Assembly: GCA_947259095.1 (NCBI GenBank) | Contig: CAMYLA010000004.1 | Location: 124,001-188,000 of the forward strand | Source: an uncultured Acidimicrobiaceae bacterium | GTDB lineage: Bacteria > Actinomycetota > Acidimicrobiia > Acidimicrobiales > SZUA-35 | Length of the DNA: 64,000 bases | Direction: 5' to 3' | Shown: piece by piece, positions 1-64,000 of the stretch | Layout of the letters: the number at the start of each line of letters is the position of its first letter | How positions within the stretch are numbered: the stretch's first letter is position 1 | The notes under the pieces: generated by a model | Seen by the model: only the letters and a program-made list of their open reading frames with translations | Told to the model about the DNA's origin: nothing | Databases searched by the model: none | Made by a program: the position numbers and the translations under genes

Positions 1-186
1 GGCACCATCGGCGGGACCGCCATGCCAGAACAGGACATCCCGCGGTTCCTGGAGTGGTACCGCAACGGCGATCTCGACCTCGATGCCCTGGTGACCTCCC
101 GGGTCGGGCTCGACGAGATCAACGAGGCCACCAAGCTGCTCGAGGACGGCAAGGTGCTCGGACGGACCATCATCGAGTTCGACTGA
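1..186 (+). CDS. Zinc-dependent alcohol dehydrogenase, C-terminal end (partial)
   Basis: Only the last 61 residues are in the window; the reading frame is open from base 1 and ends at TGA 184-186. The tail (RFLEWYRNGDLDLDALVTSR, then a VLGRTIIEF ending) matches the C-terminus of medium-chain zinc alcohol dehydrogenases such as the formaldehyde/S-nitrosomycothiol class, where the segment closes the Rossmann domain. The catalytic zinc ligands lie upstream and cannot be checked. It is co-directional with the DsbA-like gene 72 nt downstream, so the two could be co-transcribed. The subfamily and the substrate cannot be decided from this fragment. Confidence 0.75.
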   Translation, partial: GTIGGTAMPEQDIPRFLEWYRNGDLDLDALVTSRVGLDEINEATKLLEDGKVLGRTIIEFD

Positions 187-258
187 ACGTCGCCCACGGG
201 ATCGTGCCGGCAGCCCGATGTCCACCAACCACAACAAGCAAACGGAAAGGCCAACGCC

Positions 259-906
259 ATGGAGCCTGTGAAACTCGAAGTCTGGTCGGACTATCTCTGA
301 CCGTGGTGCTACGTCGGGACCGTGCGTCTCGAACAGGTCGTCGAGGAGTACGGCGATGACGTCGAGCTGATCTGGCGCAGCTTCATGCTGCGCCCGGAGC
401 CCGAGGAGCGCTCGGCCGAGAAGTTCGCCGAGTACACCCGCTCCTGGGAACGACCGGCCTCAATGGAACCAACGGTGACGTTCCGAACCTGGTCGACCGA
501 CAATGCTCCTCCCAGTCACAGCATGCCTTCGGCGGTGGCGGGCAAGGTGGCGGCCCGATTCGGCCCCGAGCGCTATCGAGCCTTCCATCGCCGGGCCATG
601 GAGGCCTACTTCACCGAGAACCGCACCATCTCGGACCGGTCGGTCCTGCTCGACCTGGCCGAGGAGGCGGGCATCGACCGTGAGGCGTTCGATCAGCGGT
701 GGCAGGAGGAGGGCGAGGCGCTGCTGGCCGAGGTGGTGGCCGAGCACAACGAGGCGGTCGGCGCCGGGATCAACGCCGTCCCGTCCCTGGTGGTCGGCGA
801 GAAGTACCTGGTGGCCGGGGCGGTCGACGTGGCCGACTATCGCCGGGTCATCGACACCTACCGCTCCGAAACAGCCACCGAGCCCGGGCCCGACGCCGGT
901 TCCTGA
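259..906 (+). CDS. DsbA/FrnE-family thiol oxidoreductase, candidate selenoprotein (in-frame TGA at 298-300)
   Basis: The ATG at 259 follows a GGAAAGG ribosome-binding site and opens MEPVKLEVWSDYL; codon 14 is then TGA, followed by P-W-C-Y-V-G in the same frame. The family norm is S-D-x-x-C-P-W-C, so TGA replaces the first, nucleophilic Cys of CPWC. The frame stays open for 200 more residues, with a proper thioredoxin-fold DsbA domain including the cis-Pro loop (AVPSLVVG, Pro about 175) and a tail typical of FrnE proteins. A 7-bp hairpin begins 14 nt after the TGA. Read through, the protein is 215 residues, normal for the family. A GTG at 322 could start a shorter product, but it would lack the whole active site. 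Family role: cytosolic FrnE-like DsbA proteins exchange disulfides or isomerise substrates. Selenocysteine is inferred; the alternative is a nonsense-mutated pseudogene. Confidence 0.8.
314..332 (+). promoter_or_regulatory. Candidate bacterial SECIS hairpin in the DsbA-like gene
   Basis: Bases 314-320 (TCGGGAC) pair with 326-332 (GTCTCGA): seven pairs, one of them G-U, closing the loop CGTGC. The stem starts 14 nt and the loop 21 nt after the last base of the TGA at 298-300. Bacterial SECIS elements lie just downstream of the UGA, with a G among the first two loop bases; here G is second. The element lies inside coding sequence, as expected in bacteria. Folding was done by eye. Confidence 0.6.
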
Positions 907-1004
907 CCGCCTGGCGCGGCCGCTGACCCGCCCGCTGATCCCGACGTTGCCGGCCGGGGCGGTAGCGGCCTCCAGGCTCCTGGCCCCGGGTCGCCGGGGC
1001 CGGT

Positions 1005-1460
1005 TCAGCCGGCCAGGGGTTTCCGGTCGATGACCACGACCGGGATGGTTCGATCGGTCTGGGTCACGTAGTCGCCGAACCGGGGCATGGCGGCGATCCG
1101 CTGGTCCAGGAGCCTCGTCCGCTCCGGCTCGGGGGCCACCCTGGCGGTGGCCTCGAACCGCTCGGTGCCGACCTCGATCACCACCTCGGGGTTGGCCACC
1201 AGGTTGTGGTACCAGTCGGGGTGACGGTCGTCGCCGGCGCGCGAGGCGATCAACACGATGCGATCGCCATCGGTGGTGTAGGTCAGTGGTGACGTCCGCT
1301 CCTGCCCGGAGCGGGCCCCGATCGTGGTCAGCAGCACCATCGGGTTGCCCTCCCAGCGCCCGCCGCAGCGCCCACCGTTTGCCCGGAACTCGGGGATGAC
1401 CCCGCGGTTCAGTGTGAGCCACTGGTCGTCGGTCAACCTCGGTTGCGAATCGTCGGCCAT
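1005..1460 (-). CDS. Deazaflavin (F420)-dependent nitroreductase family protein
   Basis: A 151-residue protein of the Ddn/F420H2-dependent quinone reductase family, a split-barrel flavin-type fold. Diagnostic parts are the GNPMVLLTTIGARSGQERTS stretch, where the family binds the F420 phosphate tail, and the later DWYHNLVANPEVVIEVG block, both in the usual order and spacing. The length is normal. It starts 2 nt beyond the stop of the MOSC gene, so the two form a tight minus-strand pair. Members reduce quinones, nitro compounds or enones with F420H2 in the cytoplasm or at the membrane face; the substrate cannot be predicted. It implies that the host makes coenzyme F420. Confidence 0.85.
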   Translation of the reverse strand: MADDSQPRLTDDQWLTLNRGVIPEFRANGGRCGGRWEGNPMVLLTTIGARSGQERTSPLTYTTDGDRIVLIASRAGDDRHPDWYHNLVANPEVVIEVGTERFEATARVAPEPERTRLLDQRIAAMPRFGDYVTQTDRTIPVVVIDRKPLAG

Positions 1461-1462
1461 GA

Positions 1463-2182
1463 CTAGTGGACCACCACATCGTCACCGACGGTCAGCGTGC
1501 CGGTGTTGAGCACCACCGCACCGATCCCGAGGTGGTTGTCGTGGTCCCGGGCGATGGTCTTGAGCACCTCGAGATCGCGCTCGACGGCCGGCTGGTCACC
1601 GAGCGGCGGCTGGGGCCGGGTGGTCATCACGCAGCGGTCGATCTGTTTCAGGACGTCGAGGTCGACGCTGCCGATCTCGATCCGGTGACCGACCAGCTCG
1701 GCGTCGCCGGAACCGTCGAGGATCACGTTGGTCCGGAATCGCCGCCGATCCCAGGGCCCGAAGGCCTCGAGGCCGGCCAGCGAGATCCTGGTCTTGGTCG
1801 AGTCGTGGAACGAACCGGCCGGGCCGCTCCACTGGACCCAGCTGCCGGTGTCGGTCTCGTCGAGCTGGATCTCGTAGGTCCCGGCCGCCTCGGCCTCGGC
1901 TCGGCGCAACTCGACCGGCCGCCCGATCCAGGCCGACAAGGTGGCGTCATCGGTGGCCTCGGTCCCGTCCGGGAGGGTGATCGCCACCTCTCCGTCGTCG
2001 TAGCGGGCCATGGCGTAGAGCAATTCGGGATCCCGCCTGGCGGTCAGGTTCAGTCCGGTTTCGGTGTCGAACAGCGACCAGGCCCGATCGCCCTCGATGC
2101 CATGGGGTGCGACCGTCGCCGTCTCCAGCCGCTCACCCTGCATCGACTTCACCGGGAATCTCCAGATTTCTTGCACCTGCAT
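1463..2182 (-). CDS. MOSC domain protein (mARC/YcbX-like)
   Basis: A 239-residue protein with the MOSC N-terminal beta-barrel (FPVKSMQGE near residue 10, GIEGDRAW near 30) followed by a MOSC domain containing the conserved cysteine in DRCVMTTRPQP and a closing LGIGAVVLNTGTLTVGD-type strand pair. The family binds sulfurated molybdenum cofactor through this Cys and includes YcbX and mARC, which reduce N-hydroxylated compounds. A moaE gene elsewhere in this window fits molybdopterin use. The stop codon is 2 nt before the start of the nitroreductase, so they are probably one operon. The actual electron donor is not evident. Confidence 0.85.
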   Translation of the reverse strand: MQVQEIWRFPVKSMQGERLETATVAPHGIEGDRAWSLFDTETGLNLTARRDPELLYAMARYDDGEVAITLPDGTEATDDATLSAWIGRPVELRRAEAEAAGTYEIQLDETDTGSWVQWSGPAGSFHDSTKTRISLAGLEAFGPWDRRRFRTNVILDGSGDAELVGHRIEIGSVDLDVLKQIDRCVMTTRPQPPLGDQPAVERDLEVLKTIARDHDNHLGIGAVVLNTGTLTVGDDVVVH

Positions 2183-2255
2183 ACCAGCACACTACTGGGC
2201 CCTGCGATCCGAGCCCAGACTCGCCGGTGGTGCCGGCCGATGGCCGCGGCCCGGC

Positions 2256-3032
2256 TCAGCGCAGCGTTTCCAGCACCGGTTCCAGGAACCGGCGTCTGGA
2301 CACGATGAATCCCCGGATCACCGGGTGGTCCTTGTTGTACTCCAGGGCATTGCCTGCGATGTCGCACACCTCCAGCCCGGCGGCGGTGGCGACCGCGGCC
2401 GGTGCACAGGCATCCCATTCGTAGAGGCCGCTGGGGTGGACGTAGACGTCGGCGTCACCTCGGACAACGGCCATCGTCTTCACGCCGGCAGAGCCGGCAA
2501 CCAGGGCCGACCCACCAAGCACCTCGGCGATGGCGATACCCCACCGGGCCTGCATCCGGCTGGCGATCACCACCGGCGCGGTCCGCCCCGGGTCGAGTTC
2601 GGGCAGCTCCGCGTCGAAGCTGTCTGTGGCATAGACCTCATCGTGCTCGGGGACCGAGACCGCCCCGGCCACCGGCCGACCGTCGATCACCAGCGCCACA
2701 TGGACCGCGTAGTCGGCACTGTGGCCGGAGGAGTAGTCGTGGGAACCGTCGAGTGGGTCGACGATCCAGGTTCGCTCCGAGCCGAGCCGCAGCCGATCGT
2801 CGCTGCCCTCCTCGGACAACACCGCATCGTCGGGGCGGGCCTCGGCCAGCCGGTCGAGCAGGTAGTGGTGGGCCGCCATGTCGCCCGAGTCACCGAGCTC
2901 CCACGGCGACCAGTTCTCGGTCACCGCCTTGGCCCGCATGGCCCGGAGGTGGGCCCCGGCGTCAACGGCCAACCGGGCAGCCAGCCGATGATCGTCCAAC
3001 GCCGCCAGTTCAGAAACCGGACTGCGCTCCAC
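2256..3032 (-). CDS. Inositol monophosphatase-family phosphatase, CysQ-like 3'(2'),5'-bisphosphate nucleotidase
   Basis: A 258-residue protein with a GTG start. The lithium-sensitive phosphatase signatures are present: LSEEGSDD supplies the first acidic metal ligands, WIVDPLDGSHDY is the metal-binding DPLDG motif, and YEWDACAPAAV is the C-terminal WD motif. The DPLDGS-x-D-Y form and overall length are closer to CysQ, which hydrolyses 3'-phosphoadenosine 5'-phosphate, than to inositol-1-phosphatase, but the substrate is inferred. The protein should be cytoplasmic and magnesium dependent. It lies between the MOSC gene and the acyl-CoA dehydrogenase on the same strand, with 50-75 nt gaps. Confidence 0.8.
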   Translation of the reverse strand: MERSPVSELAALDDHRLAARLAVDAGAHLRAMRAKAVTENWSPWELGDSGDMAAHHYLLDRLAEARPDDAVLSEEGSDDRLRLGSERTWIVDPLDGSHDYSSGHSADYAVHVALVIDGRPVAGAVSVPEHDEVYATDSFDAELPELDPGRTAPVVIASRMQARWGIAIAEVLGGSALVAGSAGVKTMAVVRGDADVYVHPSGLYEWDACAPAAVATAAGLEVCDIAGNALEYNKDHPVIRGFIVSRRRFLEPVLETLR

Positions 3033-3082
3033 GTGTCGACCGGTCCGCGGTCGGGACCGGTTCCGCTTGGTCGGTCACGGGT

Positions 3083-4249
3083 TCAGTAGCTCTTCGGCAG
3101 GCCGAGCACTTTGCTGCTCACGAAGTTCAGGACCATCTCCTGGCTGACCGGTGCGATCTTCATCAGCCTGGCCTCCCGCCAGTACCGCTCCACATCGTAT
3201 TCCTTGGCGTAGCCGAAGCCGCCGTGGGTCTGCATGGCGCGGTCGGCGCATTCGAAGGCGGCGTCGGCCGCCAGGTACTTGGCCAGATTGGCCTCCTCGC
3301 CACAGCCGAGGCCCTTGTCGTAGCGCCATGAGGCCAGGCGGACCATCTGTTCGGCGGCCCGCAGCTTGGCGTGGCTGTCGGCCAGGGGGAAGGCCAGCCC
3401 CTGGTTCTGGCCGATCGGCCGACCGAAGATGACCCGGGACCCTGCGTACTCCACCGCTCGCCGGAGGGCGACCCGGCCGATGCCGAGCGCCTCGGCGGCG
3501 ATCAGGATCCGTTCCGGGTTGAGCCCGTCGAGGATGTAGCGGAAGCCCTCGCCTTCGTCGCCGACCCGGCGGGACACCGGGACCCGCAACCCGTCGTAGC
3601 GGACCTCGCAGGACACCACGGCGTTTCGTCCCAGCTTCGGGATCGGGGTGATCTCCACCGCCGGATCCTTCAGGTCGACCAGCAGCAGCGTCATGCCCTG
3701 GGTCGGGCCGTCGCACGCCTCTTTCGGGGTGGTGCGAACCAACAGCAGGCAGACGTCGCAGTACGGGGCCTTGGTGGTCCACACCTTGGCCCCGGTGACG
3801 ACGTACTCGTCGCCGTCTCGCACCGCCCTGGTCTTGATCGAGGTGGTGTCGGTTCCCGCATCGGGTTCGGTAACGCCGAAGGCGGCGTGGATCGAGCCGT
3901 CGGCAACGCCGGGCAGGATCTCGTTTGCCAGCTCCGGGCTTGCGTATTTGCGAATCGGTTCCATCCCGAAGATCGACAGGTGCATGGCCGAGCAACCGTT
4001 CATCGCCGCCCCGCTTGCCGCCACCTCCTCCAGTACGATCGAGGCCTCGGTGATGCCCTGGCCGCCGCCACCGAATTCTGTGGGGATGGCGATCCCGACC
4101 CAGCCGCCGGCCGCCATGTCGGCGTAGAAGTCCCAGGGGAATTCGTGATTCTCGTCGCAGTCCCGCCAGTAGGTGTCGGGATACTTCGAGCAGACTCGAC
4201 GGACGCCATCCCGTATCGCCTCGTGATCATCGTTGGGGGTGAAATCCAT
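3083..4249 (-). CDS. Acyl-CoA dehydrogenase
   Basis: The start is set at the ATG at 4249 because GGAGG lies 6 nt upstream; the frame is open further upstream but that part has no family similarity. The 388-residue product has the full fold: an N-terminal helical domain, the beta-barrel FAD-binding block FGVTEPDAGTDTTSIKTRA, and a C-terminal helical domain with IGQNQGLAFPLAD and MQTHGGFGYAKEYDVERYWR. The tail RLMKIAPVSQEMVLNFVS is typical. It oxidises an acyl-CoA to the 2-enoyl-CoA with FAD and passes electrons to ETF. The neighbouring thioesterase, enoyl-CoA hydratase and CoA-transferases suggest a beta-oxidation-like route. Chain-length preference cannot be read. Confidence 0.9.
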   Translation of the reverse strand: MDFTPNDDHEAIRDGVRRVCSKYPDTYWRDCDENHEFPWDFYADMAAGGWVGIAIPTEFGGGGQGITEASIVLEEVAASGAAMNGCSAMHLSIFGMEPIRKYASPELANEILPGVADGSIHAAFGVTEPDAGTDTTSIKTRAVRDGDEYVVTGAKVWTTKAPYCDVCLLLVRTTPKEACDGPTQGMTLLLVDLKDPAVEITPIPKLGRNAVVSCEVRYDGLRVPVSRRVGDEGEGFRYILDGLNPERILIAAEALGIGRVALRRAVEYAGSRVIFGRPIGQNQGLAFPLADSHAKLRAAEQMVRLASWRYDKGLGCGEEANLAKYLAADAAFECADRAMQTHGGFGYAKEYDVERYWREARLMKIAPVSQEMVLNFVSSKVLGLPKSY

Positions 4250-4556
4250 CGGATCCTCCGGAGCCGCAGGGCGAAATCGAGCCGGTCGCCTCGACGTCGA
4301 TCCTCGGCTGGTTTCGGCCGGTTTCGGTCGGTTTCGGCCCTCTGAGGACCGCCGGCCCGAAGTTACCAGCTCACCGGGGTCGACGCCGCTTCGGGAACCG
4401 CCCCAAGAGGTGGTGTCTGGGTGGCCGGGGAGGGCCAACGGGGGTCGAGCGGAGGTTTTTGGTTCTTTTGGGAACTTTTGGCCACAAGGCTGCGACTTAC
4501 TGGCGTCTAGGTAAATCCCGAGCGCGGTTGACAGCAAGTGGAGAGGATTGATCGCA

Positions 4557-4613
4557 ACCGCCCAAGTCGAGCTGAGCCATTGTAATGGCGGGACTCAGCT
4601 TGACTTGGGCGGT
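4557..4613. repeat. Long inverted repeat (20-nt arms) in a 550-nt gene-free stretch
   Basis: The left arm 4557-4576 (ACCGCCCAAGTCGAGCTGAG) and right arm 4594-4613 are complementary at 19 of 20 positions; the mismatch is a G-U pair in RNA. The 17-nt spacer contains a smaller palindrome, CCATT-GT-AATGG. It lies in the 4250-4798 gap between two minus-strand genes. It has no T-tract, so a mobile-element or REP-type palindrome, or a protein-binding site, is as likely as a terminator. I see no gene in the rest of the gap. Confidence 0.7.
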
Positions 4614-4770
4614 GCATTCAGACCTCTCCAACCCTCATACCGATCTGGCGGCGGAAGCGGATGAGGTAGAGGTTGGGGCGCCCGCTCCAACAGCCCAAAA
4701 TCGGGCCCCCCGGCACCTCTACCGATCATCACTTCCGGCGGCAGGTCGGTCGAGTGGTTTTTGGGCCCAG

Positions 4771-4785
4771 GGGCCGTTGCGGCCC
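4771..4785 (-). terminator. Possible terminator hairpin downstream of the Rieske gene
   Basis: GGGCCG-TTG-CGGCCC forms a 6-bp GC stem 13 nt past the stop codon of the minus-strand Rieske gene. On that strand it is followed within about 10 nt by an A-run rather than a U-run, so it is not a clean intrinsic terminator. Confidence 0.3.
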
Positions 4786-4798
4786 GGCGTTCGGCCGG

Positions 4799-6046
4799 TC
4801 AGTCCGCCCCCTCGAGCAGGAAGTTGCCGGCAACGCTCGATACCGAGGCCAGCCCGGCTGCCAGCCCGGTCATCGGTTGTCCGGTCTCCCAAGCCGACAC
4901 CATCTCCCGAAGACGGTGCCGGACCATCTGGACCCCCCTGTCGGTGTGCCCGAGGTTCTCGGTCACATGGCTGGTGATCGGCCCCTGCCCGGTCTGGGCC
5001 TCGTGGTCGCCGGGCATGGTCTGGCGCTCGTGATCGCTGAGATCGTCCCACGCCTTCCCGTTCCAGGTGGCCCGGGGCGGGAACACCGCTTCGCCGTCGT
5101 CGTCGGTGTGGCAACGCAGCAGTGACAGCATGGTGGTGTGGGTGTCGTCGATCGCCACGACGTAGCTGACGTGGCCTCCCGGCCGGTACCCCTCATCGGG
5201 GCTGCCGGCACCGACGTTGGCCACGATCCGGGCGTTCGGCAGGAAACACTCGGTGATCCTGCGGTAGACCTGCCCCGATGCCAGCACCCGGTCCTGGTAG
5301 GTCAGCACCCCGGTGTCGGTGTACTCCCACGCAACCTCCGGCAGCACCGCCATGGCGTCGGAGAACTGCTGCACCGAGAACGTCGAGTGGAGGACGAAGA
5401 CGTGGTAGGGGTCCATCACGTTCTCGAACACCTGGAGCCAGTTGCAGTTCAGCACCGTGCCGCCACCCAGACCGTAGCCGGTGTCATCGGCCACGATCAC
5501 GTCGCCGTTGCCGTTCTCGGGGTCGAGATCGTTCTCCAGAGCGTCCCAGGTGGGGAACGGGGGCTTGTGTTCCGGTGGGCCCATGTAGGCGAAGGTCAGG
5601 CCGTGGTAGTCGAGGCACGGATACCACGGCTGCACCACGTTGCGCATGATGTTGGCCAGTGTTCCCGCCGGTTCCATCGGGGCATCGATGCAGCGGCCGT
5701 CGTCGGTGGCGAACTTCCAGCCGTGGTAGCAGCACCGGATGCCGTCGTCCTCGGCCTTGCCGTAGTAGAGCGTGGTCCCCCGGTGGGCGCAGCGCGGCTC
5801 GACGAGCCCCGGGCGGCCCGATCGGTCGCAGTACAGGATGAGGTCCTCGCCGAGCAGCCGGACCGGTTTCGGCGGTGAACCCGGTTCGGGGGTCACCGCA
5901 ACCGGTTGCCAGACCCGCCGCATCACCTCACCCATCGGGGTTCCGGGGCCGACCGAGGTCAGCCGCTGGTCCGGGTCCGGAGCCGGTCGTCCGTATGCGG
6001 TTCCGACGTCGTGTGCTTGGGTCACGCCTCTCATCTTTGCCGCCAA
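4799..6046 (-). CDS. Rieske non-heme iron ring-hydroxylating-type oxygenase, large subunit
   Basis: A 415-residue protein. The Rieske [2Fe-2S] ligands appear as CAHRG (about residue 86) and CCYHGWKF (about 105), giving C-x-H...C-x2-H. The mononuclear iron site is NVMDPYHVFVLHS (about 205-217), the D-x2-H-x4-H motif of this superfamily. The length and long C-terminal START-like domain fit Rieske oxygenases of the phthalate/vanillate/carnitine type. A partner reductase is not adjacent; the FAD/FNR fusion at 18.3 kb is a possible donor but far away. An ATG at 6034 and a GTG at 6025 are alternative starts. The substrate is unknown; the surrounding genes suggest a xenobiotic, terpenoid or steroid-like compound. 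Confidence 0.88.
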   Translation of the reverse strand: MAAKMRGVTQAHDVGTAYGRPAPDPDQRLTSVGPGTPMGEVMRRVWQPVAVTPEPGSPPKPVRLLGEDLILYCDRSGRPGLVEPRCAHRGTTLYYGKAEDDGIRCCYHGWKFATDDGRCIDAPMEPAGTLANIMRNVVQPWYPCLDYHGLTFAYMGPPEHKPPFPTWDALENDLDPENGNGDVIVADDTGYGLGGGTVLNCNWLQVFENVMDPYHVFVLHSTFSVQQFSDAMAVLPEVAWEYTDTGVLTYQDRVLASGQVYRRITECFLPNARIVANVGAGSPDEGYRPGGHVSYVVAIDDTHTTMLSLLRCHTDDDGEAVFPPRATWNGKAWDDLSDHERQTMPGDHEAQTGQGPITSHVTENLGHTDRGVQMVRHRLREMVSAWETGQPMTGLAAGLASVSSVAGNFLLEGAD

Positions 6047-6074
6047 CCGTGGCCGCTCACAAGCCTCGGCGGAC

Positions 6075-6938
6075 TCAGCGGTCGAGCTCGCGGATCAACC
6101 CCTCCTGGGCGATGGTGGCGATGTGCTGGCCGTCGGCGGTGAACACATGGCCGGTGCTCAACCCCCGGGTGCGGATGATGCCGTGACCGTCGAGGTCGAA
6201 CAGCAGCCAGTCGTCGGCCCGGGCGGGGCGGTGGAACCACATGGCGTGATCGAGGCTGGCGGTCATGTAGGTGTGTTCCCACTCACCGTCGGCCGGCATG
6301 CCCCGGGGGTGGGCGGTGGCCACGGCGTCCATCGGGTTGGTGTCGCTGAGGTAGGCCAGGGCACAGGCGTGGACTCGGGGGTCCTCGCCGAGCTCGGCCG
6401 GGTAGCGGGCCCACACCAGCGACCTTGGTGGCCGTCGACCTTGCTCGTCCGACTCGAGCACCACGTCGTACCGGTCGGTGCCCGAGCCTTCCTTGTACGG
6501 GGTGATCGTGGCCGGATCGGGGGCGTCGGTCGGGAAATCGGCGGTCTGGGTCTCCACCCCTTCTTCGTGGCGCTGGAACGATGCCGAGAGGTTGAAGATG
6601 GCCCCACCGCTCTGGCGGGCCACCACCCGGCGGGTGGTGAACGAGCGACCGTTGCGAATCCGGTCGACCTCGTAGCGAACCGGCTCGGTGGGGTCGCCGC
6701 CGAGGATGAAGTAACCGTGCAGTGAGTGCACCGCATGGTCCGGCACCACGGTCTGGGTGGCGGCCAGCAGCGCCTGGGCGATCACCATGCCGCCGTAGAT
6801 CCGGCCCCACGGGTAGTCCGGGCTCTCACCGACCCAGACGTCTGGACCGTGGCTCTCCAACTGGAGCACGGTGGCCACCTCGGCCGGGGTCCGTTCGACG
6901 GCGGGCGGTGTTTTCGATTCGGGTTGCGGTTCGGCCAC
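6075..6938 (-). CDS. Acyl-CoA thioesterase II (TesB-like)
   Basis: A 287-residue protein with the tandem hot-dog architecture of TesB. The first domain contains RIYGGMVIAQALLAATQTV and HSLHGYFILGGDPTEPV. The second contains TASLDHAMWFHRPARADDWLL and a closing GLIR. The catalytic Asp in SLDHAMWFH is present. It hydrolyses acyl-CoA to the free acid and CoA in the cytosol. It is followed downstream on the same strand by the Rieske oxygenase (28-nt gap) and preceded by the enoyl-CoA hydratase gene (9-nt gap), so a common transcript is likely. Confidence 0.9.
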   Translation of the reverse strand: MAEPQPESKTPPAVERTPAEVATVLQLESHGPDVWVGESPDYPWGRIYGGMVIAQALLAATQTVVPDHAVHSLHGYFILGGDPTEPVRYEVDRIRNGRSFTTRRVVARQSGGAIFNLSASFQRHEEGVETQTADFPTDAPDPATITPYKEGSGTDRYDVVLESDEQGRRPPRSLVWARYPAELGEDPRVHACALAYLSDTNPMDAVATAHPRGMPADGEWEHTYMTASLDHAMWFHRPARADDWLLFDLDGHGIIRTRGLSTGHVFTADGQHIATIAQEGLIRELDR

Positions 6939-6947
6939 CGGTCCGTT

Positions 6948-7703
6948 CTATCGGCCGGTCCAGCGGGGCGGACGCTTTTCGAAGAACGCCTGGACCCCCT
7001 CCTTGGAGTCCTCGGATTCGCCGATGACCCTCCGGGCGGCCCTGGTCAGCTCCCATGCCTCGTCGTCGGTGGCCGAGGCCAGCGCGTCGACCACCCGCAG
7101 CGACTGTTGCACCGAGATCGGAGCGTTGGCGGTCATGGTGACCGCCCACCGCAGCGCCACCGCCCTGGCACCGCCGGGCTCGGTGATCTCGTTGACCATG
7201 CCCAACCGGTAGCCTTCTTCCGGCGACAGGTCGGCACCGGTGAACAACAGCTGCTTTGCCACGTTGAGCGGCAGCACCCGCGACGCCCGGAACAACGCCC
7301 CGCTGGTGGCCACCAGCCCCCGTTTCACCTCCGGCAGGCCGAACCGGGCGTTTTCGGCCGCGATCACCATGTCGCAGGCCATCACGATCTCGAAGCCGCC
7401 CCCGTAGGCGATGCCCTCCACCGCGGCGATCAGCGGCTTGACCCTGGTCCGTCCCACCACGCCGTAGACCCCGCCCCGGTCCGTCGGCGGTCCCGAGGTG
7501 GCGGCCATGTCGGTGCCGGCGCAGAACATGTCCGGTCCGCCGGTGATCACCCCGACCCACAGGTCCGGATCGTCGTCGAGGCGATTCAGCGCCTCGTCGA
7601 GCGCTCCGGTCATCGCCTCGTCGATGGCGTTTCGTTTGCCATGGCGGACCATGGTGATGATCATCACATGGTCCTCGATCTCGACCTCGATGCGCTCGCT
7701 CAT
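6948..7703 (-). CDS. Enoyl-CoA hydratase/isomerase (crotonase) family protein
   Basis: The ATG at 7703 (MSERIEVEIEDHV) is preferred; a GTG three codons upstream is possible. The 251-residue protein has the crotonase core: GKRNAIDEAM, the oxyanion-hole motif MFCAGTDMA, and IAAVEGIAYGGGFEIVMACD followed by FGLPEVKRGLVATSGAL. The acid at the usual second catalytic position is in FGLPEVKRG; the first glutamate of classical hydratases (E in AAVNG-x-x-L-GGG-x-E) is also present. It should hydrate or isomerise enoyl-CoA. It probably sits at the head of the minus-strand thioesterase-Rieske operon. Confidence 0.88.
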   Translation of the reverse strand: MSERIEVEIEDHVMIITMVRHGKRNAIDEAMTGALDEALNRLDDDPDLWVGVITGGPDMFCAGTDMAATSGPPTDRGGVYGVVGRTRVKPLIAAVEGIAYGGGFEIVMACDMVIAAENARFGLPEVKRGLVATSGALFRASRVLPLNVAKQLLFTGADLSPEEGYRLGMVNEITEPGGARAVALRWAVTMTANAPISVQQSLRVVDALASATDDEAWELTRAARRVIGESEDSKEGVQAFFEKRPPRWTGR

Positions 7704-7730
7704 AGCCACCAAGTAAGCGGGTAACGGCCT

Positions 7731-7791
7731 GGCGGCGTCAAGTCGTCGGCCCCGGGATACGGCCCGGCGGCGTCAAGTCGTCGGCCCCGGG
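7731..7791. repeat. 26-bp direct repeat, two copies
   Basis: A 26-bp unit beginning GGCGGCGTCAAGTCGTCGGC occurs at 7731-7756 and again at 7766-7791, a period of 35 bp. A shorter third piece (CGTCAAGTCGGCGG) overlaps the end of the next gene. The array fills the gap between the enoyl-CoA hydratase start and the stop of the dimethylformamidase-like gene, so it may lie in the promoter of the hydratase operon. Confidence 0.8.
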
Positions 7792-7799
7792 GCCGGTCG

Positions 7800-9968
7800 T
7801 CAAGTCGGCGGCTCGAACGGCTGGGGATCGTTGAACCGGTGGAGCACGTTGGCCGTCATCTTGGCCACGTCGTTGTCGTAGCCGTGACGGGCCAACGCCC
7901 CGAACCACGAGATCGACCCGACCGAGAACACCGCCCCGCCGTTCGGTGTCTCGTAGAACACGATGTCGGACCGGACGTATCGGTCGGGGGTGGCGTAGAT
8001 CACCGAGCCCTCGAACTCCTCCTTGGTACGAACCATGTCGGCGCCGAAGTCGGTGGCCGAGGCCAGGACCACCGCGTGCGACGGTGAGCCGAGCCGGGTG
8101 TCGTAGCGGTCGAGTTCCTGGCCTGCCGCCCCGCCGCCGAGCCCCGAGCTGCCGATCCGGCCGTTGTCGATCTCGACCCCCTGCCAGATCCAGGCCGCCC
8201 GGGCGGTCCGCGGGTCGGCCCCGTCGCCGCCGAGGGTTTCGGGGTTGACCTCGTAGTACGAGGCCTTGTCGAAGCCCTGGGCCGCGAACCCCACCCCGAC
8301 CAACTCGTTCGGGGGCCGACCGAGCCGCCGCCACATCCCGCCGTACTCCCCACCGAAGGCGTGGTAGCTCTCGCCATCGCCGGTCTGCCAGTTCCGGACC
8401 CCATCCTCGGCCCGTCGCAGTTCCATCGCCCCCGGCCACTCATCGCTGAAGGCGACCCGCCAGTAGAGGCCGTTGCCTCCCAGGTACATCAGTCGGCCGC
8501 CGTTTCGTTGCCAGCGATCCAGGGCGTCGAGCATGGCCGTCGACCAGTATTCGGGATGGGAGCAGGTCACGATCACCCGGTACGGTTCGAGGGCGGCGAA
8601 CCCCTCGTCGTGCAGGTCCTCGTCTGCGATGACGTCATGGCCGACGCCGGTCCATTCCAGGAAGGCGTTGATATCGGTGTCGGGGGTGAAGTTCCAGCCG
8701 TCGGCGCCGGGGCGGAGGTTGAGCACCGGTCGACGCCGTGAGCTGAACATCACCCCGCTGCGGTCGGGGTGCTTCTCGTACATCGACCGGCCGAGTTCGG
8801 GGTGGTCCCGGATGTAGGCGTGCTCTGGTCGGAGCCGGGTCCGGTCGGCGATGAAGTCGGCACCCTCGAACAGCATCCGGTGGTTGGCGTATGCCAGGTA
8901 GGTCGCGGTAGACAGCAAGAACGCGACGTCGGCGGTGGCCGCCCCCGACGCCGGACGGACGAAGAACGGGATCCGGTCGTCTCCGTGCTCGGTGGTGAGC
9001 CGGAAGGCGTAGATGCCGCTCGGCAGGTTCGTCGGCAGGGTGACCTCGGCCGTCGTCTCCCAGCCGGCGTCGTACAGGTCGTCGGTGTGGAAGTGCACGG
9101 CATCCCAGTGCGGGGGATGGTCGGTCCACCGTTGGTGGGAGCCGTCCCAGTCCGGGCCGGTGACCGCCCGGGCCGGGAGCTGGTGGAGGACGCCGGGTCG
9201 GTCGTTTCCGCTCCCGTCGACCATGGTCGGCCCGTCCAATTCCCGGCTCAGGTCCCACCACAACTCGGTTTCGTCGATGGTGAGGCGGGGTCGGGCCAGC
9301 CGCCCGTTGAAACCGGCCCCTGTCTGGTCGCCGGCCAGGATCAGCCGGTCCATTCGGGACGGCCCGAGGGTGACGTGGGTGGTGGCCGGTTCCCGGTTGG
9401 TCTCGAGCAGATCGCGGCCCGGTGATGCCGAGCGGGCGGTGGTGGCGTTGCCGGTCATGGTGGCGGTGTCGAACCCGGCCCGGACCTCCACGTCGTACCA
9501 TCGCCGTGGCGCCAGGGCCGTGGCTCGCAGCACCAGCTGAGCGCCGCCGGCCTTGGCCTTGAGCAGGCCGTCCTCCAGTACCACCTGGGCGATCATGGAA
9601 TCGCCGAGCACGGTGGCGATGATCTGGGGTTCGCCCGGTCTGGTGACCATGAGGCTGAACCGGAGCTCGAAGGCGGTTGCCACGGTCAGCCCCTGCAGGT
9701 CGACGGTGCCGTAGGAGCCGGGCCGCAGGGGTTGCTCCTCCAGGCTCACCGTGCCGGGCAGGCCGCCGTTGCCCGGCACCGCCTCCTCGGCGAACCCCGG
9801 TCCGGTCCGGGTCGGGTCGCCGCAGTGCAGCCGGACCATGGTCAGCTCGGCCGGGCCGGGCCGATGGCTGGAGGCGAGCAAGCGGATCGGTTCGCCGGCC
9901 CGAAGCGACCATGGCTCGCAGTAGCCGGTGACCAGTTTTGGCTCGTCGGATCGTTGTGGGCTCGACAT
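7800..9968 (-). CDS. N,N-dimethylformamidase large-subunit-like protein
   Basis: The start is set at the ATG at 9968 (MSSPQRSDEPKLV); upstream frame sequence overlaps the divergent CoA-transferase and looks non-coding. The 722-residue protein has an N-terminal beta-rich region, a concanavalin/LamG-like middle (ATAFELRFSLMVT, ARPRLTIDETELWWDLS) and the C-terminal DmfA2 domain with VTCSHPEYWSTAMLDALDRW, GGRLMYLGGNGLYWRV and WIWQGVEIDNG. In characterised dimethylformamidases this domain binds a mononuclear iron through tyrosines of the HPEYW region and hydrolyses amides. The small DmfA1 subunit is not visible nearby, so activity on dimethylformamide is uncertain; many actinobacterial homologues are uncharacterised. 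Confidence 0.75.
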   Translation of the reverse strand: MSSPQRSDEPKLVTGYCEPWSLRAGEPIRLLASSHRPGPAELTMVRLHCGDPTRTGPGFAEEAVPGNGGLPGTVSLEEQPLRPGSYGTVDLQGLTVATAFELRFSLMVTRPGEPQIIATVLGDSMIAQVVLEDGLLKAKAGGAQLVLRATALAPRRWYDVEVRAGFDTATMTGNATTARSASPGRDLLETNREPATTHVTLGPSRMDRLILAGDQTGAGFNGRLARPRLTIDETELWWDLSRELDGPTMVDGSGNDRPGVLHQLPARAVTGPDWDGSHQRWTDHPPHWDAVHFHTDDLYDAGWETTAEVTLPTNLPSGIYAFRLTTEHGDDRIPFFVRPASGAATADVAFLLSTATYLAYANHRMLFEGADFIADRTRLRPEHAYIRDHPELGRSMYEKHPDRSGVMFSSRRRPVLNLRPGADGWNFTPDTDINAFLEWTGVGHDVIADEDLHDEGFAALEPYRVIVTCSHPEYWSTAMLDALDRWQRNGGRLMYLGGNGLYWRVAFSDEWPGAMELRRAEDGVRNWQTGDGESYHAFGGEYGGMWRRLGRPPNELVGVGFAAQGFDKASYYEVNPETLGGDGADPRTARAAWIWQGVEIDNGRIGSSGLGGGAAGQELDRYDTRLGSPSHAVVLASATDFGADMVRTKEEFEGSVIYATPDRYVRSDIVFYETPNGGAVFSVGSISWFGALARHGYDNDVAKMTANVLHRFNDPQPFEPPT

Positions 9969-10017
9969 GAGGTAGACAGTGTGACGCATCACCCGATGGC
10001 GGGCTACTTTGACCGGA

Positions 10018-12453
10018 ATGCTCGATGGCCTCCCGGTACTTGACCTGACCGACCATCGCGGCGAGATCGGGCCTTGGATCCTGGCCCAACTCGGTGCTGA
10101 TGTGATCAAGGTCGAACCTCCGGACGGCACCTCGGCCCGGAGGGCCCATCCGATCCACGAGGGCGCCAGCCTGCAGTTCACCGCCTACAACACCGGCAAG
10201 CGACTGGTGACCCTCGACCCTGCCTCCGCCGCCGACCGGACCACCTTCCGGGAGCTGCTGGCCGAGGCCGAGGTGGTGATCGATTCCGGTCCGCCGGGGT
10301 ACATGGCCGGCTACGGGGTCGACCGGCCAAAGCTGTTGGAGCTCAATCCCACCGTCGTCTCGGTGCTGGTCACCCCGTTCGGGTCCGACGGCCCCCGGGC
10401 CGGCGACCCGGCGTCGGAGCTGACCATCGCCGCACTCGGGGGTCCGGTCCGGCTGCAGGGAACTCCCGATCGGGCCCCGGTCAAGGTGTCGGTGCCCCAG
10501 GTCTGGCGTCACGCCGGTGCCGACGCCGCCGTGGCCGCACTGGTGGCCAAGACCCGGGGCGACCAGCTGGGTGAAGCCCAATTCGTCGACCTGTCGGCCC
10601 AGTCGGTGATGACCTGGACCATGCTCAACGCCATGGAGGCCTACGAGGTGCAGGGCTTCGACTTCGAGCGGACCGGCGCCACGCTGAAGCTGGCCATGTC
10701 GGTGCCGCTGCGGCACCGGTGCAAAGACGGTTATGTGATCCTGGTGCCCCGCGGTCCGAACGGGGCGACCATCACGCCATGGCTGATCGAGGACGGCATC
10801 GTCGATCGGTCGTGGGCCGATGAGGACTGGGCCAGCTTCGACGCCAGGATCATCGACGGCGAACCGAGCGACATCTCCCACGCCGAGCTGATCGACGCCA
10901 TGGACCGGCTGTGTCTCGCCTACACCAAGCGGGAGTTGTTGGAGCGGGGGCTGGAACTCGGCGTGACCATCGCCCCGGTGAACGACGTCACCGACCTCCT
11001 GGCCTTCGAGCAGCTCGAGGCCCGGTCGTTCTGGCGGCAGTTGGTGATCGATCCGGCCGCCGATGATGCCGTTCGGATGCCAGGCTCGTTCGTCACGGTG
11101 GACAGGGAGCGGCTGCAGACCGGGCCGCTGCTGTCGAGCTCGCCCCAGCCCGGTCCGGTGACCTTCGACCGGTCGTCGCGCCGCCTCGGCGACGATGACG
11201 GCGGCGGGGATCTCACCACCGATCCGGCGGTCGGGGCGCCACCGTCGTTGCCGTTCGAGGGTCTCAAGGTGGCAGACTTCAGCTGGATCGGCGTCGGCCC
11301 CATCACGGCCAAGAACTTCGCAGACCACGGGGCCACCGTGGTCCGGGTCGAATCGGCCAACCGGATCGACGGGCTGCGGATGCAGCCCCCGTTCAAGCAG
11401 GCCGAGTCCGGCCACAACCGCTCCAACTTCTTCGGTGCGTTCAACACCTCGAAACAGAGCCTGGCCATCGACCTCAAGAACGAGGGTGGTCTTCGGGTGG
11501 CCCGCCGCCTGGTCGAGTGGGCCGACGTGGTGATCGACAGCTGGACTCCCGGCGCCATGGAGCGGCTGGGGCTCGGCCCCGAGGAAATCCGGCGGACCAA
11601 CCCCGACGTGATCACCGTGACCACCTCGTTGCTTGGGGGCGGCGGTCCGTTCTCGCCCATGGCCGGCTTCGGGTACCACGCCGCCGCCATCGCCGGCTTC
11701 TTCGACCTCGTCGGCTGGTCGGACCTCCCACCGGACGGGCCGTGGCTGGCCTATACCGACACCATCGGGCCGAGGTTCATCGGCGCCACCTTGATGGCGG
11801 CCCTCGATCGGCGACGCCGGACCGGGCTCGGCTGTCACATCGAGGCGGCGCAGCTGGAGATCGCCCTCCAGTTGCTGGCCCCGGAGCTGTTGCACCACGA
11901 GCTCGACGGCGCGGTTGCGGGCCGGGTCGGCAATCGTTCGCCGGAGCTGGCGCCCCAGGGCGTCTATCGTTGCCGGGGCGAGGACTGCTGGGTCGCGATC
12001 TCGATCACCGACGACGAGGCGTGGTCACGGTTCCGCGACGCCCTCGGCGATCCCGGCTGGGCCAGGGGGGCGGTGCTCGATTCGGTGCTGGGACGCCTGG
12101 CCAACCACGATGCCATCGACACCGCCATCGAGGTCTGGACCTCGCAACGGACCGAGGACGAGGTGGAGGAGCTGCTTTTGGCGGCCGGCGTGGCCGCGGC
12201 AAAGGTGCAACGGAGCCGGGATCTGCTGGCCGATCCCCAGTACGCCCATCGGGGGTTCTATCACCGGTTGGAGCACGCCGAGGTCGGCCCGCTGCCGTAC
12301 GCCGGCCACTCCTATCGGATCGAGGGCTACCGCCACGGCCCCCGCAGCGCCGCCCCGACGCTGGGGGAGCACACCTTCGAGGTGCTGACCGACATCCTGG
12401 GCTTCGACGTCGACGAGGTGGCCGAGATCGCCGCCACCGGCTGCCTGGAATAG
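10018..12453 (+). CDS. Tandem (double-domain) CaiB/BaiF family III CoA-transferase
   Basis: An 811-residue protein made of two complete CaiB/BaiF modules. Module 1 (about 1-385) starts LDGLPVLDLTDHRGEIG, has [13 protein letters not shown] and FVDLSAQSVMTWTML, where the Asp is the expected acyl-anhydride-forming residue. Module 2 (about 405-811) restarts with FEGLKVADFSWIGVGP, GATVVRVES and GLGCHIEAAQLEIAL; here the expected Asp is Glu. The family transfers CoA between carboxylic acids. Single-module enzymes form interlocked dimers, so a fusion may be an internal pseudo-dimer. It is divergent from the dimethylformamidase-like gene with 49 nt between starts, so the promoters overlap. Confidence 0.88.
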   Translation: MLDGLPVLDLTDHRGEIGPWILAQLGADVIKVEPPDGTSARRAHPIHEGASLQFTAYNTGKRLVTLDPASAADRTTFRELLAEAEVVIDSGPPGYMAGYGVDRPKLLELNPTVVSVLVTPFGSDGPRAGDPASELTIAALGGPVRLQGTPDRAPVKVSVPQVWRHAGADAAVAALVAKTRGDQLGEAQFVDLSAQSVMTWTMLNAMEAYEVQGFDFERTGATLKLAMSVPLRHRCKDGYVILVPRGPNGATITPWLIEDGIVDRSWADEDWASFDARIIDGEPSDISHAELIDAMDRLCLAYTKRELLERGLELGVTIAPVNDVTDLLAFEQLEARSFWRQLVIDPAADDAVRMPGSFVTVDRERLQTGPLLSSSPQPGPVTFDRSSRRLGDDDGGGDLTTDPAVGAPPSLPFEGLKVADFSWIGVGPITAKNFADHGATVVRVESANRIDGLRMQPPFKQAESGHNRSNFFGAFNTSKQSLAIDLKNEGGLRVARRLVEWADVVIDSWTPGAMERLGLGPEEIRRTNPDVITVTTSLLGGGGPFSPMAGFGYHAAAIAGFFDLVGWSDLPPDGPWLAYTDTIGPRFIGATLMAALDRRRRTGLGCHIEAAQLEIALQLLAPELLHHELDGAVAGRVGNRSPELAPQGVYRCRGEDCWVAISITDDEAWSRFRDALGDPGWARGAVLDSVLGRLANHDAIDTAIEVWTSQRTEDEVEELLLAAGVAAAKVQRSRDLLADPQYAHRGFYHRLEHAEVGPLPYAGHSYRIEGYRHGPRSAAPTLGEHTFEVLTDILGFDVDEVAEIAATGCLE

Positions 12454-12508
12454 TCCGGATCGCCGGGCCGCGACGGCCCCCGATCGGCCGATTGATCGAT
12501 CGATCGAG

Positions 12509-15091
12509 TTAGCGGGTGTCGTGGCTCAGCCGGTCGAGCACCTGGTCGGTGTGCTGGCCGAGCAGCGGCGCAGGTCGGAGCACCCCGTTGTCGCCGGTGG
12601 TCGATCGCCACGGCACCCCGGTGTGGGTCCTGACCCCGACCTCGGGGTGGGGCAGCCGCTCGAAGAACCCTCTTGCTTCGAGGTGCTCGTCGGCCAGCAG
12701 ATCCCGGGGACTCATCGACGGGAAGGCGGCAACGCCGGCGCCCTGGAGCCGTTTGGTCAGCTCCCACCGATCCTGGCCGTCCACCCAGTCCTGGACGATG
12801 GTGTCCAGTTCGTCCTCGTTGCGTTTCCGATCGGCGGCGGTGACGAAGCGACCGTCGGCGGCCAGCGCCGGGTCGATCAGTTCGGCCAGGGACCGCCATT
12901 CCCCATCGGTGGCGCAGGCGATCGAGATCCAGAGCCCGGGATCCGGTTCGTCCGGTTCGATGTCGGTCCGGTCGCCGGTCCGGTAGCAGCCGTGAGGGGC
13001 CATGACCGGATCCCGGTTGCCCATGCGATCGGGTTGCCGGCCGGCCATCGCGTGAGACATCCACCCCTCCACCGCATTGGATGCCGTGCTCTCCCACAGT
13101 GCGGTGTCGATGTAGCAACCCTGGCCGGAGGCCCGGCGGGCGACGATGGCGGCACAGATGGCGAAGGCGGTGGTGATGCCGGCCCCTGGATCGCCGATCG
13201 AGATCCCCAACTCCCGAGGCGGGCCGCCCTCGTAGCCGGTCAGCGAGGTCAGGCCGGACAGTGGTCCGGTGGTCGGCCCGTAGCCCATGTACCTCCGCAG
13301 CGGACCGGTACTGCCGTAGCCCGAGATCGAGGCCATGATCAGGTCGGGTTTGACGGCCCGCAACCGCTCGTAGCCGAGGCCGAGATTCTCCATCACCCCG
13401 GTGGCGAAGTTCTCGACCACCACATCGCTTCGCTCGACCAGCCGCTCGACCAATGTGATCCCCTCCGGGTCGGTCAGGTCGAGTCGGCAGCTGAGCTTGC
13501 CCTGCCCCCACTGATTGAAATACGACGAGGTGTTCAGGGTGGGCGCCACGTCTGGCGGGTGGAGGGCCAGCCGGCGCCCCAGGTCCGGTCGCTCCATCGT
13601 CTCCACCTTGATGACCTCCGCACCGAGAAACGCCAGGTGCATGGTGCAGTACGGTCCGGCCCAGACCCAGGAGAAGTCGAGCACCCGGATGCCCTCCAGA
13701 GGTCGCCGGGTCTGCGGCCGGTCGCCGTGTTCGCCGTGTTCGCCGTGTTGGCCGTGTTCGCCGTGTTGGCCGTGTTCGCCGTGTTGGCCGTGTTGGCCGT
13801 GTTCGCGGTGTTCGCCGTGTTGGCGGTGTTCGGCGTGTTCGCGGTGTTCGCTGTTGTTCACCGGGTGGGGCCGCCGGGGTCCGAAGTCGGGGGTCGACCG
13901 GTCGTCAAGCAGCGGGGCCGGGCGGAGCGGACCCCACAGCGACGGGGTGGAGCGAAACGGCGGTCCGAGGTGGGTGACGGTGCCGGCCACCGGGTGCTCG
14001 ACCTCGACCAGGAACCCCCGCTCGACCAGGTGCTCCTGGTGCTCCATGTCGGCCATGGTCAGCACCGGGGCGAAGCAGATCCGGGCCTCCTGGCCACGGT
14101 GCCACAGCTCGGCCACGGTGTGTTGTCTTGTCCACTCTTCCAGATAGACGATCAGCAGGTCTTCGTTCTCGAGCCGCAGTTCGGTGGTGTCGAACAGGCC
14201 GGTCTCGGCCCATTCTGGGTTGCCCATAAGCTCCAGCAGCCGTTCCCACTGGTCCTGTTCCACGGTGACGAGGAAGATCAGGCCGTCCGGCCGGCCGGGT
14301 CCGTCGGGAGCGCATGGCAGGATCTTCCACGGATTGAGCAGCCGTGAGCCGAGCCTGCTCGGGTTGGCGCCCATGTAGCTGGCGGCGATGACCGCGGCCT
14401 CCAACATGCCGGCGGTGTGGGCCATCGTCGAGAGGTCGATGTGGTCGCCGACCCCCGTCTGCTCCGAACGGTCGAAGGCGGCCAGGGCCACCATGGCGCC
14501 GGCCATCCCGGCGTGGAAGTCGGTCTGATGGCCGAACACCTTCAGCGGGGGCAGGTGGCCCTCGTCGGTGGCGCCGGGGCACTGGTAGGCCCAGCCCCCG
14601 CCGTGGGCCACGGTGATCTCCTCGGCCCGGTAGTCGGCGTAGGGGCCGGTCAGACCGAACGGGGTGATCGAACAGATCACCACCTCGGGCCGGTCGGCCA
14701 GCAGTCGCTCGGCGTCGAACCCGAGATCGGCCAGCCGGGCCGTGGCGAGGTTGGTGACGATGATGTCGGCCTCGGTCGCCAGCGCGACCAGTGCCCGTCG
14801 ACCGGCGTCGTCACCGTCGATCACCACGCTGGCCTTGTTGGTGTTGAGCGCCAGGTGCAGGCCCCCGGCGTCGTCGGCCGACCGGCCCGCTGTGCTGGGG
14901 CCGAACGGGCCCCGGGCCCGGGCCCGATCGCCGCCCGGCGGCTCGACCTTGATCACATCGGCACCCAGATCGGCCAGGAGCTTCGTGGCGTACGGTGCCG
15001 ACACCATCTCTCCCAGCTCCAGCACCCGGATGCCCGAAAGGGCCCGGCTGTGGTCGTCCGGCGGCCCGGCCGTCTCAGCGGACTGGTTCAT
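12509..15091 (-). CDS. Tandem CaiB/BaiF CoA-transferase with a His-rich repeat linker
   Basis: An 860-residue double CoA-transferase. Module 1 (about 20-405) has [37 protein letters not shown] and [14 protein letters not shown]; module 2 (about 460-860) has [34 protein letters not shown] and [14 protein letters not shown]. Both modules keep the catalytic Asp. They are joined by a roughly 45-residue tract of repeated H-G-E/H-G-Q units. It is convergent with the other double CoA-transferase (stops 55 nt apart). Pairing of two such fusions with acyl-CoA enzymes suggests CoA activation of acidic substrates, but acceptor and donor are unknown. Confidence 0.88.
13723..13852. repeat. 9-bp tandem repeat coding the His-rich linker
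   Basis: Repeats of CGTGTTCGC/CGTGTTGGC run for about 130 bp inside the CoA-transferase gene. On the coding strand they encode E-H-G/Q-H-G/E-H-R triplets with about fifteen histidines. The frame is kept throughout, so the array changes in steps of three residues. It is not a CRISPR: there are no unique spacers. Confidence 0.9.
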
Positions 15092-15139
15092 CGTCGCATT
15101 GTGACCGCGCCGGTTGCCGACCCGCCACTTGGCGTGCCG

Positions 15140-16003
15140 TCAGTCCTCCAACCCGAATCGTATGCCGCCGGCCGAAGCGGCGGCGATGTCGGCCATGGTG
15201 TCGAACCGCACGCCGAGCTCGGCTGCGGCGTCGAGGAAACGCTCCAGGGCCAGCAGCCGGTGGCCCCGGCCGATGACCTGGGGGTGGAAGACCAGGGTCA
15301 GCACACCTCCCCGGACCTCCCGGACCATCCACTGGACGTCTCCGAGGAAGTTGTCGAACATGTCGTCGGGACGGGCCAGGCCGGGCATGATCATCCGCCG
15401 AAAGGCCACGAACTCGAGGTAGGGATAGTCGTCGTTTGTCCACGACCACGGCAGTTCGATCAGGTCGGTCTCCGGGCCCCACCGGGCCGGACCGTCGTCG
15501 CTCAATCGATCATCGACTCTGACCCGGTATGGCCGGGAGTCGTGGCCCATCAACGACGAGTCGTAGGTCAAGCCGTGCTCGACCAGCAACTCGATCGTCT
15601 GGTTCGTCAGATCTCCGGCCGGGGCCCGGTAGCCGGTCGGCTCGGCGCCACACAGGGCGGTCACCAGCTCGATCGACCGGCTCATCGCCGCCCGCTCCTC
15701 GTCCTGTGACTGCAGCCCGTTCATCTCATGGGCGTAGCCGTGGATGCCGACCTCGCACCCGTGGTCGACCACCATGCGACACACGTCGGGGTAGGTCTCG
15801 ATGGTGTGGCCGGGGATGAAGAAGGTCGAGGGGATGTCCCTGGCGGCCAGCAGCTTCAGGATCCGGGGCACCGCCACCGCACCGAACTCGCCCCGGCTGA
15901 CGGGCGTGGCCGAAGCCATCTTGCGCATGATCCACAACGACGGCCCGTCGAAGTCGAACGAGAGGCAGAGGTGCCCGGCCGGGTTCGGTTGTTCGATCGT
16001 CAT
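15140..16003 (-). CDS. Polysaccharide deacetylase (NodB homology) family protein
   Basis: A 287-residue protein starting at the ATG at 16003. The NodB motifs are present: LSFDFDGPSLW supplies the catalytic and metal-binding Asp pair, GIHGYAHEMNG the two metal-binding histidines, and GYRAPAGDLT motif 3; a late VFHPQVIGRG carries the leucine/histidine motif. There is no signal peptide, so it is probably cytoplasmic. This form resembles the PuuE/HpbA-like deacetylases that act on small amides (allantoin, peptidoglycan fragments) rather than on chitin. The M81 peptidase gene diverges from it 53 nt away. Confidence 0.8.
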   Translation of the reverse strand: MTIEQPNPAGHLCLSFDFDGPSLWIMRKMASATPVSRGEFGAVAVPRILKLLAARDIPSTFFIPGHTIETYPDVCRMVVDHGCEVGIHGYAHEMNGLQSQDEERAAMSRSIELVTALCGAEPTGYRAPAGDLTNQTIELLVEHGLTYDSSLMGHDSRPYRVRVDDRLSDDGPARWGPETDLIELPWSWTNDDYPYLEFVAFRRMIMPGLARPDDMFDNFLGDVQWMVREVRGGVLTLVFHPQVIGRGHRLLALERFLDAAAELGVRFDTMADIAAASAGGIRFGLED

Positions 16004-16056
16004 CACCAGACGGTAGTCCGTTACCCCTCGGTGCCGCCCATGGGTCAGAATCGATC

Positions 16057-17583
16057 ATGGCCAACAACAGCACCCGGCGAGTCGTCGTCGCCATGATGGA
16101 ACACGAGACCAACACCTTCTCCCCGGTACCCACACCGCTGGAGCGTTTTGGCCGGGGCGGGTTCGGGGTGGCGACCGGGCCCGAGGTCTCCAAGCGGTTC
16201 AAGGGGACCGGCACCGGCATCGGTGCCTTTCTCGACGTGGCCGAGGGGGCAGGCATGGAGATCGTCAGCCCCATCGCCGCCAATGCCGCCCCCAGTGGCA
16301 AGGTGGAGGCCGAGGCCTACCGGACGATGACCGACGCCATCTGCGATGCGGTGGCCGCCGGCTGCGATGCCTGCTTCCTCGACCTCCACGGGGCCATGGT
16401 GGCCGAAACCACCAACGACGGTGAGGGCACGCTGTTGCGGCGGATCCGGGAGATCGCCCCCGGGTTGGCGATCGCCATCAGCCTCGACCTGCACGCCAAC
16501 ATGACCGACGCCATCGTCGACAATTGCGACGTGCTGGTCGGCTACAAGACCTACCCCCATCTCGACATGTACCAGGCCGGGGAGCATGCAGGCCGTCTGC
16601 TGGTGCGGATGCTCGACGGTGAGATCGACCCGGTGATGGTGTGGGGTTCGAGGCCGATCCTGGCCCAGACCCTGCGGATGGGCCACGAGGACGAGCCGAT
16701 GGGGCCGCTGCTGGAGCTGGCCCGCCGCCAGGAGTCGCAGGGCCTGCTGGCCTCGTCGGTCTTCGGTGGCTTCCCGCTGGCCGACATCTGGCACGCCGGG
16801 TTGTCGGTGGTCACCGTGGCCGACGGCGACCGGGTCCGGGCCGAGGAAGCCAGGGACGAGCTGCTCGACGCGGCCTGGGCCGAGCGGGAGGAATTCGTGT
16901 TCGACAGCCGGCCGCTGGCCGACACCATCGCCGAGGCGAAACAGCTCGACCAGGGTCCGATCATCCTGCTCGATCACGCCGACAATGCCGCATCCGGCGG
17001 TACCCAGGACACGGTGGCGGTGCTGGCCGAGGTCCTCGGCCAGGGCCTGGAGAACGTGGCCATGTTCGGCATCTGCGATCCTGCTGCGGTTGCCACGATG
17101 ACCGCGGCCGGGGTCGGGGCCGAGGTCACCCTGTCGCTCGGTGGCAAGCTCGACATGCCGGCCATCGGCCGGGTCGGGGAGCCGCTGGAGGTCACCGGCC
17201 GGGTGCTCGGGGTCAGCGACGGCAGCTTCACCGTCACCGTGCCGATGGGCCGGGGCACCCAGATGGACATGGGGCCGACGGCGGTGCTGGAGGTTGGCCA
17301 GGTCCAGGTCGTGATCTGTTCCCGCAACGTCGAGCCATGGGACCCGGGTTGTTTTCGCAGCGTCGGGATCGAACCGACCGAGAAGCGGTACCTGATCCTC
17401 AAATCGAGGATCCACTACCGGGCCGGTTTCGCCGACATCTCGGTTCGGGACATCCCCTGCAATGGGGTCGGCGTCACCAGCAGCGACAACTCGCTGTTCA
17501 GCTTCGAGAACGTCCGCAGGCCGATCTACCCGCTGGACGAGAACACGCCGGCAACGCCAGAGTACGGTCCGGTGCCGGACTGA
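16057..17583 (+). CDS. M81 family metallopeptidase (MlrC/microcystinase-like)
   Basis: A 508-residue protein with two domains. The N-terminal DUF1485 domain has MMEHETNTFSPV near residue 15, FLDLHGAMV near 110 and ISLDLHANMTDAIVDNCD near 143; the acid and His residues of these motifs are the zinc ligands proposed for MlrC. The C-terminal MlrC domain contains ILLDHADNAASGGTQDT and closes with GIEPTEKRYLILKSRIHYRAGF. MlrC cleaves linear microcystin peptides, but most homologues are of unknown substrate, so a general small-peptide or amidohydrolase role is safer. It precedes the AhpD-like gene by 123 nt on the same strand. Confidence 0.85.
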   Translation: MANNSTRRVVVAMMEHETNTFSPVPTPLERFGRGGFGVATGPEVSKRFKGTGTGIGAFLDVAEGAGMEIVSPIAANAAPSGKVEAEAYRTMTDAICDAVAAGCDACFLDLHGAMVAETTNDGEGTLLRRIREIAPGLAIAISLDLHANMTDAIVDNCDVLVGYKTYPHLDMYQAGEHAGRLLVRMLDGEIDPVMVWGSRPILAQTLRMGHEDEPMGPLLELARRQESQGLLASSVFGGFPLADIWHAGLSVVTVADGDRVRAEEARDELLDAAWAEREEFVFDSRPLADTIAEAKQLDQGPIILLDHADNAASGGTQDTVAVLAEVLGQGLENVAMFGICDPAAVATMTAAGVGAEVTLSLGGKLDMPAIGRVGEPLEVTGRVLGVSDGSFTVTVPMGRGTQMDMGPTAVLEVGQVQVVICSRNVEPWDPGCFRSVGIEPTEKRYLILKSRIHYRAGFADISVRDIPCNGVGVTSSDNSLFSFENVRRPIYPLDENTPATPEYGPVPD

Positions 17584-17626
17584 AGGCCCGCCGGCTCGTC
17601 AGGCGGTCTGTCGATCGGACAATCTC

Positions 17627-17660
17627 GGGCCAGGGCCAGGGCCAGGGCCAGGGCCGGGCC
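17627..17660. repeat. GGGCCA hexanucleotide repeat
   Basis: Four to five copies of GGGCCA, the last degenerate, lie between the M81 gene and the AhpD-like gene. The array is non-coding. It may be simple slippage; no regulatory role is evident. Confidence 0.7.
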
Positions 17661-17706
17661 GCGGGCTCGACTCGCCGGTCACCAGGTCGCGGCCTAACGT
17701 CTGGCC

Positions 17707-18291
17707 ATGGCGAACGAACACGGTCACCTGCCGAAAGCCGACGCCGCCTCCCTCTCGCCGGGGCTGGCCGAGCGTCGGAGGGTCTGGTTCGAGAAGGCAT
17801 ACGAGGACGACAACCTGTTCCTCACCCTGGCCCGGGAACCGGAGGTGCTGGCCATGTTCCTCGACTGGACCGCGTTCATCTACACCGACCGTTCGACCCT
17901 GGATCCGGCCATGGTCGAGCTGTGCCGGATCCGGTTGGCCAACCGCAACGAATGTGTGCATTGACGGAGCGTGCGCAGCTCATCGTTGATGAGCACCAGC
18001 CTGAACGACGAGATCGTGGCCGCTGCCCTCGGCGACCTCGACCAGCCCGGTCTCCCCGGGGTCGAGCTGCCGACGGCGACGGTGGCGGCGCTGCGCCTGG
18101 CCGACCTGTTGACCAGCGACGAGCCGGTGGTCGACGAAGGTTTCTACCGGATGCTGCGGGAGCACTTCAGCGACGGCCAGATCCTCGAGCTTGGCTCGGC
18201 CCTGGCGGTTGCCTCGGGCTGGCAGACCTTCATCGAGGCCTTCGGCATTCGCCCCGACGGGCCCTGGCTGGACGCCATGACCCCGGACTGA
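17707..18291 (+). CDS. AhpD/carboxymuconolactone decarboxylase-like protein, candidate selenoprotein (in-frame TGA at 17962-17964)
   Basis: The ATG at 17707 opens MANEHGHLPKADAASL. Residues 1-85 end with CRIRLANRNECVH, then TGA, then R-S-V-R-S-S-S-L in the same frame, continuing to TGA at 18289-18291. Read through, it is 194 residues, the normal size for this family, with the expected C-terminal helices (LRLADLLTSDEPVVDEGFYR, then HFSDGQILELG). The family active site is C-x-x-C followed by R/H-S; here it is C83-V-H-U86, so TGA sits at the second Cys. A perfect 7-bp hairpin begins 14 nt after the TGA. AhpD-like proteins use the pair for peroxidase-linked disulfide reduction. AhpD-like selenoproteins are known from bacterial surveys. 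Without recoding, two meaningless half-proteins would result. Confidence 0.85.
17978..17994 (+). promoter_or_regulatory. Candidate bacterial SECIS hairpin in the AhpD-like gene
   Basis: GCTCATC (17978-17984) pairs perfectly with GATGAGC (17988-17994) around the loop GTT. The stem starts at +14 and the loop at +21 from the last base of the TGA, the same geometry as the hairpin in the DsbA-like gene. The first loop base is G, as in known bacterial SECIS elements. Confidence 0.7.
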
Positions 18292-18327
18292 GGCTCCGTC
18301 GCGGCCCGCCCCCGGCCCGACCGACCT

Positions 18328-20109
18328 CTACCAGTACTCCTCGTAGTGGATGTTTCCGGGGTCATTGCGTCGATCGAGCTTGAATTCTCGGGCCACCAGC
18401 AGCTCCACCACCCCGGTCGTCTCGGGGAACCGTTCCACGCCGTCGACCGCCTCCGGCAGCCCGATCATGGCCGGGTTGCCGCAGAGGAAGACATGGGTTG
18501 ATGACGGGTCGAGCTCGCCGCCGGCCGCCTGGTCCAGGTCGCCGTCGACCACCAGGTCCTGGAGGTATCGTTTCGCAACGTCGGGCTCGCGGGTCGGCAC
18601 CGGCAGGTAGTGGTAGTTCGGGAAGCGACGCTCCAGCTCCCGGTGCTTGTCGAGGTAGCCGAGGTCGGCCCAGTTGCGAACGGTCACCGCGGAGATGATC
18701 GGGCCCATATGGCCCTTGTGGAACAGCTCGGTGATCATGGCGTTGTGGGGGGCCTCGCCGGTCCCGGTCGACAGGAACACCACCGCGGCCTGCGGGTCGG
18801 TCACCGAGTTGAGGGTGTAGCGCCCGGCCACCTTCGGACCGAGATAGATCGCATCACCCGGACGTTTCAGGGCGAGCCGGGGAGTCAGCTCCGGGATGTT
18901 GTCCTCTGTCGGTTCGACCAGGACGATGTAGAACTCCAACTCGTCGCTGTGGACCTGCCGGGACAGGTAGCCGTTTTCGTCGAAGATCGGGTGGGAGATG
19001 GAATAGGACCGGCGGATCAGCTTGGTCCAACGCTCATCGAGGTTGTCGTCGACCGCGTCGTCCACCCGTTTCTCCCAGAAGCCGAGACCGAGCGAGGCGT
19101 ACTGGCCCGGAAGGTGGGAGGTGTCTCCGTGGTGGGGGCGGACCCGGAGGACCCACAGATCGGAGTGGGTCGGCTCGAAGTGGGTGATGGTGGCGTTGTA
19201 GTGCTCGTGTCGCAACTCATCGATGGCACCGGAGTGCCGGGCCCGCTGTTCCAGTTTGGAGCGGGCCGGGGCAACGTCCAGGTCGGGGAAGCACGCCTCG
19301 GCCACCACGTTGCCGATCTCCCAGCCCCCGGCGGTTGGGACCGTCGGGTCCTCGTCTGGGAGGCCGAGGAAGATCACCCGGCCGGTGGCCAGGGCGGCAT
19401 CGGTCACCCCGCTTCGAACCGATTCGGGCCGGTACCGGGTGGTGGCGAACACGACGTGGTCGAATTCCAGATCCGGGGTCCGGCGGTCTGAGAAGTAGGC
19501 GATGGGGAACCCGTCGATCTCGCCGATCTGGTTCGGCACCGACCGGTACAGGACGGTGGCCCGCCGCTCCCGCTCCAGCCGCCGCAGCATGTTCTCCCCG
19601 GCCGGTGACAGCCGCCCCGGATCCATCCCGCCGGCGGCCATGACCACCCGGCCGCCACGGTGGGCGGCATTGGCCACCAGTTCCACCGCATTGTCCGAGG
19701 GGCCGATGATCATGATGTCGGTGTCGTCGACGTGCTCCGGCAGGGTGTCGACGTGGACCCGATCGCTCACGGGCATCGGGATCGGTGCCACCCAGTTCGG
19801 ATCCCGCTCCCGCTGGGCGATCATGGCGCCGGTCGTCCGGTAGATGTGATGGTTGGTGGTGACCAGCAGATCGCCGTCATGCTCGCCGGTCCCGTTCCCA
19901 GTCCCGTCGCCTGCCACGTCGATCGACACCACATGCTCGCCGTAGCCGATGTCGAGCTCGTTCTCCGGTACCAGCTCGGGAAACGCCACCATGTGAGACG
20001 GCTCGATGATCCGGACCGACTCGATCCCCGAGCGGCCGGATGAGATCGCAACCGAGAGACCGCCGGCGTTGCCGCCGACGATGACCAGGTCGTATCTGCC
20101 CTGTTCCAT
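18328..20109 (-). CDS. Fused FAD-dependent oxidoreductase / ferredoxin-NADP reductase-type protein
   Basis: The start is the ATG at 20109 (MEQGRYDLVIVGGNAGG); the open frame upstream belongs to the neighbouring gene's strand shadow. The 593-residue protein has an N-terminal Rossmann flavoprotein half (GGNAGG near residue 12; a second nucleotide-binding segment around MIIGPSDNAVELV near 160) without the C-x4-C redox pair of disulfide reductases. From about residue 320 it has an FNR module: LIRRSYSISHP binds FAD, FLSTGTGEAPHNAMI binds NADP, then VFLCGNPAMIG and a terminal GNIHYEEYW as in bacterial FPR proteins. It should move electrons from NAD(P)H, partner unknown. It converges on the AhpD-like gene with 36 nt between stops. 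Confidence 0.8.
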   Translation of the reverse strand: MEQGRYDLVIVGGNAGGLSVAISSGRSGIESVRIIEPSHMVAFPELVPENELDIGYGEHVVSIDVAGDGTGNGTGEHDGDLLVTTNHHIYRTTGAMIAQRERDPNWVAPIPMPVSDRVHVDTLPEHVDDTDIMIIGPSDNAVELVANAAHRGGRVVMAAGGMDPGRLSPAGENMLRRLERERRATVLYRSVPNQIGEIDGFPIAYFSDRRTPDLEFDHVVFATTRYRPESVRSGVTDAALATGRVIFLGLPDEDPTVPTAGGWEIGNVVAEACFPDLDVAPARSKLEQRARHSGAIDELRHEHYNATITHFEPTHSDLWVLRVRPHHGDTSHLPGQYASLGLGFWEKRVDDAVDDNLDERWTKLIRRSYSISHPIFDENGYLSRQVHSDELEFYIVLVEPTEDNIPELTPRLALKRPGDAIYLGPKVAGRYTLNSVTDPQAAVVFLSTGTGEAPHNAMITELFHKGHMGPIISAVTVRNWADLGYLDKHRELERRFPNYHYLPVPTREPDVAKRYLQDLVVDGDLDQAAGGELDPSSTHVFLCGNPAMIGLPEAVDGVERFPETTGVVELLVAREFKLDRRNDPGNIHYEEYW

Positions 20110-20111
20110 GT

Positions 20112-21317
20112 TCAACTCCGAATCCTGTGTTCTGCGGTGGCCGTCCGGTACTTCTCGGCGGCCGCGGTTTCGACCCGGTCGGCGGTGATCAAGCCGGGGT
20201 GGAGGTCGAATCCGTACTGGAAGTGGTAGCCGTCGATCGGGCTGGACTGCCACCAGCCGGCCAGGTCGAGTTCGCCGACCAGGCCCATCATCAGCTGCTG
20301 GTGGTCGGGTCTGGCCCGCCCGTCATCGGTCACGTCGCCAAGATTGCCTGCGGCAACGACGGCCCGGCCGTCCAGCTCGTCGATGGTCCGCTGGAGCGCC
20401 TCGGCCTGGGCCTCGGGCCACATCGACATCCCGGTCGGCCCCGGCGGCTGATCGGCCGGATGATGGTGCCACCGTCCGGTGCCGTCGACCATGATCGACG
20501 GTCGAAGCTCGACCACGACCCGGTCGAACGCATCCCGGAGATGGTCGACGGTGGTGATCGGCAGGTCGCCGACAACCATCCTCCCTTCGGTCAACGCACT
20601 GAGCCAGGGGTGCCACAGCAGCCGCTCCAGCCCCGCCGCCTGCGGCCGGGCCTTGACGTCATCGCTCTGGTGATAGATCTGGCGGGCGGTGTGATACGCG
20701 GCGACGGGCGCCGTGCCCTGCAACAGCCGCCACGCCTCACCGTCGGCCAACATCGCCGCCTTGACCGCCGCCGCGGCCTTGACCGGATCCCGCCCGCCAG
20801 GCGGGGCGGTGCCGAGCAGGTGTCGCCGCAACGCCCAGTGCAGCGGCTCCCGCTGCGGGATCCAGCCGCCGACGAGATCGCCGAAGGTCTCGCCTATCCA
20901 GTCGATGTGGCGGGGCCAGACCAGGCCCCTGGCCCGATCGTCGCCGAAGCCGCCCTCGTCGTCGGCGAACCAGCCGGGCAAGGTCCCGTCGACGAGGCAG
21001 GCCCAGACGGTCATACCGAACTCGGTTGCGGTCCGCAGCAGATCACGGCGGAACTCGATGGCTGGTGCGTCGTGGCGACCGGGGCTGGGCTCCAGTTCGG
21101 CCCACTCCATGGTGATCACCACGGTGTCGGCCCCCAACGATCGCAGCTGCTCCAGATCCTCCGGGTAGGAGTGGCTGAAACCGGTTGTCATGGAGCCACG
21201 GGCGGAGTCGGGAGCCCGACCTGCGGTGATCCACCGGCTCCAATCCGCAGCGGGCGAGCAACCCTCCAGCTCGGTGGCCGTCAACACCCCGCCGAACTCG
21301 GACCCGGTACTGGTCAT
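20112..21317 (-). CDS. Glycoside hydrolase family 1-like protein, catalytic motifs degenerate
   Basis: A 401-residue protein with clear GH1-barrel features: [20 protein letters not shown] and ITMEWAELEPSPGRHDAPAI match the W-x-R/E-x-x-P segment of beta-glucosidases. The usual T-x-N-E-P acid/base motif is replaced by IPQREPLHWAL, which keeps E-P; the nucleophile motif (I/V-T-E-N-G) is not visible, and the region near the end reads GWWQSSPIDGYHFQYGFD, similar to the GH1 segment after the nucleophile. It may therefore not hydrolyse glycosides. It ends 2 nt before the start of the downstream FAD/FNR gene, so the two are almost certainly one transcript. Confidence 0.7.
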   Translation of the reverse strand: MTSTGSEFGGVLTATELEGCSPAADWSRWITAGRAPDSARGSMTTGFSHSYPEDLEQLRSLGADTVVITMEWAELEPSPGRHDAPAIEFRRDLLRTATEFGMTVWACLVDGTLPGWFADDEGGFGDDRARGLVWPRHIDWIGETFGDLVGGWIPQREPLHWALRRHLLGTAPPGGRDPVKAAAAVKAAMLADGEAWRLLQGTAPVAAYHTARQIYHQSDDVKARPQAAGLERLLWHPWLSALTEGRMVVGDLPITTVDHLRDAFDRVVVELRPSIMVDGTGRWHHHPADQPPGPTGMSMWPEAQAEALQRTIDELDGRAVVAAGNLGDVTDDGRARPDHQQLMMGLVGELDLAGWWQSSPIDGYHFQYGFDLHPGLITADRVETAAAEKYRTATAEHRIRS

Positions 21318-21385
21318 GTATGCACCCTAGCGACGGCCCGGGCCGCGGTGGGCTTTCCCGGCGGGAGTGGTACTACCCTTGGGAG

Positions 21386-23431
21386 ATGGTAGGACAGCGA
21401 TATCGGTACTCGCGGTGGGACGGTTCACAGAAGGGGTTCCAATTCGACGCATTCGATGTCTTGAACGAGCTCACCGATGACCTGATGTATCACGGCGACC
21501 CGATGGCAGCGCTGCGCCGACTCATGCAGGAGGGCTTCGAGGACCGAAACGGTGAACGTATCCAGGGGCTGCGGGAGGTCCTGGAGCAGCTCCGCCAGGA
21601 GCGCCGGGAACGGCTGGAGAACCACGACCTCGGCGGTGTCTACGACGAGATCAACGACGAGCTCTCGGCCCTGATGGACCAGGAGCGCCAGTCGCTCGAC
21701 GATCGTGGCGCATTGGCCGACATGGAACTGGCCGACCCCGACGGATCCGACGAGGCTCAGCGTGCGGCGGAACTGGCAAAGGAAACCACCACCAACAAGC
21801 AGATGCAGCTCGGCATGCTGCCCGACGACCTGGCCGGCAAGGTCCGGGGCCTGCAGAACTACGAGTTCGAGTCCAATGAGGCCCAGCAGCGGTTCGACGA
21901 CCTGCTCGATCAGCTGCGACAGCAACTGATGCAACAGCAGTTCAACCAGATGGCCGGGGCGATGGAGAACATCTCGCCCGAAGACATGGCCCGCATGAAA
22001 GACATGATGGCCGAGCTGAACAACATGCTGGAACAGCGGGCCAACGGTCAAGAACCGGACTTCGAGAAGTTCATGGAGGAATACGGAGACTTCTTCCCCG
22101 ACAACCCCCAGACGCTGGATGAACTGCTGGAGAGCATGGCGCAGCAGATGGCGGCCATGCAGGCAATGCTCAACTCGATGACGCCGGAGCAGCGCCAGCA
22201 GTTGATGGATCTTTCCAATCAGCTCATGGAGGACATGGACCTGAATTTCGAGGTCAGCAGACTCGGCCAGAATCTGCAACAGATGTTCCCCGATGCCGGT
22301 TGGCAGCAGAGCTACGACTTCTCGGGGTTCGATCCGCTCGGGTTTGCCGACGCCTCCCAGATGATGCAGGACTTGGGCCAGCTCGATCAGATGGAGGACT
22401 TCCTCAGCCAGGCCACCTCGCCTCAATCGTTGGCCGAGGTGGACCTCGAGCAGGTCGAGAGGCTGCTCGGCGAGGACTCGGCGGCCAGCCTCGAACGGGT
22501 GAGCGAACTGGCGAAGATGATGGAGGAGCAGGGGCTGATCCAGAACAAGGAGGGGCGCCTCGAACTGACCCCTCGGGGCCTTCGCCGGCTCGGTCAGCAG
22601 GCCCTCGGGGACCTGTTCTCCAAGCTCTCGCCCGACAAGTTGGGCAAGCACGACATCGAACAGGCCGGTGCCGGACACGAGCGGAACTACGCCACCAAGC
22701 CCTACGAATTCGGGGATCCGTTCAACCTGAACATCGAGCGAACGATCGGCAACGCCATCAGGCGCACCGGTGGCGGCACCCCGGTCGGGCTCACGCCGGA
22801 CGACTTCGAGATCGAGCGGACCGAGCGGCAGGTCCGCTCCAGCACGGTGTTGATGCTGGACCTGTCGCTGTCGATGCCGATGCGGGACAACTTCCTCCCG
22901 GCCAAGAAGGTGGCCATGGCGCTCCACTCGCTGATCTCCACCCAGTTCCCTCGCGACTACCTGGGCATCGTGAGCTTCAGCGAAGTGGCGAAGGAGCTCA
23001 AGGCCTCCGACCTCCCCGAAGTCTCGTGGGATTTTGTCTACGGCACAAACATGCAGCACGCGTTCCGTCTCAGCCGCAGCATGCTGGCAAAGGAGAGCGG
23101 CACCAAGCAGATCATCATGATCACCGATGGCGAACCGACCGCCCATTTGCTGGCGGACGGCACACCCTTCTTCAGCTATCCGCCGGCACGGGAAACGGTG
23201 GAGCAGACCTTGGCCGAGGTGATGAAATGCACCAAGGCCGGCATCACGATCAACACCTTCATGCTCGATCCGGATTCCGGTCTCCGGGGTTTCATAGAAC
23301 GGATCACGAAGATGAATCAGGGTCGGGCATTCTTCACGACCCCCCAGACCCTCGGCGATTACGTGCTGGTGGATTTCATCGAACACAAGCGGAAGCTGCT
23401 GAGCGGGCGAGGCACCCGACGCTCGGCGTGA
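21386..23431 (+). CDS. von Willebrand factor A domain protein (CoxE/MIDAS type) with long helical N-terminus
   Basis: Start at the ATG at 21386 (MVGQRYRYSRWDGS); a GTG/ATG upstream is in frame but the added residues look non-coding. The 681-residue protein has a Gln/Met-rich helical region over about 1-430, containing long predicted coiled coils (ALRRLMQEGFEDRNGERIQG, DQLRQQLMQQQFNQMAG), then a vWA domain from about 495: STVLMLDLSLSMPMRDN is the D-x-S-x-S MIDAS motif, with the downstream Thr (FVYGTNMQHAF) and Asp (MITDGEP). Such proteins often work with a MoxR AAA ATPase, which is not in the window. Its stop overlaps the GTG start of the next gene. Confidence 0.85.
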   Translation: MVGQRYRYSRWDGSQKGFQFDAFDVLNELTDDLMYHGDPMAALRRLMQEGFEDRNGERIQGLREVLEQLRQERRERLENHDLGGVYDEINDELSALMDQERQSLDDRGALADMELADPDGSDEAQRAAELAKETTTNKQMQLGMLPDDLAGKVRGLQNYEFESNEAQQRFDDLLDQLRQQLMQQQFNQMAGAMENISPEDMARMKDMMAELNNMLEQRANGQEPDFEKFMEEYGDFFPDNPQTLDELLESMAQQMAAMQAMLNSMTPEQRQQLMDLSNQLMEDMDLNFEVSRLGQNLQQMFPDAGWQQSYDFSGFDPLGFADASQMMQDLGQLDQMEDFLSQATSPQSLAEVDLEQVERLLGEDSAASLERVSELAKMMEEQGLIQNKEGRLELTPRGLRRLGQQALGDLFSKLSPDKLGKHDIEQAGAGHERNYATKPYEFGDPFNLNIERTIGNAIRRTGGGTPVGLTPDDFEIERTERQVRSSTVLMLDLSLSMPMRDNFLPAKKVAMALHSLISTQFPRDYLGIVSFSEVAKELKASDLPEVSWDFVYGTNMQHAFRLSRSMLAKESGTKQIIMITDGEPTAHLLADGTPFFSYPPARETVEQTLAEVMKCTKAGITINTFMLDPDSGLRGFIERITKMNQGRAFFTTPQTLGDYVLVDFIEHKRKLLSGRGTRRSA

Positions 23432-24064
23432 CGACAGCCCCGCTGCAGGCCAGGACCGGGAAGGCTGATCCCCGGCGACGAGCGGCTCTCGGCGGTCCTC
23501 GACGAGCTCGGCTACACCACCGGTGCCGGCTATCAGATCTGGGCCAACCAGGCCGCCTTCAGGGTCGATCTGGCTGTCTACATCGCCGAGAACATCGAAT
23601 ACGCCAGCCCGGAGCCGCTGGTCGAAGCCGTCGAGGCGCTCCGCGCCACTGCGGCCAGTCCCGGGGAGTTCATCCTCGGCGCGGGCGACCTGTACCTCGA
23701 CGCCATGGTCGGCCAGGAGGCGTTTCTGCTGACGTTGCGGTTCTTCGGCATGTCCGATGATCGGCCGCCGGAGATCACCGAGGCCCTGAGCCACAGCTAC
23801 GAGCGGTCGTCGTGGCAGATCGAGCGGCGGTTGGGTGAGAGCCTGGCGGCCACCGGGCGAGGCATGCGCCCCGGGCTGGCCATGGCCGACCTGGTGATGG
23901 CGCTCACCGGCCTGATGGAGGGCTACGGCCTCCGGGCGAGCGTGCAACCGGAACGGGTGCTGTCCAAGCTCGATGTCGATGGCGGCCGCCACTACGGCTT
24001 CTCCGTGGCGTTCCAGGCCGTCATCGACCGGTTCACCGAGATGTCGTCGTCCGGCGACGGTTGA
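23428..24064 (+). pseudogene. TetR-like regulator, apparent single-base frameshift near the N-terminus
   Basis: A GTG at 23428 overlaps the vWA stop (GTGA). It reads MTTAPLQARTG and would then lose similarity. One base on, the +2 frame continues RLIPGDERLSAVLDELGYTT and stays open to 24064, but that frame has no ATG, GTG or TTG before 23705. Skipping one base near 23461 joins the two into a roughly 211-residue protein with a TetR-style helix-turn-helix (TGAGYQIWANQAAFRVDLA) and an all-helical C-terminal domain. So either the gene carries a real 1-bp insertion, the assembly has an error, or translation begins at a CTG (23465). The 119-residue piece from 23705 lacks the DNA-binding part. Confidence 0.6.
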
Positions 24065-24683
24065 ACGCCGATTTCACCACCCGACCGCCTGTTGTGACCA
24101 AAGTCACATTTGATTTCGGTGGTGGCTGAAAAAGGCCTGAAACCGTTGTTTCCGGGCGATCCGGGGCGCGCCGCGTCCCCGACGATGGACAACGGCCGAT
24201 CACCGTAGGTGGCAACCCCGGCTCGGGCCCTCGATCCCTGCCTGAAAACCGTGGCGGCTCCACGTGTACCACGATCCTCGGCGCTGGTCGGGGATATCCA
24301 CATGCTTTGACGGCGCTGCGGGGGCGGACGTGTGTCGGCGGTGGGACTGCTCCTACCACTTTGAGTGGTCGTTCTGATCCGATTCTGAACTTCATGGATC
24401 GACGATCGGCAGTGCCCGATGGAGCGCCCGGCGGCTGCTCGGCCAATCATCGAGATGGTTAGACCCGCTTAAACAGAGGATCTTTCGGCCAACTTTGCTT
24501 GTATTCTCGGGTTGGAACGTGCAAGATCACAGTGCTGTAATTACAACAGTCACATGATTCACAGATTGTCTTAAGCGGAAGTCGGGAGCCACTGTGAGTA
24601 TCAACGCCGTCACGCCATCAGAAGTTTTCAATGAGTCCCCACCCGCGCACGATGCGCCGGTGGCGGTAGGAGGAAGCATACGT
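24065..24683 (+). other. Long gene-free leader upstream of whiB
   Basis: No convincing coding sequence in 619 nt. Both strands contain weak open frames without family similarity. It includes the short hairpin ACCACT-TTG-AGTGGT near 24355 and the palindrome at 24536-24545. Base composition is lower in GC close to 24470-24600 than in the neighbouring genes, as expected for a promoter region. Long 5' leaders are usual for whiB-family genes. Confidence 0.55.
24536..24545. promoter_or_regulatory. Perfect 10-bp palindrome upstream of whiB
   Basis: TGTAATTACA is a perfect AT-rich palindrome in GC-rich DNA, inside a region with CTGT...ACAG ends. It lies about 140 nt before the whiB start and could be an operator. 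No regulator can be assigned. Confidence 0.4.
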
Positions 24684-24974
24684 ATGGGGCGAAAGCACCT
24701 CATGCTCGACACCAGCTGGCAGGAGTTTGCGAACTGCCTCGGCGTTGATCCGGATCTGTTCTTCCCCGAGCGGGGAGCATCCACTCGTGAAGCCAAGGAG
24801 GTCTGCCGCGGCTGCGTGGTACGGCCGGACTGCCTCGAGTTCGCCCTGGCGAACGGCGAGAAGTTCGGTATCTGGGGCGGCATGAGCGAGCGGGAGAGAC
24901 GGCGGATCAGGCGTCAGCGGGCCCTGGAGCGGCAGCAGCCCGCTCCCTTCACCGCATCGAGCGAACCAGCTTGA
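24684..24974 (+). CDS. WhiB-family iron-sulfur transcription regulator
   Basis: The ATG at 24684 is chosen because AGGAGGAAG lies 7 nt upstream; a GTG at 24594 would add 30 residues of no family similarity. The 96-residue product has the four Wbl cysteines: FANCLGVDPDLFF, then EVCRGCVVRPDCLEFAL in C-x2-C-x5-C spacing, which bind a [4Fe-4S] cluster. The G-I-W-G-G turn and the basic tail SERERRRIRRQRAL follow, as in WhiB-type regulators that contact the sigma factor. Close to WhiB1/WhiB2 forms by motif. It senses redox or NO through the cluster in characterised members; the targets here are unknown. Confidence 0.9.
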   Translation: MGRKHLMLDTSWQEFANCLGVDPDLFFPERGASTREAKEVCRGCVVRPDCLEFALANGEKFGIWGGMSERERRRIRRQRALERQQPAPFTASSEPA

Positions 24975-25080
24975 TCGCTACGTTTCGGCGGTGTGTCGAA
25001 CCGGTGGGAATGCCCATCGATGTGGTTGCCATCGGAGGTTTCTCTAGGTAGGTCGCCTTGCGACCGATAGAGTTGGAATC

Positions 25081-25248
25081 ATGGCAGGACTCAAGCCGGC
25101 AGAGCTTCTCATAATCGTGGCAGTGCTCCTGGTTCTCTTCGGTAGCACCCAGATCCCAAAGCTGGCGCGAAGCCTCGGCCAGGCCCAGAAGGAGTTCAAG
25201 TCCGGGCTGGACGAAGGTGTGGCAGAGGCCGAACCAGAAGAAACCTGA
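25081..25248 (+). CDS. tatA: Sec-independent protein translocase TatA/E
   Basis: A 55-residue protein: MAGLKPAELLIIVAVLLVLF is an N-terminal membrane helix, followed by the F-G-S hinge (FGSTQIPKLARSLGQ) and an amphipathic helix, then a short acidic tail. The F-G-x-x-x-x-P-x-L pattern is the TatA/E signature. It forms the pore component of the twin-arginine pathway in the cytoplasmic membrane. The position directly before an ECF sigma gene recalls the sigE-rseA-tatB arrangement of mycobacteria, although gene order differs. TatC is not in this window. Confidence 0.9.
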   Translation: MAGLKPAELLIIVAVLLVLFGSTQIPKLARSLGQAQKEFKSGLDEGVAEAEPEET

Positions 25249-25285
25249 TACCGAAGGAACTTAGCGTCAGTGTCCGGCGTTGAGC

Positions 25286-25846
25286 ATGGAGACTGACCTT
25301 CCGGGGCGTTCGGCTGGATCCAACGGGCCGGATAACGGCGGTGTCGGTTCGGCGTCTGTTCCCACATGGGAACAGGTGGCGCACAGTCACGATCGGTTTC
25401 TGTACAGCCTGGCCTACCGACTGAGTGGGAATCATCAGGATGCTCAGGACATAGTTCAGGAGGTTCTCTTGCGTGTTCGGAGAGGCCTAAGCACCTATCA
25501 GCCGGGCAACCTCGAGGGTTGGCTGAGCAGGATCACCACCAACACCTTCCTCGACCGGGTACGCAAGCAGAAGCGGCGGCCCACCGTTCCCCTCCCAGAC
25601 GAGCCCGATCGGGTGATCGCCGGCAGCGCCGACATCGAGACCGAGATCGCAGCTCGGGACCTGCCCGAGCACCTCCAGGCCCTGCTGATGGATCTCCCGC
25701 CGGACTACCGGGCGGCCGTGGTGCTCAAAGATGTGCTGTCGTTCTCCTACGAGGAGATCTCCGAGATGGTTGGCGTGCCGATCGGCACCGTGCGAAGTCG
25801 CATCCATCGCGGCCGGGGTCGGCTGCGGGAGGCGTTGACCTCATGA
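25286..25846 (+). CDS. ECF RNA polymerase sigma factor (SigE-like)
   Basis: A 186-residue sigma-70 family protein starting at the ATG at 25286. Region 2 reads RFLYSLAYRLSGNHQDAQDI followed by VQEVLLRVRRGLSTYQPGNL and WLSRITTNTFLDRVRKQKR; region 4 reads LPPDYRAAVVLKDVLSFSYE, EISEMVGVPIGTVRSRIHRG. Length and motifs fit group 4 sigma factors of the SigE type that control envelope stress genes. The stop overlaps the ATG of the next gene (ATGA), so the two are translationally coupled; that product is the likely anti-sigma factor or membrane partner. No autoregulatory promoter was identified. Confidence 0.9.
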   Translation: METDLPGRSAGSNGPDNGGVGSASVPTWEQVAHSHDRFLYSLAYRLSGNHQDAQDIVQEVLLRVRRGLSTYQPGNLEGWLSRITTNTFLDRVRKQKRRPTVPLPDEPDRVIAGSADIETEIAARDLPEHLQALLMDLPPDYRAAVVLKDVLSFSYEEISEMVGVPIGTVRSRIHRGRGRLREALTS

Positions 25847-26520
25847 GCGCCGTCCCCGGTGAGGAGCAGTGGGAGCTCGAGGTCGGCCGGCTGCTCGGAG
25901 CGCTGCCGCCGGTGGACCCTCCGCCCGGCTTCATCGACGCCGCCCTCGACCATCGCCCGCTCCACGCCGGCCGGGTGATGGCCGGCCTCCTGGCTCTGTC
26001 GCTGCTGGCCATGACGGCGGCGATCGCCACCGACGCCGTTGGTCGCAGCCGCATCACCCCACAGATCGACGAGTTGGCCAGACAACACGATGTTGTGGTC
26101 AGGGGCGGGCTGCTCGGTTCGCTGACCGGTGAGGTCGACCATGTGGTCGACACGCCCGTCGAGATGCCGGACGGCTTCCAACGGACCCACAATCTGGAGG
26201 CCGAGGAGGTTCGTCAGGCGGTCTTCGCCCGAGGCGATGAGGCGGTCTCGGTCTTCGTCCAGGACGGGCTGGTCAGGTGGGAGTCGCTGCCGGCCGGCAG
26301 CCGGATCGAGATCGACGGCCTGATCGCCTGGCACGACGAATCGATGCAGACCACGCTGGTGCAGACATCGAACGAGACGGTCCTGATCGTCGGCATGTCG
26401 AGTGCCGACGCAGCCGACGTTCTGGCCACCATCCCCCGCCGGGAACCGACGATGCTCGATCGGGTGCACCACACGATCAGCTCGATAACCGGGCAGTTGG
26501 GCTACCCGGACGTCGGCTGA
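25843..26520 (+). CDS. Probable membrane partner/anti-sigma factor of the ECF sigma factor
   Basis: A 225-residue protein coupled to the sigma gene by a 4-nt overlap. Residues 1-40 would be cytoplasmic; a single membrane helix follows (GRVMAGLLALSLLAMTAAIA, about 44-65), then an extracytoplasmic domain of about 155 residues with a MucB/RseB-like or sigma-E regulatory flavour (VDTPVEMPDGFQRTHNLEAE). The zinc anti-sigma motif H-x3-C-x2-C is absent; there is no cysteine at all, so redox control by zinc release can be excluded. Assignment rests on position and topology, not on a recognised domain. Confidence 0.6.
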   Translation: MSAVPGEEQWELEVGRLLGALPPVDPPPGFIDAALDHRPLHAGRVMAGLLALSLLAMTAAIATDAVGRSRITPQIDELARQHDVVVRGGLLGSLTGEVDHVVDTPVEMPDGFQRTHNLEAEEVRQAVFARGDEAVSVFVQDGLVRWESLPAGSRIEIDGLIAWHDESMQTTLVQTSNETVLIVGMSSADAADVLATIPRREPTMLDRVHHTISSITGQLGYPDVG

Positions 26521-26701
26521 CGGGCCCCGCAAGCCCGTTGCGCTGGCGCGATCGGCCCGGCGTCAGGTCCACCGCTGCCGGCTCGGCCCAGGGTCGTCAT
26601 GGCCCGCCGGCTGCGCACCGCGACAAGCGTTCGTGGAGGAAGCGGCTGGTTCGGCCAGGCGCGGCCGGTGCTGTCGGGGGGCGGTGGGGGCAGCGGTTCG
26701 G

Positions 26702-26941
26702 TCAGCGGGCCATGGCGGCGCTGCGCCGAGCTTTCAGGATGCGACGGCGCTGGCGCTCCGAGGTGCCACCCCAGACGCCGTGATCGATCCGGTTCGCCAG
26801 TGCGTATTCGAGGCACGGCTCCTTCGATGGACAATCGGCGCAGATCTTTTTCGCCACCTCCACACCAACGCCGTCGCTGGGGAAGAAGAGGCTCGGCGGG
26901 TGTTCGTTGCAGCTGCCTGCGGCCATCCAATTGCTTTCCAT
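26702..26941 (-). CDS. WhiB-family iron-sulfur transcription regulator (second copy)
   Basis: A 79-residue Wbl protein if started at the ATG at 26941 (MESNWMAAGSCNEHPP); an ATG at 26968 adds nine residues. Cluster cysteines are GSCNEHPPSLFF, ICADCPSKEPC in C-x2-C-x5-C spacing; then GVWGGTSERQRRRILKARR. The acidic-aromatic N-terminus is as in WhiB/WhmD-type proteins linked to septation and development. Both start choices lack a strong ribosome-binding site. It diverges from the 27099 gene; the 130-157 nt between them carries an inverted repeat overlapping the upstream start. Confidence 0.88.
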   Translation of the reverse strand: MESNWMAAGSCNEHPPSLFFPSDGVGVEVAKKICADCPSKEPCLEYALANRIDHGVWGGTSERQRRRILKARRSAAMAR

Positions 26942-26965
26942 ACCGACTAAGACGTCGCAATAGGC

Positions 26966-26991
26966 CATTTGGTTCCCAGATAGGCCAAATG
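26966..26991. promoter_or_regulatory. Inverted repeat CATTTGG-N12-CCAAATG at the second whiB start
   Basis: The 7-bp arms at 26966-26972 and 26985-26991 are perfect. The longer motif ATAGGCC is also directly repeated next to each arm. The element lies over the upstream candidate start of the minus-strand whiB and within its leader, so it is placed to act as an operator or a translation-controlling hairpin. Confidence 0.45.
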
Positions 26992-27098
26992 AACCAGAAA
27001 AATCTTTCGATGTAGAGCGTGGGGTCGTTGGCGTCGTGATGACCGGGCCGGCTGTCCGTGGCCAGATTTGTGGCCCGTGACCAGTAGAATCGGCGCTT

Positions 27099-27632
27099 AT
27101 GACTGACATCGAGCCCGAAGAAGACCTCCCTCCGGTCGCCCACGTGATTCTGGTCTACAACGGGCCGGTTGCTCCCCACTGGGAGATGAAGGTTCGTTAC
27201 GGTGATCAGAAGATGCTCGACGACTTCTGGACCCGGGTCCACGCCCGCCTGTTGCTCCTGCCGAAGCACGACCCGCAGTTCCGCCGGAACCGGGAGCGGG
27301 TGAACCGCGACGCCGAGCGAGAACTGATCATCTGCGACTGGGATCTCGGAGAGCACGACGCCGAGAGCACCTCCACCCCTCCCGCCGCCGTCGCTCCTCC
27401 CGTGGAGGCTCCCGCACCGGTTGTGGAGGCCGCCGAAGCGGTTGAGGAGGCTGTGGAGGTGGTCGAGGCTACAGAAGCGATCGAAGCGATCGAAGCGGTC
27501 GAAGTGGTCGAGGAAGCTGAGGTGACAGAAGCGGCTGTCGAGGCGGCCCCGGAGGCCGCAGCTCCCGATGACGGATCCGCAGAGGACGGGCCGATGGTCG
27601 AGGGCGCCGAGCAGCCCGCAGGCCAGAGCTAG
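27099..27632 (+). CDS. Conserved hypothetical protein with acidic Val/Glu/Ala repeat tail
   Basis: A 177-residue protein I do not recognise. Residues 1-90 look globular, with VAHVILVYNGPVAPHWEMKV and an Arg-rich helix FWTRVHARLLLLPKHDPQFR. Residues 95-177 are low complexity, built from V-E-A/V-E-V and A-I-E-A-I-E units. No signal peptide or membrane helix. Its TAG stop overlaps the GTG start of the ROK gene by 1 nt, so it is probably translated with it. The 3' half is made of near-identical codons, so it may vary in length between strains. Confidence 0.75.
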   Translation: MTDIEPEEDLPPVAHVILVYNGPVAPHWEMKVRYGDQKMLDDFWTRVHARLLLLPKHDPQFRRNRERVNRDAERELIICDWDLGEHDAESTSTPPAAVAPPVEAPAPVVEAAEAVEEAVEVVEATEAIEAIEAVEVVEEAEVTEAAVEAAPEAAAPDDGSAEDGPMVEGAEQPAGQS

Positions 27633-28597
27633 TGGCACCCTCGCCGAGTGGTCAGCTGTTGATCGGCGTTGACCTCGGCGGGACCAAGATCCTGGCCAGG
27701 GCGGTCGATCCGGCCACCGGCAAGGCCCAGGGCCGGGTCAAGCACGTCACACCGGCCGGCCCCGCCGCAGTGCTCGATGCCCTGGTCGACACCATCACCA
27801 AGGTCGACGGCTGGTCCGAGGCTGCCGGTGTCGGCATCGGTGTCCCCGGCTTCGTCGACCGGCACGGTGTGGTGGCGAAATGCCCCAACATCGAAGGCTG
27901 GGACGAGCCGGTGGCGGTGGCGGCCGAGCTGACCGAGCGGCTCGGCAAACCGGTGGTGGTGGCCAACGACGTGAACTGCGGGGTGGTCGCCGAGCACCGG
28001 CTCGGGGCAGGCCGAGGCCAGACCAACCTGCTGGCGGTGTTCGTCGGAACCGGCGTCGGCGGGGGTGTGGTCATCAACGACACCTTGGCGGTCGGCGATC
28101 GTGGCATGGCCGGCGAGATCGGCCACGTGACGGTCGAGCCCGGCGGCCGACCATGCGGTTGCGGCGGCTTCGGCCACCTGGAGACCTACGCCGGTCGGGC
28201 CGGTATCGACCGGGAGGCCAGGCGTCGGGCCGAAACCGGTGGCACCGAGCTGCTCGTCGAGTTGGCCGGCGACGGTCCGATCAAGTCCCGCCACCTGGCG
28301 CGGGGACTTCGGGACGGCGATCCGACAACGGTCGAGCTGCTGGCAGAGGCGGCAGACGCCCTGGCGTTGGTCATCGGCAATGCCGCAGCACTGCTCGATC
28401 TGCCCCGGGTGGTGCTCGGCGGCGGGGTGGTCGACAAGTTGGGTCAACCGTTCCTCGACCAGATCGCCGCCTCGGATCGCTTCGGCGGCTTCGGACCCGA
28501 CTTCGTGGAACTGGTGGCCGCCGACCGGATCGACGATGCCGGGGCCATCGGTGCCGCGGTGCTGGCCGCCGATCAACTGGTCGGCGTCTCCATCTGA
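27632..28597 (+). CDS. ROK-family sugar kinase (glucokinase-like)
   Basis: A 321-residue ROK protein with a GTG start. LLIGVDLGGTKILARAV is the phosphate-1 ATP loop; VGIGVPGFVDRHGVV, VANDVNCGVVAEHRLGAGRG and FVGTGVGGGVVIN follow in family order, with GHVTVEPGGRPCGCGGFGHLE as the zinc/sugar-binding loop. The third Cys of the usual C-G-C-G-x-x-G-C-L-E is His here, so zinc binding may be altered. The Asp in VANDVN is the catalytic base position. Product is probably a glucose-6-phosphate or related kinase; polyphosphate-dependent glucokinases also belong here and a ppk gene lies downstream, but ATP versus polyphosphate use cannot be decided. Confidence 0.85.
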   Translation: MAPSPSGQLLIGVDLGGTKILARAVDPATGKAQGRVKHVTPAGPAAVLDALVDTITKVDGWSEAAGVGIGVPGFVDRHGVVAKCPNIEGWDEPVAVAAELTERLGKPVVVANDVNCGVVAEHRLGAGRGQTNLLAVFVGTGVGGGVVINDTLAVGDRGMAGEIGHVTVEPGGRPCGCGGFGHLETYAGRAGIDREARRRAETGGTELLVELAGDGPIKSRHLARGLRDGDPTTVELLAEAADALALVIGNAAALLDLPRVVLGGGVVDKLGQPFLDQIAASDRFGGFGPDFVELVAADRIDDAGAIGAAVLAADQLVGVSI

Positions 28598-28946
28598 TCG
28601 TGCCCGTGCCCGTGGGTCGGCGGGCCGGTGCCGGTTCGGTGGCGTCGGTTGGGCGGTCCCAAGGCGGTGGGTGCGGCTCGGCGACGTCGGTGCGGGGCGG
28701 CTCGGTGGGTTCGACACCGCGACCCCGAGCGCGGAATCGCTCACCGGTGACCGGCTCCGGCCGATGGGTCGCTGACCGGGTGAGCCGGGCGAAATGCGAC
28801 TAGGTTCTATGTGCACCGACCAACGTGTGACCGATGGCCCTGGTCGAAGGGTCGCCCGGTCGCGAGTGTTGAGATAGCCGCTGCGACGTCGGTCGGTGAC
28901 GAGCGGCGTATGCCGAGATTTTCAAGATGAGGGGAGCCGTGGAGCG
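28598..28946 (+). other. Gene-free interval before ppk
   Basis: No gene supported in 349 nt. The first half is very GC-rich with imperfect GTGCCC repeats near 28602-28612. I see no PHO-box repeats (GTTCA at 11-nt spacing) upstream of ppk. The TTG chosen as the ppk start is preceded by GGAGC. Confidence 0.5.
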
Positions 28947-31109
28947 TTGACCGAGGCCGAAGAAACCGAACAGCGACGGTACCTCAACCGGGAGCTGTCC
29001 TGGCTCGACTTCAACTCCCGCGTCCTGGCCCAGGCCGAGGACGCCGCCCTGCCGCTGTTGGAACGGTTGAAGTTCTGCGCCATCTACGCCTCGAACCTCG
29101 ACGAGTTCTTCATGGTTCGGGTCGCCGGGCTGAAAGACCAGGTGGCCGGTGGCGTCACCAGTGCGCCGCCGGACGGCCTCAGCCCGCTGGCCCAGCTGGC
29201 CGAGATCCGCAAACAGGTCGATGCCCAGGCCACTCGCCTGCAGCAGGTCGAAGCCGGCGAGATCATCCCCGGCCTGGCTGAGGAGGGGGTGGAGCTGCTG
29301 GACTGGAACGAGCTGGGGCCGGCAGACCGCAAGCGGGCAACCGGTGAATTCGAGGATCGGATCTTCCCCATTCTCACCCCCCTGGCGCTCGACCCGGGCC
29401 ACCCCTTCCCCTACATCTCCAGCCTGTCACTCAACGTTGCGGTCCTCGTGGTCGACCCCGAGACCGGCCAGCATCGTTTTGCCAGGGTCAAGGTGCCGCC
29501 GGCTCTGCCCCGCTTCCTGGCCCTGCCGGACAATCGGTTCGTGGCCGCAGAGCAGGTCATCGAAGCTCATCTCCACGACCTGTTTACCGGCATGGAGGTG
29601 GTCGGCGGCTGGCCGTTCCGGATCACCCGAAACGCCGACCTCACCCTCGACGAGGACGCCGAGGACCTGTTGGAGGCGGTCGAGGTGGAGCTGCGCCGCC
29701 GCCGCTTCGGTCGGGCCATCCGGCTGGAGGTCGACGACGAGATGCCGGACGAGGTCCGTGAGCTGCTCCAGCGTGAGCTCGATCTCGACGAGGAGGACAT
29801 CTTCTCCTACCTCGGCGGCCTCGACGCCTCGGCCTACTGGCAGTTCCAGACCCTCGATCGTGGCGATCTCAAGGGCTCGCTCACCCCGGGCACCGTACCC
29901 CGGCGGCTGAAGGACATCGAGAGCAGTCGAGATCTGTTCTCCCGGATGGGTCGGGGCGACATCCTGCTCCACCACCCCTACGAGTCGTTCGGCTCCTCGG
30001 TCACCGAGTTCGTACGGCTGGCCGCGCAGGATCCCGACGTGCTGGCCCTGAAGATCACCCTCTACCGGACATCGGGCGACAGCCCGATCATCGATGCCCT
30101 CATCGATGCCGCCGAGGCGGGCAAGCAGGTGGCGGCGCTGGTGGAACTGAAAGCCCGGTTCGACGAAGAGGCCAACATCACCTGGGCCCGCAGGCTGGAG
30201 GACGCCGGGGTCCACGTCGTCTATGGGCTGGTGGGGCTCAAGATCCATGCCAAGACGGTCCTCGTCATCCGCAACGAGCAGGACGGCATCCGCCAGTACT
30301 GCCACGTCGGCACCGGCAACTACAACTCCAAGACGGCCAGGATCTACGAGGACATCGGCATCCTGACCGCATCGCCGGCCGTTGGCGAGGATCTGACCCA
30401 GCTGTTCAACTTCCTCACCGGCTACGGCCGTGACGTTTCCTACCAGCGGCTGCTGGTGGCGCCGGGCTCGCTCCGACGAGCCCTCGACGAGCTGATCGTG
30501 TCCGAGATCGAAGCGCCGGAGGGCACCGGCCGGATCATCTTCAAGATGAACAGCCTGGTCGATGCCAAGATCATCGATCGGCTCTACGAAGCCAGCCAGG
30601 CCGGGGTCCAGATCGACCTGATCGTTCGGGGCATCTGCTGCCTGATCCCCGGTGTGCCGGGGATGTCGGACAACATTCGAGTCCGCAGCCTGGTTGGCAA
30701 GAACCTCGAGCACTCCCGACTGTACTACTTCGCAAACGGTGGCCTGCTCGACGGCGACGAGACCGGCGACGACGCCGACGGCGGGGGGACGTTCTACATC
30801 GGCTCGGCCGATCTGATGCCCCGGAACCTCGATCGACGGGTCGAGGTCCTGCTCCGGGTCGAAGACGCCGATTGCGAGGAACGGCTGCACGAGATCCTCC
30901 GGGTCAACATGGAGGACACGGCGATGGCCTGGGAGCTGGGGGCCGACGGCAGCTACCGTCGGGTCGGCGGAGACTACAACGCCCACGACGTCTTCGAGGA
31001 GCTGGCGGCGGAACGCAACGAGGTTTCGGCCGAGGTGCCGACGGGAGCGCCCACCGGTGCCGCCGATCGGCTTCGACAGTTTCTGCCCCGGCGCCGTAGT
31101 AACTTCTGA
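28947..31109 (+). CDS. ppk1: Polyphosphate kinase 1
   Basis: A 720-residue protein with a TTG start preceded by GGAGC; no better ATG exists nearby. Domains run in PPK1 order: an N-terminal helical domain (RYLNRELSWLDFNSRVLAQA), a head domain, then two phospholipase-D-like catalytic domains. The autophosphorylated histidine is in GLKIHAKTVLVIRNE (about residue 433) and the second essential histidine in LEHSRLYYFANGG (about 588). ATP-binding arginine motifs such as LYRTSGDSPIIDAL are present. The enzyme makes polyphosphate from ATP and works in reverse. It is followed 2 nt later by a Nudix gene and lies 2 kb before the pst cluster, in keeping with a phosphate-storage region. Confidence 0.95.
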   Translation: MTEAEETEQRRYLNRELSWLDFNSRVLAQAEDAALPLLERLKFCAIYASNLDEFFMVRVAGLKDQVAGGVTSAPPDGLSPLAQLAEIRKQVDAQATRLQQVEAGEIIPGLAEEGVELLDWNELGPADRKRATGEFEDRIFPILTPLALDPGHPFPYISSLSLNVAVLVVDPETGQHRFARVKVPPALPRFLALPDNRFVAAEQVIEAHLHDLFTGMEVVGGWPFRITRNADLTLDEDAEDLLEAVEVELRRRRFGRAIRLEVDDEMPDEVRELLQRELDLDEEDIFSYLGGLDASAYWQFQTLDRGDLKGSLTPGTVPRRLKDIESSRDLFSRMGRGDILLHHPYESFGSSVTEFVRLAAQDPDVLALKITLYRTSGDSPIIDALIDAAEAGKQVAALVELKARFDEEANITWARRLEDAGVHVVYGLVGLKIHAKTVLVIRNEQDGIRQYCHVGTGNYNSKTARIYEDIGILTASPAVGEDLTQLFNFLTGYGRDVSYQRLLVAPGSLRRALDELIVSEIEAPEGTGRIIFKMNSLVDAKIIDRLYEASQAGVQIDLIVRGICCLIPGVPGMSDNIRVRSLVGKNLEHSRLYYFANGGLLDGDETGDDADGGGTFYIGSADLMPRNLDRRVEVLLRVEDADCEERLHEILRVNMEDTAMAWELGADGSYRRVGGDYNAHDVFEELAAERNEVSAEVPTGAPTGAADRLRQFLPRRRSNF

Positions 31110-31111
31110 CG

Positions 31112-31507
31112 GTGAGCAAGAACGGACTGGTACGGGCCTCGGGCTGCGTTGTCTATCGGATCACCGACGACGGGCTCGAGGTGTTGGTGGCCCATCGTCC
31201 ACGCTACGACGACTGGGACTTCCCGAAGGGCAAGTTGGAGGACGGCGAGACCGATCTGGAGTGTGCCCTTCGCGAGACCGAGGAGGAAACCGGGTTCACC
31301 GGTGAGGTCGGTCCGGAGCTGCCGTCGGATCGTTATCCGGTCAACAAGGGCGACAAGCTGGTCCGATGGTGGCTGCTGCACCAGACCGGCGGCCGGTTCA
31401 AGGCCAACGACGAGGTCGATGAGGTCCGGTGGTTGTCGCCGGAGACTGCGGCCGACGTGCTGTCCTACGACCACGCCAAGGGGCTCCTGGCCCACCTCCC
31501 TCGGTAG
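31112..31507 (+). CDS. Nudix hydrolase (MutT/Ap4A-hydrolase-like)
   Basis: A 131-residue protein with a GTG start 2 nt after the ppk stop. The Nudix box is complete: G-K-L-E-D-G-E at the start, then R-E-T-E-E-E-T-G-F, so G-x5-E-x7-R-E-x2-E-E-x-G is satisfied. The preceding HRPRYDDWDFPKGK is typical of MutT1 and diadenosine polyphosphate hydrolases. The C-terminal histidine phosphatase domain of mycobacterial MutT1 is absent. It probably cleans oxidised nucleotides or dinucleoside polyphosphates; coupling to ppk suggests polyphosphate-related nucleotide turnover. Confidence 0.9.
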   Translation: MSKNGLVRASGCVVYRITDDGLEVLVAHRPRYDDWDFPKGKLEDGETDLECALRETEEETGFTGEVGPELPSDRYPVNKGDKLVRWWLLHQTGGRFKANDEVDEVRWLSPETAADVLSYDHAKGLLAHLPR

Positions 31508-31518
31508 AGGTCATCGGC

Positions 31519-32958
31519 GTGACGGGCGGCGGCCGACGTCCGGCCTTGACCGGCCCATCGATCTGGTGGTCGACCCCGGCCAGTCCGGCATCGCAGTTCA
31601 CCGAGGCGGAGCTGGCCCGATCCCGGGTCTACCACCGGCCGCTGCGGCGGGTCGGCCTGGCCTCGGTTGCGGCCAGGATCGTACTGCTGGCCGTCGCTGC
31701 GTGGGTCGCCCCCGAGATCGCCGATCGTCTCGGCCTCCCTCAGCCGGTCACCGGGGCGGGCTGGTTCGACATGGTCACCTCGGCCTCGTTGGCCCTGTCG
31801 GCGGTGCTGACCGTTGTGGCCCTGCGGCTGCCATCGGTGGTGGCCGACGGCTGGTTCGAGTTTCGTTTTCGCCGAGGGATCGAGGGGTATCGGCCGCTGC
31901 GATTCACGTCGTTCGCCTCGACCACGTTGCTGCTGGCCATCATCTCCTGGTTGGTGCTGATCCCGGCCGCCGCCTCGTTCTACCGGCTGGCGGCGGTGAT
32001 CGTCGATCGGCGGTTGCTCTACACCATGGTGGTGGTGCTCGTGGCGTCGACGGTTGCGGTGGCCGCCGTGGTGGAGCGCCTGATCCGGAGGGCGCCGGTC
32101 GGGCGGGAACGACCTCTCGACCCCGAGTCGGCCCCGGGCCGGGCCTGGCATACGCTGGCCGAGCGGTACGGACTGGCCGATGTGCCGTTCCTCATCGGGC
32201 CGGTCGGTGGGGGAGCGGTCGGCACCGATCGTGGCGTTGCGTGCGATGAGTGCGATGAGTGCGTTGAGTGCGATGAGTGCGTTGAGTGCGATGAGTGCGT
32301 TGAGTGCGATGACGGCAACCGGGGCCCGGAGAGAGGCCGGAGCGGGGCCGACGAACAAGGTCGCGGTGGGCCCGACGAGTTGCCAAACGCCTGCGCCATC
32401 GGCCTGGCCGGCAACCGCCGGGTGGTCGTGACCGAGGCGCTGCTGGCCGAGGAGCCGGAGATCCGCGATTTTGTGGTGGCCCACGAGTTGGCTCACCTTG
32501 CCTTCCACCATGTGGCGGTCAGGGCCGCCACCACCGTGCTCGTTTCGGCTGCCGTGGTGGCCACGGTCGGGCTTGCGGCCGGATCCGGGCTGCCATGGAC
32601 CTGGTTCGGCACCGACCCCGTTGAGCCGCTCGGGCTCCCGGCGGTGGCCCTGGTGGCGATGCTGGGAGCCGGGCTGATTGCCCCGCCGGCGAACTGGCTG
32701 TCGAGGGCTCAGGAACGGTCCGCCGATGGCGGCGCAGTGTCGATGGTCGGAGCTCCGGCAGCCGTGGACGTCGCCGTCCTGCACCTGGCGACGGCGGCCG
32801 ACCTCGACCCGCCGTGGTGGGCCAGGCTCTACGGCGAACACCCGCCGCCGGCCGAACGCCTCGAATGGCTGGCCCGACATCGGGCCCGGGCGGTGCGATC
32901 CGATCGAACCGGGCGGCAGCGAGATGGCGATCGACCCTCCTCGCCCGTCGGGTGTTGA
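31519..32958 (+). CDS. M48-family membrane zinc metallopeptidase with a Cys-rich insert
   Basis: Start at the GTG at 31519; 479 residues. Several hydrophobic helices occur in the first 190 residues (AARIVLLAVAAWVAPEIADR, SLALSAVLTVVALRL, LLLAIISWLVLIPAA, TMVVVLVASTVAVAAVV). The peptidase part reads PNACAIGLAGNRRVVVTEAL, then VVAHELAHLAFHHVA (the H-E-x-x-H zinc motif), membrane helices, and the third ligand Glu in RAQERSADGGAV. The insert between GTDRGVA and the PNACAIG strand is a Cys/Asp/Glu repeat with eight cysteines. Family members (HtpX, Oma1, Ste24-like) degrade membrane proteins or process peptides. Start choice is uncertain because GTG 31519 has no clear ribosome-binding site. Confidence 0.8.
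   Translation: MTGGGRRPALTGPSIWWSTPASPASQFTEAELARSRVYHRPLRRVGLASVAARIVLLAVAAWVAPEIADRLGLPQPVTGAGWFDMVTSASLALSAVLTVVALRLPSVVADGWFEFRFRRGIEGYRPLRFTSFASTTLLLAIISWLVLIPAAASFYRLAAVIVDRRLLYTMVVVLVASTVAVAAVVERLIRRAPVGRERPLDPESAPGRAWHTLAERYGLADVPFLIGPVGGGAVGTDRGVACDECDECVECDECVECDECVECDDGNRGPERGRSGADEQGRGGPDELPNACAIGLAGNRRVVVTEALLAEEPEIRDFVVAHELAHLAFHHVAVRAATTVLVSAAVVATVGLAAGSGLPWTWFGTDPVEPLGLPAVALVAMLGAGLIAPPANWLSRAQERSADGGAVSMVGAPAAVDVAVLHLATAADLDPPWWARLYGEHPPPAERLEWLARHRARAVRSDRTGRQRDGDRPSSPVGC
32242..32313. repeat. 9-bp tandem repeat coding a C-D/V-E array
   Basis: Units TGCGATGAG and TGCGTTGAG alternate for about 72 bp, encoding eight cysteines each followed by D-E, V-E or a final D-D. The frame is intact. 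This is inside the peptidase gene, just ahead of the catalytic motif. Confidence 0.9.
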
Positions 32959-33053
32959 CCGGCGACTCTTTCGGGTGTTGACACGGTGAAGCGGTCACAC
33001 CTGCCGGGTGCCGCCTCGGATTGAGGCCGGCGACCAGCGCCTCCACCGCCAGT

Positions 33054-33082
33054 GTTCACCCCTCGTTCACCTGCAGTTCATG
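33054..33082 (+). promoter_or_regulatory. PHO box upstream of pstS
   Basis: GTTCACC at 33054, GTTCACC at 33065 and GTTCATG at 33076 form three direct repeats with an exact 11-bp period. This is the spacing and core of the PhoP/RegX3 boxes known from Streptomyces and mycobacteria. It lies about 100 nt before the pstS TTG start, and the regulator pair encoded at the end of the cluster is the likely binder. The rest of the 32959-33177 gap has no gene. Confidence 0.8.
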
Positions 33083-33177
33083 CTGCCCAGGCTCGGCGGC
33101 CACTTCTCCTCCCTAGCTTGGGCCATGAGAGCATTCACCCGGCGCGGACGTCCGGGTTCCACTGAGGAGAGGTTCCC

Positions 33178-34278
33178 TTGAAAGCGACGAAATTGGCGAG
33201 ATTGCTGGGTCTGCTACTGGCCGTCACCTTGATCGCCGCGGCGTGCGGCGACGATTCGGACGATGGGGCGGAAGGTGGCGACGAAACCGCCACCGAATCG
33301 ACTGCATCGGCCGACGGCGAATCTGGCGACGGTGGTGCGTCCGGCGATGCCGCAGCCTGCCAGGCCGGCAACATCAACATCTCCGGTTCCTCGACCGTGG
33401 AACCGATCAGCCGCCGGGCGGCCGAGCTCTACGAAGAGGTCTGCGCCGACGCCATCATCACCGTCGACGGGCCGGGGACCGGGGACGGTTTCAAGCTGTT
33501 CTGCGACGGCGAGACCGACGTCTCCGATGCGTCTCGAACGATCAAGGAGTCCGAAGCGGACGTCTGTGCCGAGAACGGCATCGAGTACACCGAGCTGAAG
33601 GTGGCATTCGACGGCATTGCGGTGATGACCAGCCCGGCAAACGAGGCCGTCGAGTGCCTGGCCTTCGCCGATCTCTATTCGCTGCTTGGCGGTCAGAGTG
33701 AAGGCTTCGACAACTGGAGCGACGCCGATGCCCTCGCCGCCGAGCTCGGCTCGACGGTCGCCCCCTTCCCAGACGCCCCACTGAGCATCAGCGCTCCCGG
33801 GACCGAATCCGGCACCTACGACAGCTTCATCGAGATCGTGCTCGAAGGCATCGCCGAGGAGCAGGGAGACACCCAACTGATCCGCCAGGACTTCGCAGGC
33901 AACGCAGACGACAACGTCATCATCGAGGGCATCGCCAGCAACGACACCAGCCTCGGCTGGGTCGGTTTCGCCTTCGCCGAGGAGAACATCGATCGGGTCA
34001 AGGAGATCGCCGTGGCCGCAGAGCCGGGTGGCGACTGTATTGCCCCGACTCCCGAGACCATCGCCGATGGCAGCTATCCGGTCAGCCGGGGTCTCTACAT
34101 CTACGTGAACAACGCCAAGATCGCCGAGAACCCGGCGCTGGCCGGCTACATCGACTTCTACCTCGGTGACGGCTACACCGAGTCGGTCACCCAGGCCTTC
34201 GGTGACACCGGCTATGTCGAGCTGCCGGACGACCAGCTCAACGCCAGTCGAGAGGCCTGGGCCTCGGCCACGAGCTAG
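33178..34278 (+). CDS. pstS: Phosphate ABC transporter, substrate-binding lipoprotein PstS
   Basis: A 366-residue lipoprotein with a TTG start preceded by GAGGAGAGG. The signal peptide ends at a lipobox-type VTLIAAAC (Cys 23), followed by an acidic/Ser-rich linker. The mature part binds phosphate: [20 protein letters not shown] at its start, [20 protein letters not shown] and [13 protein letters not shown], all PstS hallmarks. It delivers phosphate to PstCA from the outer side of the membrane. The PHO box upstream predicts induction at low phosphate. Confidence 0.92.
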
Positions 34279-34323
34279 GAACAGCGCAACACCGACAACC
34301 CGGACTGGAGCGGACAAGGGGTC

Positions 34324-35310
34324 ATGACAACAGCATTGCGACCGGATGGGCCACCTCCCGAAGAACTGCTGAGTGGCAACCGACGGCGCCAGGCCAGGGA
34401 GTCGTTGGTCCGGTATGCGGTCGGTCTGGCGGCCGTCACCTCGATCCTGATCACGGTCGCCATCGTGGCCTCGCTGGTCTACCGGGCCGCCCAGTTCGTC
34501 TACCATCTGGTCAACCCAAACGAGGTCGACCTGGAGGCTGCGGGGGACGCCCCCATCGGCTTCGGGGCGCTCTGGTCCGACCAGTGGGCCCCCCGGTTCT
34601 TCGAGTTCGACATCAAGACGCTGCTGGTCGGCAGCCTGGTGGTGACGGTGGTGGCCATGGCCCTGGCCGCCCCGCTCGGCCTCGGTGCTGCGGTCTATCT
34701 CTCGGAGTACGCCAATCCCCGGGTCCGCAAGATCCTCAAACCGATTCTCGAGGTGCTGGCCGGGATACCCTCGGTGGTGCTCGGCTTCTTCGCCCTGCGA
34801 TGGATCTCGCCCAATCTGGTGCAGCGGGTCTTCGATGCCGAGGGCCAGAGCCTGCTCGCCGCAGGGCTCGGTGTTGGTCTGCTGACCATCCCGCTGGTCG
34901 CCTCGATCTCCGAGGACGCGATGCGGGCGGTTCCCAATTCGTTGCGGGAGGCGTCTGCCGGCCTCGGGGCGAGACCGAAGACCACCACCCTGGCCGTTGT
35001 CCTCCCCGCCGCGGTGTCGGGCCTGGTTGCGGCCTTCATCGTCGCCACCTCCCGAGCGATCGGGGAAACGATGGTGGTGTTCCTCGCCGCCGGCGCTTCC
35101 GGCAACTCGGCCCAGTTCACCGTCAATCCCCTGGAGCGGGGCTCCACCATGACGGCGGCCATGGCCAGCCAAGCCTCGGGAACCGACGGCACCATCTCCG
35201 AGTTGTCGTTCAACTCGCTGTTCTTCGTCGGCTTCGTGCTGTTTGTCATCACCCTGGGGCTGAACCTCATCGCCGACCGCTACGTCCGAAGAGTCAGGCA
35301 GGCCTACTGA
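34324..35310 (+). CDS. pstC: Phosphate ABC transporter permease PstC
   Basis: A 328-residue integral membrane protein with a first helix near AAVTSILITVAIVASLVYRA and the ABC-permease signature toward the end of the BPD-transp domain (EASAGLGARPKTTTLAVVLP, then SGLVAAFIVATSRAIGETMV). The phrase YANPRVRKILKPILEVLAGI with PSVVLG after it is typical of PstC. It forms the translocation pathway with PstA. The stop overlaps the pstA ATG by 1 nt (TGATG). Translational coupling is therefore expected. Confidence 0.93.
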   Translation: MTTALRPDGPPPEELLSGNRRRQARESLVRYAVGLAAVTSILITVAIVASLVYRAAQFVYHLVNPNEVDLEAAGDAPIGFGALWSDQWAPRFFEFDIKTLLVGSLVVTVVAMALAAPLGLGAAVYLSEYANPRVRKILKPILEVLAGIPSVVLGFFALRWISPNLVQRVFDAEGQSLLAAGLGVGLLTIPLVASISEDAMRAVPNSLREASAGLGARPKTTTLAVVLPAAVSGLVAAFIVATSRAIGETMVVFLAAGASGNSAQFTVNPLERGSTMTAAMASQASGTDGTISELSFNSLFFVGFVLFVITLGLNLIADRYVRRVRQAY

Positions 35311-36275
35311 TGGCGGTCGTCGAACCGATCCTGAACAAGAAGACGGCCCGACGGGTCGAGGCCCAGATCCAGTCCGGCGGGGTCAACCTGTCGAATACGA
35401 TCTTCAAATGGTCACTGCTGGCCTGCTTGCTCTTCTCGCTGCTGGTCATCGGCGTGCTGCTGACCGACGTCATCACCGATGCGTGGTCGGTCCTCACCGG
35501 GCGGCTTGACGTGTTCCTGGCCAATCCGACCAGGACCTCATCCGAGGAGTCCGGTGTGTTCCAGGGGCTCCGGGGCACGTTCTGGATCGGGATCTTCGTG
35601 ATCTTCCTCACCTTCCCGTTGGGTATCGCAGCCGCCATCTACCTGGAGGAGTACGCCGCAGACACTCGGCTGACCCGGCTGATCAACGTCAACATCCGCA
35701 ACCTGGCCGGTGTGCCGTCGGTGGTCTACGGCATCCTCGGCTTCACCATCTTCGTCAGCCTGCTCAACGGCGTGTTCGGCGACTCCGAGGTGTCCCGGGG
35801 CAACACCACGACCGCCGGTGGCCTCACCCTGGCCATCCTGGCCCTGCCGGTGGTGATCATCACCTCAGCCGAGGCGATCCGGGCCGTGCCGGACAGCCTC
35901 CGGGAGGCGGCCTACGGGGTCGGGGCCACAAAATGGGAGGTCATCAAGTCCCACATCCTGCCCTATGCGGCCCCGGGGATCCTCACCGGCACGCTGCTGT
36001 CGTTGGCCAGGGCCTTGGGCGAGGCCGCTCCGTTGATCCTGGTCGGTGCGGTTCAGGGCCGGCTGGGACCGCGAACGGGCTTCTTCGGGCTGGAGCAGCT
36101 CGGCGAGAAGTTCACCGCCATGCCGATCGTCATCACCGACTTCGCCAAGCAGCCGGGGGCGGACTGGCAGCCGGTCACCTCAGCGGCCATCGTGGTGTTG
36201 TTGCTGGTGGTGTTGGGTTTCAATGCGGCGGCGGTGTTGTTGCGGAATAGATTTGAGGCCAAGCGTGAAGGTTAG
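35310..36275 (+). CDS. pstA: Phosphate ABC transporter permease PstA
   Basis: A 321-residue permease starting at the ATG at 35310. Hydrophobic segments include [20 protein letters not shown] and [20 protein letters not shown]; the coupling loop reads [20 protein letters not shown] followed by [10 protein letters not shown], the E-A-A-x3-G motif that docks on PstB. The stretch [18 protein letters not shown] and the [13 protein letters not shown] segment are characteristic of PstA. It is translated together with pstC, and pstB follows after 10 nt. Confidence 0.93.
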
Positions 36276-36285
36276 GAAGCAGGAC

Positions 36286-37179
36286 ATGACCACCGACTCC
36301 GATGCAAGCGGCCCCGTCCTGGAAGAGGATGACATTTCCGTGGTGACCGAACCGGCGTCCGGGGGCGACATCCCACCCGGAGATGCCGAGCAGGCCCCGG
36401 ACATGGTCATGGAGCTGCGCGACGTCTCGGTCTACTACGGCGACTTCCGGGCCGTTCGCAACGTCGACATGCCCATCTACCTCCGTCACATCACCGCCCT
36501 GATCGGCCCGTCGGGCTGCGGCAAGTCAACCGTGCTCCGCAGCCTGAATCGGATGAACGATCTGATTCCCGGCGCCCGTGTCGAAGGCCTCATCAAGTAT
36601 CTGGGCATCGATCTCTACGGGCCCAAGGTCGATCCGGTCGAGGTCCGGCGCCGCATCGGCATGGTGTTCCAGAAGCCCAATCCATTCCCGAAGTCGATCG
36701 CCGACAACGTGACCTACGGACCCCGGATCGCCGGCATACCCAAGAAGGACTGGCCCGAGCTCCTGGAGACGTCGCTTCGGGCTGCGGCCATCTGGGACGA
36801 GGTCAAGGACCGGCTCGATCATTCCGCCCTCGGCCTCTCCGGCGGACAGCAGCAGCGCCTGTGCATCGCCAGGGCCATCGCCACCAAGCCCGATGTGTTG
36901 CTGATGGACGAGCCCTGCTCGGCCCTGGATCCCATCGCCACCGGCCGTATCGAGGACTTGATGCAGGAGCTGAAGGACGAGTACTCCATCGTGATCGTGA
37001 CCCACAACATGCAGCAGGCGGCCAGGGTCAGCGATCGGTGCGGTTTCTTCACAACCGAGCTGGACTCCGAAAACGATCGCCGAACCGGTGAGCTCGTCGA
37101 GTTCGACGAAACCGAGCGGATCTTCTCCAACCCCGAGGACGAGCGAACCGAGAACTACATCACCGGCCGTTTCGGGTAA
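36286..37179 (+). CDS. pstB: Phosphate ABC transporter ATPase PstB
   Basis: A 297-residue ATPase. The ATG at 36286 is chosen; a GTG at 36265 overlapping pstA is possible. Walker A is [20 protein letters not shown] (about residue 75), signature motif [14 protein letters not shown] (about 184), Walker [15 protein letters not shown] (about 203), and the switch His in [13 protein letters not shown]. The Q-loop reads [13 protein letters not shown], specific for PstB. There is an unusual 35-residue acidic N-terminal extension before the ABC domain. It powers phosphate import. Confidence 0.94.
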
Positions 37180-37307
37180 CTCGGGCGGTCCTCAACCAAC
37201 CAGGGCGTACCCGACCGGCCGGATCGATCCGGTCCGACCGGCAGCGCCCACCTATGGTCGTCACATCCGGCCCGGCCCCGTCGGGCACCGCAGGAAAGAT
37301 TGGTCCC

Positions 37308-38087
37308 ATGTCCTCCCACCAACCGGAACAGCCCATACCGGAACCGAAACCGGAAACCACCCAGCGCCTGGCCTATCACCGCGAGCTCGAGGAGCTGGCT
37401 TCAGGGGTGCTGCGGCTCGGCGCCATGGCCTGCGAGACGATCCCTCAGGGCACCGAGGTTTTGCTCGCCGGTGACCTGGCCGACGCCCAGGCCGTGATCG
37501 ACGCCGACGACGAGATCGACGCGCTGACCGTCGAGCTCGAGGAGAAGTGCTACGCCATCATCGCCCTCCAGGCCCCGATGGCCGGCGAATTGCGGCGCCT
37601 CATCGCCATCTCCAAGCTGGTGGCCGAGATCGAACGGTCGGCCGACCTGATGGTCAACATCTGCAAGGCCAGCCGCAGGATGTACGGGGCCGAGCTGACC
37701 CCACGAATCCGGGGCGTGTTGGCTTCGATGAGCAGGGAGGCCAACAAGCTGCTGCGCCTATCTCTTGACGCCTTCGCCGACGAGAACGTGTCCCTGGCTG
37801 CGGCGCTGGGAGACATCGACGACAAGCTCGACCAGCTGAACCGCGACATCGTCGAGGAGATCTTCGAGGCCCATGCCGCCGAATCGATCGACCTTGCGGC
37901 CGCGGTCCAGCTGGCCCTCATTGCCCGATACTACGAACGGATCGGCGACCATGCGGTGAACATCGGCGAGCGGGTCACCTACATGGTCACCGGCTGGTTG
38001 CCAGAACACGATGGCCTGCTGCGGGTCCAGAACCGGGCCGGCACCGGGAACGCCCCAGCCACCGCCTCCGACGAAACCTCGTCATGA
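37308..38087 (+). CDS. phoU: Phosphate transport system regulator PhoU
   Basis: A 259-residue all-helical protein with two PhoU repeats. Each repeat has the metal-binding E-x3-D-x2-N/H pattern: KLVAEIERSADLMVNICKAS in the first and ALIARYYERIGDHAVNIGER in the second. Start at the ATG at 37308 after AGGAAAG. PhoU signals phosphate status from PstB to the sensor kinase and represses the Pho response. The 128 nt between pstB and phoU holds no gene and no PHO box; a separate promoter is possible. Confidence 0.92.
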   Translation: MSSHQPEQPIPEPKPETTQRLAYHRELEELASGVLRLGAMACETIPQGTEVLLAGDLADAQAVIDADDEIDALTVELEEKCYAIIALQAPMAGELRRLIAISKLVAEIERSADLMVNICKASRRMYGAELTPRIRGVLASMSREANKLLRLSLDAFADENVSLAAALGDIDDKLDQLNRDIVEEIFEAHAAESIDLAAAVQLALIARYYERIGDHAVNIGERVTYMVTGWLPEHDGLLRVQNRAGTGNAPATASDETSS

Positions 38088-38100
38088 CGACCTGCAGCTG

Positions 38101-39441
38101 ATGATCGTCGCTGCCATCGCCATCGCCATCGCCGTCGCCGTCGGCGTTGTTCTGGCCGCAGCCATCGGCTATCGGCTGGGGATGGTCCGCGCCACCGGCA
38201 TCGTGTCCCAGCCGCCGACCCCCGAGCGGCCGCACGTACCGGAAGCCGAGCATGAGGTCCGAGCCGATGCCGAGGATCTCTCCCGTCTGGACATCGAGCG
38301 GGCCCTGGCCGACCTGCGGCTCGGGGTCGTGGTGGCCAATGGCGAGGCCGAGGTCGAGTATCGCAACAATCAGGCGCTGCGCTACGCCACCGGTCGTCAC
38401 GGCGACGCCCTGGTGGAGGCTGCGCTCCAGCGGGTGATCGATGGGGCCCTGGTCGGCCTTTCGCTCGAGGAGAGCGTGGAGGTCTACGGGCCACCGGCCC
38501 GCTCGCTCCTGGTCCAGGCGTCGCCGACCTACGATCAGGGTTCGATCAGCGGGGCGGTCGGCGTCATCGACGACGTGTCCGAGGTTCGCCACATCGATCG
38601 GGTCAAGAGCGACTTCGTGGCCAACGTGAGCCATGAGCTGCGGACGCCGGTCGGCGCCATCAGCGTCCTGGCCGAGACCATCGCCGAGGCCGAGGAACCG
38701 GAGGTGATCGCCAGGCTGGCCCACCGCATGCAGCGGGAGGCCAGTCGCCTCGGTGCCACCATCGACGATCTGCTGGCGTTGTCCCGGTTGGAGTCGGGCC
38801 CGGTTGTGGAACCGGAGACCATCGACCTGGTCTCGGTCGCAACCATGGCCATCGAGCGGACCACCGAGGCCGCCCAGCAGCGTGGCGTGCTGATCGAGCT
38901 GCACAACGACGCCGGGAGGTCGGTCCTGATCGACGGTGATCAGGGCCAGCTGGTGGCGGCGGTGGCCAACCTGATCGACAATGCGGTCAAGTACTCCGAT
39001 GCCGGGCAGCTGGTGACCGTCGGCGTCGGCGTCGGTCCCGGCCGAGACGACGCCGGATCCGTCGGCTCTGCTGATGACCTCCCAGGCGGTGGTCCCGACA
39101 CCTCCGATCCGGACGATGGCGCTACGGCGGCGGCCGTGGCCGAGCTGGCGGTCGTCGACACCGGGATCGGCATCCCCGAACGGGATCTGGACCGGATCTT
39201 CGAGCGGTTCTACAGGGTCGACTCGGCCCGCCGTCGAGACACCGGGGGCATCGGCCTCGGTCTCTCGATCGTCCGACATGCACTGATCAACCATGGCGCC
39301 ACGATCCGGGTGTGCTCCACCGAGGGCCAGGGCTCGACCTTCAGCATCCACCTCCCGCTCTCGGCGGCCCAGCAACTCATCGCCGGCGAGGACACGGTCC
39401 GCTATGGTCCGGCCGAGGAGACTGGACCATGGAAGATCTGA
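38101..39441 (+). CDS. Phosphate-type sensor histidine kinase (PhoR/SenX3-like)
   Basis: A 446-residue kinase starting at the ATG at 38101. One N-terminal membrane helix (MIVAAIAIAIAVAVGVVLAA) is followed by a PAS-like domain (about 55-165) rather than a large periplasmic sensor, as in SenX3. The HisKA box reads NVSHELRTPVGAISVLAETI (His about 177); the ATPase has NLIDNAVKYSD, VVDTGIGIPERDLDRIFERF and GGIGLGLSIVRH. About 35 residues of low-complexity sequence split the N-box from the G1 box. With PhoU and Pst it should sense phosphate indirectly. It overlaps the regulator gene by 13 nt. Confidence 0.9.
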   Translation: MIVAAIAIAIAVAVGVVLAAAIGYRLGMVRATGIVSQPPTPERPHVPEAEHEVRADAEDLSRLDIERALADLRLGVVVANGEAEVEYRNNQALRYATGRHGDALVEAALQRVIDGALVGLSLEESVEVYGPPARSLLVQASPTYDQGSISGAVGVIDDVSEVRHIDRVKSDFVANVSHELRTPVGAISVLAETIAEAEEPEVIARLAHRMQREASRLGATIDDLLALSRLESGPVVEPETIDLVSVATMAIERTTEAAQQRGVLIELHNDAGRSVLIDGDQGQLVAAVANLIDNAVKYSDAGQLVTVGVGVGPGRDDAGSVGSADDLPGGGPDTSDPDDGATAAAVAELAVVDTGIGIPERDLDRIFERFYRVDSARRRDTGGIGLGLSIVRHALINHGATIRVCSTEGQGSTFSIHLPLSAAQQLIAGEDTVRYGPAEETGPWKI

Positions 39442-40238
39442 CCGTACTGGTGGTTGAGGACGAAGAGGCGTTCATCGACGCCCTCACCATCGGGCTGCCC
39501 CGGGAGGGTTTCAAGATCGAGGTGGCCAGGGACGGCGCCGAGGCTCTCGCCATGTTCGACACCGTGGCCCCCGACCTGGTGCTGCTCGACATGATGCTGC
39601 CCCGGGTGTCCGGCCTCGACGTCTGCCGTGAGCTCCGGACCCGCTCCGACGTCCCGATCATCATGGTGACCGCCAGATCGGCCGAGGTCGACACGGTGGT
39701 GGCGCTGGAGATCGGCGCCGACGACTATGTGACGAAGCCGTACCGGATCCGGGAGCTGGTGGCCAGGATGCGGGCCGTGACCCGACGGCTGAACGTCGGT
39801 GGGGCCGCCGCCACCGACGGTGGCCATCAGGATCCATCCCACCGAGCGAACCCATCGACCGGACCTCATCCATCGAAGGCCGCCGGTACCCCGACGACGT
39901 CGACGCCCGACCCCACCGACGATGGGGAGACCACGGTCGCCGTCGGCGAGGTCTGGATCGACCCGTCCCGCCACGAGGTCGGTGTCCGGGGCGCCACCGT
40001 CGATCTCCCGCTCAAGGAATTCAGTCTGCTCCACTACCTGATGGCAAATGCCGGGCGGGTTCTGACCAGGGAGATGCTGATCGACCGGGTCTGGGGCTCG
40101 GACTACGTCGGCGACACCAAGACCCTCGACGTCCACATCAAACGACTCCGGTCCAAGATCGAGCCGGACCCGTCTGAGCCGGTCAATATCGTGACCATTC
40201 GGGGCCTCGGGTACAAATACCAGTCCAACGACGGCTGA
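39429..40238 (+). CDS. OmpR-family response regulator (PhoP/RegX3-like)
   Basis: A 269-residue regulator starting at the ATG at 39429 inside the 3' end of the kinase gene. The receiver domain has VVEDEEAFIDAL (acidic pair), LVLLDMMLPRVSG (phospho-Asp about 54), MVTARS and YVTKPYRIREL (Lys). The C-terminal winged helix contains LPLKEFSLLHYLMANAGRVL and TREMLIDRVWGSDYVGDTKT. An extra linker of about 50 residues rich in Pro/Thr/His joins the two domains, longer than in RegX3. It is the probable binder of the PHO box upstream of pstS. Confidence 0.9.
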   Translation: MEDLTVLVVEDEEAFIDALTIGLPREGFKIEVARDGAEALAMFDTVAPDLVLLDMMLPRVSGLDVCRELRTRSDVPIIMVTARSAEVDTVVALEIGADDYVTKPYRIRELVARMRAVTRRLNVGGAAATDGGHQDPSHRANPSTGPHPSKAAGTPTTSTPDPTDDGETTVAVGEVWIDPSRHEVGVRGATVDLPLKEFSLLHYLMANAGRVLTREMLIDRVWGSDYVGDTKTLDVHIKRLRSKIEPDPSEPVNIVTIRGLGYKYQSNDG

Positions 40239-40291
40239 TTTCGCGTCGTGGCCGTGTCCGGGGTCACCTTCGAGCCCTAACATCGGGGGTA

Positions 40292-42058
40292 GTGAACCGC
40301 CCGATGCAGCCCGGGACCGGGCCAGGTGCCTTCAGGGCGTCTCGTCGCGACCTCGGGGCGGAGGCGTTCAGCGTCTCCCCGTTCAACCGGCTGGCCAGAA
40401 CCCACGCCTTTTCGGTGGCCGGCGACACACTGCTGGCCATCGCCCTGGCGGACTCGCTCTTCTTCGACGTCGACCCCAACGATGCCCGCTGGAAGGTGGG
40501 CGCCTACCTGTTGCTGACGATCGCCCCGTTCGCCATCGTGGCCCCGTTCCTCGGCCCGGTGATGGACCGCATCAGTGGCGGGCACCGATACATGATCATC
40601 GGCACTGCGCTGGTCAGGGCCATGCTGATGGCGGCCCTGGTGGTCTACGTTCAGGATTGGCCGCTGTTCCCCCTGGCGTTCGCCATGCTCGTGATGGGCA
40701 AGACCTACGCCGTCGCCAAGAGTGCGGTGGTGCCGACCACGGTCGACAGCGAGGACGCACTGGTCAAGTCCAACTCCCGGCTGTCGATCCTCTCCGCGCT
40801 GTCGGGGGCGGCCGCAGGCGTACCCGGCGTGCTGCTACTCCGATTTGGTGGCGCACCGTGGGTGCTGGCCCTCGGCGTCGTGGCATTCCTGGTGGCGGCG
40901 GTGCTGGCTTTTGCCATCCCGGCCACCAGGGTCGCCCCCGAGCGGGCCGAGGAGGCGGAACTGGCCGAGCTGAAGGGGCCCGGCATCCTGGTGGCCTCCA
41001 GCGCCATGGGCTACCTCCGGGGAGCCGTCGGCTTCGTGACGATGTTGCTGGCCTTCGACCTGCGGGGCGGCATCGACCCCGGCCCGACGAGCGCCGGGGT
41101 GGAGATCGGTCACCGGGTCCGCCAGTCGCTCGGTCTCGAGCGCCTCGACCTCACCACGGGCGGCGCGCCGCCGTGGCATTTCGGTGTGGCCCTGATCGGC
41201 GTGGGTCTCGGGGGCCTGATCGGATCGGCGTCGGTGCCGAAGCTGCGGTCGCGGATCAAGGAGGAGCGGATCCTGGCCTATGCGCTCCTGGCCCTGACGG
41301 CCTTGGCGGTGTTGGCCGCCGTCTCCACCGGGCTGGCCGGGGCGTTCATCATGAGCTTCGCCATCGCCTTGGCGGCCCAGGGTGGCAAGCAGGCGTTCGA
41401 TGCCATCGTCCAGCGCGACGCCCCGAGAGCCAACCTCGGTCGCACCTTCAGCCGCTACGAGAGCCGATTCCAGCTGGTGTGGGTTCTGGGTGCGCTGTTG
41501 CCGGTGGTGATCCCCCTGCCGGCCCGGGTCGGCTACTTCCTGGTCGGCGGTTCTGCCGCCTTTGTGGCCGCCACCTACTGGTTCGGTCGTACGCCGAATC
41601 CAGCCGCCATCGTGTCAGACGGGATCCTCCACGATGGGCTCGATCGGCTGGCAAACGCCGCCCCGACGTCGATCAGCCGCCGGCTGCCGAGTCGGGCGTC
41701 CGGCGGGCGGACGGCCTCCGGCGGGCCCGCACAGGACGTCCCACCACCGAGCCACCGCACCGACGATGAACGCAGGTCTGGGCCCGTCGGCGACGACAAG
41801 CCGACTCGTGATCAGACCACACTGCTGCCGATCAACAAGGTTCCGAACGGCCCGGACCCGACAACGGTGATGCGCGACGAGGACATGTTCGGATCCCGGG
41901 GCCTGCCCGAACCGATGTTGTTCGATCCCGACGTCACGGTCATCTTTCCCGGCACCCCGGGCCCGCCACCGCCATCGTCCGGCGATGAGGATGGCGACGA
42001 CGATCCGATCAAGCGGCCACCGGCCGAGCCGGACTCCTGGCCCAGCCGTCGGCCGTAG
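40292..42058 (+). CDS. Major facilitator superfamily transporter with long C-terminal tail
   Basis: A 588-residue protein with a GTG start. Residues about 35-430 have around twelve hydrophobic segments, for example VGAYLLLTIAPFAIVAPFLG, VLALGVVAFLVAAVLAFAIP and ILAYALLALTALAVLAAVST. The motif FLGPVMDRISGGHRYMIIG resembles the MFS loop 2-3 signature. The last 150 residues are hydrophilic, Pro/Ser/Asp-rich and probably cytoplasmic. The substrate is not predictable. It converges on the next MFS gene and the two coding regions overlap by 50 nt at their 3' ends. Confidence 0.75.
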   Translation: MNRPMQPGTGPGAFRASRRDLGAEAFSVSPFNRLARTHAFSVAGDTLLAIALADSLFFDVDPNDARWKVGAYLLLTIAPFAIVAPFLGPVMDRISGGHRYMIIGTALVRAMLMAALVVYVQDWPLFPLAFAMLVMGKTYAVAKSAVVPTTVDSEDALVKSNSRLSILSALSGAAAGVPGVLLLRFGGAPWVLALGVVAFLVAAVLAFAIPATRVAPERAEEAELAELKGPGILVASSAMGYLRGAVGFVTMLLAFDLRGGIDPGPTSAGVEIGHRVRQSLGLERLDLTTGGAPPWHFGVALIGVGLGGLIGSASVPKLRSRIKEERILAYALLALTALAVLAAVSTGLAGAFIMSFAIALAAQGGKQAFDAIVQRDAPRANLGRTFSRYESRFQLVWVLGALLPVVIPLPARVGYFLVGGSAAFVAATYWFGRTPNPAAIVSDGILHDGLDRLANAAPTSISRRLPSRASGGRTASGGPAQDVPPPSHRTDDERRSGPVGDDKPTRDQTTLLPINKVPNGPDPTTVMRDEDMFGSRGLPEPMLFDPDVTVIFPGTPGPPPPSSGDEDGDDDPIKRPPAEPDSWPSRRP

Positions 42059-43385
42059 CGAGCAGCAACGCCGCTGCGGCCACTGCGGCGCTGGTCCCGG
42101 TGGTCAGCCGGTGGGCGGCGAAGAAGTCCCGTCCCTGGCTGAAGAAGTCGAACAGGGCCGCCGAGGCCGAGACGCCGAGCACGATGCCCGTGGTCCTGGT
42201 CAGCAGCGACAGGCCACCGCCGATGCCCTGTTTGTCGGGTGGTAGCGCCGACATGACCATGGCCATGTTCGGCACCCCGAACAGGCCGAGGCCGGCGCCG
42301 GTGACCGCCATGGCCGCCGCCACCGCCACCACGCCGGTCGATGACGAGCTCGAGGCCAGCCACGTCAGGCCGACGGTCTCCAGTGTCAGGCCGGCCGCGA
42401 TGGGCACCCGATTCCCGGAGCGATCGGTCCACCGGCCGGCCAATGGGGCGGCGAGGCCCATGGCGATCGGTGAGGCGGCAAGCACCAGCCCGCCAACCAC
42501 CGGCGGATGGCCGAGTTCGGTGACCACCAGGGTCGGAACCAGCAGCCAGGCCACGAACATCGACCCGTTGGCCAACACGCTCAACAGGTTGGCGGTGGCG
42601 AACCGCCGATCGGCCAGCAGCGCCGGGTTGATGATCGGGGCCGGGTGGTGCCTCGACCGCGCCACGTAGAGCACCCCGACCGCCACGGTCACACCGACAC
42701 AGCTCCACAGCGCCGGCGACGCAGGCCCGAAACGGCGACCGGAGTTGAGGGCCAGCAGGACGGTGGTCAGCCCGAGGGTCACCAGGGCTGCCCCGGCCAC
42801 ATCGGCGCCGCGCCTGGCCGATTGGGGGGCCGGGTCGATCGACCGGGCCAGCGCCAGCAGAAGCAGGCACAGCGGAATCCGGAACCAGAACACCGCCGGC
42901 CATCCCCAGAGCACCACCAGTGACCCGCCGACCAGTGGCCCGACGGCCGCGCCGACGCCCGTTGCGGCCTGAAAAACCCCGACGCCCCGGCCCCTCGCAC
43001 CTTCCCCGACCGCCAGGGCGGCCATGGCCGGGGCGGCGGCCATCACCAGCGCGGTGGCGACCCCCTGCCCGACCCTGGCGGCAAGAAACCAGCCGAAGCT
43101 GGTTGCCAGGGCGCAGGCCGCCAGCGCCACCACCGACGCCGCGGCCCCGATGCGCAGCACGGTCCGGTGGCCGATCGTGTCTCCCAACTGCCCGGCGGCC
43201 AGAAGGAGGCCGCCGTAGGAGAGCACATAGCTGACCACGACCCACTGGAGGTCCTCGATGGTGATGCCAAGCCCATCGACCAGATCGGGGAAGGCGACGT
43301 TGAGGGCGGTGTCGAGCGAACCGAACCCTCCGGCCGCAGCGGCCAGCAGCAACCGCCGATCGAACCGGCCCGGACCATCGGTCAC
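42009..43385 (-). CDS. MFS drug/solute transporter (DHA2-like)
   Basis: A 458-residue transporter with roughly fourteen hydrophobic segments. VSYVLSYGGLLLAAGQLGDT followed by IGHRTVLRIG is the MFS motif A region of EmrB/QacA-type proteins, and VFQAATGVGAAVGPLVGGSL is motif C (G-x8-G-x3-G-P-x2-G-G), typical of drug antiporters. The middle AGRWTDRSGNR loop repeats motif A. Probably a proton-driven exporter. Its 3' end lies 50 nt within the convergent MFS gene; both frames look fully coding. Confidence 0.82.
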   Translation of the reverse strand: MTDGPGRFDRRLLLAAAAGGFGSLDTALNVAFPDLVDGLGITIEDLQWVVVSYVLSYGGLLLAAGQLGDTIGHRTVLRIGAAASVVALAACALATSFGWFLAARVGQGVATALVMAAAPAMAALAVGEGARGRGVGVFQAATGVGAAVGPLVGGSLVVLWGWPAVFWFRIPLCLLLLALARSIDPAPQSARRGADVAGAALVTLGLTTVLLALNSGRRFGPASPALWSCVGVTVAVGVLYVARSRHHPAPIINPALLADRRFATANLLSVLANGSMFVAWLLVPTLVVTELGHPPVVGGLVLAASPIAMGLAAPLAGRWTDRSGNRVPIAAGLTLETVGLTWLASSSSSTGVVAVAAAMAVTGAGLGLFGVPNMAMVMSALPPDKQGIGGGLSLLTRTTGIVLGVSASAALFDFFSQGRDFFAAHRLTTGTSAAVAAAALLLATADGWARSPARPVAA

Positions 43386-43427
43386 GGGCTCGGTCGCAGT
43401 CCGGCCGCCTCGGCGGGGATCGGGAAC

Positions 43428-44681
43428 CTACAGATCGTCGAGGCCGGACAGGTCGTCCGGCACCTCGAGGCCCGCACCGCCGGCGTCGGGATCACTGTCG
43501 AGGCCGATCCTGGCCAGCCACAGTCCGGGAGCATCGACCTCGGCCGCCGTCGGCATGTCGAGCTCGTCGCCCCACAGCCGGGCCAGACCGTCCGCGCCGG
43601 CCCGCTCGACTATCCCGGCCACAAAATCATCGCCCCTGGTCAGCGTGGCCTGGTCGATCTCGAGCCCGAGCAGGCGCTCCATGAACCGGTCCGCCGGTGC
43701 AACGTCGACCCAGCGCTGCCGGAACCGCTCCCGGATCGTCTCGTGACTGAGCACCAGGCCCCGGCTGAGCTCGGTCACCGTATGATCGACGAACCCCAAC
43801 ACCGCCGCGACCAGGGCATCGAGCTGGGGTACCAGCAGATCGTGGGCCGGGGAGCGGAGCAGGGAGAAGATCACGTCGGGATCGCTGAGGGTGTTCGACA
43901 GCTCCTGGATCTGGTTCAGGTCGGTGATCGACCCGAACCGTTCGTTGATCAGGTCGCTGTTTGGCCGGAATGCCGAGGCGAAGTCGAGCAGCAGGCTTTC
44001 GAGGCGGGACTTGACGTGGGGAATCGAGAGCACCGCATGGGCCGTCAACTCGTGGATCAACACCCACAGCCGGAGCTCGTCGGCCGGTACGTCCCACGCC
44101 GCAGCCGAGGCGTCGATCGTGGTGGGGATGACCAGCACCTCGTCGGACGGTCGAGGGATCGGCAGGTCGTACTGGCCGAGAGCCCGCTGACCGAGGTGAC
44201 CCAGCATCGATCCGGCGCTCGTCGACACCAGCATCGGCCCCAGGGCGGTGAACATCTGGCCCATCATCTGGGCGGTGAGGTTGGCGATGTCGACCTCGGC
44301 CGGATCGTCCTCGGCCGGCATCAGCGACTGTGATTCGGCGGCCAGGCCGGCCGAGAGGGCCTCGCCGAAGCGTTCGAAGAACGGCCGGTAGGCGTCGAGG
44401 CTGTGGCGGGTCCAGACCGATCTGGTGACCGGTGCCACCTTGGTGCCGGGAGGCAGGGCGAGGCCGGCCGCCTGGTTCACGTGCAGTTCGGCCACCCGGG
44501 CCAACTCCTCGATCTTGATCCGGTCCATCGGGTCGAGGTTGGGCTCGGCGCCGCCGCCCGAGGCGATCGACGTTGCCATCTCGGCCGCCGCCTTCCACGG
44601 GTCGGCCCCACTCAGCCCGCCCAGCAGGCTGTTGAGATCAAAAAACGGAAACTCCCCACCGGGTGGATTGCTACTGCTCAC
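43428..44681 (-). CDS. Zinc-dependent metalloprotease-like DUF2342 protein
   Basis: A 417-residue protein of the actinobacterial DUF2342 (zincin superfamily) group. Diagnostic pieces are DPWKAAAEMATSIASGGG near the N-terminus, LTAQMMGQMFTALGPMLVST in the middle, and WVLIHELTAHAVLSIPHVKS, where H-E-x-x-x-H stands at the zinc position. The late E-L-D-M-P block is family-typical. Often annotated as a coenzyme F420 biosynthesis-associated or hydrolase-like protein, but its function is not established. It is divergent from the epimerase gene with 17 nt between starts. Confidence 0.8.
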   Translation of the reverse strand: MSSSNPPGGEFPFFDLNSLLGGLSGADPWKAAAEMATSIASGGGAEPNLDPMDRIKIEELARVAELHVNQAAGLALPPGTKVAPVTRSVWTRHSLDAYRPFFERFGEALSAGLAAESQSLMPAEDDPAEVDIANLTAQMMGQMFTALGPMLVSTSAGSMLGHLGQRALGQYDLPIPRPSDEVLVIPTTIDASAAAWDVPADELRLWVLIHELTAHAVLSIPHVKSRLESLLLDFASAFRPNSDLINERFGSITDLNQIQELSNTLSDPDVIFSLLRSPAHDLLVPQLDALVAAVLGFVDHTVTELSRGLVLSHETIRERFRQRWVDVAPADRFMERLLGLEIDQATLTRGDDFVAGIVERAGADGLARLWGDELDMPTAAEVDAPGLWLARIGLDSDPDAGGAGLEVPDDLSGLDDL

Positions 44682-44698
44682 AAGGGCATCGTAGAGCA

Positions 44699-45721
44699 GT
44701 GGTATCGATTGTGGTCACCGGCGCCTCAGGAGCTGTCGGCAAAAGGGTCATCTCGCTGCTGGTCGAGCAAGCCGAAACCGACCGCATCGTCGCCATCGAT
44801 CGGCGTCGGCCGGCCTTGGAACGGGAGGGGGTGGAGAGCCATCAACTGGACCTGATGACCGACGATCTGGAGCCCGCCATGGAAGGCTGCGATTCGGTGA
44901 TCCACTTGGCCGAGGACCACTCTCGCCGGTCGGATGCCGCAGCGGCGGTTGCCACCCTCGACCGGGTTCTGACCGCAGCCGACAACGTGGGCTGTCGCCA
45001 CCTCGTCCTGCTGTCGTCGGCCCTGGTCTACGGTGCCTATCCCGACAATCCGGTCCCGCTGACCGAGACCCACCCCATCCGACCGATTCCGGCCCTGGCC
45101 CACGCCACGATCAAGGCCGGGTTGGAGGCCAGGGCCGAGGCCTGGCGGGCCGAGTCTGGGGCCAAGGTGGCGGTGCTGCGGCCGGCCGCCGCGCTGTCGG
45201 ACGGGGATTCGAGCTGGATTGGCGCCGCGCTGCGGGCCGCCACTGCGGTCCGGTCCGAGCAGGTCGATCCGCCGGTCCAGTTCCTCCACCACGATGACCT
45301 GGCCTCGGCCTTGGTGCTGGCCGCCCGGCGACAACTCGACTCGGTGTACAACGTCGCCCCCGACGGATGGATCGGGGCCGAGCTGTTCCGGGCCCTGCGA
45401 GGCGAGGCCGCCGTCCGGCTGCCGGAGCGACTGTCGGAGTGGCGTCTGCGGGCGGCCAAGAGCCTGGCTGATCGCAACCTGCTCGACGGCCTCGAACCGT
45501 ACGTGAGCTGGCCCTGGGTGGTGTCCAATGACAGGCTCCGAGCTGTCGGCTGGAAGCCGGCGTATTCGAACGAGGCGGCGTTCGTGGCCGGCACCCCGGC
45601 GCCACTGCTGTCGTCGATCAATCCCCAGCGCCGCCAGGAACTGGCCTTGGGCGTGGCCGGGACGGTCGGGGCGGTGGCGGTTGGCGGGGCGCTGTGGGTG
45701 TTGCGACGGACCCTGCGCTGA
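44699..45721 (+). CDS. NAD(P)-dependent epimerase/dehydratase (extended SDR-like)
   Basis: A 340-residue protein; the GTG at 44699 is chosen, with another at 44711. The Rossmann glycine motif VVTGASGAVGKRVISLLVEQ is at the N-terminus; an SDR active-site style LLSSALVYGAYPDNPVP follows near residue 110, but the Tyr-x3-Lys pair is not in the classical form: HATIKAGLE carries the Lys, and the Tyr at the usual position appears to be missing. The C-terminus has a hydrophobic helix (LALGVAGTVGAVAVGGALWV) suggesting a membrane anchor. Similar actinobacterial proteins are called sugar-nucleotide epimerases; the substrate is unknown. Confidence 0.8.
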   Translation: MVSIVVTGASGAVGKRVISLLVEQAETDRIVAIDRRRPALEREGVESHQLDLMTDDLEPAMEGCDSVIHLAEDHSRRSDAAAAVATLDRVLTAADNVGCRHLVLLSSALVYGAYPDNPVPLTETHPIRPIPALAHATIKAGLEARAEAWRAESGAKVAVLRPAAALSDGDSSWIGAALRAATAVRSEQVDPPVQFLHHDDLASALVLAARRQLDSVYNVAPDGWIGAELFRALRGEAAVRLPERLSEWRLRAAKSLADRNLLDGLEPYVSWPWVVSNDRLRAVGWKPAYSNEAAFVAGTPAPLLSSINPQRRQELALGVAGTVGAVAVGGALWVLRRTLR

Positions 45722-45751
45722 GCCGCCGATGGCCCCGGCCCCATCACGGGC

Positions 45752-47611
45752 TCAGCCGGGCTCGGCGACCACCTCGACCTCAACCTGCTGGCGGCCTTGA
45801 CCGGGGCGCCGGAACGACAGCCGAAGCTCCCCACCAACGCCGGCCTCCCTCACCAGATAGGTCAGGTGGTCGGTGCCCTGCAGCCGCTCACCGTCGACGG
45901 CGATCAGGTGGTCACCGCGCTGGAGCTTGTCGATGGCCGGGCTGTTCTCGTCCACCGATTCCACCCGGAGGCCGATGGTCATTGCCCGTACCTCGATGCC
46001 GAGCCAGGCCCGGCTCCCGGTTCCCCAGGTCGTCAGGGCATTGGCGATCGCGCTGACCCGTTCAATGGGCAGCGCCGCCACCAGGGGGTTGCTGCTCCCC
46101 AGGATCAGGCCGATCATCCGACCGGTTTCGTCGCGGAGGGGGCCACCCGCCATCCCGTCCGACCGTTGGATCCCGGTCAGGATCGGCTCGTAGACGATGT
46201 GGTCGGCCAGGGTGGTGGCCGGGAGGGCGGTGGAGATCACCACGCCGGCCCTGGCGTGCTGGCTGCCCCGGATCCCGTCGGGGTCGCCGGTCTCATGGTC
46301 CGGTTGATGGCCCGGTGCCGGGGTTTTCTGGACCGACGGTTCATCGGGGGCGGGAGGAACGACGTCGGCCGATTCCGGTTCGGTCGGGCCGTTGCCGCAT
46401 CCGGGGTCGGTACCGGCCCCGGCCGGGCCCGCTGCCTGTGGGCTGGAGGCGTCCGGCGCCTCGGGGGCGGAGGCACCGGGTTCAACCTCGGTTCCGGATC
46501 TCTCTCCGGCGGCCGTGCCGTCGCCGGCCCGGGTGCTGCCAGGGCCTGCCGCCTGCCCGTTCGACTCGGTCCCGGTGTCGGCCTCGGCCGATCGGTCGGT
46601 TGGCGCCGACCGATCCCCGTCGCCGCTGCTCCTGGCCTCGGCGTCGCCGCTGTCACCGGCGGCACCGTCGGCGTCCGGTCCGGTCGCCTCTTCGTTGTCG
46701 TCCGGAGCGGTTCGAAGTGCGGCCGTCCGGACCACCTCGGAGTCGCAGTAGCCGACGTAGGCGTCCGTGCCGTTCTCCACCGGCTCCTCGGCGGCGGAGA
46801 CCGGTGGCAGGTCGAGTTCCATGGCGTCGTTGTACAACCCCACCACGGCGACGTCGCTGGCCATGTCGGCCTGCTCGACGTTGGCTCGGAACCAGCGGCC
46901 GGCGATCCTGAGGAACACCGTGCTGTGGCCCTTCAGGGCGCTGGCGCTGGTGATCAGACGCTGATCGATCACCACCAGCGACGCCAGCCGTTCGCTGCCG
47001 AGATTGGCCCGGGTGAAGATGGCGGGACCCACCGGCTCGGTGGGGGCGGGGACCTGCCGTGTCGATGGATCTTCGGCCTCGGAGCCGATCGTCGGCTCGG
47101 GGCCGTCGGTGGTCGGGGTGGAGCTCTCACCACCACCGTCCCCCTCGTCGCCGGTGCCATCGTCGCTCGTTTCCGGAGACGAAGGTGGACCGCTCTCGAT
47201 GCCGGTCGACGCCGAGTCATCCTCGCCGTCTGGGGAGTGCCAGGCCGAGCCGTCGAGGTCCGTCCCGCTGGTCGCGCCGGCCGACGGTGCGGTCGAACCG
47301 ACGGCATCGGGGCGGCCGACCGCGGCGCCGGCGTCGACCTCTTCGCTACCGGCGTTGCCAACCAGGTAGAGACCGAGCACCCCGAAGGCGGCGACGGCGA
47401 TCGAGCTCCCGACGACGGTGATGGGCCACATGATCGAAGAGGTGCCGCCCAGACGGCGCCGAGGCCAACCGGCGAGATCGGCCCCCAGAGGCTGAGCCGC
47501 GGCCATGGCGTTCTCCGCCGCCAGCTCGGAAGGGTGACGCCAATGCCGAGCGGATGGGTCGGGCACGGGTCCCGGATCCGGGTCTTCGTCCCCATCGTCG
47601 TCTGGCCACAC
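45752..47611 (-). CDS. Membrane-anchored trypsin-fold pseudo-protease with PDZ domain
   Basis: A 619-residue protein: a cytoplasmic N-terminus of about 55 residues, one membrane helix (about 60-88), an acidic low-complexity stretch, an HtrA-like fold and a C-terminal PDZ domain (RAWLGIEVRAMTIGLRVESV, LQRGDHLIAVDGERL). In the protease part, the expected His motif (T-A-A-H) reads LITSASAL, the Asp motif ASDVAVVGL is kept, and the Ser motif G-N-S-G-G-P-L reads GMAGGPL. So His and Ser are both absent and it should be inactive as a protease. A Gly/Ala/Pro/Glu-rich insert of about 170 residues splits the fold. It may bind peptides through PDZ. Confidence 0.78.
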   Translation of the reverse strand: MWPDDDGDEDPDPGPVPDPSARHWRHPSELAAENAMAAAQPLGADLAGWPRRRLGGTSSIMWPITVVGSSIAVAAFGVLGLYLVGNAGSEEVDAGAAVGRPDAVGSTAPSAGATSGTDLDGSAWHSPDGEDDSASTGIESGPPSSPETSDDGTGDEGDGGGESSTPTTDGPEPTIGSEAEDPSTRQVPAPTEPVGPAIFTRANLGSERLASLVVIDQRLITSASALKGHSTVFLRIAGRWFRANVEQADMASDVAVVGLYNDAMELDLPPVSAAEEPVENGTDAYVGYCDSEVVRTAALRTAPDDNEEATGPDADGAAGDSGDAEARSSGDGDRSAPTDRSAEADTGTESNGQAAGPGSTRAGDGTAAGERSGTEVEPGASAPEAPDASSPQAAGPAGAGTDPGCGNGPTEPESADVVPPAPDEPSVQKTPAPGHQPDHETGDPDGIRGSQHARAGVVISTALPATTLADHIVYEPILTGIQRSDGMAGGPLRDETGRMIGLILGSSNPLVAALPIERVSAIANALTTWGTGSRAWLGIEVRAMTIGLRVESVDENSPAIDKLQRGDHLIAVDGERLQGTDHLTYLVREAGVGGELRLSFRRPGQGRQQVEVEVVAEPG

Positions 47612-47707
47612 GCCGTAAGATTACAAGCTGTTCAGTCCTGGTTGTTCGCGCCACCGGCGGGAGCAGACTTTTCCCCATCGGCTCCCCCCGCCCCCTACGA
47701 TGATCGA

Positions 47708-48367
47708 GTGGCAGAAAACTCCTCCGATCCCGAGCGACCGCTCGTGCCTCCCGCCGATGGTCCGGACTGGACCGGGCTCTCCGATCAGCGGTTGCCGGCA
47801 GCGCTCGCCGCGGAATGGGTGGTCCAGCCGACCTGCGGAGGGGTCGTGGTCTTCACCGGTACCGCCCGGGACCACTCGGTCGGCCGTGACGGTGTCACCC
47901 GGCTCGAATACGAGGCATATGAGGAGCAGGTCGTCCCCCGGTTGGACGAGATCGCCGCCGCCGCCCGCCGCCACTGGCCCGACCTCGGTCGGATCGTCCT
48001 GCTCCACCGCATCGGTGAGGTCCCGTTGACCGAGGCCGCGGTCGTGGTTGCGGTCTCGGCCCCCCACCGGGGCGCGGCCTTCGATGCCGCTCGCTTCGGG
48101 ATCGACACGCTCAAGGAAACGGTCCCGATCTGGAAGCGCGAGGACTGGTCGGAGGGCACCAGTTGGGGTCGTGAGGCGCAACACATCGTCGAGGTCGAGC
48201 CTGGCCGCCAACCGGTCGCCACCTCCGACGGTGTCGGTGGTCCCGGCTCCGTCGTCGGCGGTGGACCAGGTGTCGGCCGTGGACCAGCTGTCGGCGGTGG
48301 ACCAGGTGGCGGCGGTGATGTGGCCGGCGGCGAATCCGCTGCCGGTGCCGCTCCCGATGGTCCGTGA
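47708..48367 (+). CDS. moaE: Molybdopterin synthase catalytic subunit MoaE with Gly-rich tail
   Basis: A 219-residue protein with a GTG start. The MoaE core (about 30-165) includes GVVVFTGTARDHSVGRDGVT, LEYEAYEEQVVPRLDEIAAA, LHRIGEVPLTEAAVVVAVSA and the catalytic Lys region TLKETVPIWKREDWSEG. It inserts dithiolene sulfur into precursor Z using MoaD thiocarboxylate. The last 50 residues are Gly/Val-rich repeats (GGPGVGRGP) not found in typical MoaE. The stop lies 11 nt inside the MreB-like gene. MoaD is not nearby. It fits the presence of a MOSC protein in this window. Confidence 0.9.
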   Translation: MAENSSDPERPLVPPADGPDWTGLSDQRLPAALAAEWVVQPTCGGVVVFTGTARDHSVGRDGVTRLEYEAYEEQVVPRLDEIAAAARRHWPDLGRIVLLHRIGEVPLTEAAVVVAVSAPHRGAAFDAARFGIDTLKETVPIWKREDWSEGTSWGREAQHIVEVEPGRQPVATSDGVGGPGSVVGGGPGVGRGPAVGGGPGGGGDVAGGESAAGAAPDGP

Positions 48368-49385
48368 CCTGGCGATCGATCTCGGCACGACGTCGATCTC
48401 GATCCTGGCCCGGAACCAGGGCATCATTCTGTCCGAACCCTCGGCTCTGGCTCGGGTGGTCGAGACCGGTGAGGTGGTGGCCGTCGGTTCGGAGGCGGCC
48501 AGGATGATGGGCCGGACCCCCGACGGGCTCGAAGCGCTGCGCCCGCTTCGAGGTGGCGCCATCACCGACTTCGAGTCCGCCGAGGGCATGATCCGGGGAT
48601 TTCTCCACCGGGTCGGCGTCCGTCGGCTGCACCGACCCCGGATCGTGGTGTGCGTGCCGTCGTTCATCACCGCCGTGGAACAGCGGGCGGTCCGTGAGGC
48701 GGTGTACCGGGCCGGCGCCGCCGAGGTGCAGCTGCTCGGCTACTCCATGGCCGGCGCCCTCGGTTGCGAATTGCCGCTCGATCAGGCCCAGGGCTCGATG
48801 GTCGTCGACCTCGGCGGGGGGACCACCGAGGCGGCCGTGCTCTCCTTGGGGGGCGTGGTTGCGCTCGAATACCGGAAACTGGGAGGTCTCGACCTCGACG
48901 TCGACATCCGGGATCATCTCCGTCGGCGGCACGGGGTGGACATCAGCCTCGATGGGGCGGAAAAACTGAAGTTCGCCCTTGGTTCCGCCCTGTCGCCGAC
49001 CTATCCCCAAGACGATGACATCTCGGCCACGGTGCGAGGTCGCCGGTTGCGAAGCGGCGCGGTCGAGGAGGTCTCGGTCACCGCAACCGAGGTGGCGGAC
49101 GCCATCCATGATCGGGTGATGGCCATCGTTGATGCGGTGGTGGCCTGCGTCGGCTGGACCCCGCCGGAGATCGCCAACGACCTCATCGGCGCCGGGGTCC
49201 ACCTGGTCGGTGGGGGAGCGCTGCTCACCGGCATGGCCGAGTGCATCGCAGCCAACACCAGGCTGCCGGTCGTCGTGGCCGACGACCCACAGCAGGTCAC
49301 GGTCCGCGGTGCCGCCCGCTGCCTTGGTGTGTTCGGTCGCCTCGAGGGTCTGTTCCTCACCGATGACTCGGCCAGCCTTCGCTGA
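48357..49385 (+). CDS. MreB-like actin-family protein
   Basis: A 342-residue protein starting at the ATG at 48357. The actin-fold nucleotide motifs are present: AIDLGTTSISILARNQGIIL (phosphate 1), MVVDLGGGTTEAAVLSLGGV (phosphate 2), and VHLVGGGALLTGMAE (adenosine loop), as in MreB: ARMMGRTPDGLEALRPLRGG and IVVCVPSFITAVEQRAVREA. Length is normal for MreB. No mreC/mreD follow, so a rod-shape role is uncertain; stand-alone MreB-like proteins occur in actinobacteria. It overlaps moaE by 11 nt, so it is probably co-expressed. Confidence 0.82.
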   Translation: MVRDLAIDLGTTSISILARNQGIILSEPSALARVVETGEVVAVGSEAARMMGRTPDGLEALRPLRGGAITDFESAEGMIRGFLHRVGVRRLHRPRIVVCVPSFITAVEQRAVREAVYRAGAAEVQLLGYSMAGALGCELPLDQAQGSMVVDLGGGTTEAAVLSLGGVVALEYRKLGGLDLDVDIRDHLRRRHGVDISLDGAEKLKFALGSALSPTYPQDDDISATVRGRRLRSGAVEEVSVTATEVADAIHDRVMAIVDAVVACVGWTPPEIANDLIGAGVHLVGGGALLTGMAECIAANTRLPVVVADDPQQVTVRGAARCLGVFGRLEGLFLTDDSASLR

Positions 49386-49402
49386 GCGACTCGCCCACAT
49401 GA

Positions 49403-49993
49403 TCAGGACAACAGGTCCTCGGCCGCCTGGCGCACCTGCCAGTCGCGATCGTCGAGGGCCCGCTGAAGTGCCTGGTCGACTTCCGGCCCGTCGAAGGGGG
49501 CGAGGGCCAGGACGGCCCGGCGACGGACCGTTGCCACGTCGGTGGTGGCGGCGAGCACATGGGCCAGACCGTCTCCCAAGGCCCCCAGCGCGGCGACCGC
49601 CGACTCACGGCACAGGGGGTCGTCGTGGTGGCCGGCCTGCCGACCGAGGGCAACGACCGCACTGGACTTGACCGTTCCCGCCAGGTCCAATTCGCCGAGG
49701 GCGAAGGCCGCGACCTCGCTGAGCTCAGGATCATCGAGGGCGGCGATCAGCTGCTCGGCAACCGCCACCCCGTGTCGGGACCGGGCCGCCAGTTCCACCG
49801 CCCGATATCGAACCTCGGGGGCCGGGTCTGCCACGGCGGCTCGGAGGTGGTCGATCGTCAGTGCGTCGAGGCGATGGGCTGCCCCGAGCGCCGCCACCCG
49901 GACCTCGGGTGCGGGGTCGGCAAGCCCGCCGAGGACGGTCGGGAGGTCACCTGCGTGTCCAGCGATGATGATGATGCGACAAGTTTGTGTCAA
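49403..49993 (-). CDS. HEAT-repeat protein
   Basis: A 196-residue protein made of about five HEAT/PBS-lyase-like helical repeats, with recurrent D-P-x-x-x-V-R-x-x-A: LADPAPEVRVAALGAAHRL, VADPAPEVRYRAVELAARS, LDDPELSEVAAFALGELDL and LDDRDWQVRQAAEDLL. The TTG start (49991-49993) is uncertain; the start of coding is not marked by a good ribosome-binding site, and the TTGACA there could instead be a -35 box. Such repeats mediate protein binding. It faces the MreB-like gene convergently, 17 nt from its stop. Confidence 0.72.
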   Translation of the reverse strand: MTQTCRIIIIAGHAGDLPTVLGGLADPAPEVRVAALGAAHRLDALTIDHLRAAVADPAPEVRYRAVELAARSRHGVAVAEQLIAALDDPELSEVAAFALGELDLAGTVKSSAVVALGRQAGHHDDPLCRESAVAALGALGDGLAHVLAATTDVATVRRRAVLALAPFDGPEVDQALQRALDDRDWQVRQAAEDLLS

Positions 49994-50179
49994 AATTGTT
50001 ACTTTTCTTTGACGCCCAAATCTGGAATGCTGGTACGTGGTGGATGGCAGGACCGCCGATTACGAACGGAGATTGGCGGACTGAGAAGTGCCTGAATCCG
50101 GCTCAAAAAGGGCCTTTCGGGTGGCAGTACACCATGAGTTCTCGAGCGATGAGCAGAGGGCTCCAGAGCGCAAGACTTA

Positions 50180-50212
50180 GGCCGAAGCGGCCCAACGAGC
50201 GCCCTCAGGGCG
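50180..50212 (+). promoter_or_regulatory. Two hairpins in the leader of the 50231 gene
   Basis: GGCCG-AAG-CGGCC (50180-50192) and CGCCC-TCA-GGGCG (50200-50212) sit just ahead of the ribosome-binding site AGGAG. The whole 49994-50230 gap has no gene and looks structured, so a cis-regulatory RNA leader is possible. I cannot match it to a riboswitch class. Confidence 0.35.
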
Positions 50213-50230
50213 AAAGAGTAGGAGTAATCC

Positions 50231-50644
50231 GTGTCACATATGGTCATTTACCGGGGTGTCGATGGCAAGCCGGGCTATCACCAAACAGACGACATCCACG
50301 ATGCAGTCAGCTTCGTCGAGCAGATGCGAAACGAGGAAGGCGTCGAGCATGCGCGGATCTTTCGGTTGGAGGAAGTCGTCTTCGAGTACCGGCCCTATTA
50401 CCGGGTCCAGCTGACAGACGCATCCTCGCCGCAGGCGGCATTGGCCGACACCCCCGGGGCGGCCCTTCCCGAGAACGGGTCGGCGGCCCAGGTCGAGTCC
50501 GGCGATTCGCCGGCAGACGAGACTTCCGACGGCACCGATGTGATCGACGCCGCCGATGCCGTCGATGTCGTTGAGGCAACCGATGCCAACGGCGAGGTGA
50601 AGGCCCAAGCCGGCGGGCCGAAAAAGGGCCTGTTCGGCCGCTGA
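50231..50644 (+). CDS. Conserved hypothetical protein
   Basis: A 137-residue protein with a GTG start after AGGAG (an ATG at 50240 also works). Residues 1-65 look globular (MVIYRGVDGKPGYHQTDDIH, RIFRLEEVVFEYRPYYRVQL); the rest is an acidic Asp/Ala/Val/Thr-rich tail ending KKGLFGR. I do not recognise the family by name; the N-terminal block is reminiscent of short actinobacterial proteins of unknown function. No signal peptide or membrane helix. Confidence 0.75.
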   Translation: MSHMVIYRGVDGKPGYHQTDDIHDAVSFVEQMRNEEGVEHARIFRLEEVVFEYRPYYRVQLTDASSPQAALADTPGAALPENGSAAQVESGDSPADETSDGTDVIDAADAVDVVEATDANGEVKAQAGGPKKGLFGR

Positions 50645-50731
50645 CGCCGACGGCCGCCATCAACTGGTGGCTGCCACCGTTACCTGGTGGCTGTCGCCGT
50701 CGGCTGCCCGCCGCCGCACCCACGGTCAAAA

Positions 50732-50748
50732 CCCCGTTTGGAACGGGG
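50732..50748 (-). terminator. Intrinsic terminator of the small membrane protein gene
   Basis: CCCCGTT-CCA-AACGGGG on the minus strand, followed directly by TTTT. The 7-bp stem and U-run are those of a Rho-independent terminator, about 43 nt past the stop of the 50791-50991 gene. On the plus strand it lies between the converging genes and may act in both directions. Confidence 0.7.
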
Positions 50749-50790
50749 CCTTCGACGCGTTTGCGGTGGGCGGAGGCGCCGGTGGCCGCC

Positions 50791-50991
50791 TCAGGTGGCG
50801 ATGGCCCGCTCCAGCAGGAACAGGATCAGTAGCGCCGTCGTCCCCAGGACCACGGCCAGCAGGATGCCGGCGATCACGGTGATGAAGGAAAGCGTGAACA
50901 GCGCCGTGACCCTCCGCCACAACGGGATTCTTGCCCGACGACGTCCACCGGAACCGGCCTGCGGCGTTGGTTGTGCGGTGACGCCGGTCAA
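50791..50991 (-). CDS. Small single-pass membrane protein
   Basis: A 66-residue protein with a TTG start after GAGGAAAA. The basic cytoplasmic stretch GGRRRARIPLWRRVTAL is followed by a long hydrophobic segment (LSFITVIAGILLAVVLGTTA then LLILFLLE). No family is recognised. A terminator downstream and a good ribosome-binding site support it as real. It diverges from the Lon-like gene 67 nt away. Confidence 0.65.
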   Translation of the reverse strand: MTGVTAQPTPQAGSGGRRRARIPLWRRVTALFTLSFITVIAGILLAVVLGTTALLILFLLERAIAT

Positions 50992-51058
50992 TGGGTTTTC
51001 CTCGGACTTTCGCAGGTCGACTGTAGGTTCATTACTGTACGGTCCGATAAGGAGAAAG

Positions 51059-52252
51059 ATGGAGCAGGACGATCACAGCCTACCCGGCGACGCTTCCGAG
51101 GTAGGGGCAACCTCGCCGGGCGCACACCCGGGCGTCGGGCCTCGGTCTCCGGTGATCGCGCCCTACCGTGCCGCCGAGCTGCAGAGCCGTCGGCTCTGGG
51201 TCTGGTCGGCGGTCATGCTGGGCCTCGTCGTCATTGCCGCCATCGTCGGCGGACTGCTGTTGAAGGTGCCGTATGTGGCGCTCGTGCCGGGGTCGGCAAA
51301 GGACACCGAGCCGTTGCTGGCCGTCTCCGGCGCCGATGAGTTCCCGAGCGACGGGGAACTGCTGTTCACCACCGTCCGGGTTCGGCAACGACCGAACCTG
51401 TGGGAATACCTCTGGTTGAAGGTGGATGACGACGCAACGGTCCTGCCGGAGCAGGAGATCCTGGGAGACAGGACACCGGAGGAGAACCGCGAGTTCAATC
51501 TGGCCATGATGAACAACTCCAAGGAGATCGCGGTGGCGGTCGCATTGGAGGAGCTGGGATACGACGCGGTCAAGACCGATGCGGTCGTCGTCCAGCAGCT
51601 GGTTCCCGACGCCCCGGCCGAGGACATGCTGATGCTCGGCGACTCGATCCTGGCCATCGACGACTTGCCGACCACCAACACCGCCGATCTGGTGGAGATC
51701 CTGGCCGGCCGGGAGCCGGGCGACGAGGTGGTGCTCTCGGTGCAACGCTTCGGCGACGCCGACCTGCAGGACATAGCGGTCCGCCTCGACGCCAACCCCG
51801 ATCGGCCCGAGGACGGGTTCCTGGGGATCCAACCCGTCGATCGACCCCAGTTCCTGAACGACTTCGGCTTCACCGTCGATATCGACAGCGGCTCGGTCGG
51901 CGGACCATCGGCCGGGCTGGCGTTCACCCTGGCCGTGCTGGACCAGCTCACCGAAGGGGAATTGACCGGCGGCTCCCAGGTTGCGGTGACCGGCACGATC
52001 GGGGCGCTCGGAAACGTCGGGCCCGTCGGAGGGGTACTGCAGAAGACCGCTGCCGTCGTCGACCTCGGGGCCGATGCCTTCATCGTCCCGGCCGGCCTGG
52101 GAGAGGCCGAGTTGGAGGCGATTCGGGCTCGGGCCGGCGACGACGTCGAGATCATTGCGGTCGCCACCCTCGACGAGGCGCTGGCGGCCCTGGCAGAGCT
52201 TGGGGGCGACGTCGGGGCGGTCGAGGAGTACGCCTCGGCCAACGCCAGCTGA
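51059..52252 (+). CDS. PDZ-domain and Lon-protease-like membrane serine protease (YlbL-like)
   Basis: A 397-residue protein; the ATG at 51059 follows GGAGAAA. One membrane helix is near residue 45-65 (LWVWSAVMLGLVVIAAIVGG). The extracytoplasmic part has a PDZ domain (QLVPDAPAEDMLMLGDSILA) and a Lon S16 protease domain with the catalytic Ser in GSVGGPSAGLAFTLAVLD and the Lys in GGVLQKTAAVVDLGAD. This layout is that of actinobacterial and Bacillus YlbL-like proteins that degrade envelope proteins and are often near DivIVA or cell-division genes. The Ser/Lys dyad is intact. Confidence 0.88.
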   Translation: MEQDDHSLPGDASEVGATSPGAHPGVGPRSPVIAPYRAAELQSRRLWVWSAVMLGLVVIAAIVGGLLLKVPYVALVPGSAKDTEPLLAVSGADEFPSDGELLFTTVRVRQRPNLWEYLWLKVDDDATVLPEQEILGDRTPEENREFNLAMMNNSKEIAVAVALEELGYDAVKTDAVVVQQLVPDAPAEDMLMLGDSILAIDDLPTTNTADLVEILAGREPGDEVVLSVQRFGDADLQDIAVRLDANPDRPEDGFLGIQPVDRPQFLNDFGFTVDIDSGSVGGPSAGLAFTLAVLDQLTEGELTGGSQVAVTGTIGALGNVGPVGGVLQKTAAVVDLGADAFIVPAGLGEAELEAIRARAGDDVEIIAVATLDEALAALAELGGDVGAVEEYASANAS

Positions 52253-52458
52253 GTTCACGCCACCGCCCGCCACCGCCGGCCGGTCCACAGGTGCATTGGG
52301 CTTCGGTCCGATCATCGGGATGGCCTCGGCCAAACGCAGTCGTTGCAGTCGATGCAGGGCCATCGATGGCCCGCCACCCGCCCGCCGGCCCGAGATCCTG
52401 CTACCCGAGCCGGTGAAGGTCCAGCACTCGCCGCCTCCGGAGTCGTACGATCGAGGGT

Positions 52459-55053
52459 ATGGCCATACAGAGTGATCATGAATTCGCTCCGACCCAGATC
52501 GCCCGAGCGGTGTTCCCCACCGCATTTCGAGGCTACGACCAGGATGCCGTCCGTCGATTCCTCAGCCGGTTGGCCGCCGCGCTCGAACATCAGCAGGAGT
52601 ACGCCGGACTCGGCGCGTTGGAGGCCAGGACCCCGGCCCACGAAAGGGTCGAAGACCTCGAGGTCGAGATAGAGGACCTCCGCGGCGAGATCAGGGACCT
52701 CGAGCTGGAGCTCGTCCAGCGCTCGGTCGACGGCGGCGGCGATCCGGCGGCCGCCAACGGCGATGCAGTGGCCTTCGACGAGCACCGGGCCATCGAGCTG
52801 CTCGGTCAGGAGACAGCCCGGGTGTTGGAGTCGGCCCGCTCGGCCGCAGCCGACATCCTCAAGCGGGCCGAGCAGCAAGCCGTGCTGCTCAAGGCCCAGG
52901 CCAAGTCGGAGCTGACCGAGGCCAGGAAGCAGGCCCAGAAGCTGGTGGCGGAGCAGCGGGATGAGATCGGCCAACTGGTCGAGCAGATGACGGTCCTGGC
53001 CGAGGCCGACGCCGAACGGATCACCGCCGAAGCCGACGAGCACAGGGCCGCGGTGCTGGAGGAGTCCTCGAAGGTCTTGAGCGAGGCGGAGGCCCTGGCC
53101 GAATCCCAACAGGGCGACGCCGAGCAGCGGGCAAGGCAGATCGTGGCCGACGCCGAGACCCTGCGCCAGCAGGTGATCTCCGAGCTCATGGCCGAACGTC
53201 GGGAGGCCAAGGAGCAGATGGACCGGATGGCGGCCGCCAGGGACCGGCTCGCAATGTCCTTGGCCGTGGCTCGTTCGGAGCTCGACGACGTGGCCGACGT
53301 GCTGGCCGACGTGTCGATTGTGCGATCAGACGCCGATCGAACCGGCGCCGGCCTCTCCTCCGGGTTCCACATCGACGACCGGCGGGGCCAGGACGCCGGC
53401 CCGGCATCGATCGCCGTCGAGACCGAGACCGAGGCCGAGAGCGACCGCGATGTCGTGGCTCGTGGGGCGGCCGACGATGCCACCTCGATCGACGATGCCA
53501 CCGCGATCGACGAATCCGATCCGACGGCCACCGATGGCGATGCGGAGAGCATCGATGTCGATATCGATTCTGACGGCGACGATCCGGCGGTCGCCGGTGA
53601 CGAGGGTTCCGGGATCGCCGCTCCGTCGTTCCCCGCCGACATCGCCGACCGCACCGGGTTTGACGAAACGGTGGCCGGCGAGGGCTCAGCGGTCGATGAC
53701 GACCTGGTGACCGGTGACGAGGCTGCGCCGGTCGAGGAGGACCCGTCGGCCGAGGAGGACCGGGTGGTCGATCGGGGTGCGACCGCGAATCTGGATCTGG
53801 CGACCGATGATGGAGCTGCGCCGGTTGACGACGGCTCGACGCTCGACGAGGCCGTGGCGCTGGACGAGGCTGTGCCGGTCGATAAGGCTCTGCCGGTCGA
53901 TGAGGACGCGGTGGACGATGAGGACGCGGTGGACGATGAAGACGCGGTGCTCGATCAGGACGCAGTGCTCGATCAGGACGCGGTGCTCGATCAGGACGCA
54001 GTGCTCGATCAGGACGCAGTGCTCGAGGATGTCATCGAGCTCGATCAGGTGCTCGATCTCGATGCCCGGCCGGTCGAACCAGATGAGGCGCTCAACCAGC
54101 TGCCGGCGGACGGATCGACGTTGTCCCTGGTCGAGGGTTTCACGACCATCGAATTGCATGAGGAGTTGGTCGGCCAGGTCGGCCGGGACAAGCGTGGCGC
54201 CCCGCCCGAGAACGAGAGCGCAAAGGCCACCGCCGAGGTGATGGATCGGTCCGTGTCGACCGCAAACCCGGCCACCCGAATCTCGATCGGTGACCCGCCG
54301 CCGCCCGATGAGGTGATCACGACCGTCGCATCGAGGACCGCCTCTTCTCAGCGGGACCGAACCAGGGGTGACCTCGTGGTTGGTGACCGCTTCAAGGGGC
54401 GGCTCCCCAGGGAGTTCGCAGCCAGAGACCTGGCGTTGAGCAGATCGGGCCCCAACTTCCGGCGCCAGCTCCGGCGGGCCCTCAACGACGACCAGAGCGA
54501 CGTGCTCGACCGGCTTCGGGCAGGGCGTGGCTCGATCGAGATCGATGAGCTCCCGGCCTTCGGTGACCAGACCGAACGGTACCTGGCGCCACTGCGACGA
54601 GGTCTGTCCGAGATCGCCCAGGCCGGGGCCAGGGCCGGTGGCCGTCGGGAATTGTCACCGGCGGCGCTCGACAACCTGGTTCGCCAGCTGGCCCGGTACA
54701 TCGTGGATCGGGTCAGGGTCCCCACGATCCGGGTGCTCGAGGAGGCACCCGATCAGGACCGGGAGCGGATCCTGGAACCGATCCGGTCGCTGTACCGGGA
54801 GTTCCGCAACATCGGTCTGGCCGACCTCACCGAGGACGCTCTGTACGAGGCGTTCGCCATCGGCTTGTTCGACTCGATCGAGGCCTCGGTTCCGGTCCAG
54901 TGGGTGGTGGACCCCCGAAGCGATCCGGACCCGGTCTGCGAGATCAATCGTGGCCGATCCGACCTCGTGAAGGGGGAGGTGTTCCCCAGCGGACACGCCA
55001 GGCCACTGTCCCTTCCCGGTTGTCGATGCCTGGTGATGGCCGCCGACGATTAG
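52459..55053 (+). CDS. DivIVA-domain coiled-coil protein with acidic repeats and a Cys-rich C-terminal domain
   Basis: An 864-residue protein starting at the ATG at 52459. Residues 1-45 resemble DivIVA (ARAVFPTAFRGYDQDAVRRF, with F-R-G-Y-D-Q-D-x-V-R-x-F-L). About 55-290 is a long coiled coil (RVEDLEVEIEDLRGEIRDLE, AKSELTEARKQAQKLVAEQR). About 300-560 is an Asp/Glu-rich low-complexity region with D-Q-D-A-V-L repeats. Residues about 640-864 are globular and end with PVCEINRGRSDLVKGEVF and a last C-R-C. DivIVA proteins mark curved membranes at poles and septa; the middle and C-terminal parts are not typical of DivIVA. It may link polar growth to another process. Confidence 0.75.
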   Translation: MAIQSDHEFAPTQIARAVFPTAFRGYDQDAVRRFLSRLAAALEHQQEYAGLGALEARTPAHERVEDLEVEIEDLRGEIRDLELELVQRSVDGGGDPAAANGDAVAFDEHRAIELLGQETARVLESARSAAADILKRAEQQAVLLKAQAKSELTEARKQAQKLVAEQRDEIGQLVEQMTVLAEADAERITAEADEHRAAVLEESSKVLSEAEALAESQQGDAEQRARQIVADAETLRQQVISELMAERREAKEQMDRMAAARDRLAMSLAVARSELDDVADVLADVSIVRSDADRTGAGLSSGFHIDDRRGQDAGPASIAVETETEAESDRDVVARGAADDATSIDDATAIDESDPTATDGDAESIDVDIDSDGDDPAVAGDEGSGIAAPSFPADIADRTGFDETVAGEGSAVDDDLVTGDEAAPVEEDPSAEEDRVVDRGATANLDLATDDGAAPVDDGSTLDEAVALDEAVPVDKALPVDEDAVDDEDAVDDEDAVLDQDAVLDQDAVLDQDAVLDQDAVLEDVIELDQVLDLDARPVEPDEALNQLPADGSTLSLVEGFTTIELHEELVGQVGRDKRGAPPENESAKATAEVMDRSVSTANPATRISIGDPPPPDEVITTVASRTASSQRDRTRGDLVVGDRFKGRLPREFAARDLALSRSGPNFRRQLRRALNDDQSDVLDRLRAGRGSIEIDELPAFGDQTERYLAPLRRGLSEIAQAGARAGGRRELSPAALDNLVRQLARYIVDRVRVPTIRVLEEAPDQDRERILEPIRSLYREFRNIGLADLTEDALYEAFAIGLFDSIEASVPVQWVVDPRSDPDPVCEINRGRSDLVKGEVFPSGHARPLSLPGCRCLVMAADD
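53899..54026. repeat. 18-bp tandem repeat coding D-Q-D-A-V-L and D-E-D-A-V-D units
   Basis: Repeats of GATCAGGACGCGGTGCTC and the GATGAGGACGCGGTGGAC variant run for about 128 bp in the DivIVA-like gene. All keep frame and give a highly acidic tract. Minor base changes at GCA/GCG separate copies. Confidence 0.85.
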
Positions 55054-55146
55054 TGGCTCGCCGATGGTGCGGGAACCGTTTCGGTTGAGCGTGGATTTGG
55101 CCGCCCGATCACGCCGTGGCGGTTTCCACAGCTACGATCGGCGAAG

Positions 55147-58116
55147 ATGCGTACCCTTCGTAGCCCTCAAACCTCGAGGTTCCGTGTAGTCGCCTTGATC
55201 GCTGTGGCGGCCCTGTTCGTTTTGTTCCTGTCGGCAAACGGCGTGGCCAGCTTCTACACCGACTGGCTCTGGTTCGACAACCTGAGCCTCGGCGGTATCT
55301 GGACCACGATCCTCGGCACCAAGCTGTTCCTGGCTGCGGTGTTCACCCTGATCTTCTTCGCCATCCTGTGGGGCAACCTCTACATCGCCGATCGGCTCAA
55401 GCCGCCGTCCCGACCGGAATCGCCGGAGGAGGATCTGGTCGAGCGGTACCATGCGGTCGTCGGTGCGCAGGCCGGCAAGGTCCGCTTCGGTGTCGCCGCC
55501 CTGTTCGGTCTGATCGCCGGTGCCAACACCTCGTCGCAGTGGCAAACCTGGCTGCTGTTCCGCAACGGAGACGATTTCGGCCGGACCGACGCCCTGTTCG
55601 GTCGGGACGTCGGGTTCTACGTTTTTCGGCTGCCTTTCTGGACCTTCATCATCGACTGGTTCTTCGCCGCCTTGGTCCTCACGTTGATCGTGGTCCTTGT
55701 CGCCCATTACCTCAATGGCGGGATTCGGGCCTCGGTACCTCAGGATCGGGTGTCGTCAGGCGTCAAAGTCCACATCTCGGTCCTGCTGGCGGTGCTGGCG
55801 CTGCTCCGGGCCGGGGCCTACTGGCTCGACAGGTTCCATCTGGTCACCTCCACCAGGGGAACCTACGACGGTGCCCTTGCAACCGATGTCAACATCCAGC
55901 TGCCGGCCCTCCAGCTGCTGGCCCTGATCTCGCTGTTCTGCGCCGCACTCTTCGTGGCCAACATCCGTCGCCCCGGGTGGGGGCTGCCGGCGGTGGCGAT
56001 CGGGATCTGGTTGATCAGCCACTTCGTCATCGGTGGGATCTTCCCACTGGTCTACCAGCGGATTCGGGTCGAGCCCGTCGAGTCCCAGCGGGAGGCACAG
56101 TTCGTCGAGCGCAACATCGCCGCCACCCGTTTCGCATACGGGCTCGATGAGAGCCGGGTCACCACGGTCCAGTTCGACTACGAGCCGGGCCTCACCGGCG
56201 AGGACGTCGACGAGTTCCAGGACGTGCTGACCAACGTGCCGGTCGTCGATCCAAGCCTGGCCACCGAAGAGGTCACCAGGAGCGAGGCCGAGAGAAAGAT
56301 CTACCGTTTCTCGGACACGCTCGATGTCGACCGTTACCAGGTCGGCGATGAGAATCGGCCCGTCGTCCTTTCGGTGCGGGGCCTCAACGTCGGCGAGGTC
56401 GGAGATTCCTGGGAGCGCCAGCACGTCATCTTCACCCATGGCCACGGCCTGGCCATGGCCGCCGCCTACGACGAAACGGCCCGGGTGATCGGCGAGTCCA
56501 GGAATCTCGACTTCCTGATCAGCGGTCTCGGCGAATCCGAGATCGACCCCGAACTCAACGCCGAGGTCGAACAGCCCCGCATCTACTTCGGCGAGGACCT
56601 CGGCGGCTACGCCATCGTCGGCGCGGCCCGCGAAGAGGTCGACTACCAGACGAGGGACAACGAGTCGGTCTCCTACAGCTACACCGGCGACGGTGGTGTG
56701 CCCATGGGCTCGCTGCTTCGCCGCACTGCTTTTGCGCTCCGGTTCCGGGAGGTCGACCCGCTGATCTCCCGAAATGTCACCGATGAGTCCCGGGTGATCT
56801 ACAACCGCGACATCAACGCCCGGGTGCGGGAGGTGGCACCGTTCCTCCGCTTCGACCGGAACCCCTATCCGGTGGTCGCCGACGGCGGCCTTTTCTGGGT
56901 CATCGACGGCTACACGACGACCGACGACTACCCCTACTCCCAGTCGGTCAGCACCGGTGTCGGCGGTTCGCTCTCCGGCGGTTACAACTACGTGCGGAAC
57001 TCGGTCAAGGCGGTGGTCGACGCCTACAACGGAGACATCACGATGTACGTCGTGGACGACACCGATCCCATCGTCGAGGCATGGCGGGCGGTGTTCCCCG
57101 AGTTGTTCGCCGATGGGTCGGAGATCCCGGCAGACATCCAGCAGCACATCCGCTATCCGGAGGACATCTTCACCGTCCAGACCGACATGTGGACCAACTA
57201 CGTCGTCGACGATGCCACCCAGTTCATCGAGGGTGCCCTGGCGTGGTCCATCGCCGCCCAGCCTCGAATCGAGGCCCAGCAGGATGAGGGCGAGGCCGGC
57301 CAGACCGGCGCCATGCTGCCCCAGTACCTGATGGCCCGGCTGCCCGAGGGCGTTGCGAACAACGATGGCAGCGAGTTCGTGCTACAGCGGGCGTTCGTGC
57401 CCCGATCGGGCGCAGCCGGCACCAGCACCGCCAGACCGAAGCTGACCGGCATCATGATGGCCCGGTCCGATCCGGAGAACTACGGCGAGCTGGTCATGGT
57501 CCGGCTGCCCGGTGGGCAGGTCGACGCCCCGGACCTCGTGCACTCCGAGATTCGCAAGAACGACGACCTGACCGAGTTCATCAAGGAGAAGGCAGGAGCC
57601 AGGGTCCAGTTCGGGGGCATGAGCACCGTTCTGGTCGACGACACGATCCTCTTCGTCAGGCCGGTCTACGTCGAGGCCAACAGCGCCACCGCCGTTCCCG
57701 AGCTGCAACGGGTGGTTGCGGTCAACGGCAGCAGGATCTTCATGGGTCGGAGTATTGAAGAGGCTATCAATGGCGTCGTGATCGGCGCCGACGTCGAGCC
57801 GGAAACGACCGACGAGGAACCGGAAGGGGAGAGCGACTCTCCGAACGGGTCACCACCCGCCGGCTCCTACAGCCCGACCGGCAAGTCGATCGTTGAATTG
57901 ATCGCCGACGCCGAGGGTTTCCTGATCGCCGCGGACAGCGCCGAGAGCAGTGGCCTGACCGATCAGGCCGAATCGCTACGAGCAGACGCCGAGACCGCAC
58001 TGGTTGCGGCCAGGGTCCTGCTCGGCGGTCCGCAGACCACATCGCCACCGCCGACGCCGCCCACCACCGAGGCGCCGGCTGAAGGGCCGGCCGAGGAGAC
58101 CGCAGCCACCGGGTAG
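55147..58116 (+). CDS. UPF0182 family integral membrane protein
   Basis: A 989-residue protein of the UPF0182 family. The first 310 residues carry about seven hydrophobic helices; typical starting motif FRVVALIAVAALFVLFLSAN, then ASFYTDWLWFDNLSLGGIWT, with the family-typical GRDVGFYVFRLPFWTFIIDW. The large soluble part that follows has LNVGEVGDSWERQHVIFTHG and QPRIYFGEDLGGYAIVGAAR. The last 120 residues are acidic and Thr/Pro-rich. The function of UPF0182 proteins is unknown, though they are widespread in actinobacteria and cyanobacteria. It is 93 nt downstream of the DivIVA-like gene on the same strand. Confidence 0.92.
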   Translation: MRTLRSPQTSRFRVVALIAVAALFVLFLSANGVASFYTDWLWFDNLSLGGIWTTILGTKLFLAAVFTLIFFAILWGNLYIADRLKPPSRPESPEEDLVERYHAVVGAQAGKVRFGVAALFGLIAGANTSSQWQTWLLFRNGDDFGRTDALFGRDVGFYVFRLPFWTFIIDWFFAALVLTLIVVLVAHYLNGGIRASVPQDRVSSGVKVHISVLLAVLALLRAGAYWLDRFHLVTSTRGTYDGALATDVNIQLPALQLLALISLFCAALFVANIRRPGWGLPAVAIGIWLISHFVIGGIFPLVYQRIRVEPVESQREAQFVERNIAATRFAYGLDESRVTTVQFDYEPGLTGEDVDEFQDVLTNVPVVDPSLATEEVTRSEAERKIYRFSDTLDVDRYQVGDENRPVVLSVRGLNVGEVGDSWERQHVIFTHGHGLAMAAAYDETARVIGESRNLDFLISGLGESEIDPELNAEVEQPRIYFGEDLGGYAIVGAAREEVDYQTRDNESVSYSYTGDGGVPMGSLLRRTAFALRFREVDPLISRNVTDESRVIYNRDINARVREVAPFLRFDRNPYPVVADGGLFWVIDGYTTTDDYPYSQSVSTGVGGSLSGGYNYVRNSVKAVVDAYNGDITMYVVDDTDPIVEAWRAVFPELFADGSEIPADIQQHIRYPEDIFTVQTDMWTNYVVDDATQFIEGALAWSIAAQPRIEAQQDEGEAGQTGAMLPQYLMARLPEGVANNDGSEFVLQRAFVPRSGAAGTSTARPKLTGIMMARSDPENYGELVMVRLPGGQVDAPDLVHSEIRKNDDLTEFIKEKAGARVQFGGMSTVLVDDTILFVRPVYVEANSATAVPELQRVVAVNGSRIFMGRSIEEAINGVVIGADVEPETTDEEPEGESDSPNGSPPAGSYSPTGKSIVELIADAEGFLIAADSAESSGLTDQAESLRADAETALVAARVLLGGPQTTSPPPTPPTTEAPAEGPAEETAATG

Positions 58117-58218
58117 CCCGAAAGCGGGCAGCGCCGCGCCCACCGGTCGGGTGGGACCGGCGGTCGATGTTGACGCCCGGTTTCGTCGGCCTTTATGCGA
58201 CGGCAGTATCCTGAAGCC

Positions 58219-58866
58219 ATGTTTCGACGCGTGAATCCCGCCGATCTGAAGGTGCCGGCGCCCGAGGACACCCTCCCCGGCCGGCAAACCGAGGTGCAGG
58301 TCCCGGCCGCCCACTACGTGAACGGCAATCCGCTCGTCGGCCCGTTCCCGGAGGGGACCGAATCGATCGTGTTCGGTATGGGCTGCTTCTGGGGCGCCGA
58401 GCGCCTCTTCTGGGAGCAGGACGGCGTCTACACCACGGCCGCGATCTATGCCGGTGGCACCACCCCCAACCCGACGTACGAGGAGACCTGCACCGGCAGG
58501 ACCGGTCATACCGAAGCGGTGCTGGTGGTTTACCACCCGGACCAGGTCGACCTCCCTCAGCTGTTCAAGATCTTCTGGGAGAACCATGACCCCACCCAGT
58601 ACATGGGGCAGGGCAACGACATCGGCACGCAGTATCGCTCGGCCATCTACACCACCAACGATGAGCAATTGGCGGCGGCCGAGGCCAGCAAAGCGGCGTA
58701 CCAGGAGCGCTTGACAGCTACAGGTTTCGGTGAGATCACCACTGAGATCGGCCCGTCCGACGGTTTCTACTACGGTGAGGACTACCACCAGCAGTACCTG
58801 GCCAAGCACCCCGGCGGCTACTGCAACCACGGCTTCTGCCAGGTCTCGTTCGAGCCGGCCTCCTGA
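58219..58866 (+). CDS. msrA: Peptide methionine (S)-S-oxide reductase MsrA
   Basis: A 215-residue protein starting at the ATG at 58219. The catalytic G-C-F-W-G (Cys about 56) is in [20 protein letters not shown]; the downstream [20 protein letters not shown] and [20 protein letters not shown] blocks are MsrA hallmarks, and the terminal Cys pair ([10 protein letters not shown]) can serve as resolving cysteines. The active-site codon is TGC, not TGA, so this one is an ordinary Cys form. It repairs oxidised methionine with thioredoxin. Contrasts with the two candidate selenoproteins here. Confidence 0.95.
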
Positions 58867-58997
58867 CCTCGGTCGACGCTGGGCCCGGCCCGGCCGCGGT
58901 CGAATCGGGGCCACTCCACGGCGGCCGCATGACGTTGCCAAGGTGATTGTTCCCCTCTTGCTTCGAGGTGGCGCCGATTGTTGATTACTGTGGTTGG

Positions 58998-61900
58998 GTG
59001 GAGCCTGACACGATCACGGTCCGCCTGCTGGGCGGATTCAGCGTTCGATTCGGCCGGCACACCTTGGATTCGTTGCCACCTCAGGCCGTCTCGCTGCTGA
59101 GCTACCTCATCGTCAACCGGGAGCGACCACAAACTCGCGACCTGTTGGCCGGCAAGTTCTGGGCCGAGCTTCCCGAGGATCGAGCCAGGAAGCGGCTGAG
59201 CAATTCGCTGTGGCAGATCAAGAACGCCACCACCGAGGCCGGTCTGCCGGAGTTGCTGGTGACGTTGCCGAATACGGTCCAGTTCACTCAGGCCCACGAT
59301 GTGTCGGTGGACGCCGAGGAGTTCGACGCACGGCTGGCCGACTTCGAACGTGAGCTGCAAACCCGTCAACTTCGCGGGGTGCTGGCCGATCGGCTGGCCG
59401 CATTGGTGGCCGACTACCCCGGCGACTTCCTGTCCGGCCACTACCACGACTGGATCGAGCCAGAACGGGACCGAATCCGAGACCGCTACCACAGCGCCCT
59501 CTCCCAGCTGATCCAGCTCTACAAGTCCCGCTCCCAGTACGACGTGGCCCTTCGCTTCGCCGCCACCTTGGTGAAACAGGAGCCGCTGCGGGAGGACTTG
59601 CACCGGGAGGTCATGCGACTGCATGCGCTGTTAGGCCAGGCGCCGGCAGCCGAGCGCCAGTTCGGCGTGTGCCGGCGGGTGATGGAGGCAGAACTCGGGG
59701 TTGGACCGTCAGCGGAGACCCTCGAGCTGGTGGAGCGTCTACGAACCGACGCGCCGTCCCCGGTTCCCCGGGAGCCCCCGGCCGAGACCGAGTCGCCGGC
59801 CTTGATCGGTCGCTCCCAGGAGTTGAACGTGTTGCTCGGTCGGGTCGATGAGCTGCTGGGCGGCAACGGCGGTGTCGTGCTGGTCGAGGGCGACCCCGGC
59901 ATCGGCAAGACCCGGCTGATCGAGGAGTTCACCGAGGCCGCCGATTGGCGGGGGGTCAGGATCCTGGCGGCCGGCCATACCGAGCTCAGCAAGATGCGGC
60001 CCTACGAGACACTCCGGGAGGCCTTGGCCACCGCCGTCACCGGGCTCCGGGGCGAGCATCTGGTCGAGGTGGTCGAACAGGTGTGGCTGCAGAAGGTGGC
60101 CGAGGTCCTGCCGGAGATGGCCCGCCTCATGAACGGAGCCGATCCCAGCATGCCACTCCACCCCGACGAGGAGCCGTCGAGGATGAGCGAGGCGCTGGCC
60201 CGGGTGATCCTCGCCCAGGGCGGTCTCGGCTCGACCCTGATCGTGTTGGAGGACATCCACTGGTGTGACGATGATTCGATGCAGGTGCTCGGCCAACTCG
60301 GGAGCCGGTTGGCCCGCAGCGGCGTCCTGCTCTGCCTGACCTACCGTCGGTTCGAAGCCGAGCAATCCGATTCGGTGTGGGCCGGGATCTCCAAGCTCGA
60401 AACCCTGCCGTCGGCAACCCGGTTGGTGGTGGGGCCCCTCAGCGGCAACGAGGTGCGGGAGTTGATCGCCGCCAAGCTTGGCCCCGGTGGTTTGCCGGCC
60501 CGGGCCATGAAGCAGCTCGTCGGTCAGACAAATGGGAATCCGCTGTACGTGCTCGAGTCGGTCCGCAATCCGGGCTGGCTCGTCCAGGACGCTGATGTCG
60601 AGGGGGGCAGGATCGGTTCGCTCGATCTGCCGGCGACGGTGGTCAAATCATTGGAGACCAGGGTGGAGGCGTTGGCGCCCGATCGGCTGCAGGTTCTGCG
60701 GGCGTTGGCGGCGCTGGCCGAACCGACGACGGCCAAGGTGGTGGCCGAGATCGCCGGGTTGGAGCGGCGGGCGACGCTGGAGGCGCTGGCTGCGGTGTCC
60801 GACCAGGGGTTCGTGGTCGACAACGAGTCGGGGATCTGCCGTTTCGCCCACGACCAGACCAGACGAGTGGTGTACGAGCTGATGACCGTGGCCGAACGGG
60901 CCGCCACCCACGAGCGCATCTATGCCGCCCTCGAAAGGGGCGACCGCCACCCGGAACAGTTGGCTCACCATGCCCGCCTGGCCCGACGGATGGCCGATGC
61001 CCACCGCTGGCACCTGGAGGCGGCCCGGGAGGCGCTCACGGTGAACGGCTACCGCACGGCTGCCGACCACTACGGCCAGGCCGACGAGGCGGCCCAGGAT
61101 CTCGGCATGGACCTGGCCGAGCGAGCCAAGGACCTGTTGGCCTACGAGTCGGCCCTCGACGTCCTCGGTCGGCGCAGCGAGCAGACCATGCTGTTGAAGC
61201 GGCTGCGGGAGGTGGAGCTGCCCCTCCCCGTCGAACTGGAGCTCGCCGAGCGAGAGGTCTGGTTGCTGCTCAACACCGACCAGCCCGACGAAGGTGCCAG
61301 GCTGGCGATCGCGTCGGTCGAGCGGGCCAAGCAGGCCGGCGAGGACTACGTCGGCCTGTTGACCACACTCGGCGTTGCCCGCTACCGGGCCGGCGACTAC
61401 CGGGGGGCGATCGGCCCGTCTCGGGAGGCGCTCGAGGCCGCATCCGATCCGGCGGCCATGATTGCGGCCGAGACCACGCTGGGGAAGGCCCTGGTCGATC
61501 TGCTCGACTACGAAGCGGGCGAGGACTACCTGGCCAGAGCGGCCTTGATGGCCGGCGAGGTTGGAGACCATCGGGGCAAGATCGAGGCACTGAACTATCA
61601 GGCGGTGGCCAAGGCCCGAGTGGGCCGCTACGGCGACGCCGAGGACATCTTTGCCGTGGCCCTGGAGTTGAGTCGCTCGATCGGGTATCGCCTCGGGGAG
61701 GGCACGAACCTGGTGAACCTGGCATCGGTCAACACGGTGCGGGGCCAGGGCGGCCGGGCGCTCGACTACCTGGTGGCTGCAACCGAGGTCTTCGATTCTC
61801 TCGACCTCGGTCGAGGAGAGGCCTACGTCAAGATGAACGCGGCCGATCTCAACCACAAGCTGCTCGGTGACGACGAGACCGCCGCCAGTCTGGCATCGTC

Positions 61901-62792
61901 GGCCGCCGTCTACTTCCGCTCGGTCGGTGACCATCCCCACGAGTGCATCGCCATGTGTGTGTTGTCCGGCGTCGATCGTCGACGGGGCAAGCGTCGCCTG
62001 GCTCGGAAACGACTCAATGAACTTCTGGGGCGGGCGGTTGCCGACGGCGACACCAACGGCGAGGTCGAAACGAGGCGGGTCCTGGCCAGGATCGAGTTGG
62101 ACGTCGGCGATTGGCGGGCCGCCGTCGTCCACCTGGATCGGGTCCTGCAGCTTGGGGAGGAGTTCCAGCTCGAGACCGTGATGCCCAGCGTGCTGGGCCA
62201 CCGGGCCCATGTTGCCATGGAGTTGGAGAATCCCAGCCGGGCCCGAGCGTTCTGCGAGCGGGCGTTGGCCATGAACATGGCCGGTTCCGAGGACGCCCAC
62301 CTGACGGCTTGGAGCTGCGGCAGGGTTCTCTGCTTCCTGGGAGACGACGCCGGCGCCGCAGTACAGTTCAAGCTGGCCCACGACCTGCTCACCGCCTGCC
62401 TGCAGGGGCTACCCCAGGACCTGGTCGAGCGATCGTGGTCCAGCGTGCCAGAACACGTCGAGATTGCCGCCGACTACCAACGACGCTTTGTCTCGACGAT
62501 CACGGTCCAGCTCCCAGCCATCGGAGCGCCGATGGGTCGAACCCTCAACGCCGACGAGTACGTCGACGTGGTGTGGACCATCGCCGACCCCGAGGATTGG
62601 CAGATCGAGCTGCCGACACAGCGCCGTCAGCACCGACTCCGCCGGCTGACCATCGAAGCGGAACAGCAGGGTGGGTCGGTGAGGGTCGCGGATCTGGCCA
62701 AGGCGCTCGCCGTCAGCGAGCGGACCATCAAGCGGGACATCGCCGACATCCGCAACGGCGGTACCACGCTGAAGACCCGCAAGTCGGTCTGA
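58998..62792 (+). CDS. SARP/BTAD-type transcription regulator with AAA ATPase, TPR-like repeats and a C-terminal HTH
   Basis: A 1264-residue protein; the GTG at 58998 (VEPDTITVRLLGGFSVRFG) is preferred. Residues 1-90 form an OmpR-like winged helix (PPQAVSLLSYLIVNRERPQT), 95-250 the BTAD domain (AATLVKQEPLREDLHREVMR). An AAA/NACHT-like ATPase follows: Walker A VEGDPGIGKTRLIEEF (about 298), Walker B LIVLEDIHWCDDDSM (about 413). The middle is TPR-like helical repeats. The last 45 residues hold a second helix-turn-helix, VRVADLAKALAVSERTIKRD, of DeoR/FUR-like flavour, unusual at this end. Related proteins regulate secondary metabolism or stress; targets unknown. Confidence 0.82.
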   Translation: MEPDTITVRLLGGFSVRFGRHTLDSLPPQAVSLLSYLIVNRERPQTRDLLAGKFWAELPEDRARKRLSNSLWQIKNATTEAGLPELLVTLPNTVQFTQAHDVSVDAEEFDARLADFERELQTRQLRGVLADRLAALVADYPGDFLSGHYHDWIEPERDRIRDRYHSALSQLIQLYKSRSQYDVALRFAATLVKQEPLREDLHREVMRLHALLGQAPAAERQFGVCRRVMEAELGVGPSAETLELVERLRTDAPSPVPREPPAETESPALIGRSQELNVLLGRVDELLGGNGGVVLVEGDPGIGKTRLIEEFTEAADWRGVRILAAGHTELSKMRPYETLREALATAVTGLRGEHLVEVVEQVWLQKVAEVLPEMARLMNGADPSMPLHPDEEPSRMSEALARVILAQGGLGSTLIVLEDIHWCDDDSMQVLGQLGSRLARSGVLLCLTYRRFEAEQSDSVWAGISKLETLPSATRLVVGPLSGNEVRELIAAKLGPGGLPARAMKQLVGQTNGNPLYVLESVRNPGWLVQDADVEGGRIGSLDLPATVVKSLETRVEALAPDRLQVLRALAALAEPTTAKVVAEIAGLERRATLEALAAVSDQGFVVDNESGICRFAHDQTRRVVYELMTVAERAATHERIYAALERGDRHPEQLAHHARLARRMADAHRWHLEAAREALTVNGYRTAADHYGQADEAAQDLGMDLAERAKDLLAYESALDVLGRRSEQTMLLKRLREVELPLPVELELAEREVWLLLNTDQPDEGARLAIASVERAKQAGEDYVGLLTTLGVARYRAGDYRGAIGPSREALEAASDPAAMIAAETTLGKALVDLLDYEAGEDYLARAALMAGEVGDHRGKIEALNYQAVAKARVGRYGDAEDIFAVALELSRSIGYRLGEGTNLVNLASVNTVRGQGGRALDYLVAATEVFDSLDLGRGEAYVKMNAADLNHKLLGDDETAASLASSAAVYFRSVGDHPHECIAMCVLSGVDRRRGKRRLARKRLNELLGRAVADGDTNGEVETRRVLARIELDVGDWRAAVVHLDRVLQLGEEFQLETVMPSVLGHRAHVAMELENPSRARAFCERALAMNMAGSEDAHLTAWSCGRVLCFLGDDAGAAVQFKLAHDLLTACLQGLPQDLVERSWSSVPEHVEIAADYQRRFVSTITVQLPAIGAPMGRTLNADEYVDVVWTIADPEDWQIELPTQRRQHRLRRLTIEAEQQGGSVRVADLAKALAVSERTIKRDIADIRNGGTTLKTRKSV

Positions 62793-62985
62793 CGAGATTT
62801 CCCTCAGAAAAGGCACGACCGAAACCGGAGTCAAATCCCCTGGTCAGGGCGTATCTTGGGGACTTGTCCCCACAGTTTGGCACGGCGGGTCAGCCAAATC
62901 GAGACGATCGGCGGAGAGGGAAAAGACAAGCTGTTAGCAAGATCAACAACCAAGCCTCACTCACTACCTGCTGGGAGCAATGATA

Positions 62986-63081
62986 ATGTCTCGTCGCCTG
63001 TTTGTCTCGCTTTCTTCGGTTGCCGCCTTTGGTGCGATAACCCTGCCCAACATGATCGTCGCCGTCGGCTGGATGGGCTGA
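62986..63081 (+). CDS. Possible 31-residue hydrophobic peptide downstream of the SARP-type regulator
   Basis: The ATG at 62986 follows GGGAG at 8 nt. The product reads MSRRLFVSLSSVAAFGAITL and ends in NMIVAVGWMG: two basic residues then a hydrophobic stretch, like a short signal peptide or membrane peptide. It lies 194 nt after the regulator stop. Too short to judge by similarity; a chance open frame is possible. Confidence 0.35.
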   Translation: MSRRLFVSLSSVAAFGAITLPNMIVAVGWMG

Positions 63082-63494
63082 CAGAGAACTGGGTCCTCGA
63101 CGCTTCGATCTTCTTCCGCCGTGCTCGAAGCTGAGGGCCTGCCTCTCGTCGGTGACCACAATCCCGATGAGAGGCCGCCCCAGGGTGTGGTCGTCGCAGA
63201 AACCTAGCGCTGCGACGGCTACACCCTCTGGTGAGGTTGGGCGATCCCACCGGAGGGGCGTGAACGCTGGAGCCGGCTGCGACGCCGCCTCCGAACCTGG
63301 CGGGAAACGGACGAGTCCGATGGCCAGGTTCAACATGCTCAGATGTCGAATGGCGGCCCTGCAGGCGCCACTCGACGTTTTGTCGTTGTTGCCCCGCTCG
63401 AGGCGGGCAGGGGCCATGGTCATCCGGCTGTCCCGGCTCACCGCCACATCGGTGGACCGTTACCACCTGGACACCCGAGGTTGGCCGGAGGTGG
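63082..63494. other. Interval without a supported gene
   Basis: Open frames exist on both strands but none shows a convincing family pattern or codon use. A minus-strand stretch around 63140-63240 reads VAALGFCDDHTLGRPLIGIV, which faintly recalls the start of dihydroxy-acid dehydratase-like proteins, without the following metal-binding motifs. It could be a gene remnant. Confidence 0.4.
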
Positions 63495-64000
63495 TCAGAT
63501 CACGGCCGCCGCTCGCAGGGTGGCGATGTCGCTGGTGGTGTAGCCGAGGTCGACAAGCAGACGCTCACCGTCGGCCCCGAGGGGTTGCGGTGGATCGACC
63601 GGGCCGGGGACAACGTCGTTGAACTTCACGCCCGCGGTCGGCAACAGCACAGAACGGCCGCCGACGTCGACCTCGGTGAGGAGGCCCCTGGCGGCCGGTT
63701 GGCCCTCGTCGATCAGCTCGTCCAATGAGCGGACCCGACTGGCCGGCACGCCGAGACCGTCGAACACGAGCTCCCACGCATCGGCGCTACGGAGCTTCAG
63801 CTCGACCTGCAACAGCGCCCTGAACTCCTCGGCGTTGGCCTGACGCTCATCGCCGGCGGCAAATCGGCGGTCGGTCGCCAGGGCCGGTCGGTCGATGCCG
63901 CCACAGAGGTCGCGGAACTGTCGATCGTTGTTGGCGGCGATGGCCAGCAGCCCGTCCGCGGTCTCGAAACACCCCGACGACGCCGAACCGCTGGCCGCCT
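63495..64000 (-). CDS. CaiB/BaiF family III CoA-transferase, C-terminal part (partial)
   Basis: The frame is open from the right edge to the stop at 63495, about 168 residues. Near the edge it reads CFETADGLLAIAANNDRQFR, the G-L-L-A-I-A segment that follows the central domain in this family, then RFAAGDERQANAEEFRALLQ, LGVPASRVRSLDELIDEGQP and a closing PQPLGADGERLLVDLGYTTS. These are standard C-terminal motifs of CaiB/BaiF CoA-transferases. The N-terminal half with the catalytic Asp lies outside the window. Third gene of this family here, in line with extensive acyl-CoA metabolism. Confidence 0.82.
   Translation of the reverse strand, partial: AASGSASSGCFETADGLLAIAANNDRQFRDLCGGIDRPALATDRRFAAGDERQANAEEFRALLQVELKLRSADAWELVFDGLGVPASRVRSLDELIDEGQPAARGLLTEVDVGGRSVLLPTAGVKFNDVVPGPVDPPQPLGADGERLLVDLGYTTSDIATLRAAAVI

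Follow-up and report, generated by a model that had tools for sequence, protein, structure and literature searches.

A very probable AhpD-like selenoprotein with a C-x-x-U redox motif in an uncultured member of the Acidimicrobiales

The gene described here lies in a 64,000-nucleotide stretch (the window) of the draft genome of an uncultured Acidimicrobiaceae bacterium, which comprises 6.39 Mb in 229 contigs and is 96.5% complete and 7.1% contaminated. It occupies positions 17707..18291 of the forward strand, starts with ATG at 17707, has the conserved N-terminus MANEHGHLPKAD, and ends at its true stop, a TGA (18289..18291, +); the read-through frame encodes 194 residues and contains one internal TGA at codon 86 (17962..17964, +). 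With this codon taken as putative selenocysteine (Sec), the frame includes the redox motif C83-V84-H85-U86 (17953..17964, +). The first-pass annotation had described an AhpD-like protein interrupted by TGA at codon 86, with both sides in one frame and a joined product of 194 residues, and this description is confirmed with exact coordinates. At 17707-18291, standard gene calling would yield either a pseudogene or a fragment of 85 residues. The GC content of the window is 65-70%, and 102 TGAs in it are flanked on either side by no fewer than 80 open codons, two of them with Cys at position -3. Because such a pattern is common by chance in this GC-rich window, and the bare pattern is not beyond chance here, it was not taken as evidence in itself, and the case rests on homologues. 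A short tandem array of GGGCCA (5.8 copies, 17626-17666) is found about 45 bases before the start codon.

Homologues were collected from the family (39 genomes) and the order (397 genomes). The family search returned 11 close full-length matches including the gene itself, one fragment lacking codon 86, and 14 weak matches, and the order search returned 29 matches at E <= 1e-20, every one of which contains exactly one internal TGA. An alignment at codon 86, proposed as a check in the first-pass annotation, was made with 37 distinct coding sequences, the others being 44-77% identical to the window's protein: the TGA is kept at this column in 37 of 37, and the homologues read on, with none ending there. 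Left out of the 37 were L043, which lies at a contig end and begins beyond codon 86, and L026-L029, L060, and L061, which duplicate the positions of other loci; because their coding sequences are identical, L058 and L059 were collapsed before the count. The seven named loci with the AhpD-like protein all come from MAGs; six of these carry an Acidimicrobiales or Acidimicrobiaceae label, and the other is labelled Actinomycetota. Across 665 pairs the median pN/pS is 0.40 before the TGA and 0.57 after it (single-pair maxima 1.05 and 1.29, respectively), somewhat higher on the downstream side, and both sides are constrained at the protein level. A pseudogene or an assembly error, in which a Cys codon had mutated to TGA or been misread as TGA, would be in keeping with a single draft genome in many contigs and with the chance occurrence of the TGA pattern in the window; however, the presence of the TGA in all 37 distinct homologues, from many separate genomes, and the protein-level constraint after it leave that explanation with a negligible probability, and we regard it as already refuted.

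The gene is accessory, being present in 3 of 12 genomes from the genus and in 29 of 397 from the order. Twenty-six neighbourhoods were compared, those of the window and 25 loci, several of them cut by contig ends, and no neighbouring gene is common to most of them. In the window's genus, all three genomes that carry the gene have an M81/MlrC gene upstream of it (identified by Pfam in the window and L085); in L031 such a gene is downstream, on the opposite strand. A tblastn search for a plasmid origin gave no match to the AhpD-like protein among 72,556 plasmid records.

Immediately beyond the TGA is a candidate SECIS-like hairpin (17978..17994, +) with a 7-bp stem, GCUCAUC/GAUGAGC, and the loop GUU. 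It begins 13 nt after the UGA, and the distance fits that of bacterial SECIS elements. All 31 sequences in the main register keep every one of the seven pairs, and compensatory changes occur: pair 1 is G-C in all but one sequence (G-U), pair 2 is C-G in all but one (U-A), pair 3 is G-C in 27, with two U-A and two U-G, and pair 6 is U-G in 24, with seven U-A, the remaining pairs being invariant. These 31 hairpins comprise only eight distinct 19-mers, so the independent changes are few. Six sequences with a shifted or different hairpin (L035, L036, L038, L039, L040, and L084) were set aside from the pair count; in five of them a comparably sized hairpin lies within a few bases of that position, and L084 keeps the TGA with no clear hairpin. 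Codons +6 to +10 are the five scored columns with the highest excess of synonymous identity, and within the hairpin all 36 Leu residues are encoded by TTG (background 14%) and all 27 Ala residues by GCA (background 13%). Folding energy is a weak indicator, with a z of -0.22 for the window and p <= 0.05 against synonymous shuffles in 15 of the 37 homologues and above that value in the other 22, and the SECIS reading rests instead on pair conservation and codon constraint. Rfam, which may not model bacterial SECIS elements of this kind, detected nothing in the window at gathering score. According to a legend in the Sargasso Sea selenoprotein study, the apical loop of the SECIS has a conserved guanosine (PMC1088965), and the loop here is GUU.

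Constraint at the level of bases is also seen at codon +1, which adjoins the UGA: it is AGC or AGT in 36 of the 37 sequences, against a Ser background of about 30% AGY, and CGG in the window alone (17965-17967).

The genome encodes the machinery for Sec insertion, and a search for the sel genes, which had also been proposed as a check, found selA, selB, selD, and tRNA-Sec all present. The selA gene (404 bits) adjoins selB (275 bits) on contig C168, both above the curated cut-off, and tRNA-Sec is on C99 (64.8 bits, anticodon tca, UCA). Two selD genes (G000:C27:8618-9541 and G000:C83:1757-2680) each contain a single in-frame TGA, which lies in SHGAGUACKL inside the matched region. Counting against this evidence is the fact that the sel genes sit on other contigs than the window, in a draft that is 7.1% contaminated. 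The two selD genes differ from each other and may be a true duplication or a product of that contamination. Within the family, selA scores over the cut-off in 34 of the 39 genomes, and the three genomes without any selA match, all from one genus, are also without the AhpD-like gene. Across the order, selA is detected at E <= 1e-60 in 28 of the 29 genomes with the gene and in 206 of the 368 without it (Fisher p 2.5e-6, relatedness ignored). The exception, G107, is 80% complete; its selB scores above the cut-off, and its best tRNA-Sec match reaches 44.9 bits, just under the gathering score of 47. Taken over the order, selA occurs at that threshold in 234 of 397 genomes, and Sec use thus looks widespread but patchy. 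Sec use has already been reported in some other Actinobacteria (PMC5029168), and a sponge-microbiome paper reports both SelA and SelB in the majority of its symbiont bins.

Across the phylum, 396 genomes were searched and 56 contained matches; beyond the gene itself these are weaker, at no more than 95 bits compared with 272. Besides the window's own gene, 19 loci (L105-L123) from the 56 matching genomes, all outside the clade, were read, and 18 of these have Cys at the codon aligned with the TGA; the remaining one, L111, has TGA. It could be argued that the UGA is a real stop, the downstream half being made by re-initiation or not at all, or that it specifies some residue other than Sec. A GTG-start ORF does begin at 17971, and TGA does serve as a stop in the genome and at the end of this very gene. 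Yet termination at codon 86 would separate the redox motif from the remainder of the fold, the GTG (codon +3) is not conserved among the homologues, and the Sec machinery is both present and co-occurring with the gene. The Cys in 18 of 19 relatives also argues against this rival, and a reassigned UGA would not have left the gene's own TGA stop in place. We therefore consider these possibilities very improbable, and the conserved TGA, the sel machinery, and the structured and synonymously constrained stretch after the UGA together support the earlier proposal of a selenoprotein. Of the two findings named beforehand as grounds to refute that proposal, homologues stopping at codon 86 and a genome lacking Sec machinery, neither was observed. 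The gene very probably encodes an AhpD-like selenoprotein in which UGA at codon 86 would be read as Sec, giving a 194-residue AhpD-like redox protein with a C83/U86 pair.

A tree of 59 rows unites the 32 clade members, all with Sec, in one branch (support 100/99). Some deep branches are long and others poorly supported, several in all, and the number of changes between Cys and Sec outside the clade is for that reason unsure. Cys-containing relatives from other Actinomycetota (L105-L110) have the sequence ELVRLR-x-AF-x-NQCRSCM-x-[IV]RY, which aligns with ELCRIRLANRNECVHURSVRS of the window's protein, including Arg at +4 in both, but they have a Cys codon where the clade has UGA and form a separate supported branch (99/97). 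Since the 29 matches at E <= 1e-20 in the 397 genomes of the order all have the UGA, no Cys form of the clade protein was found among them. Distant AhpD-like paralogues in the same genome and in relatives also have an in-frame TGA in a CxxU motif (CHVU, CAYU, or CGLU), several with a hairpin after it; one is at G000:C36:25998-26363 (L054), and the others are L044, L047, L048, L051, L052, and L057. Among the 14 weak paralogue matches of the family search, 13 carry one TGA, and CxxU was confirmed in seven. Rows of the phylum table with one TGA, other than the 19 loci read, are G000:C36, two in G169, G428, and G769.

The first-pass annotation had assigned the product to the carboxymuconolactone decarboxylase (CMD)/AhpD proteins. 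The AhpD-like part of that assignment holds by profile and predicted fold, but the match to Pfam CMD (PF02627) is weak, at 18.1 bits against a gathering score of 23. With three members scanned, no NCBIfam model claims the clade at its cut-off: the window's protein scores 30.8 bits with TIGR01926 (peroxidase-related enzyme; cut-off 81.8), for which two relatives score 40.7 and 55.6, and 24.3 bits with NF053654 (cut-off 310). A profile built from 35 sequences, namely 32 clade members out of the 37 and three distant paralogues, detected solved structures of the superfamily, PA0269 (2ijc) at E 3.9e-16 and 2prr at E 2.8e-15, as well as the debrominase Bmp8. An AlphaFold2 model, computed with Cys at the Sec position, has a mean pLDDT of 87.4, and the solved structures that match it best are AhpD- and CMD-like entries together with Bmp8, the first 13 at Z 15.5 to 16.8. 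The predicted fold is all-helical and AhpD-like, with E-x11-C-x-x-C/U in a two-helix hairpin, as expected for the superfamily. The same two-helix motif with E-x11-C-x-x-C is found in Mycobacterium tuberculosis AhpD (1gu9, 1knc; Z 9.3 with the model) and PA0269 (2ijc and 2o4d; Z 16.1 and 16.0), and M. tuberculosis AhpD shares the His before the second Cys (CSHC; PMC3141380). Unlike AhpD and PA0269, the window's protein would have Sec as the second Cys, and it has Arg or Lys for the relay His.

The proton relay of AhpD consists of Glu118, Cys130, His132, Cys133, and His137, with the two Cys residues and a His said to be invariant (PMC3141380). By spacing, it falls on E71, C83, H85, U86, and R90. 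Glu71 (17917..17919, +), at the place of Glu118, is invariant in the 37 sequences, as are C83 and H85; residue 84 is Val in 20 and Phe in 17, and position 90 (Arg90 in the window, 17974..17976, +), at the place of relay His137, is occupied by Arg in 19 sequences and by Lys in 18. E71, C83, H85, and U86 therefore match four of the five relay residues, and the fifth, the His, is replaced by Arg or Lys, for which reason the protein is not filed as a canonical AhpD. One idea, rejected here, was that a selenol needs no base and that Arg for this reason took the place of the relay His: Arg is present in 14 of the 19 Cys rows too, and Sec therefore does not explain its presence.

Knowledge of AhpD-like selenoproteins with CxxU dates back to 2005. 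Published surveys describe 27 sequences from the Sargasso Sea (PMC1088965) and 299 + 70 sequences of two kinds in the GOS survey (PMC2398784), classed as AhpD-like 1 (COG2128) and as AhpD-like 2 and CMD-domain proteins (pfam02627) (PMC1088965, PMC2398784), and a 2026 review has four AhpD- or CMD-related CxxU entries and a fusion with an AhpD domain (PMC13188914). The claim in the first-pass annotation that such proteins are a known class is borne out by these three sources. By their descriptions, the proteins of all three resemble the window's in having CxxU, membership of the AhpD/CMD superfamily, and UGA at the second Cys. One table entry of the review, 'AhpD-like protein, TIGR01926, CxxU' (PMC13188914), differs in its model, TIGR01926, whose cut-off the window's protein does not reach. 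NF053654, a YciW-related (seleno)protein named 'GroundWater_YciW', is likewise an AhpD-like (seleno)protein and is nearer to the paralogues at L047 (52.7 bits) than to the window's protein, which lies far below its cut-off. The gene joins the known AhpD-like CxxU kind, published members having been compared by description rather than by accession, and its clade in the Acidimicrobiales is little described. The clade adds an all-Sec branch to the AhpD-like proteins.

From the UGA, the hairpin, the sel genes, and the conservation, we infer that Sec would be inserted at codon 86 instead of termination, with SelB carrying Sec-tRNA(UCA) presumably binding the hairpin just downstream of the UGA, to yield the 194-residue protein; when selenium is short, the message would give an 85-residue fragment. 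The product is predicted, with Cys in place of Sec, to fold into an all-helical AhpD-like structure, in which the C83/U86 thiol/selenol pair could close to a selenenylsulfide and be reopened by a cellular reductant. By alignment, Glu71, His85, and Arg90 would stand at the places of AhpD relay Glu118, His132, and His137. Judged from fold and motif alone, the protein is most likely a small thiol-dependent peroxidase or disulfide reductase acting on peroxides or reactive electrophiles.

A fair rival, if an unlikely one, is a selenoprotein that acts as a reductive enzyme on another electrophile, for example as a dehalogenase or a decarboxylase-like enzyme in the manner of Bmp8, rather than as a peroxidase-type AhpD. 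Bmp8 (6ohi and 6ohj; Z 16.6 and 16.5) is tied with AhpD-like entries in the structure comparison and is found by the profile, the relay His is absent, and acyl-CoA thioesterases, a CoA-transferase, an AMP-binding enzyme, and M81/MlrC near some homologues hint at the breakdown of small organic compounds; however, no neighbour is common across the clade, Bmp8 is 15% identical, and a common fold shows no function. The peroxidase or reductase role remains our preferred reading. It is conceivable, with rather low probability, that the chemistry of the Sec-only clade needs selenium, perhaps for reduction of a nonperoxide electrophile, instead of being that of a Cys enzyme boosted by selenium. The basis for this suggestion is the UGA in 29 of 29 matches, the His inside the motif (CVHU/CFHU), and the loss of the AhpD relay His. 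If it were true, the clade would be a distinct selenoenzyme family of the Acidimicrobiales.

Elsewhere in the window, a second likely selenoprotein gene is found at 187-906 (+), with TGA at 298; it is DsbA/FrnE-like, with U-P-W-C at the N-terminus followed by about 200 open codons, and NCBIfam gave only sub-cut-off thioredoxin-type matches. Among the window's CxxU and UxxC frames listed, only this frame at 298 resembled a known selenoprotein type. The first-pass annotation had considered the AhpD-like gene to have the same substitution as this DsbA-like gene. The two are indeed of the same kind, but they involve different cysteines, the first at 298 (U-x-x-C) and the second in the AhpD-like gene (C-x-x-U). 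Tandem arrays with 9- and 18-base units occur at 13722-13863, 32241-32312, and 53840-54049, the first of them inside a CoA-transferase III frame (12509-15091).
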